A stretch of DNA of 64,000 nucleotides, from assembly GCF_009765735.1 (NCBI RefSeq), contig NZ_LMUW01000020.1, forward strand, positions 1 through 64,000. The letters are read 5' to 3'. This document shows, piece after piece, positions 1 to 64,000 of the stretch (position 1 is the first letter of the stretch; every line of letters begins with the position of its first letter). Under the pieces are notes generated by a model. That model searched no databases, was not told the DNA's origin, and worked only from the letters and a program-made list of their open reading frames with translations. Position numbers and translations under genes: made by a program. The DNA is from Xenophilus sp. L33 (GTDB taxonomy: Bacteria; Pseudomonadota; Gammaproteobacteria; Burkholderiales; Burkholderiaceae_C).

Positions 1-71
1 TAACTCCAGTTTCCCAGACCTGTCCGGGTGAACAACCTATTGAAACATCACAACTAGCGCGGCCGGCGCGG

Positions 72-941
72 TCAGTGACCTGCGGCGGCCTCCAGCGCGG
101 CCATCGCGTCCGCCGGCAGCGTCAGCCCGGCCACCGCCAGGTTCTCGCGCAGGTGCGCCACCGACGAGGTGCCCGGGATCAGCAGGATGTTCGGCGAGCG
201 CCGCAGCAGCCAGGCCAGCGCCACCTGCATCGGCGTGGCATCGAGCTTCGTCGCGACCTCCGACAGCACCGCCGACTGCAGCGGCGAGAAACCCCCGAGC
301 GGGAAGAAGGGCACGTACGCGATGCCGTCGCGCGCCAGTTCGTCGATCAGCGCGTCGTCGTGGCGGTGCATCACGTTGTACTGGTTCTGCACGCAGGCGA
401 TCGGGCAGATGCGGCGCGCCTCGGCGACCTGCTTGCGGGTCGCGTTGCTGATGCCGACATGCCGCACCAGCCCCTTCTGCTGCAGGCCGGCCAGGACCGT
501 GAGCGGCGCCTCGATCGGCCCTTCGGCCGGGCCGTGGGTGTCGAACATCAGCCGCAGGTTGACCACGTCGAGCACGTCGCGGCCGAGGTTGCGAAGGTTG
601 TCGTGCACCGCCTGGGTCAGGTCCTCGGCCGAGAAGGCCGGCAGCCAGGCGCCGTCCGGGCCGCGCCGGGCGCCGATCTTGGTGACCAGCACAAGGTCCT
701 TCGGATAGGGATGCAGCGCCTCCTTGATCAGCTGGTTGGTCACGTGCGGGCCGTAGAAATCGCTGGTGTCGATGTGGTCGACGCCGCTCTCGATTGCCGC
801 GCGCAGCACCGCGAGTGCGGCGGTGCGGTCCTTCGGCGGCCCGAAGACGCCGGGGCCGGCGAGCTGCATGGCGCCGTAGCCGAGGCGCTTCACCTGGCGG
901 TCGCCGAGTGTGTATGTGCCGGACTTGTCGATGATGGACAT
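72..941 (-). CDS. Aldo/keto reductase family oxidoreductase
   Basis: Predicted NADPH-dependent oxidoreductase of 289 residues with the TIM-barrel aldo/keto reductase fold. HIDTSDFYGP (residues 56-65) holds the family Asp58 and Tyr63, and LVTKIG holds Lys88. The usual catalytic His of the tetrad is not visible: the strand that normally carries it reads DVVNLR (about 125-130), a variant I know from other bacterial members. The start is the ATG of MSIIDKSGTY; the frame stays open far upstream, but that part is antisense to the LysR gene and has no family similarity. It is divergent from the LysR gene at 1041, which is the likely regulator (inference). The substrate cannot be told from sequence. 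Confidence 0.9.
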   Translation of the reverse strand: MSIIDKSGTYTLGDRQVKRLGYGAMQLAGPGVFGPPKDRTAALAVLRAAIESGVDHIDTSDFYGPHVTNQLIKEALHPYPKDLVLVTKIGARRGPDGAWLPAFSAEDLTQAVHDNLRNLGRDVLDVVNLRLMFDTHGPAEGPIEAPLTVLAGLQQKGLVRHVGISNATRKQVAEARRICPIACVQNQYNVMHRHDDALIDELARDGIAYVPFFPLGGFSPLQSAVLSEVATKLDATPMQVALAWLLRRSPNILLIPGTSSVAHLRENLAVAGLTLPADAMAALEAAAGH

Positions 942-972
942 GGTTTCTTTTCTTTCTTGATCGGTGAAATGC

Positions 973-1001
973 AGTCTAGGCAGCCCTGCGGTGCGTGATA
1001 A
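973..1001 (-). promoter_or_regulatory. Candidate promoter of the aldo/keto reductase gene
   Basis: Read on the minus strand, TTATCA (996-1001) and TAGACT (973-978) are separated by 17 bases, and each matches 4 of 6 positions of the sigma-70 consensus. They lie in the 99-base divergent gap between the reductase and the LysR gene, where a LysR protein would be expected to bind. The call is by inspection only. Confidence 0.3.
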
Positions 1002-1040
1002 GTGGGCACAATGCGCACGGTCTGTGCGGAATTCAGAACA

Positions 1041-1940
1041 ATGAATGTCGATCTCGGCGATCTCCATGCCTTTGTCGCGGTCGCGCGCGCCAAGGGCTTT
1101 CGTGACGCGGCGCGGGCCGGCAGCGCCAGCGCCTCCGCGCTGAGCGAGGCGGTGCGGCGGCTGGAGGGGCAGCTGGGCGTTCGCCTGCTGAACCGCACCA
1201 CCCGCAGCGTGATGCCGACCGAAGCCGGCGCCAGGCTGCTGGCGCGGCTCGGTCCGGCGCTCGGCGAGGTCGAATCGGCGCTCGACGTGGTCAACAGCTT
1301 TCGCGACCGACCGGCGGGCACCCTGAGGCTCAACGTGCCGATCAGCGCGGCGCGGCTGGTGCTGCCGGCGATCGTGCCGGCCTTCCTCGCCGCCTACCCG
1401 GAGATCGTCCTGGACATCACCGCCGAGGACGGCTTTGTCGACGTGCTGGCCGCCGGCTGCGACGCCGGCATCCGCTACGACGAGCGCCTGGAGCAGGACA
1501 TGATCGCGGTGCCGATCGGCCCGCGCACCCAGCGCTTCGCCACCGCCGCCGCGCCGTCGTACCTGGCGCGGCACGGCCGCCCGACCCATCCGCGCGAGCT
1601 GCTCGGCCACAACTGCCTGCGCAGCCGCTTCAGCAGCGGCGCCATGCCGGCCTGGGAATTCGAGCGCGACGGCGAGAAGCTGCGACTCGATCCGACCGGC
1701 ACGCTGGTGGTCAGCGCGGGCGAGGCGTCGGACCTGGCGATCGAGGCCGCCGTCGCCGGCGCCGGCGTCATCTTCCTGTTCGAGGACTGGCTGCGGCCGC
1801 GGCTGGAGTGCGGCGCGCTCGAACCGATCCTCGAGGACTGGTGGCCGCGCTTTTCCGGCCCCTTCCTGTACTACCCGGGACGGCGCCTGCTGCCGGCGCC
1901 GCTGCGCGCCTTCGTCGACTTCGTCAACGCGATGGCTTGA
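1041..1940 (+). CDS. LysR family transcriptional regulator
   Basis: A 299-residue LysR-type regulator. An N-terminal winged helix-turn-helix (about residues 4-62, with LLNRTTRSVMPTEAG at the wing) is followed by a periplasmic-binding-protein-like effector domain (about 85-295). I chose the ATG at 1041 (MNVDLGDLHAFV) because LysR proteins normally start just before the first helix; an upstream in-frame start at 1002 would add 13 residues. It is divergent from the aldo/keto reductase, the classical layout in which LysR controls the neighbour. Its 3' end overlaps the convergent exported-protein gene by 17 bases. Confidence 0.92.
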   Translation: MNVDLGDLHAFVAVARAKGFRDAARAGSASASALSEAVRRLEGQLGVRLLNRTTRSVMPTEAGARLLARLGPALGEVESALDVVNSFRDRPAGTLRLNVPISAARLVLPAIVPAFLAAYPEIVLDITAEDGFVDVLAAGCDAGIRYDERLEQDMIAVPIGPRTQRFATAAAPSYLARHGRPTHPRELLGHNCLRSRFSSGAMPAWEFERDGEKLRLDPTGTLVVSAGEASDLAIEAAVAGAGVIFLFEDWLRPRLECGALEPILEDWWPRFSGPFLYYPGRRLLPAPLRAFVDFVNAMA

Positions 1941-2925
1941 GCTTCGGCTCGGCGACGGTGCCGCCGGTGCCGAAGTCGCTGAAGCGGATGTCCGGCGCGC
2001 TGGTGTTGTGCCGCGAGGGCAGCAGCCGGCCGAAGCGGACGTCGGCCGCGTCCAGCGTGGTGACCGAGGGCAGCGGCGCGCTCTGCGGCGCGTCGCCCGG
2101 CGCACCGCGCCAGCTCACCGCGCTCATGTCGGCGTTGTCGAGCGCCACGTACATCGAGCGCAGCACCGCGAACGGCCGATCGCCGCCGGTCGGCGGATGC
2201 AGCCGCACGTCGAGCGCGGTGCGCTGCCGGCTGATCTCGGCCACCTTCACCTCGGCCGAGCCGCCGTCGGCGAAGCGCAGCCGCAGCGCGAGCGGATTCA
2301 GCCGCACCGTGATCGACGCGATGTCGACCACCGGCCGAGCGCCCGGCTGCACCGGACCCATCAGGAAGGAGGAGCCGTAGACGCCGTCGCCGAAGCGCGG
2401 CATCGGCAGCGGCTTGATGCGCCAGTAGCCGTCGGCCGGGTACATGACCAGCGCCTCGAGCGGCTTGCCGTCGGGCTGCATCGCGAAGATCTGCAGCAGG
2501 TGGAAGTCGTCGCCGGAGCGCGCACCGAACCGCACCGGCACCCGGTTCGGCCGCCAGAAGGTCGGCAGCGTGATGCCGACGATGCGCCACTGGCGGTCCT
2601 GGTGCAGCACCACGCTGCGCGGCTCGAACTTGAAGGCCGGATCGGTCGGATGGGCGCCGCCGTCGAAGTTGCAGGCCGAGAAGTCGGGCGCGCTGCGGTC
2701 GCCCTGGATGCTGTCGAGGTAGGGCGGCTGCAGCGCCTCGACCCGGAAGCGGGTGAGGCCGCGCGCGGTCAGGGTGAGCGAGACGTTGTCTTCCTCGGCG
2801 CAAGCGGTCGGCCGGGTCAGGTTGTCCACGCGCACCGTCAGCGGCGCGGCGCCGGCGGCAGCCACGACCAGGCCGGCGGCGACCGCCAGCATCCAGCGCG
2901 AAATCGAAGTCATGCAGGCACCCAT
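1924..2925 (-). CDS. Exported protein of unknown function
   Basis: A 333-residue protein that I do not recognise. The N-terminus has a basic start and a hydrophobic stretch (ISRWMLAVAAGLVVAAAGA) typical of a Sec signal peptide, so it is probably periplasmic or surface-exposed. The rest is rich in beta-type sequence without an obvious catalytic motif; two cysteines near the mature N-terminus (TACAEED and FSACNF) could form a disulfide. It may start at this ATG or at the second Met four codons later (2913); neither has a clear ribosome-binding site. It lies 10 bases after the small ATPase gene and is probably the last gene of the pyrG-eno-ftsB operon. Confidence 0.75.
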   Translation of the reverse strand: MGACMTSISRWMLAVAAGLVVAAAGAAPLTVRVDNLTRPTACAEEDNVSLTLTARGLTRFRVEALQPPYLDSIQGDRSAPDFSACNFDGGAHPTDPAFKFEPRSVVLHQDRQWRIVGITLPTFWRPNRVPVRFGARSGDDFHLLQIFAMQPDGKPLEALVMYPADGYWRIKPLPMPRFGDGVYGSSFLMGPVQPGARPVVDIASITVRLNPLALRLRFADGGSAEVKVAEISRQRTALDVRLHPPTGGDRPFAVLRSMYVALDNADMSAVSWRGAPGDAPQSAPLPSVTTLDAADVRFGRLLPSRHNTSAPDIRFSDFGTGGTVAEPKLKPSR

Positions 2926-2935
2926 GGAAGGAGGT

Positions 2936-3451
2936 TCAACCGCGCCGGGCGACGAGGTCGGTGAAGAGCCGGTGCTCGCAGGCCGGGTCGGAGCATTTCT
3001 CGCAGCCCCAGGCCCAGGCGCGGTCGCCGTCGCCCTCGCGCGGCGCGGCCCGGTCGGCGGCGTCGGCGCGGGCGTGGATCGCGGTCCAGGCGTTGGCGAG
3101 CCGCTCGCCGGTGTCCTGGCCGTGGATCACCGCGAAAGGCGTCGCCGAGGCGATCAGCGCGCCGCGCAGGTCGGCATCGATGCGCTCGCGCCGCGCGGCT
3201 GCGCCGGCATCGATCGCGGGATCGGTCGTGGGTTCGTTCGTGGGTTCGGGCGCCAGGAGGAGGGCGACCAGGCGGCCGCGTCGGGCCGCCAGTTCGTCGT
3301 CGGCCGACGCGGCATCGTCGATGGCCAGCACCGGCGTCGACAGCCCCCGCTGCGAGAAGCGATTGCGCAACGCATCGGCCAGAGCCGTCTTGCCGCCGCC
3401 GGGCGCGCCCAGCAGCGCAATCGCGCAGCCGGCGGGAAGCTCGGGCGTCAT
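2936..3451 (-). CDS. Small P-loop ATPase/kinase-like protein with C-terminal CxxC motif
   Basis: A 171-residue protein with a Walker A motif near the N-terminus (GAPGGGKTALADAL, about residues 15-28), followed by a short alpha/beta NTPase core with the Walker-B-like stretch VLAIDDAAS. The C-terminus contains CEKCSDPACEH, three cysteines and a histidine that could bind zinc. At this size it resembles compact nucleoside or shikimate-kinase-like P-loop folds, but I cannot assign a substrate. It begins 11 bases after ftsB and is probably co-transcribed with it. The longer open frame upstream is antisense-type noise across eno. Confidence 0.75.
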   Translation of the reverse strand: MTPELPAGCAIALLGAPGGGKTALADALRNRFSQRGLSTPVLAIDDAASADDELAARRGRLVALLLAPEPTNEPTTDPAIDAGAAARRERIDADLRGALIASATPFAVIHGQDTGERLANAWTAIHARADAADRAAPREGDGDRAWAWGCEKCSDPACEHRLFTDLVARRG

Positions 3452-3462
3452 GCCGGCCGCAT

Positions 3463-3741
3463 TCAGTGCGTGATCTGCACGAAGACTTCGTTGGGCTTGA
3501 CCATGCCCAGCTCCTGCCGGGCACGTTCCTCGACCATCTCCATGCCGTCCTTCAGGTCGCTCACCTCGGAGGCCAGACGCTCGTTGGCGATGACCGCCTT
3601 GGCGTTGGATTCCTTGCTTTCCGCCAGCTTCTGCTTGAGCTGCTGCACGTCGCGGATGCTGCCGCGCCCGGTCCAGAGCTGCCACTGGAGGATTGCCAGC
3701 AGCAGGACCAGGACGAACGGGACGATGAAGCGTGAGCGCAT
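3463..3741 (-). CDS. ftsB: Cell division protein FtsB (DivIC/septum formation initiator)
   Basis: A 92-residue bitopic membrane protein. A short cytoplasmic start MRSRF is followed by one transmembrane helix (FIVPFVLVLLLAILQWQLW, about 5-23) and a periplasmic coiled coil (RDVQQLKQKLAESK through LKDGMEMVEERARQELG). This is the canonical FtsB architecture and length. FtsB joins FtsL and FtsQ in the divisome core. Its place directly downstream of eno is the standard arrangement in beta- and gammaproteobacteria. Confidence 0.95.
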   Translation of the reverse strand: MRSRFIVPFVLVLLLAILQWQLWTGRGSIRDVQQLKQKLAESKESNAKAVIANERLASEVSDLKDGMEMVEERARQELGMVKPNEVFVQITH

Positions 3742-3789
3742 GCTGCGGGAAGATTCTCCGGAGGATCGAACGGCCGGCCAACCAACTAT

Positions 3790-5085
<1,296 letters not shown>

Positions 5086-5097
5086 TCAATTGGTAAA

Positions 5098-5381
5098 TCA
5101 AAGACCTTCGACGACGATCATCCGCATCACCGCGGCACCTTGCCGGGAGGCGCGTGCCTTGGCGTATTCGGGGGAGGCGTCGAACTTTTTGGCGGCTTCC
5201 AGGCTCGGGAACTTGAGCACCACGATGCGCTGCGGATGCCAGTCGCCCTCGAGCGTCTCGACCGGGCCGCCGCGCACGCAGACCTCGGCGCCGTGCGCCT
5301 TCATGGCGGCCGAGGACAGCAGCTTGTAGTCCTCGTACTGCTCGGGATTGCTCACTTCGACGTGGGCGATGATGTAGGCGC

Positions 5382-5385
<4 letters not shown>
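5098..5385 (-). CDS. DUF1330 domain-containing protein
   Basis: A 95-residue ferredoxin-like alpha/beta-barrel dimer protein (DUF1330 family), with the typical start [21 protein letters not shown] and the mid-motif RIVVLKFPS. No biochemical role is established for this family. Its ATG overlaps the kdsA stop codon in an ATGA arrangement (5382-5385), which implies translational coupling. A DUF1330 gene between kdsA and eno is a recurrent Burkholderiales layout as I remember it. Confidence 0.92.
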
Positions 5386-9701
<4,316 letters not shown>

Positions 9702-9855
9702 GGCGGCGCTCCTGTTGCCGACAGGTAAAGTCCGGAACCGCTGACAGCGTTTGGGCCACCAATCGGTTTCAATTTGTTTTCACGTCGGCGCCGTGGCCAC
9801 TGCCGCGTTAAGAGAGTCACAGGGCACGCCCCGTGTTTTTGAGGAATCCTGAATC

Positions 9856-10347
9856 ATGAAAATTTCGATCCGACTTGTTTCCGTCGCAGCCTCGATGCTG
9901 GCGTTGGCCAGCCTGACCGCCTGCGTGCAGCCCCAGCCGGTCTACCAGACCGGCGTCTCGCAATACCAGCCGCCGCCGCCGCCGCGGCAAGGCCCATACG
10001 TGGAATACGGCCGCATCGCCAACATCGAGGTGATCCAGAGCCAATCGTCCGGCGCGGCGCCGACCGGCGTCGGTGCCGTGGCCGGTGGCGTGCTGGGCGG
10101 CGTGCTCGGCCACCAGGTCGGCAACGGCCGCGGCAACACCGCAGCGACCATCGCCGGTGCGGTCGGCGGTGCGCTGGTCGGCAACGCGGTCGAGTCGAAC
10201 AACAACGCGCCGCGCCAATACCAGAGCTTCCGGGTCTCGGTGCAGACCGACAACGGCGCCTTCCGCGCCTTCGACGTGCCTTCGCCGGGCGACCTGCGCA
10301 TCGGCGACCGCGTGCGCATCGACAACGGCCAGATCTCGCGCTTCTGA
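9856..10347 (+). CDS. Glycine-zipper 2TM lipoprotein (SlyB/PcP-like)
   Basis: A 163-residue outer-membrane lipoprotein. The signal peptide ends in the lipobox LTAC (Cys23), followed by a Pro/Gln-rich linker. The Gly-zipper segment VGAVAGGVLGGVLGHQVG...AGAVGGALVGNAVE (about 73-112) is typical of the Rick_17kDa/SlyB family, and a small beta domain (FRVSVQTDNGAFRAFDVP) ends the protein. Such proteins are stress-linked envelope components. The 154-base gap after dut suggests its own promoter; a clear one is not visible. A strong bidirectional terminator follows. Confidence 0.9.
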   Translation: MKISIRLVSVAASMLALASLTACVQPQPVYQTGVSQYQPPPPPRQGPYVEYGRIANIEVIQSQSSGAAPTGVGAVAGGVLGGVLGHQVGNGRGNTAATIAGAVGGALVGNAVESNNNAPRQYQSFRVSVQTDNGAFRAFDVPSPGDLRIGDRVRIDNGQISRF

Positions 10348-10364
10348 GCGGCTCGCGCGACTCG

Positions 10365-10393
10365 AAAAAAAGCCGGGCAATGCCCGGCTTTTT
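10365..10393. terminator. Bidirectional rho-independent terminator
   Basis: A perfect 7-bp GC stem (GCCGGGC / GCCCGGC) with an AAT loop is flanked by an A-run on the left and a T-run on the right. It can therefore end transcription from both the lipoprotein gene (plus) and the SlyD-like gene (minus). It sits exactly between these convergent genes. Confidence 0.93.
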
Positions 10394-10414
10394 GCTGCAC
10401 GCGACCTTTTCGGC

Positions 10415-10939
10415 TCAGTGCAGCAGGTTGTTGCCCGGCGCGGTGGTCGGCACCTTGAAAAAGCCGGTGCCGGCGGTGCCGCGGCCGATCTCGTCCTCGG
10501 TGGCCTCGCGCACCGACTTGACGGTCATGTCCAGCCGGATCGCGATGCCCGCCAGCGGATGGTTGCCGTCCAGCACCAGGTGCTCCGGGTAGACCTCGCT
10601 GACCGTGTAGATGACGTCCCTGGGCATCTCGGGATGGGTGCCGGCGGGCAGCGCCGCGCCGTCGAAGGTCATGCCTTCCTCAGTGCCTTCGGGGAAGAGC
10701 GAGCGCGGCTCGAGGAACAGCAGCTGGTCGTTGAAGTCGCCGAAGGCCTGCTCCGGTTCGAGCTGCAGTTGGACGCGCGCGCCGGGCTCATGGCCGAGCA
10801 GCGACTGTTCGATGGCCTCGAACAGGTCGTCGCCGCCGACCAGAAACTCGACCGGATCGTCGAGCACGTCGAGCACCTCGCCGAGGGTGTCTTTCAAGGT
10901 CCAGGTCAGCCCGACCACGCATTGTTCAGTGATTTCCAT
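10415..10939 (-). CDS. FKBP-type peptidyl-prolyl isomerase (SlyD-like)
   Basis: A 174-residue FKBP-type cis-trans prolyl isomerase and chaperone. The N-terminal FKBP half has LDVLDDPVEFLVGGDDLFEAIEQSLLGHEPGARVQ, followed by an inserted-flap region and the VLDGNHPLAG motif diagnostic of SlyD-type proteins. Unlike E. coli SlyD there is no His/Cys-rich metal-binding tail. It is convergent with the lipoprotein gene across the terminator, and divergent by 14 bases from the JmjC/cupin gene. Confidence 0.92.
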   Translation of the reverse strand: MEITEQCVVGLTWTLKDTLGEVLDVLDDPVEFLVGGDDLFEAIEQSLLGHEPGARVQLQLEPEQAFGDFNDQLLFLEPRSLFPEGTEEGMTFDGAALPAGTHPEMPRDVIYTVSEVYPEHLVLDGNHPLAGIAIRLDMTVKSVREATEDEIGRGTAGTGFFKVPTTAPGNNLLH

Positions 10940-10953
10940 TGCAGAATTCTCCC

Positions 10954-12084
10954 ATGGAGATCGATCAACCCTTGCCCTTGCTCGGCGGCCTGAGCGCCAG
11001 CCAGTTCATGCGCCGTCACTGGCAGAAGAAGCCGCTGCTGGTGCGCCAGGCCGTGCCCGCGATGGTGCCACCGATCGGTCGCCGCGAGTTGTTCGAGCTG
11101 GCATCGCGGGACGAGGTTGAGTCCCGGCTCATCCGGCACGGCCCGAAGGGCTGGAGCCTGAAGCAGGGCCCGTTCGCCCGCCTGCCGTCGCCGCGCCAGC
11201 CCGCCTGGACCTTGCTGGTGCAGGGCGTCGACCTGCACCACCAGCCGACGCACGAGCTGCTCGGCCAGTTCCGCTTCGTGCCCGACGCGCGGCTCGACGA
11301 CCTGATGATCAGCTACGCCAGCGACGGCGGCGGCGTCGGCCCGCACTTCGACAGCTACGACGTCTTCCTGCTGCAGGCGCAAGGCCGGCGCCGCTGGTCG
11401 ATCGGCCGCCAGCGCGACCTGCGGCTGCAGCCCGGCGTGCCGCTGAAGATCCTGTCGCACTTCGAGCCGGAAGAGACCTTCGAGCTGGAGGCCGGCGACA
11501 TGCTCTACCTGCCGCCGCGCTACGCCCACGACGGCGTCGCGATCGGCGACGACTGCATGACCTGCTCGATCGGCCTGCGCTCGCCCGCCGCCACCGCGCT
11601 CGGCGCCGACCTGCTGGCGCGCATCGCCGAGGCGGAGGCCGATGCGCTGCACGACGCGGTCGGCGCCGCGGTGCACTACCGCGATCCGACGCAGCCCGCG
11701 CCGTCGTCGCCGGCGGCCATGCCGGAGGCCCTGCAGGCCTTCGCCCGCGATGCGGTCTGGGCGGCGCTGCGCGGCGCCGACATCATCGAGCGGGCGCTCG
11801 GCGAATCGATGACCGAGCCGAAGCCGACTGTCTGGTTCGATCCGGGCGAAGCGCCGGCGCGCTTCAACGAGGTGGCGCTCGACCGCCGCACGCGCATGCT
11901 CTACGACGCGCGGCATCTCTACATCAACGGCGAGAGCTTCCGCGCCTCGGGGCGCGATGCCCGGCTCATGCAGCGTCTGGCCGACCAGCGCTCGCTCGGG
12001 CCGGCCGACCTGGCGCGAGCCAGCGACGATGCGCTGGCGCTGCTCGGCGACTGGTGCGAAGCGGGGTGGATCCATGTCGACTGA
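10954..12084 (+). CDS. JmjC/cupin ribosomal oxygenase-like protein (YcfD/RoxA type)
   Basis: A 376-residue Fe(II)/2-oxoglutarate oxygenase of the cupin-like JmjC class. The iron triad is visible as His131 and Asp133 in GGGVGPHFDSYDVFLLQ and His192 in PPRYAHDGVA. E. coli YcfD hydroxylates Arg81 of ribosomal protein L16, and the same role is inferred here. A C-terminal winged-helix part follows (about 290-376). I chose the ATG at 10954; a TTG at 10939 overlapping the SlyD-like start would add five residues. The next gene starts inside its last codons. Confidence 0.88.
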   Translation: MEIDQPLPLLGGLSASQFMRRHWQKKPLLVRQAVPAMVPPIGRRELFELASRDEVESRLIRHGPKGWSLKQGPFARLPSPRQPAWTLLVQGVDLHHQPTHELLGQFRFVPDARLDDLMISYASDGGGVGPHFDSYDVFLLQAQGRRRWSIGRQRDLRLQPGVPLKILSHFEPEETFELEAGDMLYLPPRYAHDGVAIGDDCMTCSIGLRSPAATALGADLLARIAEAEADALHDAVGAAVHYRDPTQPAPSSPAAMPEALQAFARDAVWAALRGADIIERALGESMTEPKPTVWFDPGEAPARFNEVALDRRTRMLYDARHLYINGESFRASGRDARLMQRLADQRSLGPADLARASDDALALLGDWCEAGWIHVD

Positions 12085-12577
12085 CGATTCGAAGACGCAA
12101 TTGCCGGAAGGCGCGTTCGAGGGCCGCCTCGCCTTCCAGGAGAACATACAGGCGGCGCTCGCGGCGGCGGCCGAGCGTCACTGGCGCGAGATCGTGCTGT
12201 GCGACCCGGACTTCGCCGACTGGCCGCTGGGTGAGCGCGCGAACGTCGATGCGCTGCAGGCCTGGGCCGCTGCGGGCCGCAGCCTGGTGCTGCTGGCGCA
12301 GCGCTTCGACGTCTTCCAGCGCGACCACGCGCGCTTCGTGAACTGGCGCCGCATGTGGAGCCACATCGTCGATGCCCGCGCCTGCCTGGGGCCGGGGCTG
12401 CCGCAGGTGCCGAGCGGCATCTGGACGCCCGACTGGGCGCTGGTGCGGATCGATGTCGAGCATGGACGCGGCGCCTGCACCCTCCTGCCCGATCGGCGCC
12501 GGGCGATGCGCGAGCGCATCGACGAATGCCTGCGCCACTCGAAGGCGGCCTTCCCGGTCACCACGCTGGGCTTGTAG
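12074..12577 (+). CDS. Conserved hypothetical protein, coupled to the ribosomal oxygenase gene
   Basis: A 167-residue soluble protein that I do not recognise. It has no signal peptide or membrane segment and is rich in Trp, Arg and Asp. Visible stretches such as EIVLCDPDFADWPLGERANVD and SGIWTPDWALVRIDVEHGR suggest a compact alpha/beta domain without a known active site. The ATG lies 11 bases before the stop of the oxygenase gene in another frame, which implies translational coupling and perhaps a shared function in ribosome modification (inference). It is convergent with the MBL hydrolase. Confidence 0.8.
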   Translation: MSTDDSKTQLPEGAFEGRLAFQENIQAALAAAAERHWREIVLCDPDFADWPLGERANVDALQAWAAAGRSLVLLAQRFDVFQRDHARFVNWRRMWSHIVDARACLGPGLPQVPSGIWTPDWALVRIDVEHGRGACTLLPDRRRAMRERIDECLRHSKAAFPVTTLGL

Positions 12578-12600
12578 GCCCGGACCGCGATTCGCGCCTG

Positions 12601-13377
12601 CTAGAGGTCGAGCCAGGGCGAGCCGTCGGCCGCGGTGGCGGTGAGCATCTCGTCCTCGTGGCCCCCGAGGGCCTCGGCCATCAGCCGGCGAACGATCGCC
12701 GGCCGGTTGTTCTGCTCGCTCAGGTGCGCCGCGACGACGTGGCGCAAGCCGTCGTGCAACACCGCGCGGGCGATCGCCGCGGCCGCCTCGTTCGACAGGT
12801 GACCGTAGTTGCCGCCCACCCGGTGCTTCAGGAACGGCGGGTAGGCGCTGCCGGCCAGCAGGTCGGTGTCGTGGTTGAACTCCAGCAGCAGCGCCTGCAG
12901 GCCGGCCAGCCGGGCCAGCACGTGCGGCGTGGCATGGCCGAGGTCGGTGAGGATGCCGAGGCTGCGCGCGCCGTCGGTGCAGCGCAGCTGCAGCGGCTCG
13001 CGGGCGTCGTGCGGCACGGTGAAGGGCTGCACCGTCAGCGCGCCGACCCCGATGTCGAGGCCGTCGCGGGCCAGGTTGAGCAGGCCCTCGAAGTCGTGGC
13101 CGCCGGTGGCCAGCCAGGTGCCTTCGCTCATCCAGACCGGGATGCGCTCGCGGCGCGACAGCGCGTGGGCGCAGCCGATGTGGTCGCCGTGCTCGTGGGT
13201 GACGAAGATGGCGTCGATGTCGCCGGCCACGAGGCCGGCGCGTTCCAGGCGGGCATCCAGCTGGCGCAGCGCGAAGCCGCAATCGACCAGCAGGCGCGAG
13301 CGCCGGCCGCCAACGGTCGCCTCGACCAGGGTGGCGTTGCCGGTGCTGCCGCTGCCCAGGCTGCGGAAGCGGAGCAT
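12601..13377 (-). CDS. MBL-fold metallohydrolase (YycJ/WalJ-like)
   Basis: A 258-residue metallo-beta-lactamase fold hydrolase. The metal motif THEHGDH (His61, His63, Asp65, His66) follows an N-terminal SLGSGSTGNATLVE start. Later ligands appear in LTDLGHAT, LEFNHD and VAAHLSEQNN. This pattern is typical of YycJ/WalJ-type exonuclease-like hydrolases. It follows bamC by 7 bases and is probably in the dapA-bamC transcription unit. Confidence 0.9.
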   Translation of the reverse strand: MLRFRSLGSGSTGNATLVEATVGGRRSRLLVDCGFALRQLDARLERAGLVAGDIDAIFVTHEHGDHIGCAHALSRRERIPVWMSEGTWLATGGHDFEGLLNLARDGLDIGVGALTVQPFTVPHDAREPLQLRCTDGARSLGILTDLGHATPHVLARLAGLQALLLEFNHDTDLLAGSAYPPFLKHRVGGNYGHLSNEAAAAIARAVLHDGLRHVVAAHLSEQNNRPAIVRRLMAEALGGHEDEMLTATAADGSPWLDL

Positions 13378-13384
13378 CGGCCGC

Positions 13385-14464
13385 CTATTTCAGGTCGTCG
13401 GCGATGACCTGGACGATGCGCTGCGCGTTGGGCGAGGTGTCGGGCGCGCCGGTCTCGTTCATCACGACCACCGTGCTGGATTCGCCCTGGCTCTTGATCA
13501 CGATGCGGTACTTGAGCGGCTGCTGCGTCTTGCTGCTGCTGAACATCTTGGTGAAGAGGTTCGGCTCCGACTTGTTCGCGTTCGGCGGCACGTAGCGCAC
13601 GAAGTAGGTGCCGGCGCTGCGGTCGCGGTCCTCGACGGTGAAGCCGGTGCGGTCGAGCGAGAGGCCGACGCGGCGCCAGGCGCGGTCGAAGTTCTCGTTG
13701 ATCTGCAGGGCCGGCTGGCCGTTGATGGTGGCGACCTTGGCGGTCTGCGGCGCCGGGCCGGTGGCGGCAAGCACCTTCGACTGCTGCTCCGAAACGCCCA
13801 GCTTGACCATCAGGCGGCGCAGGAATTCGGCTTCGAGGTCGGGATCCGGCGGACGCGGCTGCCACATGGTCTGGTCCTTGACCGCGTTGGCGTAGACCTC
13901 CTGCATGCCGCGGTGGCTGATGAAGATCTCGGTGCTGCCGTCCGGACCGCGCTCCAGGCGGGTGCGGAAGCGGTCGAGCTCGCCGGTGGAATAGGCCGAG
14001 TCGACCAGCTTGCCCAGCGTGCCGCGGATGATGTCCTGCGGCAGCTTGGCGCGGTTCTCGGCCCAGTCGGTTTCCATGATGCCGAGGTTGCGCTGGTCGG
14101 TGGTCAGCAGGAAACCGTTCTCCTGCCAGAAGTCCTTGACCGGGTCCCAGAGCTTGTCGGGCGGGCGCTTGACGACCAGCCAGCGCTGCGAGCCGTCGCG
14201 CTGCATGCTGACGTCGCCGACGTCGCTGACCGCGGTCGGCAGGCCGGGCGCGTTGGCCAGGCCGGCCGTGTACGAATTGGCGCTCACCGCACCGCCGGGA
14301 ATCGCGTAGCGGTTTTCCTTCGACAGCTGGGTCAGGTCGGGCGGCACCTCCAGCGTGGGGGCCTTGCCGGCGCTCTTGTAGTCGATCTTGTCGCTGTCGA
14401 GGACCGAGCAGGCCGCCAGGCTGCCGACCAGCGCCAGCAGTGCACATCGCGAAATGGTGTTCAA
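13385..14464 (-). CDS. bamC: Outer membrane protein assembly factor BamC
   Basis: A 359-residue lipoprotein of the Bam complex, which inserts beta-barrel proteins into the outer membrane. The signal peptide ends in the lipobox LAAC, followed by the BamC N-terminal segment KIDYKSAGKAPTLEVPPDLTQL and two helix-grip domains. No ATG gives a sensible signal peptide; the best start is a TTG at 14464 (LNTISRCALLALVG) with GGAAG just upstream. An ATG at 14548 would place 28 extra residues before the signal. It is located directly after dapA, as in E. coli (nlpB/dapX). Confidence 0.93.
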   Translation of the reverse strand: MNTISRCALLALVGSLAACSVLDSDKIDYKSAGKAPTLEVPPDLTQLSKENRYAIPGGAVSANSYTAGLANAPGLPTAVSDVGDVSMQRDGSQRWLVVKRPPDKLWDPVKDFWQENGFLLTTDQRNLGIMETDWAENRAKLPQDIIRGTLGKLVDSAYSTGELDRFRTRLERGPDGSTEIFISHRGMQEVYANAVKDQTMWQPRPPDPDLEAEFLRRLMVKLGVSEQQSKVLAATGPAPQTAKVATINGQPALQINENFDRAWRRVGLSLDRTGFTVEDRDRSAGTYFVRYVPPNANKSEPNLFTKMFSSSKTQQPLKYRIVIKSQGESSTVVVMNETGAPDTSPNAQRIVQVIADDLK

Positions 14465-14587
14465 CGTCGTCTTCCTTGGAATATGAAGGCTCAATGAGCG
14501 GGCCCGGAGCGCCCGGAATCTCAGAGCATCAGAGCGGGGCCGGGCCAAATGGTTGCCGGCGTCCTGGGACGCTCCGGTAAAGAAATG

Positions 14588-15478
14588 TCAATCCTTGAGG
14601 AGGCCACTCGCACGGAGCGCGGCTTCGACCAGGGGCTGGCTGGCCGGCGCCAGGTCGGTCAGGGGCAGCCGCATGGCACCGCCGCACAGGCCGAGCCGCG
14701 CCATCGCCCACTTGACAGGGATCGGGTTCGGCTCGGTGAACAGGTGGCGATGCAGCGGCATCAGCTCGAACTGGATCTGCATCGCGCGCTTGGCGTCGCC
14801 GGCGATGGCGGCCACGCACAGCTCGTGCATGCGGCGCGGCGCCACGTTGGCGGTCACGCTGATGTTGCCCTGGCCGCCGCACAGCATGAGCGCGACCGCG
14901 GTCGGGTCGTCGCCGGAATACACGGCGAAGCCCTCGGGCAGGTCGCGGATGAGCCACTGGGCGCGCTCGATGTTGCCGGTCGCTTCCTTGATGCCGATGA
15001 TGCCGGGCACCTGGGCCAGCCGCAGCACGGTGTCGTGGGCCATGTCGGCGACGGTGCGGCCGGGCACGTTGTAGAGCACCACCGGCAGGTCGCCGACCGC
15101 CTCGGCGATGGCCATGAAATGCTGGTACTGGCCTTCTTGCGTCGGCTTGTTGTAGTAGGGCACGACCTGCAGCTGGCTGTCGGCGCCGACGCCCTTGGCG
15201 AAGCGGGCCAGCTCGATCGCTTCCTTGGTGGAATTGGCGCCGCAGCCGGCCATGACCGGCACCCGGCCGCGCGCCTGTTCGACCGAGACGCGGATGATCT
15301 CGCAGTGCTCCTCGACGTCGACCGTCGGCGATTCGCCGGTGGTGCCGACCACGCCGAGGCAGTCGGTGCCTTCGGCGATGTGCCAGTCGATGAGCCGTCG
15401 CAGCGCCGGGTAGTCGACGCTGCCGTCGTCATGCATCGGCGTGACGAGTGCGACGATGCTGCCTGTCAGTTGCTCCAA
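14588..15478 (-). CDS. dapA: 4-hydroxy-tetrahydrodipicolinate synthase
   Basis: A 296-residue DapA (longer start possible: ATG at 15514, 308 residues). It condenses pyruvate and aspartate semialdehyde in the lysine/diaminopimelate pathway. Motifs are [29 protein letters not shown], the Tyr of VLYNVPGRT, the Schiff-base Lys in GIKEATGN, and [10 protein letters not shown] prefer the TTG at 15478 because homologues begin just before the TGSIVA strand and a purine-rich GAGAGA precedes it. It sits upstream of bamC in the usual order. Confidence 0.95.
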
Positions 15479-15518
15479 GGGTGTCTCTCTCGGGGTTGGG
15501 CGAAAAGCCGACATTCTA

Positions 15519-16088
15519 CTAATTCGCGTCGGCGCCCCCGGACGGCGGCCCTGGCGCGTGAAGGGGCGGCGCGCCGGCCGCCGACCAGCCGGGGCGGACC
15601 GCGGCGATCCGCTGCACGAAGCGGTCCGGCCGCGCCAGGAAGCCGTCCTCGTAGGCGACCACCCGCAGCCCCGCGGCGGCGGCGAGCAGTTCGCCCGGCT
15701 GCAGCAGGAAATCCGGCCGGGACGGCTTGCCGACCGTCTCGTTGCCGGCGGCGAAGGTCTCGTAGAGCAGCACGCCGCCGGGTGCGACCGCCGCCACGAT
15801 GTCGGCCATCCGCGGTCGCCAGAGGTAGTTGGTGACGACCACCGCGCCGAAGGCCTCGCCGGCGAAGGGCCAGGGGCCGTTCTCGATGTCGGCCAGCCGG
15901 ACCTCGCCGAAGGCCGAGGCGGCCCGCACGGCCTCGGGGTCGCGGTCGACGCCGGTCACCGGGTGGCTGCGTTCCCGGAACCAGCGCATGTGCCGGCCGC
16001 TGCCGCAGGCGACGTCCAGCACGATCGCGCCGGGCGCCGGCAGGTGCGAGAAGCGGGTGATCCAGGGCGAGGGGAAGGGCGAGCTCAT
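15519..16088 (-). CDS. Class I SAM-dependent methyltransferase
   Basis: A 189-residue methyltransferase with the Rossmann SAM-binding motif [16 protein letters not shown] (about 22-36), the acidic motif II in TGVDRDPEA, and [10 protein letters not shown] at the substrate side, similar to small TehB-like enzymes. The substrate is unknown. It starts 40 bases upstream of dapA on the same strand and diverges from parE. The C-terminus is Pro/Gly/Ala-rich and probably disordered. Confidence 0.88.
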
Positions 16089-16162
16089 GGCGGGCAATGT
16101 AGCGCCGATGCATGACGCCGGGTGTCGGGCGGCGATGGGGCCAAGGCCTAGAATCCGCCGCC

Positions 16163-18160
16163 ATGGCAAGCAAGGAACCAGGCAGTTACGGCGAATCTTC
16201 GATCCGCGTCCTCAAGGGCCTCGAGCCCGTCAAGCAGCGGCCGGGCATGTACACCCGCACCGACAACCCGCTGCACGTCATCCAGGAAGTCATCGACAAC
16301 GCGGCCGACGAGGCGCTCGCGGGCCACGGCAAGAAGATCAAGGTGGTGCTCCACGCCGACGGCTCGGTCAGCGTCGAGGACGACGGCCGCGGCATCCCGT
16401 TCGGGCTGCATCCGGAAGAGAAGGCGCCGGTGGTCGAGCTGGTCTATACCCGGCTGCACGCCGGCGGCAAGTTCGACAAGGGCTCGGGCGGCGCCTACAG
16501 CTTCTCGGGCGGCCTGCACGGCGTCGGCGTCTCGGTGACCAACGCGCTGTCGACCCGGCTCGAGGTGACGACCTACCGCGAAGGCTCGGTCGCGCAGCTC
16601 GCGTTCTCGGCCGGCGACGTGATCGAGGCGCTCAAGGTGCGGCCGCAGGAGAGCGCCGCCGCATCGAACGGCGACGGGCCGCGCGACCGCAAGCAAGGCA
16701 CCACGGTGCGGGCCTGGCCGGACCCGAAATATTTCGAGTCGGCCCAGCTGCCGATCAACGAATTGACGCACCTGCTGCGCAGCAAGGCGGTGCTGATGCC
16801 CGGCGTCACGGTGACGCTGGTGGTCGAGAAGACCAAGGACGTGCAGACCTGGCTCTATAAGGGCGGCCTGCGCGACTACCTCATGCAGACCCTCAACGGC
16901 GAGCCGGTGATCCCGCTCTTCGAGGGCGCCGGCCATGCCGACAAGAACGCCGACAACTTCGCCGAGGGCGAGGGCGCCGAATGGTGCGTGGCCTTCACCG
17001 AAGACGGCCAGCCGGTGCGCGAGAGCTACGTCAACCTGATCCCGACCAGCGCCGGCGGCACCCACGAGAGCGGCCTGCGCGACGGCCTCTTCACCGCGGT
17101 GAAGGGCTTCATCGAGCTGCATTCGCTGCTGCCCAAGGGCGTCAAGCTGCTGCCGGAGGACGTCTTCGCGCGGGCTTCCTACGTGCTGTCGGCCAAGGTG
17201 CTCGACCCGCAGTTCCAGGGCCAGATCAAGGAACGGCTGAATTCACGCGACGCGGTGCGGCTGGTGTCCAGCTTCGTGCGGCCGGCGCTGGAGCTGTGGC
17301 TCAACCAGCACGTCGACTACGGCCGCAAGCTCGCCGAGCTGGCGATCAAGGCGGCGCAGACGCGGCAGAAGGCCGGCCAGAAGGTCGAGAAGCGCAAGGG
17401 CTCCGGCGTGGCGGTGCTGCCGGGCAAGCTGACCGACTGCGAGAGCAAGGACACGGCCCACAACGAGGTCTTCCTGGTCGAGGGCGACTCGGCCGGCGGC
17501 AGCGCCAAGATGGGCCGCGACAAGGAAAGCCAGGCGATCCTGCCGCTGCGCGGCAAGGTGCTCAACACCTGGGAGGTGGAACGCGACCGGCTCTTCGCCA
17601 ACACCGAGATCCACGACATTTCGGTGGCGGTCGGCATCGATCCGCACGGGCCGAACGACACGCCCGACATGAGCGGCCTGCGCTACGGCAAGGTCTGCAT
17701 CCTGAGCGATGCCGACGTCGACGGCTCGCACATCCAGGTGCTGCTGCTGACGCTGTTCTTCCGCCATTTCCCGAAGCTGATCGAGGCCGGCCACGTCTAC
17801 GTGGCCAAGCCGCCGCTGTTCCGGGTCGATGCGCCGGCGCGCGGCAAGAAGCCGGCTTCGAAGGTCTATGCGCTGGACGAGGGCGAGCTGGTCGCGATCC
17901 TCGACAAGCTGCGCAAGGACGGCGTGCGCGAAGGCGCCTGGAGCATCAGCCGCTTCAAGGGCCTGGGCGAGATGAACGCCGAGCAGCTGTGGGAGACCAC
18001 GCTCAACCCCGACACCCGGCGCCTGCTGCAGGTGCGCCTCGGCCGCTTCGACAACCTCGGCACCGAGGGCGAGATCACCAAGCTGATGGGCAAGGGCGAG
18101 GCGGCGGCGCGGCGCGAGCTGATGGAGCTGCGTGCGGACGATGTCGAAATCGACGTTTGA
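16163..18160 (+). CDS. parE: DNA topoisomerase IV subunit B
   Basis: A 665-residue ATPase subunit of topoisomerase IV, which decatenates chromosomes. The GHKL ATPase domain has EVIDNAADEALAGHG (Glu42, Asn46), DDGRGIPFG and SGGLHGVGVSVTNALS. The TOPRIM domain has VEGDSAGGSAKMGRD, PLRGKVLNTWE and LSDADVDGSHIQ; the last segment ends in SRFKGLGEMN. I assign ParE over GyrB from length and from the linked parC. The ATG at 16163 gives the family-like MASKEPGSYGESSIRVLKGL start. Confidence 0.95.
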   Translation: MASKEPGSYGESSIRVLKGLEPVKQRPGMYTRTDNPLHVIQEVIDNAADEALAGHGKKIKVVLHADGSVSVEDDGRGIPFGLHPEEKAPVVELVYTRLHAGGKFDKGSGGAYSFSGGLHGVGVSVTNALSTRLEVTTYREGSVAQLAFSAGDVIEALKVRPQESAAASNGDGPRDRKQGTTVRAWPDPKYFESAQLPINELTHLLRSKAVLMPGVTVTLVVEKTKDVQTWLYKGGLRDYLMQTLNGEPVIPLFEGAGHADKNADNFAEGEGAEWCVAFTEDGQPVRESYVNLIPTSAGGTHESGLRDGLFTAVKGFIELHSLLPKGVKLLPEDVFARASYVLSAKVLDPQFQGQIKERLNSRDAVRLVSSFVRPALELWLNQHVDYGRKLAELAIKAAQTRQKAGQKVEKRKGSGVAVLPGKLTDCESKDTAHNEVFLVEGDSAGGSAKMGRDKESQAILPLRGKVLNTWEVERDRLFANTEIHDISVAVGIDPHGPNDTPDMSGLRYGKVCILSDADVDGSHIQVLLLTLFFRHFPKLIEAGHVYVAKPPLFRVDAPARGKKPASKVYALDEGELVAILDKLRKDGVREGAWSISRFKGLGEMNAEQLWETTLNPDTRRLLQVRLGRFDNLGTEGEITKLMGKGEAAARRELMELRADDVEIDV

Positions 18161-18185
18161 GCATTCGCCGGCGCGCCGGTGATGG

Positions 18186-19058
18186 ATGCCGATGCGGACG
18201 AAGGCCTGCCTGTCGAGCCTGCTCGTGGCGCTGGCGCTGGCGCTGCCCGCGTTCGCGCGGGCGGCCGACATCTACGGCTACGTCGACGCCAACGGCTCCG
18301 CGCATTTCGCCTCCGAGAAGATCGACGAGCGCTACCGCCTCTTCTTTCGCAACGGGCAGAGCTTCGACACCGCCAACGGCGTCGCCACGATGCTGCGCGG
18401 GCGCAAGGGCGGCCCGGTGCCGCAGGCCTCGCAGACGCTGCTGGCGCTGTTCGAGGCCTCGCCCAGCTACAAGCCGGCCAAGGCGGCGCTGCGCGACGCG
18501 GCGCACCGCGAGGACATCGACTACGAACTGCTGCAGGCGCTGGTGGCGACCGAATCGGGCTTCGATGCGCAGGCGGTGTCGCCCAAGGGCGCGCTCGGGC
18601 TGATGCAGGTGCTGCCGACCACCGCGCAGCGCTACGGCGTGGCGGCGGACAAGCGCGGGACGATCGAGACGAAACTGTTCGATCCGCGCATCAACATCGC
18701 AACCGGCACGCGCTACCTGCGCGACCTGATCGCGATGTTCCCGGGCCGCATCGAGCTGGCGCTGGCCGCCTACAACGCCGGCGAGGGCGCGGTGCAGCGC
18801 GCCGGCAACCGGATTCCGGACTACCGCGAAACCCAGGACTACGTGGCCACCGTGCTGCAGCTCTACGCGTATCTCAAGCCCAGCGTGGTCGCCGGCGGCG
18901 GCCGCGGCAAGCCGGGGCCGCGCATCCACATGGAAATGGTGGTGCCGCAGGGCATCGACACCGGACGTGGCAACATGCCGCCGGTGGATACCGGCGTGCC
19001 CTCGATTCCGCCCTTCCAGCCGAACGCCGTGCCGCCGGCATCGGCCGCGCCGCCCTGA
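18186..19058 (+). CDS. Lytic transglycosylase (SLT domain) with DUF4124-like N-terminus
   Basis: A 290-residue exported murein lytic transglycosylase that cleaves MurNAc-GlcNAc bonds. After a Sec signal peptide (about 1-27) comes a DUF4124-like beta segment (YGYVDANGSAHFASEKIDERY). The SLT domain (about 108-225) has catalytic Glu123 in VATESGFD, then GALGLMQVLPTTA and ALAAYNAGEGAV. The Pro-rich C-terminus looks flexible. It sits between parE and parC, 25 bases after parE and 87 before parC. Confidence 0.93.
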   Translation: MPMRTKACLSSLLVALALALPAFARAADIYGYVDANGSAHFASEKIDERYRLFFRNGQSFDTANGVATMLRGRKGGPVPQASQTLLALFEASPSYKPAKAALRDAAHREDIDYELLQALVATESGFDAQAVSPKGALGLMQVLPTTAQRYGVAADKRGTIETKLFDPRINIATGTRYLRDLIAMFPGRIELALAAYNAGEGAVQRAGNRIPDYRETQDYVATVLQLYAYLKPSVVAGGGRGKPGPRIHMEMVVPQGIDTGRGNMPPVDTGVPSIPPFQPNAVPPASAAPP

Positions 19059-19145
19059 GCACCGCCGGCCGCTGAACGCACAGACACCGGCCGGGCGCAG
19101 AGGCTGCGCGGCGGTCGACCTCATTCATTTCATCTCTTCATTTCC

Positions 19146-21530
19146 ATGGACACCCAACCTTCGCTCGACCTGCAGCCCCCCGACGACGACGGCGCGCTGA
19201 CCCTGGCCGACTACGCGCAGACCGCTTACCTCGAATACGCGCTCAGCGTGGTCAAGGGTCGCGCGCTGCCGGACGTCAGCGACGGCCAGAAGCCGGTGCA
19301 GCGGCGCATCCTCTATTCGATGTCGCGCATGGGGCTCGGCTTCGGCGGCGCCAACGGCACCGTCGGCGCCAAGCCCGTGAAGAGCGCGCGCGTGGTCGGC
19401 GACGTGCTCGGCCGCTTCCATCCCCACAGCGACCAGGCCGCCTACGACGCGCTGGTGCGCATGGCGCAGGACTTCTCGCAGCGCTATCCGCTGGTCGACG
19501 GCCAGGGCAACTTCGGCAGCCGCGACGGCGACGGCGCGGCGGCGATGCGCTACACCGAAGCGCGGCTGGCCCGCATCACGAGCCTGCTGCTCGACGAGAT
19601 CGACGAAGGCACGGTCGACTTCATTCCCAACTACGACGGCTCGACCGAGGAGCCGCGCCTCCTGCCCGCGCGGCTGCCCTTCACCTTGCTCAATGGCGCC
19701 AGCGGCATCGCGGTGGGCCTGGCGACCGAGATCCCGAGCCACAACCTGCGCGAGATCGCCGATGCCTGCGTGGCGCTGATCAAGGCCAACGGCAAGCTCG
19801 ACGACGAGCAACTGCTGGCGCTGGTGCCCGGGCCGGACTATCCGGGCGGCGCGCAGATCATCAGCCCGGCGGCCGACATCGCGGAGGCCTATCGCACCGG
19901 CCGCGGCTCGCTCAAGGTGAGGGCACGCTGGAAGATCGAGGACCTGGCGCGCGGCCAGTGGCAGCTGGTGGTCAACGAGCTGCCGCCGGGCGTCAGCTCG
20001 CAGAAGGTGCTGGAGGAAATCGAGGAGCTCACCAACCCGAAGATCCGCGCCGGCAAGAAGGCGCTCAGCGCCGAGCAGACGCAGCTCAAGGCCTCGGTGC
20101 TGTCGATGCTGGACGTGGTGCGCGACGAGTCGAGCAAGGACGCCGCGGTGCGGCTGGTCTTCGAGCCCAAGACCTCGCGCATCAGCCAGGACGAGTTCAG
20201 CACGATGCTGCTGTCGCAGACCTCCCTGGAGAGCTCGTCGTCGATCAACCTGACGATGGTCGGCATCGACGGCAAGCCGACCCAGAAGTCGCTCAGGCAG
20301 ATGCTCAACGAGTGGATCGCGTTTCGCGAGATCACGGTCGAGAAGCGCTCGCGGCATCGCCTGGGCAAGGTGCAGGACCGCATCCACATCCTCGAAGGGC
20401 GGCAGCTGGTGCTGCTCAACATCGACGAGGTGATCGCGATCATCCGCGCGGCCGAGGATCCGAAGGCGGCGCTGATCGCGCGCTTCGACCTGAGCGAGCG
20501 GCAGGCCGAGGACATCCTGGAGATCCGGCTGCGGCAGCTGGCCCGGCTGGAGGCGATCAAGATCGAGCAGGAGCTGAAGAACCTGCGCGAGGAACAGAAG
20601 AAGCTCGAGGACATCCTGGGCAGCCCGGCGGCGCTCCGCCGCCTGCTGGTCAAGGAGATCGAGGCCGATGCCAAGACCTTCGAGGACCCGCGCCGCACGC
20701 TGATCCAGGCCGAGAAGCGGGCGGTCGCCGAAGTGCGGGTGGTCGACGAGCCGGTCACCGTGATCGTGTCGCAGAAGGGCTGGGTCCGCACGCAGAAGGG
20801 CTGGGCCAGCGAGCGCGCCCCCGGCGCGGCCGCGCCGGAATACAGCTTCAAGTCGGGCGATGCGCTCTACCAGGCCTTCGAATGCCGGTCGGTCGACGTG
20901 CTGCTGGTCTTCGGCAGCGCCAAGGACAAGGGCGTGCGGGTCTACAGCGTGCCCGTGGCCTCGTTGCCGGGTGGCCGCGGCGACGGCCAGCCGGTGACCA
21001 CGCTGATCGACCTCGACAGCGGCACCCACGTGACCCACTACTTCGCCGGGCCGCCGGCGGCGACGCTGCTCCTGGCCAGCAGCGGCGGCTACGGCTTCAT
21101 CGCCGCGGTCGAGCACATGGTCTCGCGCCAGCGCGGCGGCAAGGCCTTCGTCGACGTCGGCGAGGGCGAGCAGCTGTGCCGGCCGTCGCTGGTGGGCTGG
21201 GCCGGCGGCGCCGAGCCGCTGCCGATGGCCACGCACGTGGCCTGCGCATCGACCGGCGGCCGCATCCTGACCTTCGAGATCGGCGAACTGAAGACGCTGC
21301 CCAAGGGCGGCCGCGGGCTGACGCTGATCGACCTCGAGGCCAAGGACACGCTGGCAGGGGCCGCCGCCTACACCCGCAGCGTGCGCATCGAAGGCATCGG
21401 CCGCGGCGGCAAGGAGCGCGAGGAGACGCTGGAGATCCGCACGCTCAACAATGCACGCGGCGCGCGGGCGCGCAAGGGCAAGGCAGCCGACCTCGGCTTC
21501 AAGCCGGGCAGCGTCACCCGCGTGCTCTAA
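19146..21530 (+). CDS. parC: DNA topoisomerase IV subunit A
   Basis: A 794-residue cleavage subunit of topoisomerase IV. The winged-helix/tower region has GLKPVQRR-type sequence ([15 protein letters not shown]) and the active-site Tyr136 in [11 protein letters not shown]. The C-terminal beta-pinwheel has repeated blades (for example [12 protein letters not shown]-like [14 protein letters not shown]). The quinolone-determining loop reads [11 protein letters not shown] (92-102), so the positions equal to E. coli Ser80 and Glu84 are Gln97 and Asp101. Pairing with parE nearby supports ParC over GyrA. Confidence 0.95.
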
Positions 21531-21544
21531 GACGGAGACCGCGC

Positions 21545-21730
21545 ATGGAAGTCGGGATCATCGGTATCGTCGTGGCGGTCTTGAGCGGTCTCGGCAGCTT
21601 CCTGCTGACCCGCTGGCTGTCCAGGCGCAGCCGCCACAAGCAGATGATGAAGATGCGCGCCGCGGCCGAGGCCTCTCAGAGCAGGCAGGTGCGGCGCGCC
21701 CGGGAACGGCAACGAAAGGACCCGCCATGA
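21545..21730 (+). CDS. Small single-pass membrane protein
   Basis: A 61-residue protein with one N-terminal hydrophobic helix (VGIIGIVVAVLSGLGSFLL, about 3-21) followed by a very basic cytoplasmic tail (RWLSRRSRHKQMMKMR...). It has no recognised family. It starts 14 bases after parC and its stop overlaps the ATG of the DJ-1 gene (ATGA, 21727-21730), which supports it being real and translated with its neighbours. Confidence 0.65.
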   Translation: MEVGIIGIVVAVLSGLGSFLLTRWLSRRSRHKQMMKMRAAAEASQSRQVRRARERQRKDPP

Positions 21731-22353
21731 ACTTCGGAATCCTTGTGTTCGACGACGTCGAGGAGCTCGACTTCGTCGGCCCATGGGAAATGCTCACCAT
21801 GTGGCAGAAGACCGCGAGCGGCAGCGCCAACTGCCTGATCGTGGCCGAGAAGAAGCAGCCGGTGCGCTGCGCCAAGGGCCTGTCGATCAACCCGCACGTG
21901 GGCTTCGACGACTGCCCGCCGCTGGACGTGCTGCTTGTGCCGGGCGGGCAGGGCACGCGGCGCGAGGTGTCGAACCCCGTGCTGGTCGACTGGGTGGCGA
22001 AGCAGGCTGCCGGCTGCCAGGCGGTGCTGTCGGTCTGCACCGGCGCCTTCGTGCTGCATGCGGCGGGGCTGCTGGGCGGCAAGAAGGCGACGACGCATTG
22101 GGGCAGTCTCGACCGCCTGCGGGCACTCGGCGACGTCGAGGTGGTCGAGGAGCGCTTCGTGCGCGACGGCAAGGTCTGGAGCTCCGCGGGCGTGTCGGCC
22201 GGCATCGACCTGATGCTGGCCTTCATCGCCGACCTGGCGGGCGAGGACGCGGCCGGCAAGGCGCAGTTCTTCTCGGAGTATTTCCCGTCGGCGGCGCGCT
22301 ACGGCAACTACGAGGCGCATGACGAGGCGCCGGCGTACCTGCGCCAGCGGTAG
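21727..22353 (+). CDS. DJ-1/PfpI family protein (isonitrile-hydratase-like)
   Basis: A 208-residue flavodoxin-like protein of the DJ-1/PfpI superfamily. The nucleophile-elbow Cys104 lies in LSVCTGAFVLHAAGLL and the N-terminal acidic residues in FDDVEELDFVGPWE. KKATTHWGSLDRL and SSAGVSAGIDLML match the isonitrile hydratase/AraC-N-terminal-like branch. The exact reaction is unknown. It is translationally coupled to the small membrane protein upstream. Confidence 0.9.
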   Translation: MNFGILVFDDVEELDFVGPWEMLTMWQKTASGSANCLIVAEKKQPVRCAKGLSINPHVGFDDCPPLDVLLVPGGQGTRREVSNPVLVDWVAKQAAGCQAVLSVCTGAFVLHAAGLLGGKKATTHWGSLDRLRALGDVEVVEERFVRDGKVWSSAGVSAGIDLMLAFIADLAGEDAAGKAQFFSEYFPSAARYGNYEAHDEAPAYLRQR

Positions 22354-22408
22354 CGCTTCACGGGAAGCGCGACCAGGTCCTTACCAACGAAGCGCGAAAG
22401 GAATGCGG

Positions 22409-23209
22409 ATGAACAAGCGATCTGTCTACGAGCCGGACCAGGCCGGACTTCATTTCCCGAGCCCGCCGGTCTTCGCCACGCCGGCGGAGGAGCGCCTGCA
22501 TCGCAAGCAGAGACTGGCGGCGGCCTGCCGCGTCTTCGCCCGCTATCGCTACGAATACGGTTTCGCGGGCCACATCACCGTGCGGGATCCCGAGCATCCC
22601 CATCTCTACTGGACGAATCCGTTCGCGATGGACTTCGGCAGGGTCCGGGTGTCGGACCTGCTGCTGGTCGATCGCACCGGCATCGTCCGCGAAGGCACCT
22701 GGGCGGTGAACCGCGCCGGATTCGTCCTGCACGCGGCCATCCACGAAGCCAACCCGCACGTGCTCGCCTCCTGCCATGCGCACACGACGAACGGCATGGC
22801 CTGGGCCGCCCTGGGCCGCAAGCTCGATCCGATCACGCAGACCGCCGCCAGCTTCTATAGCGATCACGCGCTGATCAGCGAGCAGGCCGGCGCCGTGGTG
22901 GTCGAGCGCGACGCCGGGCACGAGGTGGCCGCGGTGTTCGGCGAGAACAAGATCGTGATCCATCAGAACCACGGCTTGTTCTCGGCGGGCCGCGAGAGCG
23001 TCGACGAAGCCGCCTGGTGGTTCATCGCGGCGGAGCGCGCCTGCGAGATCCAGCTGAAGGCCGAGGCGACCGGGCATCCGCTGAAGCTCATCAGCCCGGA
23101 GGCCGCCGAGCATTCGTCCCGGCACCTGGGCACGCCCTTCTCCGCGTGGCTGCATTTCCAGCCGATCTACGACGCCATCTGCCGCAGCGACCCCGATCTC
23201 TTCGACTGA
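22409..23209 (+). CDS. Class II aldolase/adducin family protein
   Basis: A 266-residue zinc enzyme of the class II aldolase/adducin fold. Metal ligands are visible as His123 and His125 in ASCHAHTTNGMAW and His188 in IHQNHGLFSAG. The family includes sugar-phosphate aldolases, epimerases and the CloR/NovR oxygenases; the substrate here cannot be told. Two ATGs, 22403 and 22409, are possible; I prefer the second because AAGGA is then correctly spaced. It is convergent with the LysR gene. Confidence 0.88.
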   Translation: MNKRSVYEPDQAGLHFPSPPVFATPAEERLHRKQRLAAACRVFARYRYEYGFAGHITVRDPEHPHLYWTNPFAMDFGRVRVSDLLLVDRTGIVREGTWAVNRAGFVLHAAIHEANPHVLASCHAHTTNGMAWAALGRKLDPITQTAASFYSDHALISEQAGAVVVERDAGHEVAAVFGENKIVIHQNHGLFSAGRESVDEAAWWFIAAERACEIQLKAEATGHPLKLISPEAAEHSSRHLGTPFSAWLHFQPIYDAICRSDPDLFD

Positions 23210-23262
23210 AGAGGCGCAAGCGCCGGCGTGCCTCGCGTTCGCGAGCGTCCGAGCCCGCGGCA

Positions 23263-24156
23263 TCAACCCGGCGCGCCCGCCAGCAACTGCGCCAGCATCC
23301 GGCGCGCATTCAAGGGCAGCGTCTCGCCGGGCCGCACGCAGGCCAGCAAGTGCCGCTCGGCCCACGGCTCGGCCAGCGCGATGCGCACCAGCCGCATCGA
23401 TTTCGCGAAGCGCTCGGCCGCGGCGCGCGGCACGATGCCGATCCCGATGCCTTGCTCGACCATGCGGGCGATCGCCTCGAAGCCGCCGACCCGCACCCGC
23501 ACGCGCAGGCGCTGGCCGAGCCGCTGCGCCTGCAGCGCGATGTGGGCCTGCAGCGGATTGGCCGCGGCGAGGCCGACGAATTCGAAGCCGGCCAACTCGG
23601 CCAGCGTGAGACGCCGCCGCCGCGCCAGCGCATGGCCGCGCGGCACCACCACGACCAGCTCGTCGCGCCGGAAGACGGCGCATTGCAGGCCGTCGACCGC
23701 CACCGCGTCCGAGACGATGCCGATGTCGCAGTGGCCGGCCCGCAGCGCGTCGACGATGTCGTCGCTGGGGCGCTCCTCGAGGTCGACCGACACCTTCGGG
23801 TGAGCGGCCAGGAATTCGCCGAGCGCCTCGGGCAGGTGCTCGGTCATGGCGGAGGTATTGCACAGCAGGCGCACGTGGCCTTGCAGGCCGGCGCCGTAGT
23901 CGCCCAGGTCGCCGCGCAGGTGCTCCATCTGCTGCAGCACCAGCCGGGCGTGGTGCAGCAGGGTGCGGCCGGCCTCGGTCGGCCGCACGCCGAGCCGCTC
24001 GCGCAGGAGCAGCGGCGAGCCGAGCGCGTCTTCCATGCCGAGCACCCGCTGGCTGGCCGAGGCCAGCGTGATGTGGCTGCGCTCGGCGCCGCCGGTGATG
24101 GTGCCGGCCTCGACGATGTGCACGAAGAGCCGCAGGTCGGTGAGGTCGAATCGCAT
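23263..24156 (-). CDS. LysR family transcriptional regulator
   Basis: A 297-residue LysR regulator. The helix-turn-helix occupies about residues 3-60 (LRLFVHIVEAGTITGGAERS...) and the effector-binding domain about 90-292 (HVRLLCNTSAMTEHLPEALGEF, CDIGIVSDAV). It is divergent, by 96 bases, from the TSUP permease gene, which is the likely target, and its 3' end faces the aldolase-like gene. Confidence 0.93.
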   Translation of the reverse strand: MRFDLTDLRLFVHIVEAGTITGGAERSHITLASASQRVLGMEDALGSPLLLRERLGVRPTEAGRTLLHHARLVLQQMEHLRGDLGDYGAGLQGHVRLLCNTSAMTEHLPEALGEFLAAHPKVSVDLEERPSDDIVDALRAGHCDIGIVSDAVAVDGLQCAVFRRDELVVVVPRGHALARRRRLTLAELAGFEFVGLAAANPLQAHIALQAQRLGQRLRVRVRVGGFEAIARMVEQGIGIGIVPRAAAERFAKSMRLVRIALAEPWAERHLLACVRPGETLPLNARRMLAQLLAGAPG

Positions 24157-24252
24157 CGCGGGAAGTTAGCACGGCCAGCCTCAGGCTGGGACTGAGGCTC
24201 GCTGCGCCAATGCCCGATGGGCGGACGGCGCGCGCGGCGGCAGACTGGCGCC

Positions 24253-25032
24253 ATGAGTCCTTCCGAACTGTTCTCGAGCCACGGCGCGTTGCTGGGGCTG
24301 CTGGTGGCCGCGGTGTTCGTGCTCGCCGGGCTGGTCAAGGGCGTCATCGGGCTGGGGCTGCCGACCCTGTCGATGGCGCTGCTGGCGCTGTGGATGCCGC
24401 CGGTCGAGGCGGCGGCGCTGCTGATCGTGCCTTCGCTGGTGACCAACCTCTGGCAGCTGCAGCCGCTGGCGGGCCTCGGCGCGATGACGCGCAGGCTCGG
24501 CGGCATGCAGCTCGGCATCGTGGCGGGCACGCTGCTCGGTGCGTGGTGCTTCGGCGCCGCCACCAGCGAAGGCGCCGCGACCTGGCTCGGCGTGGCGCTG
24601 GTGCTGTACGCGGGCTGGGGCCTGCGCGGGCGGCCGCTGCAGCTGCCACAGCCGGGGCCGCGCTGGGCCGGGCCGCTGGTCGGCGTGGCGACCGGCGGGG
24701 TCACCGCGCTGACCGGCGTCTTCGTGCTGCCGGCAGTGGTCTACCTGCAGGCGCTGGGGCTGTCGCGCGACGGCCTGATCCAGGCGATGGGGCTGTCGTT
24801 CACCACCTCGACGATCGCACTGGGCATCGCGCTGGCGGGGCAGCAGGGCCTGTCGACGCCCTTGCTCGGCACCTCGGTCGCGATGCTGCTGCCGGCGCTG
24901 GCCGGCATGGCGCTCGGGCAATGGCTGCGCCAGCGCATGTCGGTGCGGGTCTTCCGGCGCTGCTTCTTCGTCGGGCTGGGCCTGCTGGGCGCCTACATGG
25001 CGTGGCGAGGCATAGGCCATATGCACCATTGA
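24253..25032 (+). CDS. TSUP family (TauE/SafE) membrane transporter
   Basis: A 259-residue polytopic protein with about eight hydrophobic helices in two repeats. Each repeat starts with the TSUP glycine motif: LAGLVKGVIGLGLPTLSMALL at the N-terminus and GVATGGVTALTGVFVLPAVVYL in the middle. The family exports sulfite, sulfoacetate and other anions. The ATG at 24253 puts the first helix close to the N-terminus. It is divergent from the LysR gene, its probable regulator. Confidence 0.9.
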   Translation: MSPSELFSSHGALLGLLVAAVFVLAGLVKGVIGLGLPTLSMALLALWMPPVEAAALLIVPSLVTNLWQLQPLAGLGAMTRRLGGMQLGIVAGTLLGAWCFGAATSEGAATWLGVALVLYAGWGLRGRPLQLPQPGPRWAGPLVGVATGGVTALTGVFVLPAVVYLQALGLSRDGLIQAMGLSFTTSTIALGIALAGQQGLSTPLLGTSVAMLLPALAGMALGQWLRQRMSVRVFRRCFFVGLGLLGAYMAWRGIGHMHH

Positions 25033-25082
25033 TGCGCATCGGCGGGCATGAAATATTGCCCGTCGAAAGGCGAGACACGTGG

Positions 25083-28000
25083 ATGGATGAGACCCTGCAG
25101 AAACTGGTCGCCGAGCGTCGGCGCGCACTCCATGGCGACAGCGACGACGCGAGCGGCAGGCGGCCCTGGGGCCTGGCACTCTCCGGCGGCGGCATCCGCA
25201 GCGCGACCTTCTGCCTCGGGCTGCTCAAGGCGCTGGCGGGCCATCGGCAACTGCTCAAGTTCGACCTGGTCTCGACCGTCTCCGGAGGCGGCTACGTGGG
25301 CGCCGCGCTGGGCCGGCTGTGCACGCAGGCCGAGAGCGCCGACGAGGTCCGCGCGATCGAGGCCGCGATCGCCGACGTCGACCGGGCCCGCTTCGGCTGG
25401 TGGCTGCGCGGCAACGGCCGCTACCTGATCCCGGGCGGTCCGCGCGACATGCTGTTCGCCGGTGCCCTCTACCTGCGCAACCTGTTCGCCACGCACATCG
25501 AATTGGCGATCGCCGCCAGCCTGATCGGCATGGTGCTGGCGGCGACCAACCTGCTGCTGTGGGACGCGGTGTTCCGCGCGGTCGACCTCAACAGCATCCC
25601 GCCCGACACGGTCAGCACCGTGACCGAGCTGACCGGCGTGCAGTCGCTGCGCAACCTGGTCGAATGGGCCACCCGATGGCCGACGCTCTGGTTCACGCTG
25701 GTCGGGCCCTTCCTGGCGTCGGTGATGCTGGCCTCGGCCTACTGGGTGGTGCGGGACCGGCGCTCGGATGTGTCGCTCTGGCTGCAGATGGGGATGTGGC
25801 TCGCACTCGGCGCCGGCGCCTGCTGGGTCGGGCCGATGCTGCTGGAGCGCTTCAGCGGACCGGCCTGGCTGGTGCCGGCCTTCCTGGTCTTCGCGGCTTG
25901 CTGGGTGGTCGCGCTCGGCTGGGTGCTGGTGCGAAGCCGCAGCCGCACGCCGGCCGAGCTGCGCAACGAACTGACCGACCAGCTCGCCGCGGTGATCCGC
26001 AGCGCGCTGCTCATCGTGGCGCTCGGCCTGCTCGATCGCAGCGCCTGGTGGCTGGCCGCTGAGCAGCGCCAGCTGCGGGTGTCGGTCGGTGCGGTGCTGC
26101 TGGTGTCGGCGGCGGTGCTGCGGGCGGTGCTGCCGCTGGTGATGTCGCAGCGGCGCGAGCTGCCCGGCATCGGCAAGACGCTGCTGCAGACGATGGCCAA
26201 CCTGCTCGGCCTGGTGCTGGCCTTCTGCCTGGCGGCCTGGTGGGTGTCGGTGGTGTACGCGCTGGTGCTGCTGCCGGTCTTCACGCCGGCTGGCCTGGAC
26301 TTCCTGCGCGGCTGGGCCTGGCTCGGCACGATAGCGGTGATCATCGGCACCTATGCGCTGGTGACGGGGCGCAACTTCGCCTTCATCAACGTCTCGTCGC
26401 TGCACATGTTCTACAAGGCGCGCATCGTGCGCGGCTACCTGGGCGCGGCCAACGCGACGCGGCTGGGCGCGGCGCCGACCGACCGGGTGACCGGCCTGGA
26501 CCTGCCGCAGGTGCCGGTGGGCGAGGTACATCCGAAGGACGACGTCGCCCAGCTGCGCTATGCGCCGCATGCGCACGGCGGGCCGGTGCATCTCGCCAAC
26601 GTCTGCATCAACCAGACCCACGACACGCGCGAGCGTCTCTTCAACCGCGACCGCAAGAGCCTGCCGCTGACCATCGGCCCGCGCGGCTGGATGCAGGCCG
26701 GCGGCGCGCCGTGGGCGCAGGCGAGGGGCGAGGGCGCCCTGAGCCTGGGCGCCTGGACCGCGATCTCCGGCGCCGCCTTCGCGCCGGGCCTCGGGCGCAT
26801 GACCCGGCGCGGCATCTCGGCGCTGTCGGTGTTCGCGGGGCTGCGGCTGGGCTACTGGTGGAACAGCGCCGAGGCCGGCATCGTCCAGCGCGGCGCGGTG
26901 GTTCAGGCGAACCCGCTCCTGATGAAGACCCGCTTCCTGCTGCTGGAGTGCTTCGGCGCCTTTCCGGGCAGCAGCTCGGCCAACTGGTACCTGAGCGACG
27001 GCGGCCACTTCGAGAACACTGGTGCCTATGCGTTGGTGCGGCAGGAGGCCGAGCTGATCGTGATCGCCGATTGCGGCGCCGATCCGGACTACCGCTTCTG
27101 CGACCTGGAGATCCTGATCCGGCGCGCCCGTATCGACCTGCATGCCGAGATCACCTTCATGAAGCCGCGTCCGGGCGCGACCTGGGCGCACCTCGAATCC
27201 TTCGGCTCGCTCGACGACCTGGCCTCGCCGAGCAGCCAGGCCTGCCTGGCGCTCGCCGAGGTGGTGTATGCCAGCGGCGCGACCGGGCAGATCGTGCTGG
27301 TGAAGCCGAACGTCTCGGCCTCGCTGCCGGTCGACCTGGTGAACTTCAAGGCGGCGCATCCGCTCTTTCCGCAGCAGCCGACCACCGACCAGTTCTTCGA
27401 CGAGGCGCAGTGGGAGAGCTACTTCCGCCTCGGCGCCGAGATCGGCCGCCGGCTGGAGGACGAGATGCTGGCGCACGTGGCGCAAGGCGCGCCCGGCCTC
27501 TTCGTGCGCGACGACGGCCGGCCGAGTGCGAGCGCCCATCCGGCCAGCGCGACGCTCACCGTCAGCACCGGCGACAAGGACGACGCCACCGCGGCCGCGG
27601 TCGGCTCGATGAGCCGGCTGCAGGCGCGGGTGCTGAAGTTCGGCGCGGTGACCGCCTCGATCGGCATCGGCACCGCGGCCACCTTCGGCGTCGCCGCCTG
27701 GCAGGGCATCGACAGCTGGCGCAGCCAGGCGGCCGCAACGCAGGCCTCGGAAGACAGCTCCTTCAAGGAACTGAGCGAACGCTGGGCCCACCTGAAGGCC
27801 GGCACCGACACCAGCGACGCGCCGGCTCTGCTAGCGGCCGAGCTGCTGCGCACCGGCGACCTCCTGTGCCGCAAGGGCAGCGACAACTTCATGACCCGCT
27901 TCCGGCTCTCGGTGACGATCGTCGACGACGCCAAGGAGGCCTGCAGCGACCAGGCGGCCGCCGACCGCAGCCCGGCCTGCGTCCGGCTGCTCGACCCGGG

Positions 28001-28610
28001 CAACGGCATCGACTGCCTGCAGCCTGCACCGGCGGTGCCCTGCGCGCCGCGCTACTGGGCGCGCGACTACAGCGAGCAGACCGGCTCGAAGGAGAACTGC
28101 AGCGGCACCTTGCCGACGCCCTGGCCGCTGGTTGTGTGGCTCAACGACTTCGTGATGACGCGGGTCGACGCGCACCGGATCGCGGTGGCGCAGCGTGCGA
28201 ACGATGCGGTGGCCGCCGGTGCGGGCGCGAGCCTCGCGGCACCGGCGCCGCCGCCAGCGCGCGTCTGCGAGGACGCGGTGGTCTACATCGTCATCTACGG
28301 CACGACGCTGCGCGACAAGGCGCGCGCCTGGCGCGGGCCGTGGCGCCGGCTGGGCGCCTCGGTGCCGCCGATCGAGGACGTGCTCGCCACCGCGCGGCTG
28401 GCGGGCCGCTCGCCGCCGATCGGCCATGCCGAGCCGACCGTGGTGATCCGCTCGGACGCCTCGCGCGCCTGCGCGCAGGCCATGATCCAGGTCGCGCCGT
28501 CGCCGACCGGCCAGCCGTGGACCCTCGAGCAGCTGCCCCGCACCGTCGGCGCCGAGCCCGGCGCCATCGAGGTCTGGCTGCCGCGCAGCAAGGACACGAG
28601 CGCGGATTGA
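25083..28610 (+). CDS. Large membrane-embedded patatin-like phospholipase
   Basis: An 1175-residue protein. The patatin oxyanion loop LALSGGGIRSATF (about 31-43) and nucleophile Ser67 (STVSGGGYVG) are at the N-terminus, and the DGG motif with Asp639 (WYLSDGGHFENTG) lies about 570 residues later. About eight hydrophobic helices lie between them (roughly 150-440), so the catalytic domain is interrupted by a membrane block. A further hydrophobic segment (FGAVTASIGIGTAATFGVAAW, about 853-873) precedes a Cys-rich C-terminal domain. The predicted reaction is lipid acyl hydrolysis at the membrane. The ATG at 25083 has AAGGCGAG upstream; an ATG at 25032 overlapping the permease stop is an alternative. 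Confidence 0.85.
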   Translation: MDETLQKLVAERRRALHGDSDDASGRRPWGLALSGGGIRSATFCLGLLKALAGHRQLLKFDLVSTVSGGGYVGAALGRLCTQAESADEVRAIEAAIADVDRARFGWWLRGNGRYLIPGGPRDMLFAGALYLRNLFATHIELAIAASLIGMVLAATNLLLWDAVFRAVDLNSIPPDTVSTVTELTGVQSLRNLVEWATRWPTLWFTLVGPFLASVMLASAYWVVRDRRSDVSLWLQMGMWLALGAGACWVGPMLLERFSGPAWLVPAFLVFAACWVVALGWVLVRSRSRTPAELRNELTDQLAAVIRSALLIVALGLLDRSAWWLAAEQRQLRVSVGAVLLVSAAVLRAVLPLVMSQRRELPGIGKTLLQTMANLLGLVLAFCLAAWWVSVVYALVLLPVFTPAGLDFLRGWAWLGTIAVIIGTYALVTGRNFAFINVSSLHMFYKARIVRGYLGAANATRLGAAPTDRVTGLDLPQVPVGEVHPKDDVAQLRYAPHAHGGPVHLANVCINQTHDTRERLFNRDRKSLPLTIGPRGWMQAGGAPWAQARGEGALSLGAWTAISGAAFAPGLGRMTRRGISALSVFAGLRLGYWWNSAEAGIVQRGAVVQANPLLMKTRFLLLECFGAFPGSSSANWYLSDGGHFENTGAYALVRQEAELIVIADCGADPDYRFCDLEILIRRARIDLHAEITFMKPRPGATWAHLESFGSLDDLASPSSQACLALAEVVYASGATGQIVLVKPNVSASLPVDLVNFKAAHPLFPQQPTTDQFFDEAQWESYFRLGAEIGRRLEDEMLAHVAQGAPGLFVRDDGRPSASAHPASATLTVSTGDKDDATAAAVGSMSRLQARVLKFGAVTASIGIGTAATFGVAAWQGIDSWRSQAAATQASEDSSFKELSERWAHLKAGTDTSDAPALLAAELLRTGDLLCRKGSDNFMTRFRLSVTIVDDAKEACSDQAAADRSPACVRLLDPGNGIDCLQPAPAVPCAPRYWARDYSEQTGSKENCSGTLPTPWPLVVWLNDFVMTRVDAHRIAVAQRANDAVAAGAGASLAAPAPPPARVCEDAVVYIVIYGTTLRDKARAWRGPWRRLGASVPPIEDVLATARLAGRSPPIGHAEPTVVIRSDASRACAQAMIQVAPSPTGQPWTLEQLPRTVGAEPGAIEVWLPRSKDTSAD

Positions 28611-28651
28611 CGAGGCCCGCGAGCCTGTTGGGGTAATTGCCGGGGTGTTTT

Positions 28652-28667
28652 CTGAAACCGGTTTCAG
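28652..28667. promoter_or_regulatory. Perfect 16-bp palindrome, probable LacI-family operator
   Basis: CTGAAACCGGTTTCAG is a perfect inverted repeat with the central CCGG typical of LacI/GalR-family operators. It lies 60 bases upstream of the ABC importer gene and is followed at once by TATCAT (28668-28673), a possible -10 box, so bound repressor would block RNA polymerase. The LacI-family gene at the end of the same operon is the obvious candidate regulator. Confidence 0.78.
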
Positions 28668-28727
28668 TATCATCGCGGCCGATGTCTTTTCCGACCCGCT
28701 CCACGGCCCTTTCACCCGCCTGACCCC

Positions 28728-29399
28728 GTGCACTACCAATTCCAGTTCGATGCCGTCTTCGAGGCCTGGCCACTGCTGCTGAAGGGCGCCTGGATCACGG
28801 TGCAGCTGTCGCTGGTCGCCACCGTGCTGGGGCTGGTGGTCGCGATCTTCTGCGCCTGGGGCAAGACCTCGGGACCGGGCTGGCTGCGCTTCATCGTCAA
28901 CGCCTACATCGAGGTGATCCGCAACACGCCTTTCCTGGTGCAGCTGTTCTTCTTCTTCTTCGCGCTGCCGGCGATCGGGCTGCGCTGGTCGCCCTACACC
29001 GCGGCGCTCACCGCGATGGTGGTGAACCTCGGCGCCTACGCGGCCGAGATCGTGCGGGCCGGCATCGAGGCGATCCCGAAGGGGCAGATCGAGGCGGGCC
29101 GGGCGCTCAACCTGAAGCCGTGGGAGATCTTCCGCTTCGTCGTCATCAAGCCGGCGCTCAAGGCGATCTACCCCGCGCTCACCAGCCAGTTCATCCTCCT
29201 GATGCTGAGCTCGGCGGTGGTGTCGGTGATCTCGGCGGACGACCTCACCTCGGTGGCCGCCAACCTGCAGTCGCAGACCTTCCGCAGTTTCGAGATCTAC
29301 ATCGTGGTGGCCTGCATCTACCTCCTGCTGTCGCTGGCGTTCTCGGCCCTCTTCAGGCTGATCTACCAGCGCATGCTCGACTATCCGGACCGGCGCTGA
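28728..29399 (+). CDS. ABC transporter permease, polar amino acid type (HisM/GlnP-like)
   Basis: A 223-residue inner-membrane permease with about five helices. It shows the family's TWITVQLSL-type start (GAWITVQLSLVATVLGLVVAI), YIEVIRNTPFLVQLFFFFFALP, and the EAA loop IEAIPKGQIEAGRALNLKPWE that contacts the ATPase. The start codon is GTG at 28728. It is the first structural gene of the LacI-linked operon and pairs with the permease 5 bases downstream. Confidence 0.93.
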   Translation: MHYQFQFDAVFEAWPLLLKGAWITVQLSLVATVLGLVVAIFCAWGKTSGPGWLRFIVNAYIEVIRNTPFLVQLFFFFFALPAIGLRWSPYTAALTAMVVNLGAYAAEIVRAGIEAIPKGQIEAGRALNLKPWEIFRFVVIKPALKAIYPALTSQFILLMLSSAVVSVISADDLTSVAANLQSQTFRSFEIYIVVACIYLLLSLAFSALFRLIYQRMLDYPDRR

Positions 29400-29404
29400 A
29401 CACC

Positions 29405-30058
29405 ATGCGCACCTTCGGCTTTCCGGAATTCATGTTCATCCTCGAGGCGGCGCGCTGGACGCTGGCGCTGTCGGCGATCGCCTTCGTCGGCGGCGCGATC
29501 CTCGGGCTGGTGATCGCCCTGGCGCGCACCTCGGAGAACGGCCCGGCGCGCGCGCTTTCGATCGGCTTCATCAAGCTGTTCCAGGGCACGCCGCTGCTGC
29601 TGCAGCTCTTCCTCATCTTCTTCGGCGCGCCGGTGTTCGGCATCGACATCAATCCGTGGGTGGCCGCGGGCATCGCGCTGGTGCTCAACAGCGCCGCCTT
29701 CCTGGGCGAGATCTGGCGCGGCTGCATCGAGGCGGTGCCGCGCGGCCAGACCGAGGCCGCGATGGCGCTCAACCTCGGCTGGGGTGCGCGCATGCGCGAC
29801 GTGGTGCTGCCGCAGGCCTTCAAGATCGCGCTGGCGCCGACCGTCGGCTACCTGGTGCAGATCGTCAAGGGCACCTCGCTGGCCGCGATCATCGGCTTCA
29901 CCGAGGTCACGCGCGCCGGGCAGATCATCAACAACGCCACCTTCCAGCCGCTGGAGGTGTTCGCCACCGTGGCCGCCATCTACTTCGTCATCTGCTGGCC
30001 GCTGTCGCTGCTGGCCGCGCGCATGGAGCGCCAGCGGGCCCGCGCCCTGGCGCGATGA
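29405..30058 (+). CDS. ABC transporter permease, polar amino acid type (second subunit)
   Basis: A 217-residue permease partner with the same architecture: FIKLFQGTPLLLQLFLIFFGAP and the EAA loop IEAVPRGQTEAAMALNLGWG. The preceding permease and this one probably form a heterodimeric channel. The ATG lies 5 bases after the first permease stop. Confidence 0.93.
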   Translation: MRTFGFPEFMFILEAARWTLALSAIAFVGGAILGLVIALARTSENGPARALSIGFIKLFQGTPLLLQLFLIFFGAPVFGIDINPWVAAGIALVLNSAAFLGEIWRGCIEAVPRGQTEAAMALNLGWGARMRDVVLPQAFKIALAPTVGYLVQIVKGTSLAAIIGFTEVTRAGQIINNATFQPLEVFATVAAIYFVICWPLSLLAARMERQRARALAR

Positions 30059-30092
30059 CGCGCAACCCCTTTCAACCCGAGGAGACCTTCAC

Positions 30093-30878
30093 ATGAAAAC
30101 GACCACCCGCCGCGCCGCGATCGCTGTCCTTGCCATCGGCGCCCTCTGCGCCACCCAGGCCTTCGCCCAGAGCGTCGCCGACATCAAGAAGAAGGGCGAG
30201 ATCACCATCGGCATGCTGGTCGACTTCCCGCCCTACGGCACCACCAACGCGCAGAACGAACCCGACGGCTACGACGCCGACGTGGCCAGGCTGCTGGCCA
30301 AGGACTGGGGCGTGAAGGCCAACATCGTGCCGGTCACCGGCCCGAACCGCATTCCCTTCCTGCTCACCAACAAGGTCGACCTGCTGGTGGCCTCGCTGGC
30401 GATCACGCCGGAGCGGTCCAAGCAGGTCCAGTTCTCGCAGCCCTATGCGGCCGCGACCATCGTGCTCTACGGCAAGACCGGCACGCCGATCAAGAGCGCC
30501 GCCGACCTGAAGGGCCTCAAGGTCGGCGTGGCGCGCGCCAGCACGCAGGACGTGGCGGTCACCAAGGCCGCGCCCGAAGGCACCGAGATCCGCCGCTTCG
30601 ACGACGACGCCTCGGCCATGCAGGCGCTGATGTCGGGCCAGGTGGACGCGATCGGCTGCTCGGTCACGGTGGCCGCGCAGATCGCCAAGCGGGTGCCGCC
30701 GAAGACCTTCGAGGACAAGTTCACCCTGGTCCAGCAGAACATGGGCATCGCGATGCGGCCGGGCCAGGACGAGCTGACCAAGGCGGTCAACGACTTCGTC
30801 GCGAAGAACACCGCCAATGGCGAGTTGAACAAGCTCTACCAGAAGTGGCTGCAGTCCGACCTGCCCAAGATGAACTGA
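30093..30878 (+). CDS. ABC transporter substrate-binding protein (SBP_bac_3 family)
   Basis: A 261-residue periplasmic binding protein. A Sec signal peptide ([25 protein letters not shown]) precedes a cluster-3 solute-binding domain with [51 protein letters not shown] and [17 protein letters not shown] lies at good spacing before the ATG. The family usually binds polar amino acids, but the gene context here suggests a sugar acid or similar ligand (inference). Confidence 0.93.
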
Positions 30879-30885
30879 GGCCCCG

Positions 30886-31659
30886 ATGAGCGACGCCATG
30901 CCCCACGAGGCCGAGCCGATCATCCGCCTGGAGGCGGTGAACAAGTGGTTCGGCAGCTTCCAGGTGCTGAACGACATCGACCTCGCGGTGCGCGCGGGCG
31001 AGCGGATCGTGATCTGCGGGCCCTCGGGCTCGGGCAAGTCCACGCTGATCCGCTGCATCAACCGGCTGGAGACGGTGCAGAAGGGCCGCATCGTGGTCGA
31101 CGGCATCGAGCTCACCGCGGGCGGCAGGAACGTCGACGCGGTGCGGGCCGAGGTCGGCATGGTGTTCCAGCAGTTCAACCTGTTCCCGCACCTGACCATC
31201 CTGCAGAACTGCACCCTGGCGCCGATGCGCTCGCGTCGAATGAGCCGCGCCGAGGCCGAGGAGGTGGCGATGAAATACCTCGCCCGGGTGCGCATTCCCG
31301 AACAGGCCCACAAGTATCCGAGCCAGCTGTCGGGCGGCCAGCAGCAGCGGGTCGCGATCGCGCGGGCGCTGTGCATGTCGCCCAAGATCATGCTGTTCGA
31401 CGAGCCGACTTCCGCGCTCGACCCCGAGATGGTCAAGGAAGTGCTCGACACCATGATCGGCCTGGCCGACGACGGCATGACCATGCTGTGCGTGACCCAC
31501 GAGATGGGCTTCGCGCGCAGCGTTGCCGACCGCGTGATCTTCATGGCCGACGGCCGCATCCTCGAGGAGGCGCCGCCGGCCGAATTCTTCGGCCAGCCGA
31601 AGCACGAGAAGACCCGCCAGTTCCTCGGCCAGATCCTGAGTTCCCATACGGCGCACTGA
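30886..31659 (+). CDS. ABC transporter ATP-binding protein (amino acid importer type)
   Basis: A 257-residue ATPase with Walker [10 protein letters not shown] (45-53), the Q-loop in [13 protein letters not shown], signature [15 protein letters not shown], Walker [17 protein letters not shown] and the switch His in CVTHEMGFA. It energises the two permeases upstream and starts 7 bases after the binding-protein gene. Confidence 0.96.
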
Positions 31660-31680
31660 AGCGCCGCCATCATTCACTGC

Positions 31681-32418
31681 ATGTCCTCGATCGTCGTCTC
31701 CCTTTCTTCCTTCGGTGCCGCCGAAGTCGGCCGCCATGGCCAGGTCTGGTGTGCCCGGCTCGCACTGGCCGCCGGCGCCGACAGCGTGGAGGTGCGCGGC
31801 GAACTGCTGCGCGATTCCGCCAGCGAACTGCCGGCGCTGGCCGGCATGGCCTCGGTCTATTCGAGCCCGGAAGGCCTCTGGGCCGAAGGCGGCTGGCTGG
31901 ACAGCGCCGCGCTCGGTCGCGGGCTCGCAGCGGCACAGGCGCTCGGCGCCAAACGGCTGAAGATGGCCATCGGCGACTTCCGCGCCTCGTCGCACGGCTC
32001 GCTCTGGGGCCTGAAGGTGCAGCTGTCGGAGACCCGCATCGAACTGCTGATCGAGAACGACCAGACCGTGAGCGCAGGCAGCCTGCCGGCGCTCGTGACC
32101 TTCTTCGACGCCGCCGAGCGCGCCGGCGTCACGCTCGGCATGACCTTCGACATGGGCAACTGGCACTGGCTCGGCGAATGCCCGCGCGAGGCCGCGGCCG
32201 CCTTGTCGCGGCGGGTGCGCTACGTGCACTGCAAGGGCGTGCAGCGGCTGCCCGCCAAGTGGGTCGCGGTGCCGCTGGCGGATTCCGTCGCGCCCTGGCG
32301 CGCGGTGCTGCGGGCGCTGCCGGCGGACCTGCCGCGTGCCATCGAATACCCGCTGGTCGGCGACGACCTGCTCGCGGTCACGCGCGACGCGGTGGCGCAG
32401 TTGCGGGCCTTGCCATGA
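31681..32418 (+). CDS. Sugar phosphate isomerase/epimerase-like TIM-barrel protein
   Basis: A 245-residue protein with the xylose isomerase-like TIM-barrel pattern: DSVEVRGELL, LKMAIGDFR, ELLIENDQTV (a Glu ligand), GMTFDMGNWHWLG (an Asp ligand) and RYVHCKGVQ (a His ligand). This suggests metal-dependent isomerisation or epimerisation of a sugar derivative. Its stop overlaps the start of the kinase gene (ATGA), so the two are coupled. Confidence 0.82.
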   Translation: MSSIVVSLSSFGAAEVGRHGQVWCARLALAAGADSVEVRGELLRDSASELPALAGMASVYSSPEGLWAEGGWLDSAALGRGLAAAQALGAKRLKMAIGDFRASSHGSLWGLKVQLSETRIELLIENDQTVSAGSLPALVTFFDAAERAGVTLGMTFDMGNWHWLGECPREAAAALSRRVRYVHCKGVQRLPAKWVAVPLADSVAPWRAVLRALPADLPRAIEYPLVGDDLLAVTRDAVAQLRALP

Positions 32419-33371
32419 GCGATGTACCGGCCGCATTCGACGTCGCGCTGTTCGGCGAGGCGATGCTGCTGCTGGTGGCCGACCGGCCCGGGCCGATCGA
32501 AGACGCCACCTCGTTCCACAAGCGCACCGCCGGCGCCGAGACCAACGTGGCGATCGGGCTGGCGCGGCTCGGCCTGAAGGTCGGCTGGGCCAGCCGGCTC
32601 GGCACCGACTCGATGGGCCGCGCGCTGCTGGCCACCATGCGCGCCGAAGGCATCGACTGCTCGCACGTGATCTGCGACGCCGGCCAGCGCACCGGCTTCC
32701 AGTTCAAGGGCCGCGTGCTCGACGGCAGCGACCCGCCGGTGGAATACCACCGCAAGGGCTCGGCCGCCAGCCACATGGGCCCGGCCGACATCGACGAGGC
32801 GTGGTTGCGCTCGGCGCGCCATCTGCATGCCACCGGCGTCTTCGCGGCGATCTCGGCGACCAGCCTGCAGGCGGCCATCCGCACGATGGACCTCATGCGC
32901 GGGGCGGGCCGCACGATCTCCTTCGACCCGAACCTGCGGCCGACCTTGTGGTCCTCGCCGGACGTCATGCGCGACACGCTCAACGACCTGGCGGCGCGCG
33001 CCGACTGGGTGCTGCCGGGCATGGAGGAAGGGCTCTTCCTCACCGGCCATTCGACGCCCGAAGGCGTCGCCCGCTTCTACCGCGAGCGCGGCGCCAGGCT
33101 GGTGGTCGTCAAGCTCGGTGCCGAGGGCGCCTACTTCGACAGCGACAGTGCGGGCACCGGCCGCATCGAAGGCTTCCCGGTGGCCGAGGTGATCGACACG
33201 GTCGGCGCCGGCGACGGCTTCGCGGCCGGCCTGGTGAGCGCCCTGCTCGAAGGCCGCAGCGTGCCCGACGCAGTTCGGCGCGGCGCCTGGATCGGTGCCC
33301 GCGCGGTGCAGGTGCTGGGCGATACCGAAGGCCTGCCGACGCGGGCCCAACTCGAGGAGGCCGGACTGTGA
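32415..33371 (+). CDS. PfkB-family sugar kinase, probable 2-keto-3-deoxygluconate kinase
   Basis: A 318-residue ribokinase-fold kinase. The N-terminal GEAMLLLVADRPGPIEDA and FHKRTAGAETNVAIGLARLG match KdgK, and the C-terminal DTVGAGDGFAAGLVSALLEG carries the catalytic Asp and anion hole. The family member KdgK phosphorylates 2-keto-3-deoxygluconate for Entner-Doudoroff-type cleavage. A different acidic or keto sugar is possible. It is coupled to its neighbours on both sides by ATGA and GTGA overlaps. Confidence 0.85.
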   Translation: MSDVPAAFDVALFGEAMLLLVADRPGPIEDATSFHKRTAGAETNVAIGLARLGLKVGWASRLGTDSMGRALLATMRAEGIDCSHVICDAGQRTGFQFKGRVLDGSDPPVEYHRKGSAASHMGPADIDEAWLRSARHLHATGVFAAISATSLQAAIRTMDLMRGAGRTISFDPNLRPTLWSSPDVMRDTLNDLAARADWVLPGMEEGLFLTGHSTPEGVARFYRERGARLVVVKLGAEGAYFDSDSAGTGRIEGFPVAEVIDTVGAGDGFAAGLVSALLEGRSVPDAVRRGAWIGARAVQVLGDTEGLPTRAQLEEAGL

Positions 33372-34360
33372 CCGACACCCGCAAGAACGTGCTCGTGTTC
33401 CGCGAGCTGCCCGACGACCAGCTGGCGCGCCTGCGCGCGGCGCACGAGGTGACCGTCGCCAATCCGAAGCTGCCGGAGCAGCTCGCTGCCTTCGATGCCG
33501 CGCTGCCACTGGCGCAAGGGCTGATCGGTTCCAGCTACCCGATCGACGATGCGCTGCTGGCGCGGGCGCCGCAGCTGGAGGTGGTGTCCAGCGTCTCGGT
33601 CGGCGTCGACAACTACGCGCTGTCGGCGCTGCATGCGCGCGGCATCCTGCTGTGCCACACGCCCGGCGTGCTGGACGAGACGGTGGCCGACACCGTCTTC
33701 GCGCTGCTGCTGGCGACCGCACGGCGGCTGGTCGAACTGTCGACGCTGGTGCGCGACGGCGGCTGGACGAAGAACATCGAGGACGACCGCTTCGGCGTCG
33801 ACGTCCACGGCAAGACGCTGGGCCTGCTCGGCTTCGGCCGCATCGGCCAGGCGATCGCGCGCCGCGCCGCGCTCGGCTTCGGCATGCCGGTGCTCTATCA
33901 CGCGCGCCATGCGGTCGACTTGTCGAGCCATGCGCCCGAGCTGCAGGGCAAGGCCGTGCACACGCCGCTCGACGACCTGCTCGGCCGCGCCGACTTCGTG
34001 GTCGCGATGCTGCCGCTGTCGGACAGCACGCGAGGGCTGGTCGATGCGAAGCTGTTCGCCGCGATGAAGCCGGGCGCGATCTTCGTCAACGGCGGCCGCG
34101 GCGCCACGGTGCGCGAAGACGACCTGCTGGCCGCGCTCGACGGCGGCCGGCTGCGCGCCGCCGGCCTCGACGTCTTCGCCCGCGAGCCGCTGCCGATGGA
34201 CTCGCCCTTGCGCACGCACGCGCGCGTGACGCCGCTGCCGCACATCGGCTCGGCCACGCACGAGACCCGCCACGCGATGGCCGAGCTGGCCACCACCAAC
34301 CTGCTGCAGGCGCTGGCCGGTCAGCGGCCGACGGCGGTCTACGACACCGCCTGGGCCTGA
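33368..34360 (+). CDS. D-2-hydroxyacid dehydrogenase, 2-ketogluconate/glyoxylate reductase type (GhrB-like)
   Basis: A 330-residue NAD(P)H-dependent oxidoreductase. The Rossmann motif GKTLGLLGFGRIGQAIA and the catalytic Arg in VNGGRGATV, the Glu region and His in PHIGSATHETR define the D-2-hydroxyacid dehydrogenase family. GhrB/TkrA members reduce 2-ketogluconate, glyoxylate and hydroxypyruvate. The start is GTG at 33368, overlapping the kinase stop (GTGA). Context points to a 2-keto sugar acid substrate. Confidence 0.9.
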   Translation: MTDTRKNVLVFRELPDDQLARLRAAHEVTVANPKLPEQLAAFDAALPLAQGLIGSSYPIDDALLARAPQLEVVSSVSVGVDNYALSALHARGILLCHTPGVLDETVADTVFALLLATARRLVELSTLVRDGGWTKNIEDDRFGVDVHGKTLGLLGFGRIGQAIARRAALGFGMPVLYHARHAVDLSSHAPELQGKAVHTPLDDLLGRADFVVAMLPLSDSTRGLVDAKLFAAMKPGAIFVNGGRGATVREDDLLAALDGGRLRAAGLDVFAREPLPMDSPLRTHARVTPLPHIGSATHETRHAMAELATTNLLQALAGQRPTAVYDTAWA

Positions 34361-34370
34361 AGGCGCGTCG

Positions 34371-35390
34371 ATGCAGCGCAGCGGCCGGGCCACCATCGCC
34401 GACGTGGCCGAGGCCGCCGGCGTGTCGAAGGCGACGGTCTCGCGCTTCCTCAACCATCGCGAGCGATTGCTGAGCCCGGACATCGCGTCCCGGGTCGAGG
34501 CCGCGGTGGCGCAACTCGACTACACGCCGAACCCGATGGCGCGCGCGCTGAGCCACGGCCGCTCGCGGCTGATCGGGCTGATCGTGGCCGACATCGCCAA
34601 CCCCTATTCGGTGGCCGTGCTGCGCGGCGCCGAGGAAGCCTGCCAGGCCGCCGGCTACCTGGTGATGCTGTTCAACCTCGGCAACGACGCCGGCCGCGAG
34701 CGCGAGGCGATCGATGCGTTGGCCGGCTACCAGGTCGACGGCTTCATCCTCAACACGCTCGGCCGCGGCACCGCGCTGGCCGATGCCGAGGCCCTGCACG
34801 GCAAGCCGGCGGTGCTGGTCGACCGCCGCCACGCCGGCATGCACACCGACTTCGTCGCGCTCGACAACCTGGCGGCGATGCGCGCGGCCTGCGGCCACCT
34901 GGTCGAAGGCGGCCATCGCGAGCTGCTCTACATCACGGAGCCGACCCGGGGCGTGAGTTCGCGGCGCGAGCGCACCGCGGCCTTCGGCGCCTGCCTGAAG
35001 GCGGTGGACGTGACCGGCGAGGTCTTCGAGAGTGCGCTCGGCGACAGCGATGCACTCGACGCCGCCTTGCTCGCGCTGCGCCGGCGCGCGCGGCGCGGCC
35101 GGCGCGCGGCGGTGCTGGCGGGCAACGCCGTGGTCACCCTGCGGGTGGCTGCGGCGATGCAGCGCCTGGGCCTTCGCTTCGGCGAGGACCTCGGCTTCGT
35201 CGGCTTCGACGATCCCGAATGGGCACCGCTGATCGGCCCGGGATTGAGCACGATCGCGCAGCCGACCGATGCGATCGGCCGCACCGCCGCCACCTGCCTG
35301 ATCGAGCGGCTGCGCGGCCTGGAAGGGCCGCCGCGGCAGTTGCTGCTGCCGGGTGCGTTGCAGGTGCGCGGTTCGTCGCTCGGCGGTTGA
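34371..35390 (+). CDS. LacI family transcriptional regulator
   Basis: A 339-residue LacI/GalR repressor. The N-terminal helix-turn-helix and hinge (TIADVAEAAGVSKATVSRFLN; SPDIASRVEAAVAQLDYTPN) are followed by a periplasmic-binding-type effector domain (SRLIGLIVADIANPYSVAVLRGAE, GFVGFDDPEWA). It begins 10 bases after the dehydrogenase gene and is probably part of the operon. It would therefore control itself through the palindrome at 28652 (inference). Confidence 0.94.
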   Translation: MQRSGRATIADVAEAAGVSKATVSRFLNHRERLLSPDIASRVEAAVAQLDYTPNPMARALSHGRSRLIGLIVADIANPYSVAVLRGAEEACQAAGYLVMLFNLGNDAGREREAIDALAGYQVDGFILNTLGRGTALADAEALHGKPAVLVDRRHAGMHTDFVALDNLAAMRAACGHLVEGGHRELLYITEPTRGVSSRRERTAAFGACLKAVDVTGEVFESALGDSDALDAALLALRRRARRGRRAAVLAGNAVVTLRVAAAMQRLGLRFGEDLGFVGFDDPEWAPLIGPGLSTIAQPTDAIGRTAATCLIERLRGLEGPPRQLLLPGALQVRGSSLGG

Positions 35391-35416
35391 TCGGGCTTTT
35401 CACGACATCCGACGAG

Positions 35417-35445
35417 CCTACCAGGACGAAACCTTTCGTCGTAGG
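35417..35445. repeat. Imperfect inverted repeat after the LacI gene
   Basis: CCTAC and GTAGG flank an inner pair GACGAAA/TTTCGTC around a two-base centre; the left arm carries three extra bases (CAG). It lies 27 bases past the LacI stop and 96 bases before the PhnD-rhodanese gene. It could be an operator or part of a terminator; there is no T-run. Confidence 0.4.
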
Positions 35446-35540
35446 CGAATCGCGCGTGTCGTTTCGGCACGCTGAATTGCCTTTGGAATGTGGCAGGCGG
35501 TCTGTAACATGTTGAAACTTCTACGGCCCGCGAGCGCTCC

Positions 35541-36752
35541 ATGCCCTATTTCGTCCGCCTTCAGCGATCTTCTCGCCGCCTCGCCGTCATGGCTTCGTTG
35601 CTCGCCGGCATGGCGGGGGCGCAGGCCGACGTCACCGTGCTGGTGAATCCCGGCGACCAGGGCGAGCAGTCGCGCAGCGTCGTGATGGCGAACTGGAAAT
35701 CGGCGGTCGAGCAGGGCTTGCGCAAGCAACACGTCTCGGATTTCTCGACCAGCCCGATCTCGCCCTTCGACATGACGGCCGACCTGAGCGCGGTGCGCGC
35801 ACGTGTGCCCGACGTGGTGGTCGGCCCGTCGCACCTGATCGGCTCGGCGGTGCGCTACGGCTACACGCCGGTGGTGATGGTCGAGCAGCCTTCGCGCGCG
35901 GTGCTGGTGACCACGACCGCCAGCAACATCGGCTCCTTCGAGCAGGCGGCCGGCAAGCGCCTCGGCCTGCCGGAGCAGGACAGCCTGGTCACCTATCTGA
36001 TCCGCGGCGAGGCCACCGCCGCCAACACCACGCTCAAGCGCCACTTCGCATCGGTCTACGAGACCCGCTTCCAGGACGCGCTGCTGATCTGCCTGCAACT
36101 GCGGCGCTGCGACGTGGTCGCGGTGGAACGCGTGGTCTTCGAACGCTGGCAGGCGGCCGGCAATCCGGTGAAGGTGATCATGGAATCGCGCGAGGCGCCC
36201 GGCATGAGCGTCGCGGTCAAGGACGACCTGAAGCTCAACATCGACGGCCTGCGCGCATCGATCGGCGAGGCGATGCCCAATGCGGTCGGCGCGAAGCCGG
36301 TGGCAGCGGCGCGCGACAGCTTCACCTACGTGTCCACGCTCGGCTACTTCACGCCGCGCGCGCTCGCAGGGGCCAAGGTGGTCGATGCGAAGACGGTCGC
36401 GGCGCTGCTGCAGGCCAGGCAGGGCCGCTACATCGACACCCGCAACGACCTCGAATTCAACGAGGGCCACGTGCCCGGCGCGACGCTGGTGCCCTATGTC
36501 GAGAAGTCGAGCAAGGACCCCGACTTCGACGCCGCCGTCGACCAGTTCGCGGTCGCGCGGCTCGGGCCCGACAAGAACGCCTTGCTGGTCTTCGGCTGCA
36601 ACGGCCCCGAATGCTGGAAGAGCCACAAGGCCAGCATCGCGGCGATGAAGGCCGGCTACACCAACGTCGACTGGTTCCGCGGCGGCGTGCCCGAATGGCG
36701 CGCGGCCGGCTTGCCGATCGAGACGGGCGGCGCGGTGGCAGCCAACCCCTGA
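35541..36752 (+). CDS. Exported PhnD-like binding domain fused to a rhodanese domain
   Basis: A 403-residue exported protein. After a signal peptide (about 1-29), residues 30-260 form a phosphonate/phosphate-type (PhnD) binding domain (DVVVGPSHLIGSAVRYGYTPVV, TRFQDALLICLQLRRCDVVAVE). Residues 280-395 form a rhodanese domain (YIDTRNDLEFNEGHVPGATLVPY, GVPEWRAAGLPI). The active-site loop FGCNGPECWKS has Cys353 at the catalytic position and a second Cys358 before Trp. It is followed by a sulfite-dehydrogenase-like enzyme and a cytochrome, so periplasmic sulfur transfer or oxidation is likely (inference). Confidence 0.85.
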   Translation: MPYFVRLQRSSRRLAVMASLLAGMAGAQADVTVLVNPGDQGEQSRSVVMANWKSAVEQGLRKQHVSDFSTSPISPFDMTADLSAVRARVPDVVVGPSHLIGSAVRYGYTPVVMVEQPSRAVLVTTTASNIGSFEQAAGKRLGLPEQDSLVTYLIRGEATAANTTLKRHFASVYETRFQDALLICLQLRRCDVVAVERVVFERWQAAGNPVKVIMESREAPGMSVAVKDDLKLNIDGLRASIGEAMPNAVGAKPVAAARDSFTYVSTLGYFTPRALAGAKVVDAKTVAALLQARQGRYIDTRNDLEFNEGHVPGATLVPYVEKSSKDPDFDAAVDQFAVARLGPDKNALLVFGCNGPECWKSHKASIAAMKAGYTNVDWFRGGVPEWRAAGLPIETGGAVAANP

Positions 36753-36794
36753 GCCCGTGCCGCAGCCCTTTCCTTCACTCTCGCCCTCGATCGA

Positions 36795-37997
36795 ATGACA
36801 CCTCAACTCGCAGTCAATTCCGTGCGCCGCGCCATGCTGGGCGCGTCGGCCTCCGCCGCCGCGCTGGTCGGCCTCGGCAGCTGGAAGTCCGCCTTCGCGC
36901 AGGACGCGCGGCCCTTGCCCGGCTATGCCGCGTGGAAGGACGCCGGCTCGATGATCGTGCACAGCCCCAACACGATCGAGCTGCGTCGCGGCGCGATGGG
37001 CGACGGCGCGATCACGCCGGCGCGGCAGCTCTACGTGCGCAACAACCTCACGCCGCCGAGTGCCGACATCCTGAAGGACAGCGACGCCTGGACCGTACAG
37101 GTCGACGGCGTGCGCCGGCCGCGCGCCTTCACGCTGGCCGAGCTGCGGGGCATGTCGACCGAGACCGTGACCATGGTCCTGCAGTGCAGCGGCAACGGCC
37201 GAGGCATGTTCCCCTCCAAGCCGGCCGGCACGCCGTGGCAGGTCGGCGCGGCGGGCTGCGTGATGTGGACCGGCGTGCCGCTGCGCGAGCTGGTGCGTGC
37301 GCTCGGCGGTGCGGATGCCGAGGCGAAGTTCCTCACCGGCACCGGCGGCGAAGTGATTCCCGCGGGCATCGACCCCAGGACGCGGGTCGAGCGCAGCGTG
37401 CCGATCGCCGCCCTGTCCGACGCGTTGCTGGCCTGGGAGCTGAACGGCCAGCCGATCCCGCTGGCGCACGGCGGCCCGGTACGCCTGGTGGTGCCTGGCT
37501 TTACCGGTGTGAACAGCGTGAAGTACGTCAAGCGCATCGCGTTGACGGCGGACGAATCGGATTCGTCGATCCAGCAGACCGACTACCGCATGAGCGCGCC
37601 GGATGCGAAGGCGATGAATCCGGCGGACCCTTCGGTGTGGCAGATGCCGCCGAAGTCGTGGATCAATTCGCCGCTGCCCGAAGGCGGCGGCTTGCGCGCC
37701 GGCGCGGTGACGATCAAGGGCGTCGCCTTCGGCGGAACCAACGCGGTGCGGCAGGTCGAGGTGTCGACCGACGGCGGCGCCAGCTGGAAGGTGGCCACGC
37801 TGGTCGGCCCCGACCTGGGCCGCTTCGCCTGGCGCGAGTTCGCGGCGACCGTCGACCTGGCCGCGGGCAGCCACCAGCTGGCCAGCCGGGTGACCGACGT
37901 CAAGGGCCGCACGCAGCCCGAAGCGCGTGTCGAGAACAAGGCGGGCTACCTCAACACCAGTTGGCGCGACCACGCGGTGACTGTGACGGTCGCATGA
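36795..37997 (+). CDS. Sulfite dehydrogenase-like molybdopterin oxidoreductase (SorA/SoxC family)
   Basis: A 400-residue periplasmic molybdoenzyme. The N-terminus has a Tat-type twin Arg (Arg11-Arg12 in NSVRRAMLGAS) and a hydrophobic stretch ending AFAQ. The Moco domain has the molybdenum-binding Cys131 in LQCSGNGRGMFP and GGPVRLVVPGFTGVNSVKYVKRI. A C-terminal Mo-co dimerisation domain follows (about 285-400, VEVSTDGGASWK). Known relatives oxidise sulfite to sulfate and pass electrons to cytochrome c, which the next gene supplies. Confidence 0.9.
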   Translation: MTPQLAVNSVRRAMLGASASAAALVGLGSWKSAFAQDARPLPGYAAWKDAGSMIVHSPNTIELRRGAMGDGAITPARQLYVRNNLTPPSADILKDSDAWTVQVDGVRRPRAFTLAELRGMSTETVTMVLQCSGNGRGMFPSKPAGTPWQVGAAGCVMWTGVPLRELVRALGGADAEAKFLTGTGGEVIPAGIDPRTRVERSVPIAALSDALLAWELNGQPIPLAHGGPVRLVVPGFTGVNSVKYVKRIALTADESDSSIQQTDYRMSAPDAKAMNPADPSVWQMPPKSWINSPLPEGGGLRAGAVTIKGVAFGGTNAVRQVEVSTDGGASWKVATLVGPDLGRFAWREFAATVDLAAGSHQLASRVTDVKGRTQPEARVENKAGYLNTSWRDHAVTVTVA

Positions 37998-38323
37998 GCC
38001 TCAGGGCCGCGGCATTGCTCGCCTGCGCCTTGTCTTGCGCGGCCGGGTGTGCGGCAGAGGAGCCTGCGATCGCGCAGGGACGTGAGCTGTTCGTCCATGG
38101 CGTCGCGCCGCTTCCGGCCTGCGCGCTGTGCCACACGCTGAAGGACGCCGGTGCCAGCGGCCAGATCGGGCCCAACCTCGACGACCTCAGGCCCGACGCG
38201 GGCCGGGTGGCGCAGGTGATCCGCAGCGGCATGGGACCGATGCCGGCCTTCACCGCGCTCACCGACGAACAGGTGACGACGCTGGCGCGCTACGTGTCGA
38301 CGGTCACGCAGGCCAAGCCTTGA
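37994..38323 (+). CDS. Exported c-type cytochrome (SorB-like)
   Basis: A 109-residue monohaem cytochrome c with a signal peptide (possibly lipoprotein-type, SCAAGC) and the haem motif CALCH (43-47). A likely Met axial ligand is in GMGPMPAF. The ATG overlaps the stop of the molybdoenzyme gene (ATGA), so it is almost certainly the electron acceptor of that enzyme. It is convergent with the CoA transferase gene across 10 bases. Confidence 0.92.
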   Translation: MSLRAAALLACALSCAAGCAAEEPAIAQGRELFVHGVAPLPACALCHTLKDAGASGQIGPNLDDLRPDAGRVAQVIRSGMGPMPAFTALTDEQVTTLARYVSTVTQAKP

Positions 38324-38333
38324 GCGCCGGCGT

Positions 38334-40922
38334 TCAGATCACGCCGTCGGCCGCCAGCGCGCGGATCGCCGCGCTCGAATAGCCCAGCAGCTCGCCGAGG
38401 ATCGCCTCGTTGTCCTCCCCGTACATCGGCGCGCCGCGGTCCGGCAGGCCGCCCATGTGCGCCGGCGTGCGCGACAGGCGAAAGGGCATCTCGGCGACCG
38501 GCCAGGTGCCGATGCGCGGTGCGCTCACCTCGGTGAGCCACTGCTGCTGGCGCAGTTGCGGGTCGTGGTCGCAGCGGTCCTCGGCGGTCTGGCAGACGCC
38601 GGCCGCGACGCCGGCGGCCTGCAGCAGCGCCATGCAGGCGTAGGCCTCCTGCGTGGCGGTCCACGCCTGCACCAGCGGATCGAGTTCGTCCTGGTGGCGG
38701 ATACGGGCGGAGAGCGTCGCGAATCGCGGGTCGCTGCCGAGCGCGGTGAGGCCGCTGGCGCGCAGGAAGCCGGCCCAGTCGTCCTCGCCGAAGCAGGCGA
38801 TCGCGATCCAGCGGTCGGTGCCCCGGCAGCGGTAGGCGCCGTGCGGCGCGGCCGGCACGTAGGGCGAGCGGTTGCCGGTGCGGTGCCAGGCGCGACGCTG
38901 GAGCGCCCACTCGAGGCCGTTGACGCCGCACAGCATGAGGCCGCTCTCGCATTGCGAGGCATCGATCCACTGGCCTTCGCCGGTGCGGTGGCGATGGTGC
39001 AGGCCGGCCAGGATGGCCTGGGCGAAGCTGTAGGCGCCGATCCAGTCGAGGTACGAATAGCCCCAGCCGGCCGGCGGCGCCGGCTCGGGCAGGCCCGACA
39101 TCTCCGAGAGGCCGGTGAAGGCCGCGGCGATCGGCCCGACGGTGCGCATGCGGCCGTAGGCGCCGTGCGCGCCCATGCCCGATTGCTGCACGTAGACGAT
39201 ATCGGGCTTGATCGCCTTCATGTCCGCGTAGCCCAGGCCCCAGCAGTCCATCACGCCCGGCGAGAAGCCTTCGGCGACCACGTCGCTGACGGCCACCAGC
39301 CGGCGCGCGATCTCGAGCCCGCGCGGGTCGCGGATGTTGAGCGACAGGCCGCGCTTGCCGGCGTTCTTGTGGTTGAAGTGGCCGCCCATCTCGGGGCCGG
39401 GCAAGCCTGCGAGCGGGCCGGTCGCGGCGGCGCGCGCTGCCCGCCCGCCAGCCGGTGCATTGGCGCCGATGCGGGCGTCGGCATTGGCTTTCCATTCGAC
39501 CTTCAGGCAGTCGGCGCCGAGCGCGGTCGCCATGCGGGTGCCGCCGGCGGAGGCCAGGAACCAGGAGAAGTCGAGGATGCGCACACCCTGCAGCGCGAAG
39601 GGGAGGCCTCGGGCGGACAGGGCCGGGCGCGCGGTGGGTGTCGGGTCGCGCGGTTGGGCGGCGAGCTTCTCCGATGCCGTCCATGCCGCCAGCACCTCGT
39701 CGGTGTGCTCACCGAGCCGCGGCGCGCGCCGCTCGGCCCGCCAGCGCGTGCCGCTCGCCAGCCACTTGCCCGACGGATAGGGCAGGGCGCGGCCCAGTTC
39801 CGGATGCTCGATCCAGGCATGGCTGCCGCGCGCCTGCCAGTGCGGGTCGTCGAGGTTCTCGTGAGGCTTGCGCAAGGGCGCCCACATCAGGCCTTCGTCC
39901 TGCGCGGCCTTCCACGGCAGGTCGTCGAACAGGAAGCGGCGCACGTAGCGCTGCACCACCTCGAAGACGTGGGCCTTGCGCTCGTTGAAGGGCACGGCGC
40001 CCGGCACGTCGCGGGTCTTCGGGTCGCGGCCCGGGTCGGGCTCCTGCAGGTCGTGGGCCATGCCGCGCTCGCGCAGGAAGTGCAGCACCCGGCTCTCGTC
40101 GGCGGCGGTGACCATCCAGCCGAGGTTCCAGCGGCCGTCCTTGGTTTGCGCCAGCGGCGTGGCCGAATTCAGCACCTCGGCCGAATGGCGGCAGGTCTGG
40201 CGATGCTGGGCGGCGGCGCGCATCACCCAGTTCATCAGGTCCATCTCGGTCGAGGTCGCGACCGCGGTGTGCACCGCGCAGGACACGTCCTGGCCCTGGC
40301 CGGTCGTGTCGCGCGAGACCAGCGCGGCGAGGATGCCGACCAGCGCCTGCTCGCTGGCGATGTGGCTGGCGTGGAAGGCCTGCGGCGCGATCGGCGGCAG
40401 GTCGTAGCGGCCGTCCGGATCGGGGTCGTAGCCGCAGTTCATCATCACGCCGCCGAGCGCCAGGTGGACGATGTCGCTGGAATTCAGGTCGCGCCACGGG
40501 CCGTCGTCGCCGAAGGGCGTAATGCGCGCGGTGATCAGCGCCGGGAAGCGCTCGCCGAGCGCCTGCAGGCCGAGGCCGGTGGCGCGTTCGAGCGCGTCGA
40601 TGCGCCCGGCGAGCAGCACGTCCGTGTGTGCCAGCAAGCGCAGCAGCGCGGCGCGGTCTTCGTCGCGTTCCAGGTCGAGCACCACCGATCGCTTGTCGCG
40701 GTTGTAGTTCCAGAAGTAGAGCGAGGCTTCGGGGTCCGGCGTGTCGTCGGCGAAGGGCCCGATGCCGCGCGAGGCGCCGCCGCCGGGCGGCTCGATCTTC
40801 ACCACGTCGGCGCCCATGCCGGCCAGCAGGAGGCCGCAGTGGTCGGCCATCGCGTCGGCCAGTTCCAGGACCCGCAGGCCCTGCAGCAGGCCGGAGGTCG
40901 CATCGTCTTCGTGTTCGTTCAT
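38334..40922 (-). CDS. Double-length class III CoA transferase (two CaiB/BaiF domains)
   Basis: An 862-residue protein with two full CaiB/BaiF domains in tandem, about 10-415 (LLQGLRVLELADAMADHCG) and 440-860 (LQGVRILDFSWFLASAGGTRMA). Typical family members have a single domain of about 400 residues. The catalytic Asp expected ten residues before the GILAAL-type helix is present in domain 2 (Asp626, YLDWIGAYSFAQAILAGL), but domain 1 has Ser186/His187 there. One active site is therefore likely. The architecture recalls the DMSP CoA-transferase/lyase DddD, but the neighbours differ. It diverges from the Bug-ligase unit. Confidence 0.88.
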   Translation of the reverse strand: MNEHEDDATSGLLQGLRVLELADAMADHCGLLLAGMGADVVKIEPPGGGASRGIGPFADDTPDPEASLYFWNYNRDKRSVVLDLERDEDRAALLRLLAHTDVLLAGRIDALERATGLGLQALGERFPALITARITPFGDDGPWRDLNSSDIVHLALGGVMMNCGYDPDPDGRYDLPPIAPQAFHASHIASEQALVGILAALVSRDTTGQGQDVSCAVHTAVATSTEMDLMNWVMRAAAQHRQTCRHSAEVLNSATPLAQTKDGRWNLGWMVTAADESRVLHFLRERGMAHDLQEPDPGRDPKTRDVPGAVPFNERKAHVFEVVQRYVRRFLFDDLPWKAAQDEGLMWAPLRKPHENLDDPHWQARGSHAWIEHPELGRALPYPSGKWLASGTRWRAERRAPRLGEHTDEVLAAWTASEKLAAQPRDPTPTARPALSARGLPFALQGVRILDFSWFLASAGGTRMATALGADCLKVEWKANADARIGANAPAGGRAARAAATGPLAGLPGPEMGGHFNHKNAGKRGLSLNIRDPRGLEIARRLVAVSDVVAEGFSPGVMDCWGLGYADMKAIKPDIVYVQQSGMGAHGAYGRMRTVGPIAAAFTGLSEMSGLPEPAPPAGWGYSYLDWIGAYSFAQAILAGLHHRHRTGEGQWIDASQCESGLMLCGVNGLEWALQRRAWHRTGNRSPYVPAAPHGAYRCRGTDRWIAIACFGEDDWAGFLRASGLTALGSDPRFATLSARIRHQDELDPLVQAWTATQEAYACMALLQAAGVAAGVCQTAEDRCDHDPQLRQQQWLTEVSAPRIGTWPVAEMPFRLSRTPAHMGGLPDRGAPMYGEDNEAILGELLGYSSAAIRALAADGVI

Positions 40923-40946
40923 CGCTCGAATCGTTCAATAGTAGAA

Positions 40947-40959
40947 TGGATGGACCAAT
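40947..40959. promoter_or_regulatory. Motif TGGwTGGrCCAAT, copy 1 (putative operator)
   Basis: TGGATGGACCAAT lies in the 93-base divergent gap between the CoA transferase and the Bug protein gene. It matches 11 of 13 bases of the motif upstream of livH (43717-43729). The core TGGnCCA is an inverted repeat, as expected of a dimeric repressor site. No regulator gene lies in this island. Confidence 0.4.
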
Positions 40960-41015
40960 TAGACTAACATTTGCCGACATTGGTGCCGGCACACGCTGGA
41001 AGGAGAGACCGAACG

Positions 41016-42005
41016 ATGCGCCCGCTGCCCCGCCTGCTCGTGCTGCTGTGGACGATCGTCGCCGCAGCGCTGGCACCGGCCGCCGCTTCGGCGGAGGACG
41101 CCGGAGGCTATCCGACGCGGCCGGTCACCATCATCGTCCCGTTCACCGCCGGCGGTGCCACCGACCTGTCGGCGCGGCTGGTGGCGCAACTGCTCGGCAA
41201 GCAGCTGGGACAGGCCTTCGTGGTCGACAACCGCGCCGGCGCCAGCGGCATGATCGGCATGGGTGCGGTCGCGCGTGCCGCGCCCGACGGCTACACCCTC
41301 GGCTGGGGCGGCAACAGCCCGATGTCGGTGTCACCGCACCTGGTGAAGAAGCCGCCGTACGACCCGCTCACCGCCTTCGCGCCGATCAGCCTGGCGGCCA
41401 TCTCGTCGTGGATCCTGGTGACGCGGCCGCAGCTGCCGGTCGCCAACATGGCCCAGCTGATCGCGCTGGCCAAGGCCCAGCCGGGCAAGCTGACCTTCGC
41501 GTCGTCGGGCATCGGCACCGCGCCGCACCTGATGGGCGAGCTGCTCAAGTCTTCCGCCGGCATCGACATGCTGCACGTGCCCTTCAAGGGCGAGATCGAC
41601 GGCTTTAACGCGCTCATGGCCGAGCAGGTCGACATGATGATGGGCTCGACCCCGTCGGCCACGCCGCTGGTCAAGGCCGGGCGCCTGAAGGGCCTGGCGG
41701 TGACGACGCCGACGCGCGACCCGGTGGTGCCCGAGGTGCCGACCATGGCCGAGGCCGGCGTGCCCGACCTCACCTTCGAGATCTTCTTCGGGCTGGTGGC
41801 GCCGGCCGGCACGCCCGCGCCGATCGTCGCGAAGCTGTCGGCGGCGATGCAGAAGGCGGTGGCCGATCCGGCCTACCGCGACATGATGGAAAAGACCGGC
41901 ATCCACGCCACCGGCAGCTCGCCGGCCGAATTCCAGGCGCTGCTCAAGCGCCACAACGAACGCTGGACGTCGATCATCCAGCGCAACAACCTCACTTCGG
42001 AATAG
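41016..42005 (+). CDS. Tripartite tricarboxylate transporter substrate-binding protein (Bug family)
   Basis: A 329-residue periplasmic Bug protein. A Sec signal peptide (about 1-26) precedes YPTRPVTIIVPFTAGGATDLSARLVAQLL, NRAGASGMIG and FKGEIDGFNALMAEQVDMMM, the standard Bug pattern with the ligand-loop Asp. AGGAG precedes the ATG at good spacing. Bug proteins bind carboxylates. No TctA/TctB membrane partners are present, as is common for orphan Bugs in Burkholderiales. The acyl-CoA ligase follows 3 bases later. Confidence 0.94.
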   Translation: MRPLPRLLVLLWTIVAAALAPAAASAEDAGGYPTRPVTIIVPFTAGGATDLSARLVAQLLGKQLGQAFVVDNRAGASGMIGMGAVARAAPDGYTLGWGGNSPMSVSPHLVKKPPYDPLTAFAPISLAAISSWILVTRPQLPVANMAQLIALAKAQPGKLTFASSGIGTAPHLMGELLKSSAGIDMLHVPFKGEIDGFNALMAEQVDMMMGSTPSATPLVKAGRLKGLAVTTPTRDPVVPEVPTMAEAGVPDLTFEIFFGLVAPAGTPAPIVAKLSAAMQKAVADPAYRDMMEKTGIHATGSSPAEFQALLKRHNERWTSIIQRNNLTSE

Positions 42006-42008
42006 CCC

Positions 42009-43658
42009 GTGAACAGTTCCGCGACCACCGACGGCCCCGCCATCCACGCCGACACCTACGCATTGCGCGACCTGAGCTTCCCGAAGGTGCTGGCCCGCCA
42101 GGCGAAGGCGCAGCCCGACAAGGTCTTCCTCACCGAGATCGCCAGCGGCCGCCGCTTCACCTTCGCCGAGATCGACCGCTGGTCGAACCGCGTGGCCGAT
42201 GCGCTGGCCGCCGAAGGCGTCGGCCGCGGCAGCCACACCGGCTTGTTCATGGAGAACTCGGCCGAGCACCTGGCGGTCTTCTTCGGCATCGGCAAGCTCG
42301 GCGCGGTCTCGGTGCCGGTCAACACCGCGGCCCGGGGCGAGCTTCTGCGCTACTACCTCCGGCAGTCGGACTGCGAATCGGTGGTGGTCGACGAGGCGCT
42401 GCTGGAGCGCCTCGCCGAGGTGCTGCCCGAGCTGCCGCTGGTGAAGCGGGTGCTGGTGGTGCACGGGAAGGGCAGCAAGGCGGCCGTCGCGCCGCCGCAC
42501 GTCGACCTGCTCGCGCGGGTCGCGGCCGCCAGCGACGGGCCGCGCGGCGACGAGGTCAGGTGCTCCGACCTGCTGATGCTGGCCTACACCTCGGGCACCA
42601 CCGGGCCGTCCAAAGGCAGCATGCTGTCGCACGCGGCCGCGCTCACCTACGGCACCAGCGCGGCCGAGGCGCAGGGCTATCGCGCCAGCGACGTCTTCTA
42701 CGTCTGCCTGCCGCTGTTCCACAACAACGCCTTGCTGGCCGCGACCGGCGCGGCGCTGGTCTGCGGCGCCTCGGTGGTGCTGTCGCGGCGCTTTTCGGTG
42801 TCACGCTTCTGGGACGAGATCCGCCAGTCGCGCTCCACCATCACCAACTTCCTCGGCGCGATGTCCAGCTTCCTGTGGAGCAGCCCGCCGTCGCCGCAGG
42901 ACGCCGACAACGACCTCAGGCTGGTCAGCATGGCGCCGACGCCCAGGTACGCGGCCGAGTTCGAGCAGCGCTTCGGCCTCAAGGCGATGAACAACTACGG
43001 CCTGTCGGACTTCGGCATGGTCACCTCCTTCACCGAGCACGAGCCGCGCGACAAGCTGGGCTCGATCGGCAAGCCGCGCCGCGGCTTCCACGTTCGCATC
43101 GTCGACGACGACGACTTCGAGCTGCCGGCCGGCGAGGTCGGCGAGATGGTGCTGCAGAGCGACGACCCGTGGCGCGCCACCACCGGCTACTACAAGATGC
43201 CGGAGGCGACCTTGGCGGCCAACCGCAACCAGTGGTTCCACACCGGCGACCGCGGCATGCGCGACGCCGACGGCTACCTGTGGTTCGTCGACCGCAAGAA
43301 GGACTGCATCCGGCGCCGCGGCGAGAACATCTCGGCCTTCGAGGTCGAGCAGATCATCGCCACCCACCCGGAAGTCGCCAACGCGGCGGTGTTCCCGGTG
43401 GCCACCGCCACCAACGACGAGGAGGTCGGCGCCATCGTGGTGCGCCGCCCCGGCACCACCTTCAGCGAAGCCGAGCTGGTCGAGCACTGCCAGCGCAACA
43501 TGGCCTATTTCATGGTGCCGCGCTACATCCGGTTCGTCGACGCGCTGCCGACCACGGTGAACCAGAAGGTCGAGAAGTTCCGGCTGCGCCAGGCGCTGGA
43601 AGCCGACCTGTCGCAAGCCTGGGACCGCGAGGCGGCCGGCGTGGTGCTCAAGCGCTGA
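42009..43658 (+). CDS. AMP-dependent acyl-CoA ligase (CaiC-like)
   Basis: A 549-residue adenylate-forming ligase that activates a carboxylic acid to its CoA thioester through an acyl-AMP. Motifs are AYTSGTTGPSKG (192-203), NNYGLSDFGMV, the hinge WFHTGDRGMRDADGYLWFVDRKKDCIRRRGENIS region, and the late catalytic Lys in VNQKVEKFRLRQ. The start is GTG at 42009, 3 bases after the Bug gene. Combined with the CoA transferase it suggests CoA-dependent catabolism of an imported acid; carnitine-type substrates are one possibility. Confidence 0.92.
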   Translation: MNSSATTDGPAIHADTYALRDLSFPKVLARQAKAQPDKVFLTEIASGRRFTFAEIDRWSNRVADALAAEGVGRGSHTGLFMENSAEHLAVFFGIGKLGAVSVPVNTAARGELLRYYLRQSDCESVVVDEALLERLAEVLPELPLVKRVLVVHGKGSKAAVAPPHVDLLARVAAASDGPRGDEVRCSDLLMLAYTSGTTGPSKGSMLSHAAALTYGTSAAEAQGYRASDVFYVCLPLFHNNALLAATGAALVCGASVVLSRRFSVSRFWDEIRQSRSTITNFLGAMSSFLWSSPPSPQDADNDLRLVSMAPTPRYAAEFEQRFGLKAMNNYGLSDFGMVTSFTEHEPRDKLGSIGKPRRGFHVRIVDDDDFELPAGEVGEMVLQSDDPWRATTGYYKMPEATLAANRNQWFHTGDRGMRDADGYLWFVDRKKDCIRRRGENISAFEVEQIIATHPEVANAAVFPVATATNDEEVGAIVVRRPGTTFSEAELVEHCQRNMAYFMVPRYIRFVDALPTTVNQKVEKFRLRQALEADLSQAWDREAAGVVLKR

Positions 43659-43716
43659 CGGCACTGCCGCGCGCCCTAGGGATTGCCCTCATTGGAGGGG
43701 CCTTGGATTGCGACAA

Positions 43717-43729
43717 TGGTTGGGCCAAT
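43717..43729. promoter_or_regulatory. Motif TGGwTGGrCCAAT, copy 2 (putative operator)
   Basis: TGGTTGGGCCAAT lies 15 bases upstream of the livH ATG, in the 85-base gap after the ligase gene, with the inverted core TTGGnCCAA. It matches the motif at 40947-40959. Being so near the start codon, a bound repressor would block transcription of the Liv operon. Confidence 0.4.
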
Positions 43730-43743
43730 GATATATTTCGAGG

Positions 43744-44610
43744 ATGCTTGACGCCATCCTGTCCCAGACCGTCAACGGTCTCGTTCTGGGCTTCCTCTTC
43801 ATCCTGATCTCGATCGGGTTGTCGATCGTCTTCGGCCTGCTGGGCATCGTCAACGTGGCGCACGGCGCCTTCTTCGCGCTCGGCGCCTACTTCGCGCTGA
43901 CCCTGCAGCGCGAGTTCGGCTGGCCGGCGGTGGTGCTGGCGCCGATCGGGGTGGGCATCGTCGGCATGGTGGTGGAGCGGCTCTTGGTGCGCCGGCTCTA
44001 CGGCAAGGACCCGCTGATGACGCTGGTGCTGACCTTCGCGCTGTCGCTGTTCATCGAGGCGATCATCCGCACCACCTGGGGCTCGGGCGCGCAGCCGCTG
44101 ACGCCTCCCGAGGCCTTCTCCGGCTTCGTCGAATACGGCCCGATCCTCACCACCACCTACCGGCTGGCGGTGCTCGGGCTGACGCTGCTGATCCTGGCCG
44201 CGCTCTGGGCCTTCCTGTCCTTCACGCCCTACGGCCGCATCCTGCGTGCGGGCAGCCGCGACCCGCAGATGGTCGGCATGCTCGGCATCAACCTGCCGCT
44301 GGTGCTGACCGGTGCCTTCGGCGTCGGCTGCATGCTGGCCGGCGCGGCCGGCGTGCTGGCCGCGCCGCTCTGGTCGGTCACGCCGGGCATGTCGGCGCAG
44401 GCGATCATGCCGGCCTTCGTGATCGTCACCATCGGCGGGCTCGGCTCCTATGGCGGCGCGGTGGTGGCCGGCCTGCTGGTCGGCCTGGTGACCGCGATGA
44501 CCACCCAGTTCCTGCCCGACGCCGCCGGCATCGCGATGTACCTGCTGATGGTGGTCATCCTGCTGGTGCGCCCGCGCGGCCTCTTCGGCGAACACTGGGA
44601 ACACTTCTGA
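43744..44610 (+). CDS. Branched-chain amino acid-type ABC permease (LivH family)
   Basis: A 288-residue inner-membrane permease with about eight helices. LivH features are QTVNGLVLGFLFILISIGLSIVFGLLGIVNVAHGAFFALGAY at the N-terminus and GILRAGSRDPQMVGMLGIN-type EAA loop in the middle (RILRAGSRDPQM). GAGG abuts the ATG. Its TGA overlaps the ATG of the fused LivM-G-F gene (TGATG, 44608-44612), so translation is coupled. Confidence 0.94.
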   Translation: MLDAILSQTVNGLVLGFLFILISIGLSIVFGLLGIVNVAHGAFFALGAYFALTLQREFGWPAVVLAPIGVGIVGMVVERLLVRRLYGKDPLMTLVLTFALSLFIEAIIRTTWGSGAQPLTPPEAFSGFVEYGPILTTTYRLAVLGLTLLILAALWAFLSFTPYGRILRAGSRDPQMVGMLGINLPLVLTGAFGVGCMLAGAAGVLAAPLWSVTPGMSAQAIMPAFVIVTIGGLGSYGGAVVAGLLVGLVTAMTTQFLPDAAGIAMYLLMVVILLVRPRGLFGEHWEHF

Positions 44611-47162
44611 TGAAGGCGCTGTTCAAGCATCCGGTCGCGCAGGTCGGCGCGGTGCTGGTGCTCCTGAGCCTGCTCACGCTGGTGACGAACCTGCCGCTCG
44701 GCCGGGTGACCCAGATCGCGATCTACGTGCTGTATGCCGGCGGCATCGCGCTGCTGGTGGGCTACCTCGGGCTGGTGCCCTTCGGCGGCTCGGTGTTCTT
44801 CGGGCTGGCGAGCTACGCGGCGGCGATCTCGATGCTGCGCTGGTTCGGCGGCCTCAACGAGTTCGTCGGCCTGGCTTTCTCGCTGGTCTTCACAACCGTG
44901 GTGGCGCTGCCGGTCGGCGCGCTGATCCTGCGGCGCAAGGGTCTCTACTTCTCGCTGCTGAGCCTGGCCTGCACCCAGATCTGCTTCGAGATCGCCTACA
45001 AGTGGACCGACGTCACCGGTGGCGAGAACGGCCTGCAGCGCGTGCCGCGGCCGGTGCTCGATTCGGCGCTGAGCTTCCACGTCTTCGTGATCGTGATGGT
45101 CCTGGTCGGTTTGGCGCTGATGTGGCGGCTGGTGCATTCGCCGCTCGGCCGCGTGTTCCAGGCCATCCGCGACAACGAGCAGCGCGCCTCCAGCCTGGGC
45201 TACGACGTCTACCGGGTGAAGCTCGCGGGCTTCACCATCTCGGCCGCGGTGACCGGCCTGGCGGGCGGCTTGCTGGCGCTCTTCATGCGCGGCGTCTATG
45301 CCAATCCGCTCAGCTGGGAGCATGCGGCCGATCCGCTCCTGATGACCGTGCTGGGCGGCATGCACCACTTCATCGGCGCGATGTGGGGCGCCATCCTCTA
45401 CATCGTGCTGGAGGACCAGCTGGGCGCGCTGCTCAACAACTGGTGGCTGGTCTTCGCGCCGATCCTGATGCTGGTCACGCTGGCCGCGCCCGAAGGCATC
45501 CACGGCCTCATCCGCCGGCTCTGGGGCGGCAAGGGCTGGACGCTGGTGCGCAGCGGCATTCCCGCGCGGCCGGACCGGATCGTGCCCTATGCGCCGGCAG
45601 CCGACGCCGCCTTCGACTCGACTGAGCCGGTGCTGACGGTGCGCGGGCTGACCAAGGCCTTCGGCCCGCTGAAGGTCGCCTCCGGCTACGACTTCGACGT
45701 CTATCCCGGCAGCCTGCACAGCTTCATCGGGCCCAACGGCGCCGGCAAGACCACCTTCTTCAACATGCTGAGCGGCGTGCTGCTGCCGGACGCCGGCGAG
45801 GTGCGCTTCCTCGGCCAGGACATCACGCGGCTGCCGATGTTCAGGCGCATCCGGCTCGGCCTGGCGCGCTCCTTCCAGATCGTCAGCGTCTTCACCCACC
45901 TCACCACCTTCGAGAACGTGCGGGTCGCGGTGCAGGCCACGCAGCCGGATTCGCTCGGCGTGTGGCGCGACGCCCAGTCGCTGCCCGCGTGCAATGCGCG
46001 CACCTGGTCGATCCTGGCGGCGGTCGGCCTCGCCGACAAGGCCGGCGAGCTGTGCAGCGCGCTGTCGCACGGCGAGCGCCGGCTGCTGGAGATCGGCATC
46101 ACGCTGGCGACGCAGGCGCGTCTGCTGCTGCTCGACGAGCCGCTCGCCGGCCTCGGCGAAGCCGACCGCGAGCGGGTCGCCGCGCTGATCAGCGCACTGG
46201 CGCGCACCCACGCGGTGGTGCTGATCGAGCACGACATCGACCGCGTGCTGGCGCTGTCGGACCGCATCACGGTGCTGCACCAGGGCCACCTGATCGCCGA
46301 CGGCAAGCCGGCCGACGTGGCGGCCAATCCGGAAGTCGTGCGCGCCTACCTCGGCACGCCGCCCGAGACCGCACCGGTGGCCGCGGCGCGCGGTGCCGCC
46401 GTGGCGCGTCCGAAGCCGCTGCTCGACGCCCGCGGCCTGGCGGCCGGCTACGGCGGCGGCCGCATCCTCGATGGCGTCGACCTGCAGGTCGGCGAGGGCG
46501 AGGCGGTGGCGCTGCTCGGGCGCAACGGCGTCGGCAAGACCACCCTGCTGCGTGCGCTGAGCGGCGAACTGCCGGTCGACGAAGGCAGCGTGGTCTGGAA
46601 CGGCCAGCCGATCCAGGGCCTGCGGCCCTTCGAGATCAACCGCCTCGGCATCGGCGTGGTGCCCGAAGGCCGGCGCCTGTTCCCGAATCTCACGGTGATC
46701 GACAACCTGCTGATCGCGCAGCGCAAGGGCGGCATGTCGATCGACGAGGTGTTCGAGCTGTTCCCGCGGCTGGCGGTGATCCGCAAGTCGCGCGCCGAGA
46801 ACATCTCCGGCGGCGAGCGGCAGATGGTGGCGATCGCGCGGGCGCTGGTGGCGCCGGCGAAGCTGATCCTGCTCGACGAACCCTTCGAGGGCCTGGCGCC
46901 GTCGGTGGTGAACGAGGTCATGGCCGCGATCGTCAAGCTGCGCGGCCGGGTGGCGATGGTGCTGGTGGAGCACCACGCCGAGCAGGTGCTGTCGATCGTG
47001 GACCACGCGGTGGTGCTGGTCAACGGCCGCGTCGCCTACGAAGGCGAGGCCGGCGAACTGGCGGCCGACACCGCGCTGCAGTCGCGCCTGCTCGGCCTGC
47101 TCGATCCGCAGCAGGGCGACGAAGCGGCCAGCGCCCGGCCGACGGCCTCGGCCGTGGCCTGA
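44610..47162 (+). CDS. Triple fusion ABC protein: LivM permease + LivG ATPase + LivF ATPase
   Basis: An 850-residue protein that combines three normally separate subunits. Residues 1-310 are a LivM permease (LVGYLGLVPFGGSVFFGLASYAAA, IRDNEQRASSLGYD). Residues 345-585 are a LivG ATPase (Walker A GPNGAGKTT, 374-382; signature LSHGERRLLEIG; LLLDEPLAGL). Residues 607-835 are a LivF ATPase (Walker A GRNGVGKTT, 637-645; signature ISGGERQMVAIARAL; ILLDEPFEGLAPSV). LivM-LivG fusions are known; all three in one chain is unusual to me. With LivH upstream and two binding proteins downstream it forms a complete importer. Confidence 0.93.
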   Translation: MKALFKHPVAQVGAVLVLLSLLTLVTNLPLGRVTQIAIYVLYAGGIALLVGYLGLVPFGGSVFFGLASYAAAISMLRWFGGLNEFVGLAFSLVFTTVVALPVGALILRRKGLYFSLLSLACTQICFEIAYKWTDVTGGENGLQRVPRPVLDSALSFHVFVIVMVLVGLALMWRLVHSPLGRVFQAIRDNEQRASSLGYDVYRVKLAGFTISAAVTGLAGGLLALFMRGVYANPLSWEHAADPLLMTVLGGMHHFIGAMWGAILYIVLEDQLGALLNNWWLVFAPILMLVTLAAPEGIHGLIRRLWGGKGWTLVRSGIPARPDRIVPYAPAADAAFDSTEPVLTVRGLTKAFGPLKVASGYDFDVYPGSLHSFIGPNGAGKTTFFNMLSGVLLPDAGEVRFLGQDITRLPMFRRIRLGLARSFQIVSVFTHLTTFENVRVAVQATQPDSLGVWRDAQSLPACNARTWSILAAVGLADKAGELCSALSHGERRLLEIGITLATQARLLLLDEPLAGLGEADRERVAALISALARTHAVVLIEHDIDRVLALSDRITVLHQGHLIADGKPADVAANPEVVRAYLGTPPETAPVAAARGAAVARPKPLLDARGLAAGYGGGRILDGVDLQVGEGEAVALLGRNGVGKTTLLRALSGELPVDEGSVVWNGQPIQGLRPFEINRLGIGVVPEGRRLFPNLTVIDNLLIAQRKGGMSIDEVFELFPRLAVIRKSRAENISGGERQMVAIARALVAPAKLILLDEPFEGLAPSVVNEVMAAIVKLRGRVAMVLVEHHAEQVLSIVDHAVVLVNGRVAYEGEAGELAADTALQSRLLGLLDPQQGDEAASARPTASAVA

Positions 47163-47205
47163 GCGGCAACGAATCACGACAACGACAACGAGAACGAGAG
47201 ACGAG

Positions 47206-48450
47206 ATGACCGACCTTCCCGAGCCGGTGCTCGATCGCCGACGATTACTGATCCAGATGAGTGCGGGCGCCGCGGCGCTCGGCCTGCCCTTCCTGAGCGC
47301 GCCGGCGCTGGCGCAGGCCGCCGGCGGCAGCGGGCCGGTGAAGATCGGCACCATCCTGCCGAGGCAGGGCCCGTTCGCGCAGCAGGGCGAGGCGACCACG
47401 CTCGGCGTCAAGGTGGCGCTCGACCAGGCGCACAACCAGGTGCTCGGCCGGCCGATCCAGCTGGTCGCCTACGACGAGCCGAACCCGCTCGGCGCCCAGC
47501 AGAACATGCAGAAGCTGATCGACGAGGACCACGTGGTCGCGGTCATCGGCGGCAGCAACAGTGCCACCGGCCTGGCGATCGCCGCGGTCGCCGCGACCGC
47601 CAAGACGCCGACCCTCATCAGCGCCGCGCTGGCCCGCGAGATCACCGGCAAGAACTGCAACCGCTACGTGTTCCGCAACAACGCGCCGCCGCCGGTGTAC
47701 GCCAAGCTGCTGGCGCGACAGCTGCTGCCGATCGGCAAGCGCTGGTACTTCCTGGTGGGTGCCTACGCCTACGGCCAGGAGGCCTACCAGATGCTCAAGG
47801 GCGAACTGGTCGCCGCCGGCGGCGAAGACCTCGGCATGGACGCCGCCGCGGTCGGCACCACCGACTTCAGCTCGATCATCCTGAAGATCCGCCAGGCCAA
47901 GCCCGACGTGGTGGTGCTCGGCATCTCGGGCACCGACCTGGCCGCCTTCCTGAAGCAATACAACGAGTTCGGCCTGCGCGGCAAGATCCCGCTCGCCAGC
48001 CTGACCGTGGCCGACGAGGAGCTGTGGGCGCAGACCGGCGCCTCCGGGATCATGGGCAAGTACTGGCACTTCAACAACCCGGCCAACAGCCCGCAGGAAA
48101 AGGAATTCAACGACGCGGTGATGAAGGCCACCGGTCATCCGGCCTCGGCGAGCTGCGCGCAGGGCTGGGTCTGCATGCGCATGCTGCTGGCGGCGATCGA
48201 GCAGGAGAAGTCGACCGAGCCGGCGGCCATCGTGCACGGCCTGGAGACGGTGCGTCCGCCGGGCGTGCCGGGCTACTTCCGCGACTGGGACCACCAGTTC
48301 ATCACGCGTCTGGTGGTGGCGCAGGTGCGCGACACCGTCACCGACAAGTACGACCCCGTGCGCATCCTCAACGCCGGCATGACACCCGCCGACTTCGAGA
48401 CGCTCTACGGGAACAAGCAGGAAATCGGTTGCACCATGGGAGGCCTATGA
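47206..48450 (+). CDS. Liv-type ABC substrate-binding protein 1
   Basis: A 414-residue periplasmic binding protein of the Peripla_BP_6 family. A Tat-like signal (LDRRRLLIQMSAGAAALG) ends near APALAQA, followed by VKIGTILPRQGPFAQQGE, AYDEPNPLGAQQNMQKLIDED, VAVIGGSNSATGLAIA and REITGKNCNRYVFRN. The C-terminus is GNKQEIGCTMGGL. Its stop overlaps the start of a paralogous binding protein. The ligand is unknown; context suggests a carboxylate that is activated with CoA. Confidence 0.93.
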   Translation: MTDLPEPVLDRRRLLIQMSAGAAALGLPFLSAPALAQAAGGSGPVKIGTILPRQGPFAQQGEATTLGVKVALDQAHNQVLGRPIQLVAYDEPNPLGAQQNMQKLIDEDHVVAVIGGSNSATGLAIAAVAATAKTPTLISAALAREITGKNCNRYVFRNNAPPPVYAKLLARQLLPIGKRWYFLVGAYAYGQEAYQMLKGELVAAGGEDLGMDAAAVGTTDFSSIILKIRQAKPDVVVLGISGTDLAAFLKQYNEFGLRGKIPLASLTVADEELWAQTGASGIMGKYWHFNNPANSPQEKEFNDAVMKATGHPASASCAQGWVCMRMLLAAIEQEKSTEPAAIVHGLETVRPPGVPGYFRDWDHQFITRLVVAQVRDTVTDKYDPVRILNAGMTPADFETLYGNKQEIGCTMGGL

Positions 48451-49688
48451 ACCAGCACAAGAACACCGGCGTCGATCGCCGCCAATTGCTCAAGCTCGCG
48501 GCGGCGGGCGCGGCCACCTTGCCGCTCTTCCACATCCGCACCGCGGCCGCCGAGGAGACGGTGAAGATCGGCATGGTGATCGCCAAGCAGGGCCCGTTCG
48601 CGGGGCAGGGCGGCGACCTCGCCAAGGGCGCGCAGCTGGCCTTCGAGCAGGCCGGCTCCAAGGTCGCGGGCCGGCCGGGTGAGATCATCTGGCTCGACGA
48701 GGCGAACCCGCAGGGCGCGGTGCAGAGCATCAACAAGCTGATCGAGGAGAACAAGGTGATCGGCGTGCTGGGCGGCACCTCGAGCGCGACCTCGCTGGCC
48801 ATGGGCTACGAAGCCTTGCGGGCCAAGGTGCCCTTCATCTCGGTGAACGGCGCGGCCCGCGAGATCACCGGCAAGGAGTGCAACCCGTTCATGTTCCGTT
48901 CGCCGGCCGCGGTACCGGTGTATGCCCAGGCGATGGCGCCGCAGATGCTCGCCATCGGCAAGAAGTGGTACTTCATCGCCGGTGCCTTCGCCTTCGGCGA
49001 GGACGTCATCACCACCTTCAGCGATGTGTTGAAGCAGAACGGCGGCGAGGTGGTCGGCGTCGACCGCGCACCGGTCAATACCACCGACTACAGCTCCTTC
49101 GTGCTGAAGGCGCGGGCCGCCAAGCCCGACGTGGTGATCAGCGGTGCGGCCAATGTCGAGCCGCTGCTCAAGCAGTTCAAGGAGCTGGGGCTGACCGGCA
49201 ACATCGCGATCGCCGGGCCCGCGGTGAGCGACACCGACCTGTGGAGCGCCAGCCCCGACGCGCTGGCCGGCATCTTCGGCAAGACCTGGTACTACAACGA
49301 CCCGAACAATCCGCCCGAGGACAAGGCCTTCGTCAAGAACTTCGTCGCCAAGGAAGGCAAGCCGCCCTCGGACCGCATCTACTTCGGCTGGATCAGCATG
49401 AAGCTGCTGCTGGCCGCGGCCGATCGCGCCAAGAGCACCGAGCCGCTGAAGGTCGCGCAGTCGCTGGTCGAGGTGAGCCTGCCCGACGGCAACACCACCG
49501 CGCAGTACCGCAAGGGCGACCACCAGTTGCTGCGCCGGCTGGTGGTGGCCACCGCGCGCAAGCCGAACCCGGCCGACAAGTGGGACATCCTGGACATCAA
49601 GTCGTCGACCGTGGCGGACCAGGCGGCGCTCGAGAAGATGTACGGCGACCCGGTGGCGCAGGGCTGCAAGATGGCCCCCATCGCCTGA
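48447..49688 (+). CDS. Liv-type ABC substrate-binding protein 2
   Basis: A 413-residue paralogue of the preceding protein. It has a Tat-like signal (VDRRQLLKLAAAGAATLPL), VKIGMVIAKQGPFAGQGG, LDEANPQGAVQSINKLIEEN, VIGVLGGTSSATSLAMG and REITGKECNPFMFRS; the C-terminus GDPVAQGCKMAPIA parallels that of the first. The ATGA overlap at 48447-48450 implies coupled translation. Divergent loops suggest a related but different ligand for the same importer. Confidence 0.93.
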   Translation: MNQHKNTGVDRRQLLKLAAAGAATLPLFHIRTAAAEETVKIGMVIAKQGPFAGQGGDLAKGAQLAFEQAGSKVAGRPGEIIWLDEANPQGAVQSINKLIEENKVIGVLGGTSSATSLAMGYEALRAKVPFISVNGAAREITGKECNPFMFRSPAAVPVYAQAMAPQMLAIGKKWYFIAGAFAFGEDVITTFSDVLKQNGGEVVGVDRAPVNTTDYSSFVLKARAAKPDVVISGAANVEPLLKQFKELGLTGNIAIAGPAVSDTDLWSASPDALAGIFGKTWYYNDPNNPPEDKAFVKNFVAKEGKPPSDRIYFGWISMKLLLAAADRAKSTEPLKVAQSLVEVSLPDGNTTAQYRKGDHQLLRRLVVATARKPNPADKWDILDIKSSTVADQAALEKMYGDPVAQGCKMAPIA

Positions 49689-49696
49689 GGACGGCG

Positions 49697-49719
49697 GCGC
49701 CGCGCCTCACGCGCGGCGC
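49697..49719. terminator. Hairpin between convergent binding-protein and RidA genes
   Basis: A perfect 9-bp stem, GCGCCGCGC / GCGCGGCGC, with a five-base loop CTCAC lies just after the stop of the second binding protein. There is no T-run on either side, so it is not a canonical intrinsic terminator. It may stall polymerase or protect the mRNA end. Confidence 0.5.
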
Positions 49720-49728
49720 GTTCGAGGC

Positions 49729-50187
49729 CTATTCGATCTCGGCGATCAGCTCGATCTCGACGCAGGCACCCATCGGGATCTGCGCCACGCCGAAGGCGCT
49801 GCGCGCATGCGCGCCCTTCTCGGGGCCGAAGACCTCGGCGAACAGCTCGCTGGCGCCGTTGGTCACCACGTGCTGCTCGGTGAAGGTCGGCACCGAATTC
49901 ACCAGGCTCATCAGCTTGACGATGCGCTTGACCTTGTTCAGGTCGCCGACCGCCGCGTGCAGCGTTCCGAGCAGGTCGACCGCGATCGCGCGGGCCGCCT
50001 GCTTGCCTTCGTCGGTGGCGATGGCCGCGCCGAGCTGGCCGACCCAGGGCTTGCCGTCCTTGCGGGCGATGTGGCCCGACACGAAGACAAGCTGGCCGGT
50101 GCGCACGAAGGGCACGTAGGCGGCCGCGGGCGTGGAGACCGGCGGCAGCGTGATGCCGAGGGAAGAGAGCTTGTCGTAGACGCTCAT
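49729..50187 (-). CDS. RidA family protein (YjgF/YER057c/UK114)
   Basis: A 152-residue member of the RidA superfamily in the longer branch typified by the start MSVYDKLSSLGITLPP. It shows LVFVSGHIARKDGKPW and the C-terminal ARSAFGVAQIPMGACVEIELIAEIE with the ligand-binding Arg. True RidA deaminates reactive enamines and imines; this subfamily is less well defined. It follows the small transglutaminase gene by 20 bases on the same strand. Confidence 0.92.
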   Translation of the reverse strand: MSVYDKLSSLGITLPPVSTPAAAYVPFVRTGQLVFVSGHIARKDGKPWVGQLGAAIATDEGKQAARAIAVDLLGTLHAAVGDLNKVKRIVKLMSLVNSVPTFTEQHVVTNGASELFAEVFGPEKGAHARSAFGVAQIPMGACVEIELIAEIE

Positions 50188-50207
50188 GATCGATCCTTGT
50201 CTTTGGT

Positions 50208-51218
50208 TTAAGAGGGCTGGAAGCCGCCCTGGGTCTGGGATTGGGTTTGCGTTTGCGTTTGCGTTTGCGTTTGCGTCTGCGCTTGGGATTGCGCCTGCGC
50301 CGCCGCCCGCGCCGCTTCCTCGCGCAGTTCCTCCAGCGGCCGCACCGTCACGTTGACGGTCAGCGTGTGGCGCGCGCCGCCGTGCAGCACGCCGCGCATC
50401 GGCGAGACGTCGGAATAGTCGCGGCCGATCGCCAGCGTGACGTAGTCGTCGCCCGGCTGGCGGCCGTTGGTCGGATCGAAGTCGGCCCAGGCACCCGGGC
50501 CGCGCGTACCGGGCAGGTACACCGAGACCCAGGCGTGCGAAGCATCGGCGCCGATCAGCCGCGGCTGGCCCGGTGGCGGCTGCGTCAGCAGGTAGCCGCT
50601 GACGTAGCGCGCCGGCAGCCCCATGGTGCGCAGGCAGGCGATCATGATGTGCGCGAAGTCCTGGCAGACGCCCTTGCGCTGCGCCAGCGCCTCGATCGCC
50701 GGGGTACTGATCTCGGTGCTGTCGGTGTCGTAGACGAAGTCGCGGTACATGCGCAGCGTGAGGTCCATCGCGACGTCGAAGGTCGAGCGGCCCGGCACGA
50801 AGCTCGGCCGCGCATAGGCCGCGAAGTCGTCGTGCCGCGGCACGTAGCGCGACGGGAAGACGAAGTCCGACGCCGCGTCGTAGCCGACGCCCTTGACGTA
50901 GCGAAAGCGCTCGCGCACCTCTTCCCACGGCAGCATGCGGTCCACCGCCGGCGACAGCGCAGGCTGGCTGGTGTCGACCACGCTCTCGGCGGTCACCACC
51001 AGTTCGTCGTGCGTGGTGTCGAGCGCGAAGAAGGCGCGCAGGTTGCCGTAGACGTCGGTCGATTCCACATGCTGCGCCGGCGTCGGGCTGAAGCTCATCG
51101 TGTGGCTCACCAGCCGCTGCGAGGCGGTGTCCATCGGCTTCAGGTGCGCCAGGTGCTGCGCCGTCTCGACCGGCGGGGTGTAGTCGTAGCGTGTGGCGTG
51201 GGTGACGTGGAGCAGCAT
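50208..51218 (-). CDS. Transglutaminase-like cysteine peptidase (set A)
   Basis: A 336-residue transglutaminase-fold protein. A bacterial transglutaminase N-terminal domain (MLLHVTHATRYDYTPPVE) is followed by the catalytic core with Cys185 (GVCQDFAHIMIACLR), His228 (ASHAWVSVYLPG) and Asp248 (ADFDPTNG). The C-terminus is a low-complexity Gln-Thr/Gln-Ser tail, which is unusual. Homologues occur beside ATP-grasp/alpha-E proteins and are predicted to act as peptidases or amidases. Here the partner gene is separated from it by the opposite-strand amidase/immunity cassette. Confidence 0.92.
   Translation of the reverse strand: MLLHVTHATRYDYTPPVETAQHLAHLKPMDTASQRLVSHTMSFSPTPAQHVESTDVYGNLRAFFALDTTHDELVVTAESVVDTSQPALSPAVDRMLPWEEVRERFRYVKGVGYDAASDFVFPSRYVPRHDDFAAYARPSFVPGRSTFDVAMDLTLRMYRDFVYDTDSTEISTPAIEALAQRKGVCQDFAHIMIACLRTMGLPARYVSGYLLTQPPPGQPRLIGADASHAWVSVYLPGTRGPGAWADFDPTNGRQPGDDYVTLAIGRDYSDVSPMRGVLHGGARHTLTVNVTVRPLEELREEAARAAAQAQSQAQTQTQTQTQTQTQSQTQGGFQPS
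50245..50280. repeat. Hexanucleotide tandem repeat encoding a Gln-Thr tail
   Basis: Five perfect GTTTGC units and a sixth GTCTGC run head to tail within the 3' end of the transglutaminase gene, read on the minus strand as alternating CAA and ACG (Gln-Thr). Six-base units keep frame when copy number changes. A similar CAA/ACG patch ends the ATP-grasp gene of set B (62841-62870). Confidence 0.85.
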
Positions 51219-51425
51219 GGGGCGAAGCTTAACTGTTGCGCGATTGTCGGCCCTGGACGCCCTCTCGTTGTGTTCCGTTTTGCAGCCGGCCTTGCACCGG
51301 GTGCTCGGCGTCCGACCTGGTTGATCAAGGAAGACGGGCGCTATTCGATTTCAGATTTTTCTCACGATCGCGGCTTCGAAGCCCCGCTTACTCTGCCAAT
51401 TCGAATAGTCAAAGGGAGCAGAGGA

Positions 51426-51800
51426 ATGAGTTGGGATCTGGACGAGACAATTGCCACATTGAGAATGAATTCCCGTGTCGGCAGCAGCGGAAGGTGCGCG
51501 AAGTTCGTCAGAATTGCGCTGGAGAGCGGCGGCATTTCACTGATGAGGACAGAGCACGCCAAAGACTACGGAAGGTCCTTGGAATCGGCGGGTTTCCGAG
51601 TCGTCAACCGGCATTCGTGCATCGCTCCGCGACGTGGCGATATCGCCGTCATTCAACCTCTTCTCGACGAAATTCACGGGCATATGGCCATGTACGATGG
51701 CGAAATCTGGATCTCCGATTTCAAGCAGCGCAGCATGTATCCCGGTCCTGAATACCGCAGGCAACAGCCGGACTTCGCGATCTACAGGAAACGGGACTGA
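51426..51800 (+). CDS. Small cysteine amidase resembling T6SS Tae effectors
   Basis: A 124-residue protein without a signal peptide. It has an NlpC/P60-CHAP-like layout: Cys24 in SSGRCAKFVRIALESGG, then an Ala-x-x-Tyr-Gly segment (HAKDYGRSL), PRRGDIAVIQP, His86 in IHGHMAMYDGEIW, and Asp98 in WISDFKQRSMYPG. This matches peptidoglycan amidase effectors of type VI secretion (Tae2/Tae3-like; subfamily not resolved). The next gene, 3 bases on, encodes an exported protein suited to immunity. GGGAG precedes the ATG. The same frame has a TTG at 51321 that would add 35 residues. GC is visibly lower than in neighbouring genes. No T6SS genes are in view. Confidence 0.72.
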   Translation: MSWDLDETIATLRMNSRVGSSGRCAKFVRIALESGGISLMRTEHAKDYGRSLESAGFRVVNRHSCIAPRRGDIAVIQPLLDEIHGHMAMYDGEIWISDFKQRSMYPGPEYRRQQPDFAIYRKRD

Positions 51801-51803
51801 CCC

Positions 51804-52271
51804 GTGAAGTCCGCCGCCAGAAATATCGTCGTGTGTCTTGCGCTGCTTGCTTCAGTGTTCCCTGCATTTGCTGGCACACCGCTGCCCGAGGAAGCGGCGA
51901 CATTGAAGTTCTACCGTTGGTACATGAAAGAGCTGGTCGCCGGAAAGGCACCTTTGCTCGACGACGCAAGGACACTGGACACCTTCATCTCCAAAGGCTT
52001 GCATCGTCAATTGACCGGCCTGATGAAGGCCGGGAGATATGAAAGCGACTACTTCACCGGCGCACAGGATTTCTCGGATGCGTGGGCGCAAAACATCGCG
52101 GTGCAGCGAACCGATCGCCTGGGAGACGAGGCCACCGTGGTGGTCGACATGGTCGACGTCGATTTCGGGGTCAAGCTGGCCGTGCTGCTGAAGCACGAAG
52201 GCAGCGGTTGGAAGATCTTCAAGGTCGTCAACATCAAGCAGCGGAGCCCGGACGGGCATGCAGCGAACTGA
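51804..52271 (+). CDS. Exported DUF3828-like protein, probable Tai-type immunity protein
   Basis: A 155-residue protein with a clear Sec signal peptide (VVCLALLASVFPAFA, cleavage near residue 23). The mature domain pattern TLKFYRWYMKELVAG...LDTFISKGLHRQL...DYFTGAQDFSDAW...GWKIFKVVNIK resembles DUF3828. From memory, that fold is used by periplasmic immunity proteins of Tae effectors; I could not verify this. The start is GTG, 3 bases after the amidase stop, so the two are co-expressed. A self-protecting periplasmic inhibitor is the natural role (inference). It is convergent with the ATP-grasp fusion gene. Confidence 0.65.
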   Translation: MKSAARNIVVCLALLASVFPAFAGTPLPEEAATLKFYRWYMKELVAGKAPLLDDARTLDTFISKGLHRQLTGLMKAGRYESDYFTGAQDFSDAWAQNIAVQRTDRLGDEATVVVDMVDVDFGVKLAVLLKHEGSGWKIFKVVNIKQRSPDGHAAN

Positions 52272-52295
52272 GCGAAGCGGCGGTGCCTCGGCCGT

Positions 52296-55013
52296 TCAAA
52301 CCCCGACCGACCGCACCGATTCCGAAGTCAGCGTGAAGTAGCGCGTGCCGATCGCGTCCGACACGTGATAGGCGGCCGCCTCGCAGGCGCTGAAGAGGTC
52401 GACCAGCGCCGAGTAGCGGCCGTCGGGCCCTGGATCGCACAGGCCTTCGAGCGTCCAGCTGTCCGGGTCGGGCAGCTCGTAGGAAAGGGCGGTCAGCTTG
52501 TTCGGCGCGCTGCCGGCCAGGCGGGCGATGCGCTTGCGCAGGGTCAGCGCGACCCAGGCCAGCGAGCGCGGGTTGTCGCCGTCCAGCACCAGGAGGTCGA
52601 CCAGCGTGGCGACGTCGCGGCGTTGCTGGTAGCGCGCGTGGAAGGTGATGGTGCTGTCGAACAGCGCGACCATCGCCTCGAAGCCGTTGACCTCGTGCAC
52701 CGAGCCGGTCTGGAAGCCGGCCGCCAGCGCGCTCGACAGGAAGCCGAGCCGCTCGATGTGCCGGCCGATCGACAGCAGCCGCCAGGCGTCGTCGCGGGTC
52801 ATGCGGTCGGTCTGGGCGCCGGTGATCGCGGCCAGCGCGGTGCTGGCTGATTCGAGCAGTCGCAACGCGGCGCCGGTGCCGTAGCCGCCTTCGGATTTCT
52901 CGCCGGCCTGCTCGGCGCTGCGGCGCAGGAAGTCGTTCTCGGCGCGCACGATCTGGTTCCAGTGGTCCTGCGACAGCCGCTCGCGCACCGCCGCCGCCGA
53001 CTGCCGGATGCAGCGCAGGCTCCAGCCGACGCTGCCGCCGCGGTCGACGTCGCCCAGCTCGGCGATCAGCGCGCGCTCGAAGACCCGGCGCGACTTCGGC
53101 AGGCTCGGCACTTCGCTCGGCACCAGCGCATTGCGCAGCGCCAGCTGGTGCAGCCAGACCAGCAGCGCGCGCGCCGACAGGTCCTCGCCGCCCAGCAGGT
53201 CGATCGTGAGGCGCGCCAGGCGCACCGCGTTCTCGGCGCGCTCGGTGTGGCGGCCGAGCCAGAACATGTTCTCCGCCGCGCGGCTGGTGACCGGCGCGCG
53301 GTGCCGCGCCAGCGAAGCGGGCGTGGCGTGCGGCTGCAGCAGGGTGGTGCGGTCGACCTCGCCGGCGGTGCGCACCCAGACGTCGGCGCTGCTGCCGCCG
53401 CGCTGCATCGACGCGATCTGCGCGTCCGGCCCCGCCAGCCGCGCGAGCCCGCCGGGCAGCACGCGCCAGGAGCGCGGCCCGTCGACCACCGCGAAGACCC
53501 GCAGCATCACCGAGCGCTGGGCGATGTGGCCGCGCCCGAGGTCCTGCGTCCATGTCGGCATCTGCGAGAGCGGCAGGTAGCTCTGCACCGTGTGCTCGTC
53601 GCCCTGGCGCACGATCCGGCCGGCCCATTCGTCCAGCTCGCGGCGGCCCATCCGCCGGCCGAGCACCGCGTCGAAGCTGATGTGCGAATCCATGTCGGGG
53701 TAGGTCGACTTGATCGCCGATTCGCTCAGCTGCGGCAGCACGGTTTCCATCGCGGCGCGCTCGCCGCACCAGTAGGTCGGCAGCGCCGGCAGCTGCAGCT
53801 TCTCGCCGATCAGGTGCCGCGCCAGCGCCGGCAGGAAGCCCAGCAGCGCCGGCGATTCGAGGAAGGCCGAGCCCGGCATGTTGGCCACCAGCACGTTGCC
53901 GGCGCGGATCGCCTGCAGCAGCCCGGGCACGCCGAGGGTCGAGTCGGGCCGCAGCTCGAGCGGGTCGAGGAACTGGTCGTCCAGCCGCTTCACCAGGCCG
54001 TGCACCGGGCGCAGGCCCTGCAGCGTCTTGAGGTAGAGCCGCTGGTCGCGCACCGTGAGGTCGTTGCCCTCGACCAGCGTGATGCCGAGGTAGCGTGCCA
54101 GGTAGGCATGCTCGAAGTAGGTCTCGTTGTACGGCCCCGGCGTGAGCAGCGCGATGTGCGGCGGCTGGCCGGCGGGGCACAGGCGCTGGAGGCCGTCCAT
54201 CATGGCGCTGTAGGTGGCCGCCAGCCGCTGCACGTGCAGGTGCTCGAAGGCCTGCGGGAACTGGCGCGAGATCGCCAGCCGGTTCTCCAGCAGGTAGCCC
54301 AGGCCCGAGGGCGCCTGGGTGCGCTGCGAGACCACCCACCAGTTGCCGTCGGGCCCGCGCGCCAGGTCGAAGGCGGCGATGTGCAGCCAGGTGTCGCCGG
54401 TCGGCTTCACGCCGTGCATCGAGCGCAGGTAGCCCGGATGGCCCTGCACCAGCGCCGGCGGCAGCAGACCCTGCGCCAGCAGCTGCTGCGGACCGTACAC
54501 GTCGGCCATCACGCGGTCGAGCACCTTCACGCGCTGCTGCACGCCGGCCTCGATCTGCGCCCAGCTCTGGGGCGAGACGATCAGCGGGAACAGGTCGAGC
54601 GACCAGGGCCGCTGCGGGCCGTCGGCATCGGCGTAGACGTTGTAGGTCACGCCGTTGTCGCGGATCTGCCGCTCGAGGCTGACCGCGCGCCGCGGCAGGT
54701 CGTCGAAGCCGCCCGCGCCCAGGTGTTCGAAGAAGCCGTCCCAGGATGGTGCGAGCGCTGCCCGTTCGCGGGGCATGGCGTCGCCGCTGGCACCGGTCTC
54801 GGCCGGCGGCGCGAGCGGCGGAGCGGAAGACGCCTCATAAAGGGGCGTGGGGTGGGCCGGCGCCGTGCTGGGGCGCGGCGAGCCGGGCCGGGTCACCGTG
54901 CCGCGCAGCTCGTCGAAGTGGCCCGGTGCTGCCGGCGGCGCCAGGGCGCCGGCCAGTGCGGCAGGCGCGTCGAGCGCCTGGCCGGCGAAGAGGGATTCGT
55001 TCAAAGGGTCCAC
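52296..55013 (-). CDS. Circularly permuted ATP-grasp / alpha-E fusion protein (set A)
   Basis: A 905-residue fusion. Residues 1-90 are Pro/Ala-rich and probably disordered. Residues 92-545 are a circularly permuted ATP-grasp domain (TPGPYNETYFEHAYLARYLG, LVEGNDLTVRD, FLDPLELRPDSTLGVPGL). Residues 575-905 are an alpha-E helical domain (AENMFWLGRHTERAENAVRLA). The set B homologues of these two parts are separate genes at 61371 and 62896. At the ATP-binding Lys435 the fusion has AIKSTYPDMDS, without the Gly-rich loop seen in set B. Amide-bond ligation on an unknown peptide is predicted for the family. Confidence 0.92.
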   Translation of the reverse strand: MDPLNESLFAGQALDAPAALAGALAPPAAPGHFDELRGTVTRPGSPRPSTAPAHPTPLYEASSAPPLAPPAETGASGDAMPRERAALAPSWDGFFEHLGAGGFDDLPRRAVSLERQIRDNGVTYNVYADADGPQRPWSLDLFPLIVSPQSWAQIEAGVQQRVKVLDRVMADVYGPQQLLAQGLLPPALVQGHPGYLRSMHGVKPTGDTWLHIAAFDLARGPDGNWWVVSQRTQAPSGLGYLLENRLAISRQFPQAFEHLHVQRLAATYSAMMDGLQRLCPAGQPPHIALLTPGPYNETYFEHAYLARYLGITLVEGNDLTVRDQRLYLKTLQGLRPVHGLVKRLDDQFLDPLELRPDSTLGVPGLLQAIRAGNVLVANMPGSAFLESPALLGFLPALARHLIGEKLQLPALPTYWCGERAAMETVLPQLSESAIKSTYPDMDSHISFDAVLGRRMGRRELDEWAGRIVRQGDEHTVQSYLPLSQMPTWTQDLGRGHIAQRSVMLRVFAVVDGPRSWRVLPGGLARLAGPDAQIASMQRGGSSADVWVRTAGEVDRTTLLQPHATPASLARHRAPVTSRAAENMFWLGRHTERAENAVRLARLTIDLLGGEDLSARALLVWLHQLALRNALVPSEVPSLPKSRRVFERALIAELGDVDRGGSVGWSLRCIRQSAAAVRERLSQDHWNQIVRAENDFLRRSAEQAGEKSEGGYGTGAALRLLESASTALAAITGAQTDRMTRDDAWRLLSIGRHIERLGFLSSALAAGFQTGSVHEVNGFEAMVALFDSTITFHARYQQRRDVATLVDLLVLDGDNPRSLAWVALTLRKRIARLAGSAPNKLTALSYELPDPDSWTLEGLCDPGPDGRYSALVDLFSACEAAAYHVSDAIGTRYFTLTSESVRSVGV

Positions 55014-55099
55014 GGTGCCTGGATTGTCACATCACGGTCACAGTGCGGGCACCGCGTGGCGTGGAAAAGTGCTCGCGGGTCCCATTGAAACGACACCCC

Positions 55100-58000
55100 T
55101 CAGCGTCGCAGGTCGAGCGTGAACGGAAACTCGCGGCTGCCCGCCAGCTCGATGGTCGCCGGCGGCGTGTTCATCAGCCCCGGCGTGTGGCCCATGCGCG
55201 AGAAGCGCGAATGGCGGCGGCTCTCGGCCTCGTAGGCGTTGACCGGGAAGGTCTCGTAGTTGCGGCCGCCCGGATGGGCGACGAAATACTGGCAGCCGCC
55301 GAGCGAGCGCTTCATCCAGGTGTCGACGATGTCGAAGGTCAGCGGCGCGTGGGCGCCGATGCTCGGATGCAGCGCCGAAGGCGGGTTCCAGGCCTTGTAG
55401 CGCACCCCGGCGACGAATTCGCCGACCGTGCCGGTGGGCTGCAGCGGCAGCACCTGGCCGTTGACCGTGATCACGTGGCGGCTCTCGTTCATGCCGGTCA
55501 CGCGCACCTCGATGCGCTCCAGCGAGGAGTCGACATAGCGCACCGTGCCGCCGGCCGAGCCTTCCTCGCCCATCACGTGCCAGGGTTCCAGCGCGTTGCG
55601 CAGCGACAGCTCGACGCTCATCGCCTGCACCTGGCCGACCAGCGGGAAGCGGAACTCGAAATGCGGCGCGAACCAATTCGGGTCGAAGGCGAAGCCGGCC
55701 TGGCGCATCTCGCTGATGACGTCGTCGAAGTCCATCTTGACGAAGGTCGGCAGCAGGAAGCGGTCGTGCAGCTCGGTGCCCCAGCGGGTGGCCGGCGCCT
55801 TGTAGGGCTCGTCCCAGAAGCGGGCGATGAAGGCGCGCAGCAGCAGCTGCTGCACGATGCTCATGCGCGCGTGCGGCGGCATCTCGAAGGCGCGCAGCTC
55901 GAGCAGGCCGAGGCGGCCGGTGCTGGAGTCGGGCGAGTACATCTTGTCGATGCAGAACTCGCTGCGGTGCGTGTTGCCGGTGACGTCGACCAGGATGTTG
56001 CGCAGGGTGCGGTCGACCAGCCACGCCGGCATGTTCTGGCCGTAGATCTCGCGGTTGCGGGCGATTTCCTTGAGCGCGATCTCCAGTTCGTAGACCTGGT
56101 CGTTGCGCGCCTCGTCCACGCGCGGCGCCTGGCTGGTCGGGCCGATGAACATGCCCGAGAACAGGTAGCTGAGCGACGGATGGTTGTGCCAGTAGAGCAG
56201 CAGGCTGGCCAGCAGTTCGGGCCGGCGCAGGAAGGGGCTGTCGGCGGTCACGGCGCCGCCCATCACGAAGTGGTTGCCGCCGCCGGTGCCGGTGTGGCGG
56301 CCGTCGGTCATGAACTTCTCGGCCGACAGGCGGGTCTCGAAGGCCGCGTTGTAGAGGAACTCGGTCAGGCCGACCAGTTCGCGCCAGCTGTGCGCCGGAT
56401 GGATGTTGACCTCGATCACGCCCGGGTCGGGCGTGACCTGCAGCAGCTTCAGGCGCGGATCGCGCGGCGGCGGATAGCCTTCCATCACGATCTTCACGCC
56501 GAGCTGCTCGCAGGTGGCCTCGATCGCGGCGACCAGGTCGAGGTAGTCCTCCAGGCGCGCCAGCGGCGGCATGAAGACGTACATCACGCCGGACGCGGCG
56601 CCCAGCTTCTCGGCGGCCGGGCCGTTGGCGCGGCGCGGGTCGCGCACCTCGACGCACAGCGCGCTGCGGGTGATCCAGTGGGCCGATTCGCCGCGGCGCG
56701 GCTGGCGCGGCGTGGTCGGATCGAGCAGGCGGCTGGCATCGGCCGTGCCGTCGCCGATGCCACCGATCCCACCCGTCCCGGCGCCCGGCGTCTGCAGGCG
56801 CACTGCCGCCGGCACGCCTTCGGGCGCGGCGAAGTCGTAGGGCACGCCCGCGCGGTCCGATTGCGCACCGGCCTCGATCGGTCCGGTGGTGTAGCGGGCG
56901 CGGAAGTCGGCCGAGCTCGGCAGGGCGGGGCGCGCCGTGCTCGGGTCGCGCTCGACCAGGTAGGGATAGTCGCCCTTGCTGGTCCACGGTTGCGAGTCGA
57001 GCGGCAGCCGATAGCCCATCGGCGAATCGCCGGGGATCAGGTAGAGCCGGTCGTCGCGCAGGAACCAGGGGCCGGTCTTCCAGCCCGGGCCCGCCAACGC
57101 CGGCGCATCGTTGTTCGCATTGCCGGCCTCGATGGGCAGCACGTAGCCGATCACCGCGTCGAGCTTCTGCGTGAAGACGCGGCGCAGGCGGACGCGTTCC
57201 ATCTCGTCGTCGAGCTTCGAGTCGAAGGGGTCGACGTTGACCGGCAGCCGGCGCTCGCGCCAGAGGTAGTAGTAGACGTCCTCGTAGCCCGGCTGGATGA
57301 AGCGCTCGGTGAGGCCGAGGCGGTGCGCCAGCACGGTGGTGAAGCGGCGCGCGTCCTCGCTGGTGTAGTGCGTCGGCGAGCGCTCGTCGGTGAACAGCTC
57401 CGGGTTGTGCCAGAGCGGCTGGCCGTCGGCGCGCCAGTAGATCGACAGCGCCCAGCGCGGGAGCTGCTCGCCCGGATACCACTTGCCCTGGCCGAAGTGC
57501 AGGAAGCCGCCCTGGCCGTATTCGGCGCGCAGCTTGTGCACCAGCTCGGTCGCGTAGCCGCGCTTGGTGGGGCCGAGCGCGTCGGTGTTCCATTCGGCCG
57601 CGTCGCGGTCGCTGGTGGCCACGTAGGTCGGCTCGCCGCCCATCGTGAGGCGCACGTCGCCGGCCTTCAGCCGGGTGTCGACCGCGTCGCCGAGTGCCAC
57701 GATCGCGGCCCACTGCTCGTCGGTGTAGGGCTTGGTGACGCGCGGCGATTCGTAGATGCGCGTGACCTTCATCTCGTGGCCGAACTCGACCTCGGCGTCG
57801 TCGACCACGCCTTCGATCGGTGCCGCGCCCGACGGCGTCGGCGTGCAGGCCAGCGGGATGTGGCCTTCGCCGGCCAGGAGGCCCGAGGTGGCGTCCAGGC
57901 CGATCCAGCCGGCGCCCGGCAGGTAGACCTCGCACCAGGCGTGCAGGTCGGTGAAGTCGACCTCGGTGCCGCTCGGGCCGTCGAGCGCCTTCACGTCCGG

Positions 58001-58627
58001 CGCGAGCTGGATCAGGTAGCCCGAGACGAAGCGCGCCGCCAGGCCGCAGTGGCGCAGCAGCTGCACCAGCAGCCAGCCGGAGTCGCGGCAGGAGCCGGAC
58101 TTGTTGGTGAGCGTCTGTTCCGGCGTCTGAACGCCGGGTTCCATGCGGATCAGGTAGTTGACGTCGCCCTGCACCTTCTGGTTGATGCCGACCAGGAAAT
58201 CGATGGTGCGCTGCGTCTTGCGGTCGATGGTCTCGAGGTAGGCCGCCAGCAAGGGCGTCGCTTCCTCGAGAACGAGGTAGGGCGCCAGTTCCTCGGCCTG
58301 CTCGGTCGTGTACTTGAACGGGAAGTTCTCGGCCTGCGGCTCGAGGAAGAAGTCGAAGGGGTTGTAGACCGCCATCTCGACCACGAGGTCGACCGTGACC
58401 TTGAATTCGCGCGTCTTTTCCGGAAACACCAGACGTGCCTGGTAGTTCGCGAACGGATCCTGCTGCCAGTTGACGAAATGCTGTGCCGGTTCGACCTGCA
58501 GCGAGTACGAGATGACATTGCTGCGGCAGTGCGGTGCGGGGCGCAGTCGCACCACCTGTGGACCGAGTTGCACCGGACGGTCGTACTTGTAGTGGGTGAC
58601 GTGGTGGAGGGCGGCGTGGATGGACAT
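55100..58627 (-). CDS. Transglutaminase-DUF2126 giant protein (set A)
   Basis: An 1175-residue protein. The N-terminal transglutaminase-like domain (1-270) has catalytic Cys180 ([15 protein letters not shown]), His229 ([12 protein letters not shown]) and Asp245 (GLDATSG). The remaining roughly 900 residues are the DUF2126 region, with [20 protein letters not shown] and [14 protein letters not shown]. DUF2126 has been proposed, as I recall, to relate to amidoligase/glutamine-synthetase-like folds. It is the first gene of set A, 86 bases upstream of the ATP-grasp/alpha-E fusion, and divergent from comEC. Confidence 0.93.
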   Translation of the reverse strand: [1175 protein letters not shown]

Positions 58628-58692
58628 TGGTGATCGGTGCGTCGAAGGAGCCTCGGGGTGAGACGCATACTAGCCGACAGAACAAAGCAATT

Positions 58693-58718
58693 TGCGCGCC
58701 AAAAAAGTTTTGGGCGCA
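58693..58718. repeat. Inverted repeat in the comEC / set A divergent promoter region
   Basis: TGCGC-G-CCAAAA and TTTTGGGCGCA form an 11-bp stem with one bulged G and a three-base centre AAG. It lies in the 108-base gap between the divergent starts, 17 bases before the comEC ATG. It may be an operator or a hairpin in the comEC leader. Confidence 0.45.
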
Positions 58719-58735
58719 CGGGAGTGAATTGCAGG

Positions 58736-61225
58736 ATGGGACAAGGATTTCTTCGCCCGCGCGAGGCAGGCGATGCCCGCGGGCTCGGCCTTTTCGCGGC
58801 GCTGGCCGGCTCGGTGGCGGGCGCGGCCTTGCAACTGCGGCAGCCCGCGCTGTGGCACTGGCTGGCCTATGCCGCGCTGCTTTTCGCGGCGTTGGCGGGC
58901 TGGGGCTCGCTGCGATCGCTTCGTGGCTGGCGTTCGCTGGCATGGCGCGCGCCGCTGATCTGGCTGTCGCTGGCGATGACGCTCGGCGCCGCGGCCGGTT
59001 TCGCGACTGCCGGCTGGCGCGCCGCGGTCTACGCGGCGAGCGCACTGCCGCCCGATGTGGAAGGCCGCGACCTCGACCTGGTCGGCGAGGTCGTGAGCCT
59101 GCCGCAGCCGATGCCCGGCGCGGTGCGCTTCGGCTTCGAGGTCGAGTCGGCCGTCTGGGGCGAAGCGGCCATCGCGCCCGATCGCTTGCCGCCGCGTGTA
59201 CCGGAACGGCTGGCGCTCGGCTGGTACGGCAGCGGCGGCGCGCCCTGGTCCGCGGCCGGCGATGCGCTCGAAGCGCCCGGGCCGGTGCATGTCGGCCAGC
59301 GCTGGCGGCTGCGGGTGCGGCTGCGGGCGCCGCACGGCAGCCTCAATCCGCATGGCTACGACCACGAGCTGCGACTCTGGGAGCAGGGCGAGCAGGCCAG
59401 CGGCACGGTGCGCAGCGGCCGCGACGATCCCCGGCCCGAACTGCTCGGCCGCGATTGGCGCGCGCCGGTCGAGCGGCTGCGTGAATCGGTGCGCGATGCA
59501 GTGTTCGAGCGGGTCGCCGACCGCAGCCAGGCCGGCGTCATCGCCGCGCTGGTCACCGGCGACCAGAACGCGATCGCACGCCGCGACTGGGACGACTTCC
59601 GCGACACCGGCGTGGCGCACCTGGTGTCGATCTCCGGCCTGCACATCACCATGTTCGCGTGGCTCGCCCGAGGCGTCGTCGGCGCCCTGTGGCGGCGCAG
59701 CGCGCGCCTCTGCCTGCGGGTGCCGGCGCCCCATGCGGCGTTGGTCGGCGGCGTGCTGCTGGCGACGCTGTATGCGCTCTTCAGCGGCTGGGGCGTGCCT
59801 TCGCAGCGAACCATCCTGATGCTGTGCACGGTCGCGGCGTTGCGCTTGAGCGGCCGACGCTGGCCGTGGCCCTTCACCTGGCTGCTGGCCTGCGCGGCGG
59901 TGGTCGCGGTCGATCCGTGGGCGCTGATGCAGGCCGGCTTCTGGCTCAGCTTCGTGGCCGTCGGCGTGCTGTTCGCCGCCGATGCGGGCGTCGCACCGGC
60001 CGCGGCACCAGCGGGCTTGCTGCCGCGGCTCTGGCGCCTGCTGCGCGAGCAATGGACCGTGACCCTGGCGCTGACGCCGCTGACCCTGCTTCTCTTCCAG
60101 CAGGTCTCGCTGGTCGGCCTCGTGGCCAACGCGCTGGCGATCCCCTGGGTCACGCTGGTGGTGACGCCGCTGGCGATGGCCGGCGCGCTCTGCCCGATCG
60201 TCTGGCAGGCCGCGGCGCTGTCGGTGCAGGCGTTGACGGGTGTGCTGCATGCGCTCGCCGGCTGGCCCTGGGCCACCGTGTCGACGGCCGCGCCGCCGCT
60301 CTGGACGGCGGTCGCCGGCGTCGCCGGTGGCGCGCTGCTCACCATGCGGCTGCCCGCCGCGATGCGGACCTTGGGCCTGCCGCTGCTGCTGCCGGCGCTG
60401 CTCTGGCAGCCGCCGCGCCCGGCCTTCGGCGAATTCGAATTGCTGGCGGCCGACATCGGGCAGGGCAACGCGGTGCTGGTGCGCACCGCGCGCCACGGCC
60501 TTCTCTACGACGCAGGGCCGCGCTACGGCGGCGACAGCGACGCCGGCCAGCGCATCCTGGTGCCGCTGCTGCGCGCCCTCGGCCAGCGGCTCGACCGGGT
60601 GGTGCTGAGCCACCGCGACAGCGACCACACCGGCGGCGCGCCGGCGCTGCTGGTCAGCCAGCCGCAAGCCACGCTGCTGAGCTCGATCGAGGCCGGCCAT
60701 CCGCTGCAGGCGCTGCGAGCGGCGACCCGCTGCGAAGCCGGCCAGCGCTGGCGGTGGGACGGCGTCGACTTCGAGATCCTGCATCCGGTCGAGACCGACT
60801 ACATCAGCTTCGCCGACAAGCCCAATGCCGTGTCCTGCGTGCTGCGCATCGGCAACGGCCGCGCCACCGCCATCCTGGCCGGCGACATCGAGCGATTGCA
60901 GGAGGCGGCGCTGGTCGCCCGCAGCGCCGAGGGGCAGCGCGACCTGGCGGCCGACCTGCTGCTGGTGCCCCATCACGGCAGCAAGACCTCGTCCAGCCCG
61001 CGCCTGCTCGACGCGGTGCGGCCGCGCATCGCGCTGGTCCAGGCCGGCTACCGCAACCGCTTCGGCCATCCGGCCCGCGAGGTGGTGGATCGCTACGCCG
61101 AGCGCGGCATCCGCCTGGCCGACTCGGCCCATTGCGGGGCGGCCGGCTGGTCGAGCCGGGCACCGGACCGGCTGCGCTGCGAACGCGACGAGGCGCGGCG
61201 CTACTGGCATCACGTGCCGCCCTGA
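58736..61225 (+). CDS. comEC: ComEC/Rec2 family DNA internalization protein
   Basis: An 829-residue inner-membrane protein of natural transformation that forms the channel for single-stranded DNA. Regions in order: N-terminal helices with an OB-like soluble segment (to about 270), the competence domain with HLVSISGLHITMFAWLARGV and several helices, and a C-terminal metallo-beta-lactamase-like domain with LSHRDSDHTGG and VPHHGSKTSS. The ATG at 58736 gives MGQGFLRPREAG. It stands between the two ATP-grasp/alpha-E sets and is divergent from set A. Confidence 0.93.
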   Translation: MGQGFLRPREAGDARGLGLFAALAGSVAGAALQLRQPALWHWLAYAALLFAALAGWGSLRSLRGWRSLAWRAPLIWLSLAMTLGAAAGFATAGWRAAVYAASALPPDVEGRDLDLVGEVVSLPQPMPGAVRFGFEVESAVWGEAAIAPDRLPPRVPERLALGWYGSGGAPWSAAGDALEAPGPVHVGQRWRLRVRLRAPHGSLNPHGYDHELRLWEQGEQASGTVRSGRDDPRPELLGRDWRAPVERLRESVRDAVFERVADRSQAGVIAALVTGDQNAIARRDWDDFRDTGVAHLVSISGLHITMFAWLARGVVGALWRRSARLCLRVPAPHAALVGGVLLATLYALFSGWGVPSQRTILMLCTVAALRLSGRRWPWPFTWLLACAAVVAVDPWALMQAGFWLSFVAVGVLFAADAGVAPAAAPAGLLPRLWRLLREQWTVTLALTPLTLLLFQQVSLVGLVANALAIPWVTLVVTPLAMAGALCPIVWQAAALSVQALTGVLHALAGWPWATVSTAAPPLWTAVAGVAGGALLTMRLPAAMRTLGLPLLLPALLWQPPRPAFGEFELLAADIGQGNAVLVRTARHGLLYDAGPRYGGDSDAGQRILVPLLRALGQRLDRVVLSHRDSDHTGGAPALLVSQPQATLLSSIEAGHPLQALRAATRCEAGQRWRWDGVDFEILHPVETDYISFADKPNAVSCVLRIGNGRATAILAGDIERLQEAALVARSAEGQRDLAADLLLVPHHGSKTSSSPRLLDAVRPRIALVQAGYRNRFGHPAREVVDRYAERGIRLADSAHCGAAGWSSRAPDRLRCERDEARRYWHHVPP

Positions 61226-61370
61226 GCGCCTTCGTCACGGCCCCGCGGTTCCATGGGCGAATCACCGAAGCGCCGCTGCGCCAGGCGCGTGCGGACGCAC
61301 CCGGACGACAGATTCCGCCGGAGTTTGGCCTTGAACTTGCTAAGCTATGACGAAGGAGATTGGTCGTCCC

Positions 61371-62876
61371 ATGCACAAATTCGATGAGATGTACGAGCAG
61401 CTGCCCTATGGCGGCGCTCCGGTTCGCAGCCACTACCAGCGTTACGACCAATGGCTCGACAAGCAGCCGGGCGAAGTCATGCGCTCCCGGCGCGAAGAGG
61501 CGGAAATGATCTTCCGCCGGGTCGGGATTACGTTCGCGGTCTACGGCGCCAAGGACGAGGACGGCTCGGGCACCGAGCGCCTGATCCCGTTCGACCTGCT
61601 GCCGCGGATCATCCCGGCGCACGAATGGTCGTCGATGGAAAAGGGCCTGGTGCAGCGCGTCACCGCGCTCAACCGCTTCATCCACGACGTCTACCACGAC
61701 CAGGAGATCATCAAGGCCGGCATCATCCCCGCCGAGCAGATCCTGAACAATGCGCAATACCGCCCCGAGATGATGGGGGTCAAGGTCCCGAACGACATCT
61801 ATTCGCATATCTCGGGCGTCGACATCGTCCGGGCGCCCGACGCCGATGGCAACGGCGAGTATTACGTCCTCGAAGACAACCTGCGCGTGCCCAGCGGCGT
61901 CAGCTACATGCTGGAGAACCGCAAGATGATGATGCGGCTCTTCCCGGAACTGTTCAGCCAGAACCGGATCGCGCCGGTCGCCCATTACCCCGACCTGCTG
62001 CTCGAGACGCTGCGCGCCTCGGCCCCGCCGGCCACCGCCGAGCCCACGGTCGTGGTGCTCACGCCAGGCATGTACAACAGCGCCTACTTCGAGCACGCCT
62101 TCCTCGCTCAGCAGATGGGCGTCGAGCTGGTCGAAGGGCAGGACCTGTTCGTCAAGGACGACTTCGTCTACATGCGCACCACCCGCGGGCCGAAGCGGGT
62201 CGACGTGATCTACCGCCGCGTCGACGACGACTTCCTCGACCCGGAAGTGTTCCGCCCGACCTCCACGCTCGGCTGCGCCGGCCTGATGCGCGCCTACCGC
62301 GAAGGCAACGTCGTGATCTGCAACGCGGTCGGCACCGGCGTGGCCGACGACAAGTCGATCTACCCCTACGTGCCGAAGATGGTCGAGTTCTACCTCGGCG
62401 AGAAGCCGATCCTGAAGAACGTGCCGACCTACATGTGCCGCAACAAGGAAGACCTCGACTACACCATCGCCAACATGAAGGACCTGGTGGTCAAGGAAGT
62501 GCACGGCGCCGGCGGCTACGGCATGCTCATCGGCCCGGCCGCGACGCAGGCCGAGATCGAGGACTTCAAGAAGGCGGTGCTGGCCAAGCCCGACGGCTAC
62601 ATCGCGCAGCCGACGCTGAGTCTCTCGACCTCGCCGACCTTCGTCGACGCCGGCATCGCGCCGCGCCACATCGATCTGCGGCCCTTCGTGCTGTCGGCCA
62701 AGGAGGTGCAGATGGTGCCGGGCGGCTTGACCCGCGTGGCGCTCAAGGAAGGCTCGCTGGTCGTCAATTCGTCGCAAGGCGGCGGCACCAAGGACACCTG
62801 GGTGCTGGAGGCCGAGCGCAGCGGCAAGCCGCGCGCTGCCCAGACGCAATCGCAAACGCAAACCCAGACGTCCTGA
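61371..62876 (+). CDS. Circularly permuted ATP-grasp protein (set B)
   Basis: A 501-residue stand-alone circularly permuted ATP-grasp protein. It shows TPGMYNSAYFEHAFLAQQMG, LVEGQDLFVKDDF, FLDPEVFRPTSTLGCAGL, and the ATP site Lys375 with a Gly-rich loop (VKEVHGAGGYGML), then LRPFVLSA and GGGTKDTWVLE. The C-terminus is a Gln-Ser/Gln-Thr patch like that of the set A transglutaminase. The start MHKFDEMYEQLP is preferred; an ATG at 61347 would add eight residues. It precedes the alpha-E gene by 19 bases and the pair is surely an operon. Confidence 0.93.
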   Translation: MHKFDEMYEQLPYGGAPVRSHYQRYDQWLDKQPGEVMRSRREEAEMIFRRVGITFAVYGAKDEDGSGTERLIPFDLLPRIIPAHEWSSMEKGLVQRVTALNRFIHDVYHDQEIIKAGIIPAEQILNNAQYRPEMMGVKVPNDIYSHISGVDIVRAPDADGNGEYYVLEDNLRVPSGVSYMLENRKMMMRLFPELFSQNRIAPVAHYPDLLLETLRASAPPATAEPTVVVLTPGMYNSAYFEHAFLAQQMGVELVEGQDLFVKDDFVYMRTTRGPKRVDVIYRRVDDDFLDPEVFRPTSTLGCAGLMRAYREGNVVICNAVGTGVADDKSIYPYVPKMVEFYLGEKPILKNVPTYMCRNKEDLDYTIANMKDLVVKEVHGAGGYGMLIGPAATQAEIEDFKKAVLAKPDGYIAQPTLSLSTSPTFVDAGIAPRHIDLRPFVLSAKEVQMVPGGLTRVALKEGSLVVNSSQGGGTKDTWVLEAERSGKPRAAQTQSQTQTQTS

Positions 62877-62895
62877 GCGAGAGAGGTTCATTCCT

Positions 62896-63852
62896 ATGCT
62901 GTCACGCACCGCCGATCACCTCTACTGGATGTCGCGCTACACCGAGCGGGCCGAGAACACCGCCCGCATGCTGGACGTCAACTACCAGACATCGCTCTTG
63001 CCGCAGTCGGCCGAGGTCGCCAAGTACGGCTGGCAGGGCGTGCTGTCGATCAGCGAATTGCTGCCGCTCTACAACGAGAAGCACGACAACTTCAAGCCGA
63101 CCGAAGTGATGGAGTTCATGGTCCGCGACGAGTCGAATCCGTCGTCGATCCTGTCGTGCCTGCGGGCCGCGCGAGAGAACGCGCGGGCGGTGCGCGGCGC
63201 GCTCACCACCGAAGCCTGGGAAACGCAGAACACGACCTGGCTTGAGGTCAACCGCATGCTGCGCTCGGGCGACTTCGAGCGCGACCCGGCGCAGTTCTTC
63301 GAATGGGTCAAGTTCCGCTCGCACCTGTCGCGCGGCGTCACGCTCGGCACGATGCTCAAGGACGAGGCCTTCTACTTCTCGCGCCTGGGCACCTTCCTCG
63401 AACGCGCGGACAACACGGCGCGGCTGATCGACGTCAAGTTCCATGCGCTCAACAGCGAGTTCTTCGGCACCGCGACCGAGGAAGACCTGGAATACGACTT
63501 CTATCACTGGAGCGCGATCCTGCGCAGCGTCTCGGCCTTCGAGGTCTACCGCAAGGTCTACCGCGACGTCATCAAGCCCGAGCGCGTGGCCGAGTTACTG
63601 ATCCTGCGCCCCGACATGCCGCGCTCGCTGCACGCCAGCCTGAACGAGGTCGTGATCAACCTCGAGATGGTCAAGAACGAGCAGAGCGCCGAAACGCAGC
63701 GCCGCGCCGGCAAGCTCGCGGCCGACCTGCACTACTCGACGGTCGACGAGATCCTCGCGACCGGCCTGCATGCCTACCTGACGCAGTTCCTCGACCGGGT
63801 GAACGAACTCGGCTGGCGCATCAGCCAGGACTTCCTGGTGCCGACGCACTGA
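62896..63852 (+). CDS. Alpha-E domain protein (set B)
   Basis: A 318-residue all-helical alpha-E protein. The start LSRTADHLYWMSRYTERAENTARMLDV matches the helical part of the set A fusion (WLGRHTERAEN). A second family motif is YFSRLGTFLERADNTARLIDV. Alpha-E proteins are partners of permuted ATP-grasp enzymes; a role in carrying or positioning the substrate is guessed in the literature. In related genomes a transglutaminase and often a proteasome-like (Anbu) peptidase follow; here the window ends 148 bases later with no further gene begun. Confidence 0.94.
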   Translation: MLSRTADHLYWMSRYTERAENTARMLDVNYQTSLLPQSAEVAKYGWQGVLSISELLPLYNEKHDNFKPTEVMEFMVRDESNPSSILSCLRAARENARAVRGALTTEAWETQNTTWLEVNRMLRSGDFERDPAQFFEWVKFRSHLSRGVTLGTMLKDEAFYFSRLGTFLERADNTARLIDVKFHALNSEFFGTATEEDLEYDFYHWSAILRSVSAFEVYRKVYRDVIKPERVAELLILRPDMPRSLHASLNEVVINLEMVKNEQSAETQRRAGKLAADLHYSTVDEILATGLHAYLTQFLDRVNELGWRISQDFLVPTH

Positions 63853-64000
63853 CGCACTGACATCGCGCTTCCGCGAATTCCCGAGCGCCGGCGCGTTTTC
63901 CCGCCGGCCGCGCGGACCATTCCCATAGACGCTCGTTGACGGCATTCCTAGAGTGGGATGCACCAGCCTTGATTCGAGGCTCGGTCATCACTCAGGGAGA

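Follow-up and report, generated by a model that had tools for sequence, protein, structure and literature searches.

A gene on the plus strand at positions 25083..28610 of the window, the 64,000-nucleotide stretch of DNA analyzed here from the soil-type bacterium Xenophilus sp. L33, encodes a 1175-amino-acid patatin-fold membrane protein. Its catalytic core is split by a block of membrane helices and followed by a Cys-rich tail, as the preliminary description of this DNA had observed. The membrane domain lies within the catalytic patatin fold itself. The reading that we favor, and consider fairly probable, is a polytopic inner-membrane lipid acyl hydrolase that would act on the cell's own lipids at the cytoplasmic face and be tuned by its periplasmic tail. 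The open reading frame, its frame, and the ATG at 25083 are the same as those given previously, and the translation scores above the Pfam Patatin cut-off. An in-frame ATG at 25032 offers an alternative start, and in many close orthologues the start lies about three codons downstream of the ATG at 25083. A TauE/SafE-type permease gene (24217..25032, plus strand; Pfam TauE E 7.1e-26) ends 50 bp upstream of the patatin gene. All features described below are on the plus strand.

The N-terminal catalytic half (residues 1-120; 25083..25442) carries the SGGGIR oxyanion-hole motif (residues 34-39; 25182..25199) and the nucleophile Ser67 (25281..25283) within STVSGGG. The C-terminal half (residues 431-800; 26373..27482) carries the catalytic Asp639 (26997..26999) within DGG, which in the structural model comes after a strand at 634-638. 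Ser67 and Asp639 are 572 residues apart, close to the 570 or so first estimated, and the oxyanion loop, GGGIR, is of the GGGx(R/K) type (for general patatin motifs, see PMC12871566). Pfam Patatin (PF01734) matches residues 31-119 (E 2.1e-9, 38.3 bits versus a cut-off of 27.7) and spans profile positions 1-93 of 191 only. No NCBIfam match was found for the 1175-residue protein. In profile comparisons with seven compact patatins that this genome also encodes, each half matches the equivalent end of those proteins, with E 5.8e-9 for the N-terminal half and a weak match for the C-terminal half that aligns DGG to DGG (E 4.5e-4, probability 33; 38 of the 76 C halves were taken into this alignment). 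Ser67, Gly68-70, and Asp639-Gly-Gly-His642 are present in 29/29 aligned proteins from the whole-protein search, and Ser34, Gly35-37, Arg39, Ser67, Gly68, Gly69, and Asp639 are present in 76/76 proteins of the larger family set; for both sets the GGGxR motif was required in choosing start codons, and a DGGHF pattern was one of the two seeds of the 76-protein scan. Because the catalytic residues are found in every protein of both sets and hydrophobic peaks lie between them in every member, the split patatin architecture is, judged from these alignments, not due to chance.

The preliminary description had also pointed out that the nucleophile elbow lacks the first Gly of G-x-S-x-G, and indeed Thr occupies the position two before Ser67. 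This Gly is missing in all 76 family proteins. It is likewise missing from a compact patatin of the same genome (L144), which reads STVSGG too and scores 59.8 bits against Pfam Patatin over profile positions 1-190. The absence is therefore no sign of a damaged site, and, going by these sequences, the first Gly is a consensus position for patatins and not a defining one.

The family comprises at least 578 encoding stretches in bacterial genomes and includes long and short forms; 54 members of the 76-protein set are long. This set excludes L076, L082, L095, L099, and the truncated L112, which have an incomplete N terminus or no stop. The 28 relatives used for hydropathy averaging derive from 31 matched loci, of which L001 is the window protein and L022 and L026 have no start. 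Most invariant columns fall in the C-terminal half, and the invariant residues outside the dyad include N436, Y444, R447, H503, N510, W558, E622, R680, and D685. Calculated against five orthologues, dN/dS is 0.16-0.31 for residues 27-120, 0.16-0.19 for the C-terminal half, 0.36-0.60 for the membrane block (less conserved than the rest of the core), 0.43-0.69 for residues 875-1060 of the tail, and 0.33-0.72 for the C-terminal domain. By this sequence measure the family is under purifying selection. A few homologous matches, such as G276 and L031, contain a single stop codon. Within the genus, 45 of 101 genomes have a match. In a separate search, 34 of the 43 genomes with a match, the organism's own included, have one above 100 bits, and the rest mostly show the short patatin motif. 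Since a match is missing from 56/101 genomes, and from 50/87 when only those of at least 90% completeness are counted, the gene is, on genome content, dispensable in the genus. Homologues occur in 42 of 72,556 plasmid records, where they are annotated as "patatin-like phospholipase family protein" or "hypothetical protein." A well-described family with this function, which the preliminary description had held against its own proposal, did not emerge: we found no paper in the open-licence literature describing such an architecture, and the family seems unstudied. Patatin-like phospholipases are enriched among Variovorax orthogroups in the poplar endosphere, and the relevant section of that report leaves unstated which ones (PMC12911387).

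The membrane domain (residues 121-430; 25443..26372) is delimited by hydropathy, the structural model, and the positive-inside pattern. A single-sequence hydropathy plot shows six distinct peaks between Ser67 and Asp639, or seven at a lower threshold. Averaging over the 28 relatives and the window protein resolves eight peaks at 123-435 and a ninth at 852-873, and the model contains eight long helices between 120 and 428 (120-167, 201-224, 229-257, 263-284, 290-327, 329-359, 363-395, and 407-428). Both calculations uphold the initial count of around eight hydrophobic helices, and each of the 76 proteins has 5 to 9 hydrophobic peaks between the two catalytic residues. In 75/76 proteins, the K+R content of loops 2, 4, and 6, predicted to face the cytoplasm, is higher than that of loops 1, 3, 5, and 7. 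With eight crossings and positive-inside loops, both catalytic halves are therefore predicted to be cytoplasmic and the tail periplasmic.

Past a low-confidence linker (residues 801-852; 27483..27638; pLDDT below 50 at 820-823 and 826-871), we predict with modest confidence a ninth, only moderately hydrophobic membrane helix (residues 853-873; 27639..27701), from the averaged hydropathy and an uncharged run. This run is at least 19 residues long in 54/54 long members. The best 19-residue hydropathy mean of the window protein is 1.45; the value is at least 1.5 in 18/54 long members and at least 1.2 in 50/54. The helix falls within the low-confidence stretch 826-871, and the model does not resolve it. 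There are 21 K+R per 100 residues before helix nine and 13 after it; the latter density exceeds that of the other outside loops and counts against the proposed topology.

The AlphaFold2 model of all 1175 residues has a mean pLDDT of 85.4 and a pTM of 0.72. Confidence is mostly above 90 over residues 1-810, including most of the C-terminal half, and the elbow is built as a strand (62-65), Ser67, and a helix (68-81). In it, residues 1-805 make up a single patatin/cPLA2 domain wrapped around the eight helices, which predicts contact between the two catalytic halves. A structure prediction had been proposed as the check on whether Ser67 and Asp639 come together, and the predicted fold joins both halves in one domain. 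The idea that the lipase active site is assembled around a membrane domain of the same protein is thus supported by this single predicted fold together with the profile matches of the halves. The best match of residues 1-805 is human cPLA2-delta (5izr_C; Z 27.7, 358 residues aligned, 4.5 Å), and cPLA2-alpha (1cjy_B) follows with Z 25.1. Residues 27-799 match PlpD of Pseudomonas aeruginosa (5fya_A; Z 17.1, 3.5 Å) over 234 of 253 residues; because nearly the whole patatin domain is covered, this match needs both halves. These strong Z scores come from re-alignment of Foldseek candidates; in the Foldseek search itself, no PDB entry reached E 0.001 (best E 0.031). A PDB search with the single sequence gave no match. 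Hits from a search with the 76-row profile were rejected, as the best 60 of 197 matches (E up to 10; best E 0.023) look like chance coiled-coil or membrane matches.

The tail begins with a helical Cys-rich segment (residues 874-1060; 27702..28262), predicted to be periplasmic, and ends in an alpha/beta domain (residues 1061-1170; 28263..28592) modeled at pLDDT mostly above 90. The window protein has eight tail cysteines, from 929 to 1130, and the earlier placement of a Cys-rich tail behind a ninth helix is borne out by these together with the ninth hydropathy peak. The number of tail cysteines is even in 54/54 long members, versus 28/54 for the core (residues 1-800), as expected of a disulfide-bonded domain. 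Parity also holds per cluster, in 31/31 at 50% identity, 22/22 at 40%, and 14/14 at 35%. Cys1062 is present in 52/54 and Cys1130 in 53/54 long members. As 22/76 members are without the tail, core and tail are separable modules; their relative placement is not fixed by the model, given its pTM. The alignment of long tails included 51/54, leaving out L056, L060, and L061.

Among the matches listed for two models, LytR_C proteins gave the best fold match of the C-terminal domain: the C-terminal domain of VirR (Rv0431; 2m5y; Z 6.3, 81 residues, 2.5 Å) and, for a separate model, an orthologue of Cei (Rv2700; 6q10; Z 5.3, 91 residues, 3.8 Å), both below Z 8, where chance is possible. However, a Pfam LytR_C (PF13399) search of the organism's own genome up to E 10 did not return the window protein. 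We therefore rejected LytR_C membership by sequence and keep it as a weak fold lead only. VirR and Cei are both linked to cell-wall integrity (PMC11832169). An Effector-associated domain, EAD5, was rejected as well (E 0.057, below cut-off; not seen in any of the 10 homologous tails scanned out of 53).

Of known systems, cPLA2 is the closest in fold. In cPLA2, too, the catalytic Ser and Asp are far apart in sequence. Likeness at the sequence level is a weak profile match (positions 17-85 of the profile, E 0.047). Unlike cPLA2, the window protein has a predicted periplasmic tail and no match to Pfam PLA2_B (PF01735) up to E 10; its paralogue L002 reaches E 0.0023 and 16.9 bits, below the cut-off of 23. 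Furthermore, cPLA2 is absent from the best 60 of the 197 PDB matches obtained with the 76-row profile. We know of no membrane helices inside the cPLA2 catalytic domain, and, to our knowledge, enzymes of the patatin and cPLA2 groups approach the membrane from the outside. The CBASS phospholipases CapE (9ioq; Z 16.8) and CapV (AbCapV, 9jeh_A; Z 16.2) share the patatin fold; however, the matched solved chains are 302-344 residues long, and the PADLOC scans of the window protein, its two neighbors, and the genes beside homologues gave no cyclase or other defense partner that recurs. PlpD resembles the protein in joining a patatin domain to a membrane domain. Its membrane domain is an outer-membrane beta-barrel following a periplasmic patatin domain (PMC11116518), whereas the protein described here has inner-membrane-type helices inside the catalytic domain. 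The authors of the PlpD study infer that PlpD cleaves several phospholipids of its own cell (PMC11116518). The POTRA and 16-strand barrel of patatin-Omp85 proteins has no counterpart in the model, which shows a helical membrane block instead of a barrel.

The preliminary description had left it open whether such an enzyme acts on the host membrane or on an invading one. Action on the host membrane is the natural reading of a catalytic fold built around a membrane domain. A defense effector, attacking the inner membrane from within upon infection and killing the infected cell as CBASS phospholipases do, seems improbable to us. Its appeal lies in the fold resemblance to CapE and AbCapV, the patchy presence in the genus, the plasmid-borne homologues, and an interval between parC and an ABC operon that varies within the genus; however, the fold scores of PlpD and cPLA2 equal or exceed those of the CBASS proteins, and the same housekeeping genes flank the family gene in the 15 closest loci. 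PADLOC has no match for the protein or its two neighbors, six other genes of the window proved ordinary when scanned with Pfam, and no phage homologue was found, apart from one truncated match on a viral contig. Flanking-ORF clusters recur mainly within the 15 closest loci, and several look like antisense or paralogue noise. At 59 loci outside these 15, we scanned 113 of 114 immediate neighbors (one runs off its contig and was dropped). They match 47 PADLOC families, of which none of the 25 listed occurs in more than two proteins, and no Pfam family occurs in more than four. Single scans of 28 larger neighbors (E limit 1e-5 in the first round and 1e-10 in the others) gave a DpdF/PsyrT/BrxHI helicase match beside L075 (best 2.5e-254), weak LmuA (L070) and mad8 (L078) matches, and none for 25. 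A second neighbor with a DpdF match is also among the 113, and the PycC cyclase model matches one (E 9e-19), with no cyclase family recurring. The few PADLOC matches, such as the L075 helicase, the weak LmuA, and PycC, could be read in favor of defense; against this, the helicase looks like an ordinary RecQ type. The suggested search for this architecture near defense genes gave no recurrent defense partner at these loci, and action on an invading membrane is not borne out. We also rejected the TauE permease as a conserved partner, since it was found in 1/15 closest loci (L039; some contigs are short) and in 3/113 neighbors elsewhere.

Three other readings concern what the protein does. It is unlikely, in our estimate, that instead of a general phospholipase it is a transacylase, or another lipid-modifying enzyme, whose membrane domain binds a special substrate, for example a lipoprotein, a glycolipid, or the precursor of a storage lipid. 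In its favor, the invariant residues outside the dyad suggest a specific pocket, and the position of the membrane block is the same in 76/76 proteins, against which no biosynthetic partner gene recurs alongside outside the closest loci. That the membrane domain is a flippase-like transporter of lipids or fatty acids, with the lipase acting on the moved lipid, strikes us as very improbable. Eight helices do exceed the need of an anchor, and there are weak, partial helix-bundle matches (e.g., AtALMT1, 7vq3_A, Z 7.2); however, helical bundles can be expected to score near Z 7 by chance, and the membrane block is the core's less conserved part. Least credible is a catalytically dead patatin serving as scaffold or sensor. 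The elbow without its first Gly would fit, yet the Ser and Asp never vary, L144 shares the elbow, and the catalytic halves evolve slowest.

In the inner-membrane hydrolase that we favor, residues 1-120 and 431-800 would come together in the cytoplasm as a single catalytic domain, with Ser67 and Asp639 as its dyad, and the inserted eight-helix domain would hold it on the inner leaflet. Because it would be held there, its substrate would be phospholipids of the cell itself or a membrane lipid related to them. From the motifs and the model, we infer lipid acyl hydrolase activity. The ninth helix would carry a disulfide-bonded domain into the periplasm, where its most likely role is to sense the envelope, or attach to it, and to tune the enzyme; the tail thus probably controls the activity. 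A bolder version, to which we give a tentative minority weight, is one-protein signaling at the inner membrane, in which a disulfide-bonded, LytR_C-like tail in the periplasm would read the condition of the cell wall or envelope and, by way of the nine helices, switch a cPLA2-like lipase on the cytoplasmic side, and the eight-helix insert would feed it lipid directly out of the bilayer.

The even cysteine count (54/54) is a cheap sequence signal by which the topology becomes directly testable. If confirmed, the activity would give a handle on inner-membrane lipid turnover and its possible periplasmic control. If the signaling reading is true, the family would represent in bacteria, embedded in the membrane, what the signaling phospholipases are in eukaryotes, producing lipid messengers or remodeling the membrane on demand.

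The patatin-type gene at 25083–28610 (+) lies in a high-GC genome (64–73% GC in 2-kb steps across the window) and is an open reading frame for a 1175-residue product. Pfam recognized a sole domain in this protein, Patatin, above cut-off at residues 31–119, and searches of NCBIfam, PADLOC, and PDB sequences returned no matches. Among the matches listed, the closest named homologues come from Variovorax (76–77% identity). By translation, 572 residues separate Ser67 (in STVSGGG) from Asp639 (in DGG), in agreement with the roughly 570 of the preliminary description. The eight or so hydrophobic helices that it placed between them were also observed, as hydropathy averaged over 29 aligned proteins (28 relatives and the window protein) has eight peaks within residues 123–435. 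Another peak at 852–873 corresponds to the ninth helix, and the tail behind it contains 4 to 14 cysteines in each long member of the family. The catalytic residues are conserved in 29/29 of the aligned proteins.

We built an AlphaFold2 model of the window protein from a 76-row alignment, with a mean pLDDT of 85.4, a pTM of 0.72, and residues 1–810 mostly above 90. In the model, the two catalytic halves fold together; Ser67 is on the expected elbow between strand 62–65 and helix 68–81, and core strand 634–638 directly precedes Asp639. Re-alignment of residues 1–805 to solved structures gave a Z score of 27.7 for human cPLA2-delta (358 residues, 4.5 Å), followed by cPLA2-alpha (25.1), CapE (16.8), AbCapV (16.2), patatin (15.5), iPLA2-beta (14.9), and ExoU (12.5). 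PlpD aligned to model residues 27–799 with a Z score of 17.1 over 234 of its 253 residues at 3.5 Å. Because nearly the whole of PlpD aligns across this range, both halves must share one domain in the model. Foldseek alone found nothing among solved structures at E 0.001, with a best E value of 0.031. Independently of the model, the N-terminal half matched seven compact patatins of the source genome (E 5.8e-9), and the DGG of the C-terminal half aligned weakly to the compact-patatin DGG (E 4.5e-4, probability 33). These calculations predict one patatin/cPLA2 fold interrupted by an insert of eight helices and bearing an invariant Ser67-Asp639 dyad, that is, an active site wrapped around its own membrane domain, as had been proposed.

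Of 200 genomes of the bacterial family searched with the whole protein, 43 matched, source genome included, with 34 above 100 bits by our own tally. When each species was represented by a single genome, scanning turned up at least 578 stretches that encode family members; the best 79 were retained as loci and, by title, are Proteobacteria bar one Acidobacteria and two Verrucomicrobia-type bins. Plasmid matches contribute further homologues from Hymenobacter and Streptomyces. Ser67 and Asp639 are invariant in the 76 complete proteins, each with 5–9 hydrophobic peaks in between, an invariance subject to selection effects, as start-codon choice demanded a GGGxR motif and DGGHF was one of the two seeds of the scan. 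Of 398 genomes sampled across the phylum, 31 had matches at 1e-20; apart from those of the source genome, the listed matches stop short of model position 860 and so have no tail. The source genome also has a second family copy, L002 (G000:C216:38897–41428), a short form without the tail that is 37% identical to the window protein across query residues 9–793. This paralogue and the 22/76 members that are tail-less show that the core is an independent unit.

The elbow was described as lacking the first Gly of G-x-S-x-G, and Thr does replace it here. This is the family rule, with Thr at residue 65 in 74/76 proteins and Ser in the other 2/76. An ordinary compact patatin of the same genome, L144 (G000:C142:219002–219667; a Pfam score of 59.8 bits with almost all of the profile covered), shares the STVSGG elbow. 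The missing Gly is thus a subfamily trait, and we reject decay as its explanation. L144 could possibly serve as a small model of this elbow. Computed against five orthologues, dN/dS is 0.16–0.31 in the catalytic halves, 0.36–0.60 in the membrane block, 0.43–0.69 in residues 875–1060, and 0.33–0.72 in the C-terminal domain. By this measure, the catalytic fold is the best-preserved part.

Eight helices are an even count, so the catalytic halves should lie on one side of the membrane. Lys and Arg number 12–21 per 100 residues in the five predicted cytoplasmic core stretches versus 5–6 in the four outer loops, and loops 2, 4, and 6 are richer in them than loops 1, 3, 5, and 7 in 75/76 proteins. 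The calculation thus favors the cytoplasmic face for the catalytic halves. Helix nine would take the tail across the membrane, the least certain part of this topology. The model assigns low confidence to the region that holds it, and mean hydropathy there is at least 1.5 in 18/54 long members and at least 1.2 in 50/54; at least 19 consecutive uncharged residues are present in 54/54, and the Lys and Arg contrast across the helix is 21 versus 13. Stronger support for a crossing comes from the tail cysteines, whose number is even in 54/54 long members compared with 28/54 for the core. The parity persists per cluster at three identity levels (31/31, 22/22, and 14/14) and with the tail started at 850, 875, or 890 (54/54) or 905 (53/54). 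An even number is the outcome expected of disulfide pairing in an oxidising compartment, and these counts suggest a disulfide-type tail.

In two separate models, the final 110 residues fold as an alpha/beta domain, for the most part with good confidence. The best rows shown were the Rv0431 C-terminal domain (Z 6.3) and, for the second model, an Rv2700 orthologue (Z 5.3), both in the range possible by chance. According to a 2025 paper, M. tuberculosis has two LytR_C proteins of the solo kind, Rv0431 and Rv2700, and both are tied to cell-wall integrity (PMC11832169). A Pfam LytR_C search did not match the window protein, and we treat the likeness as a lead.

Pfam places an aldolase-II protein, a LysR regulator, a TauE permease, and a lytic transglycosylase (SLT; 18186–19058) upstream of the lipase gene, and an ABC permease and ABC ATPase downstream; parE-like, parC-like, DJ-1-like, and sugar-pathway neighbors were named by eye from translations. 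Within 16112–21530, the SLT gene is flanked by two topoisomerase IV-type genes (by eye), and the parE-SLT-parC order is seen in 9/15 of the closest loci by our tally. In all 15 of these loci (Variovorax, Xenophilus, and relatives), parC precedes the lipase gene or the first ABC permease follows it, with both present in 7, at varying distances. Matches occur in 45/101 genomes of the genus, and 43 of these carry a homologue of 60% identity or higher (our tally). parC and the ABC permease are still near neighbors in 6/6 genus genomes without the lipase gene, where 4.0–6.7 kb of other genes (lipoprotein-, hydrolase-, and isochorismatase-like by eye) lie between. The segment 21531–28727, from the parC-like gene to an amino-acid-type ABC operon, thus varies in content within the genus. 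The flanks of three homologues (L042, L047, and L079) include an ORF that resembles a GMC-type oxidoreductase (by eye), and one plasmid match (H5) is annotated as GMC oxidoreductase, a recurrence that may be coincidence.

The preliminary description also raised action on an invading membrane, and this defence role found no support. Among 113 immediate neighbors at 59 loci beyond the closest 15 (a few also named Variovorax), there was no recurrent partner; the commonest Pfam families reached 4/113 and no PADLOC family exceeded 2/113. A helicase adjoining one homologue (L075:13520–15529, -) matched PADLOC DpdF (2.5e-254), PsyrT, and BrxHI at once, and is probably an ordinary RecQ type over-called by these models. 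Phage records had no match to the window protein, and 42 of 72,556 plasmid records matched, every one below 60% identity. One IMG/VR (putatively viral) contig ends in a truncated, 32%-identical homologue (L112).

The original observation is confirmed and coherent; the kind of enzyme is already known, and the variant is new. We did not find this architecture, or a well-described family with this function, in the open literature searched. The closest studied analogue found of a patatin domain joined to a membrane domain is PlpD, whose authors infer endogenous phospholipid cleavage (PMC11116518). The Xenophilus enzyme would hydrolyse lipids in the inner leaflet of the cell that makes it, and the tail would serve as a regulator or anchor.
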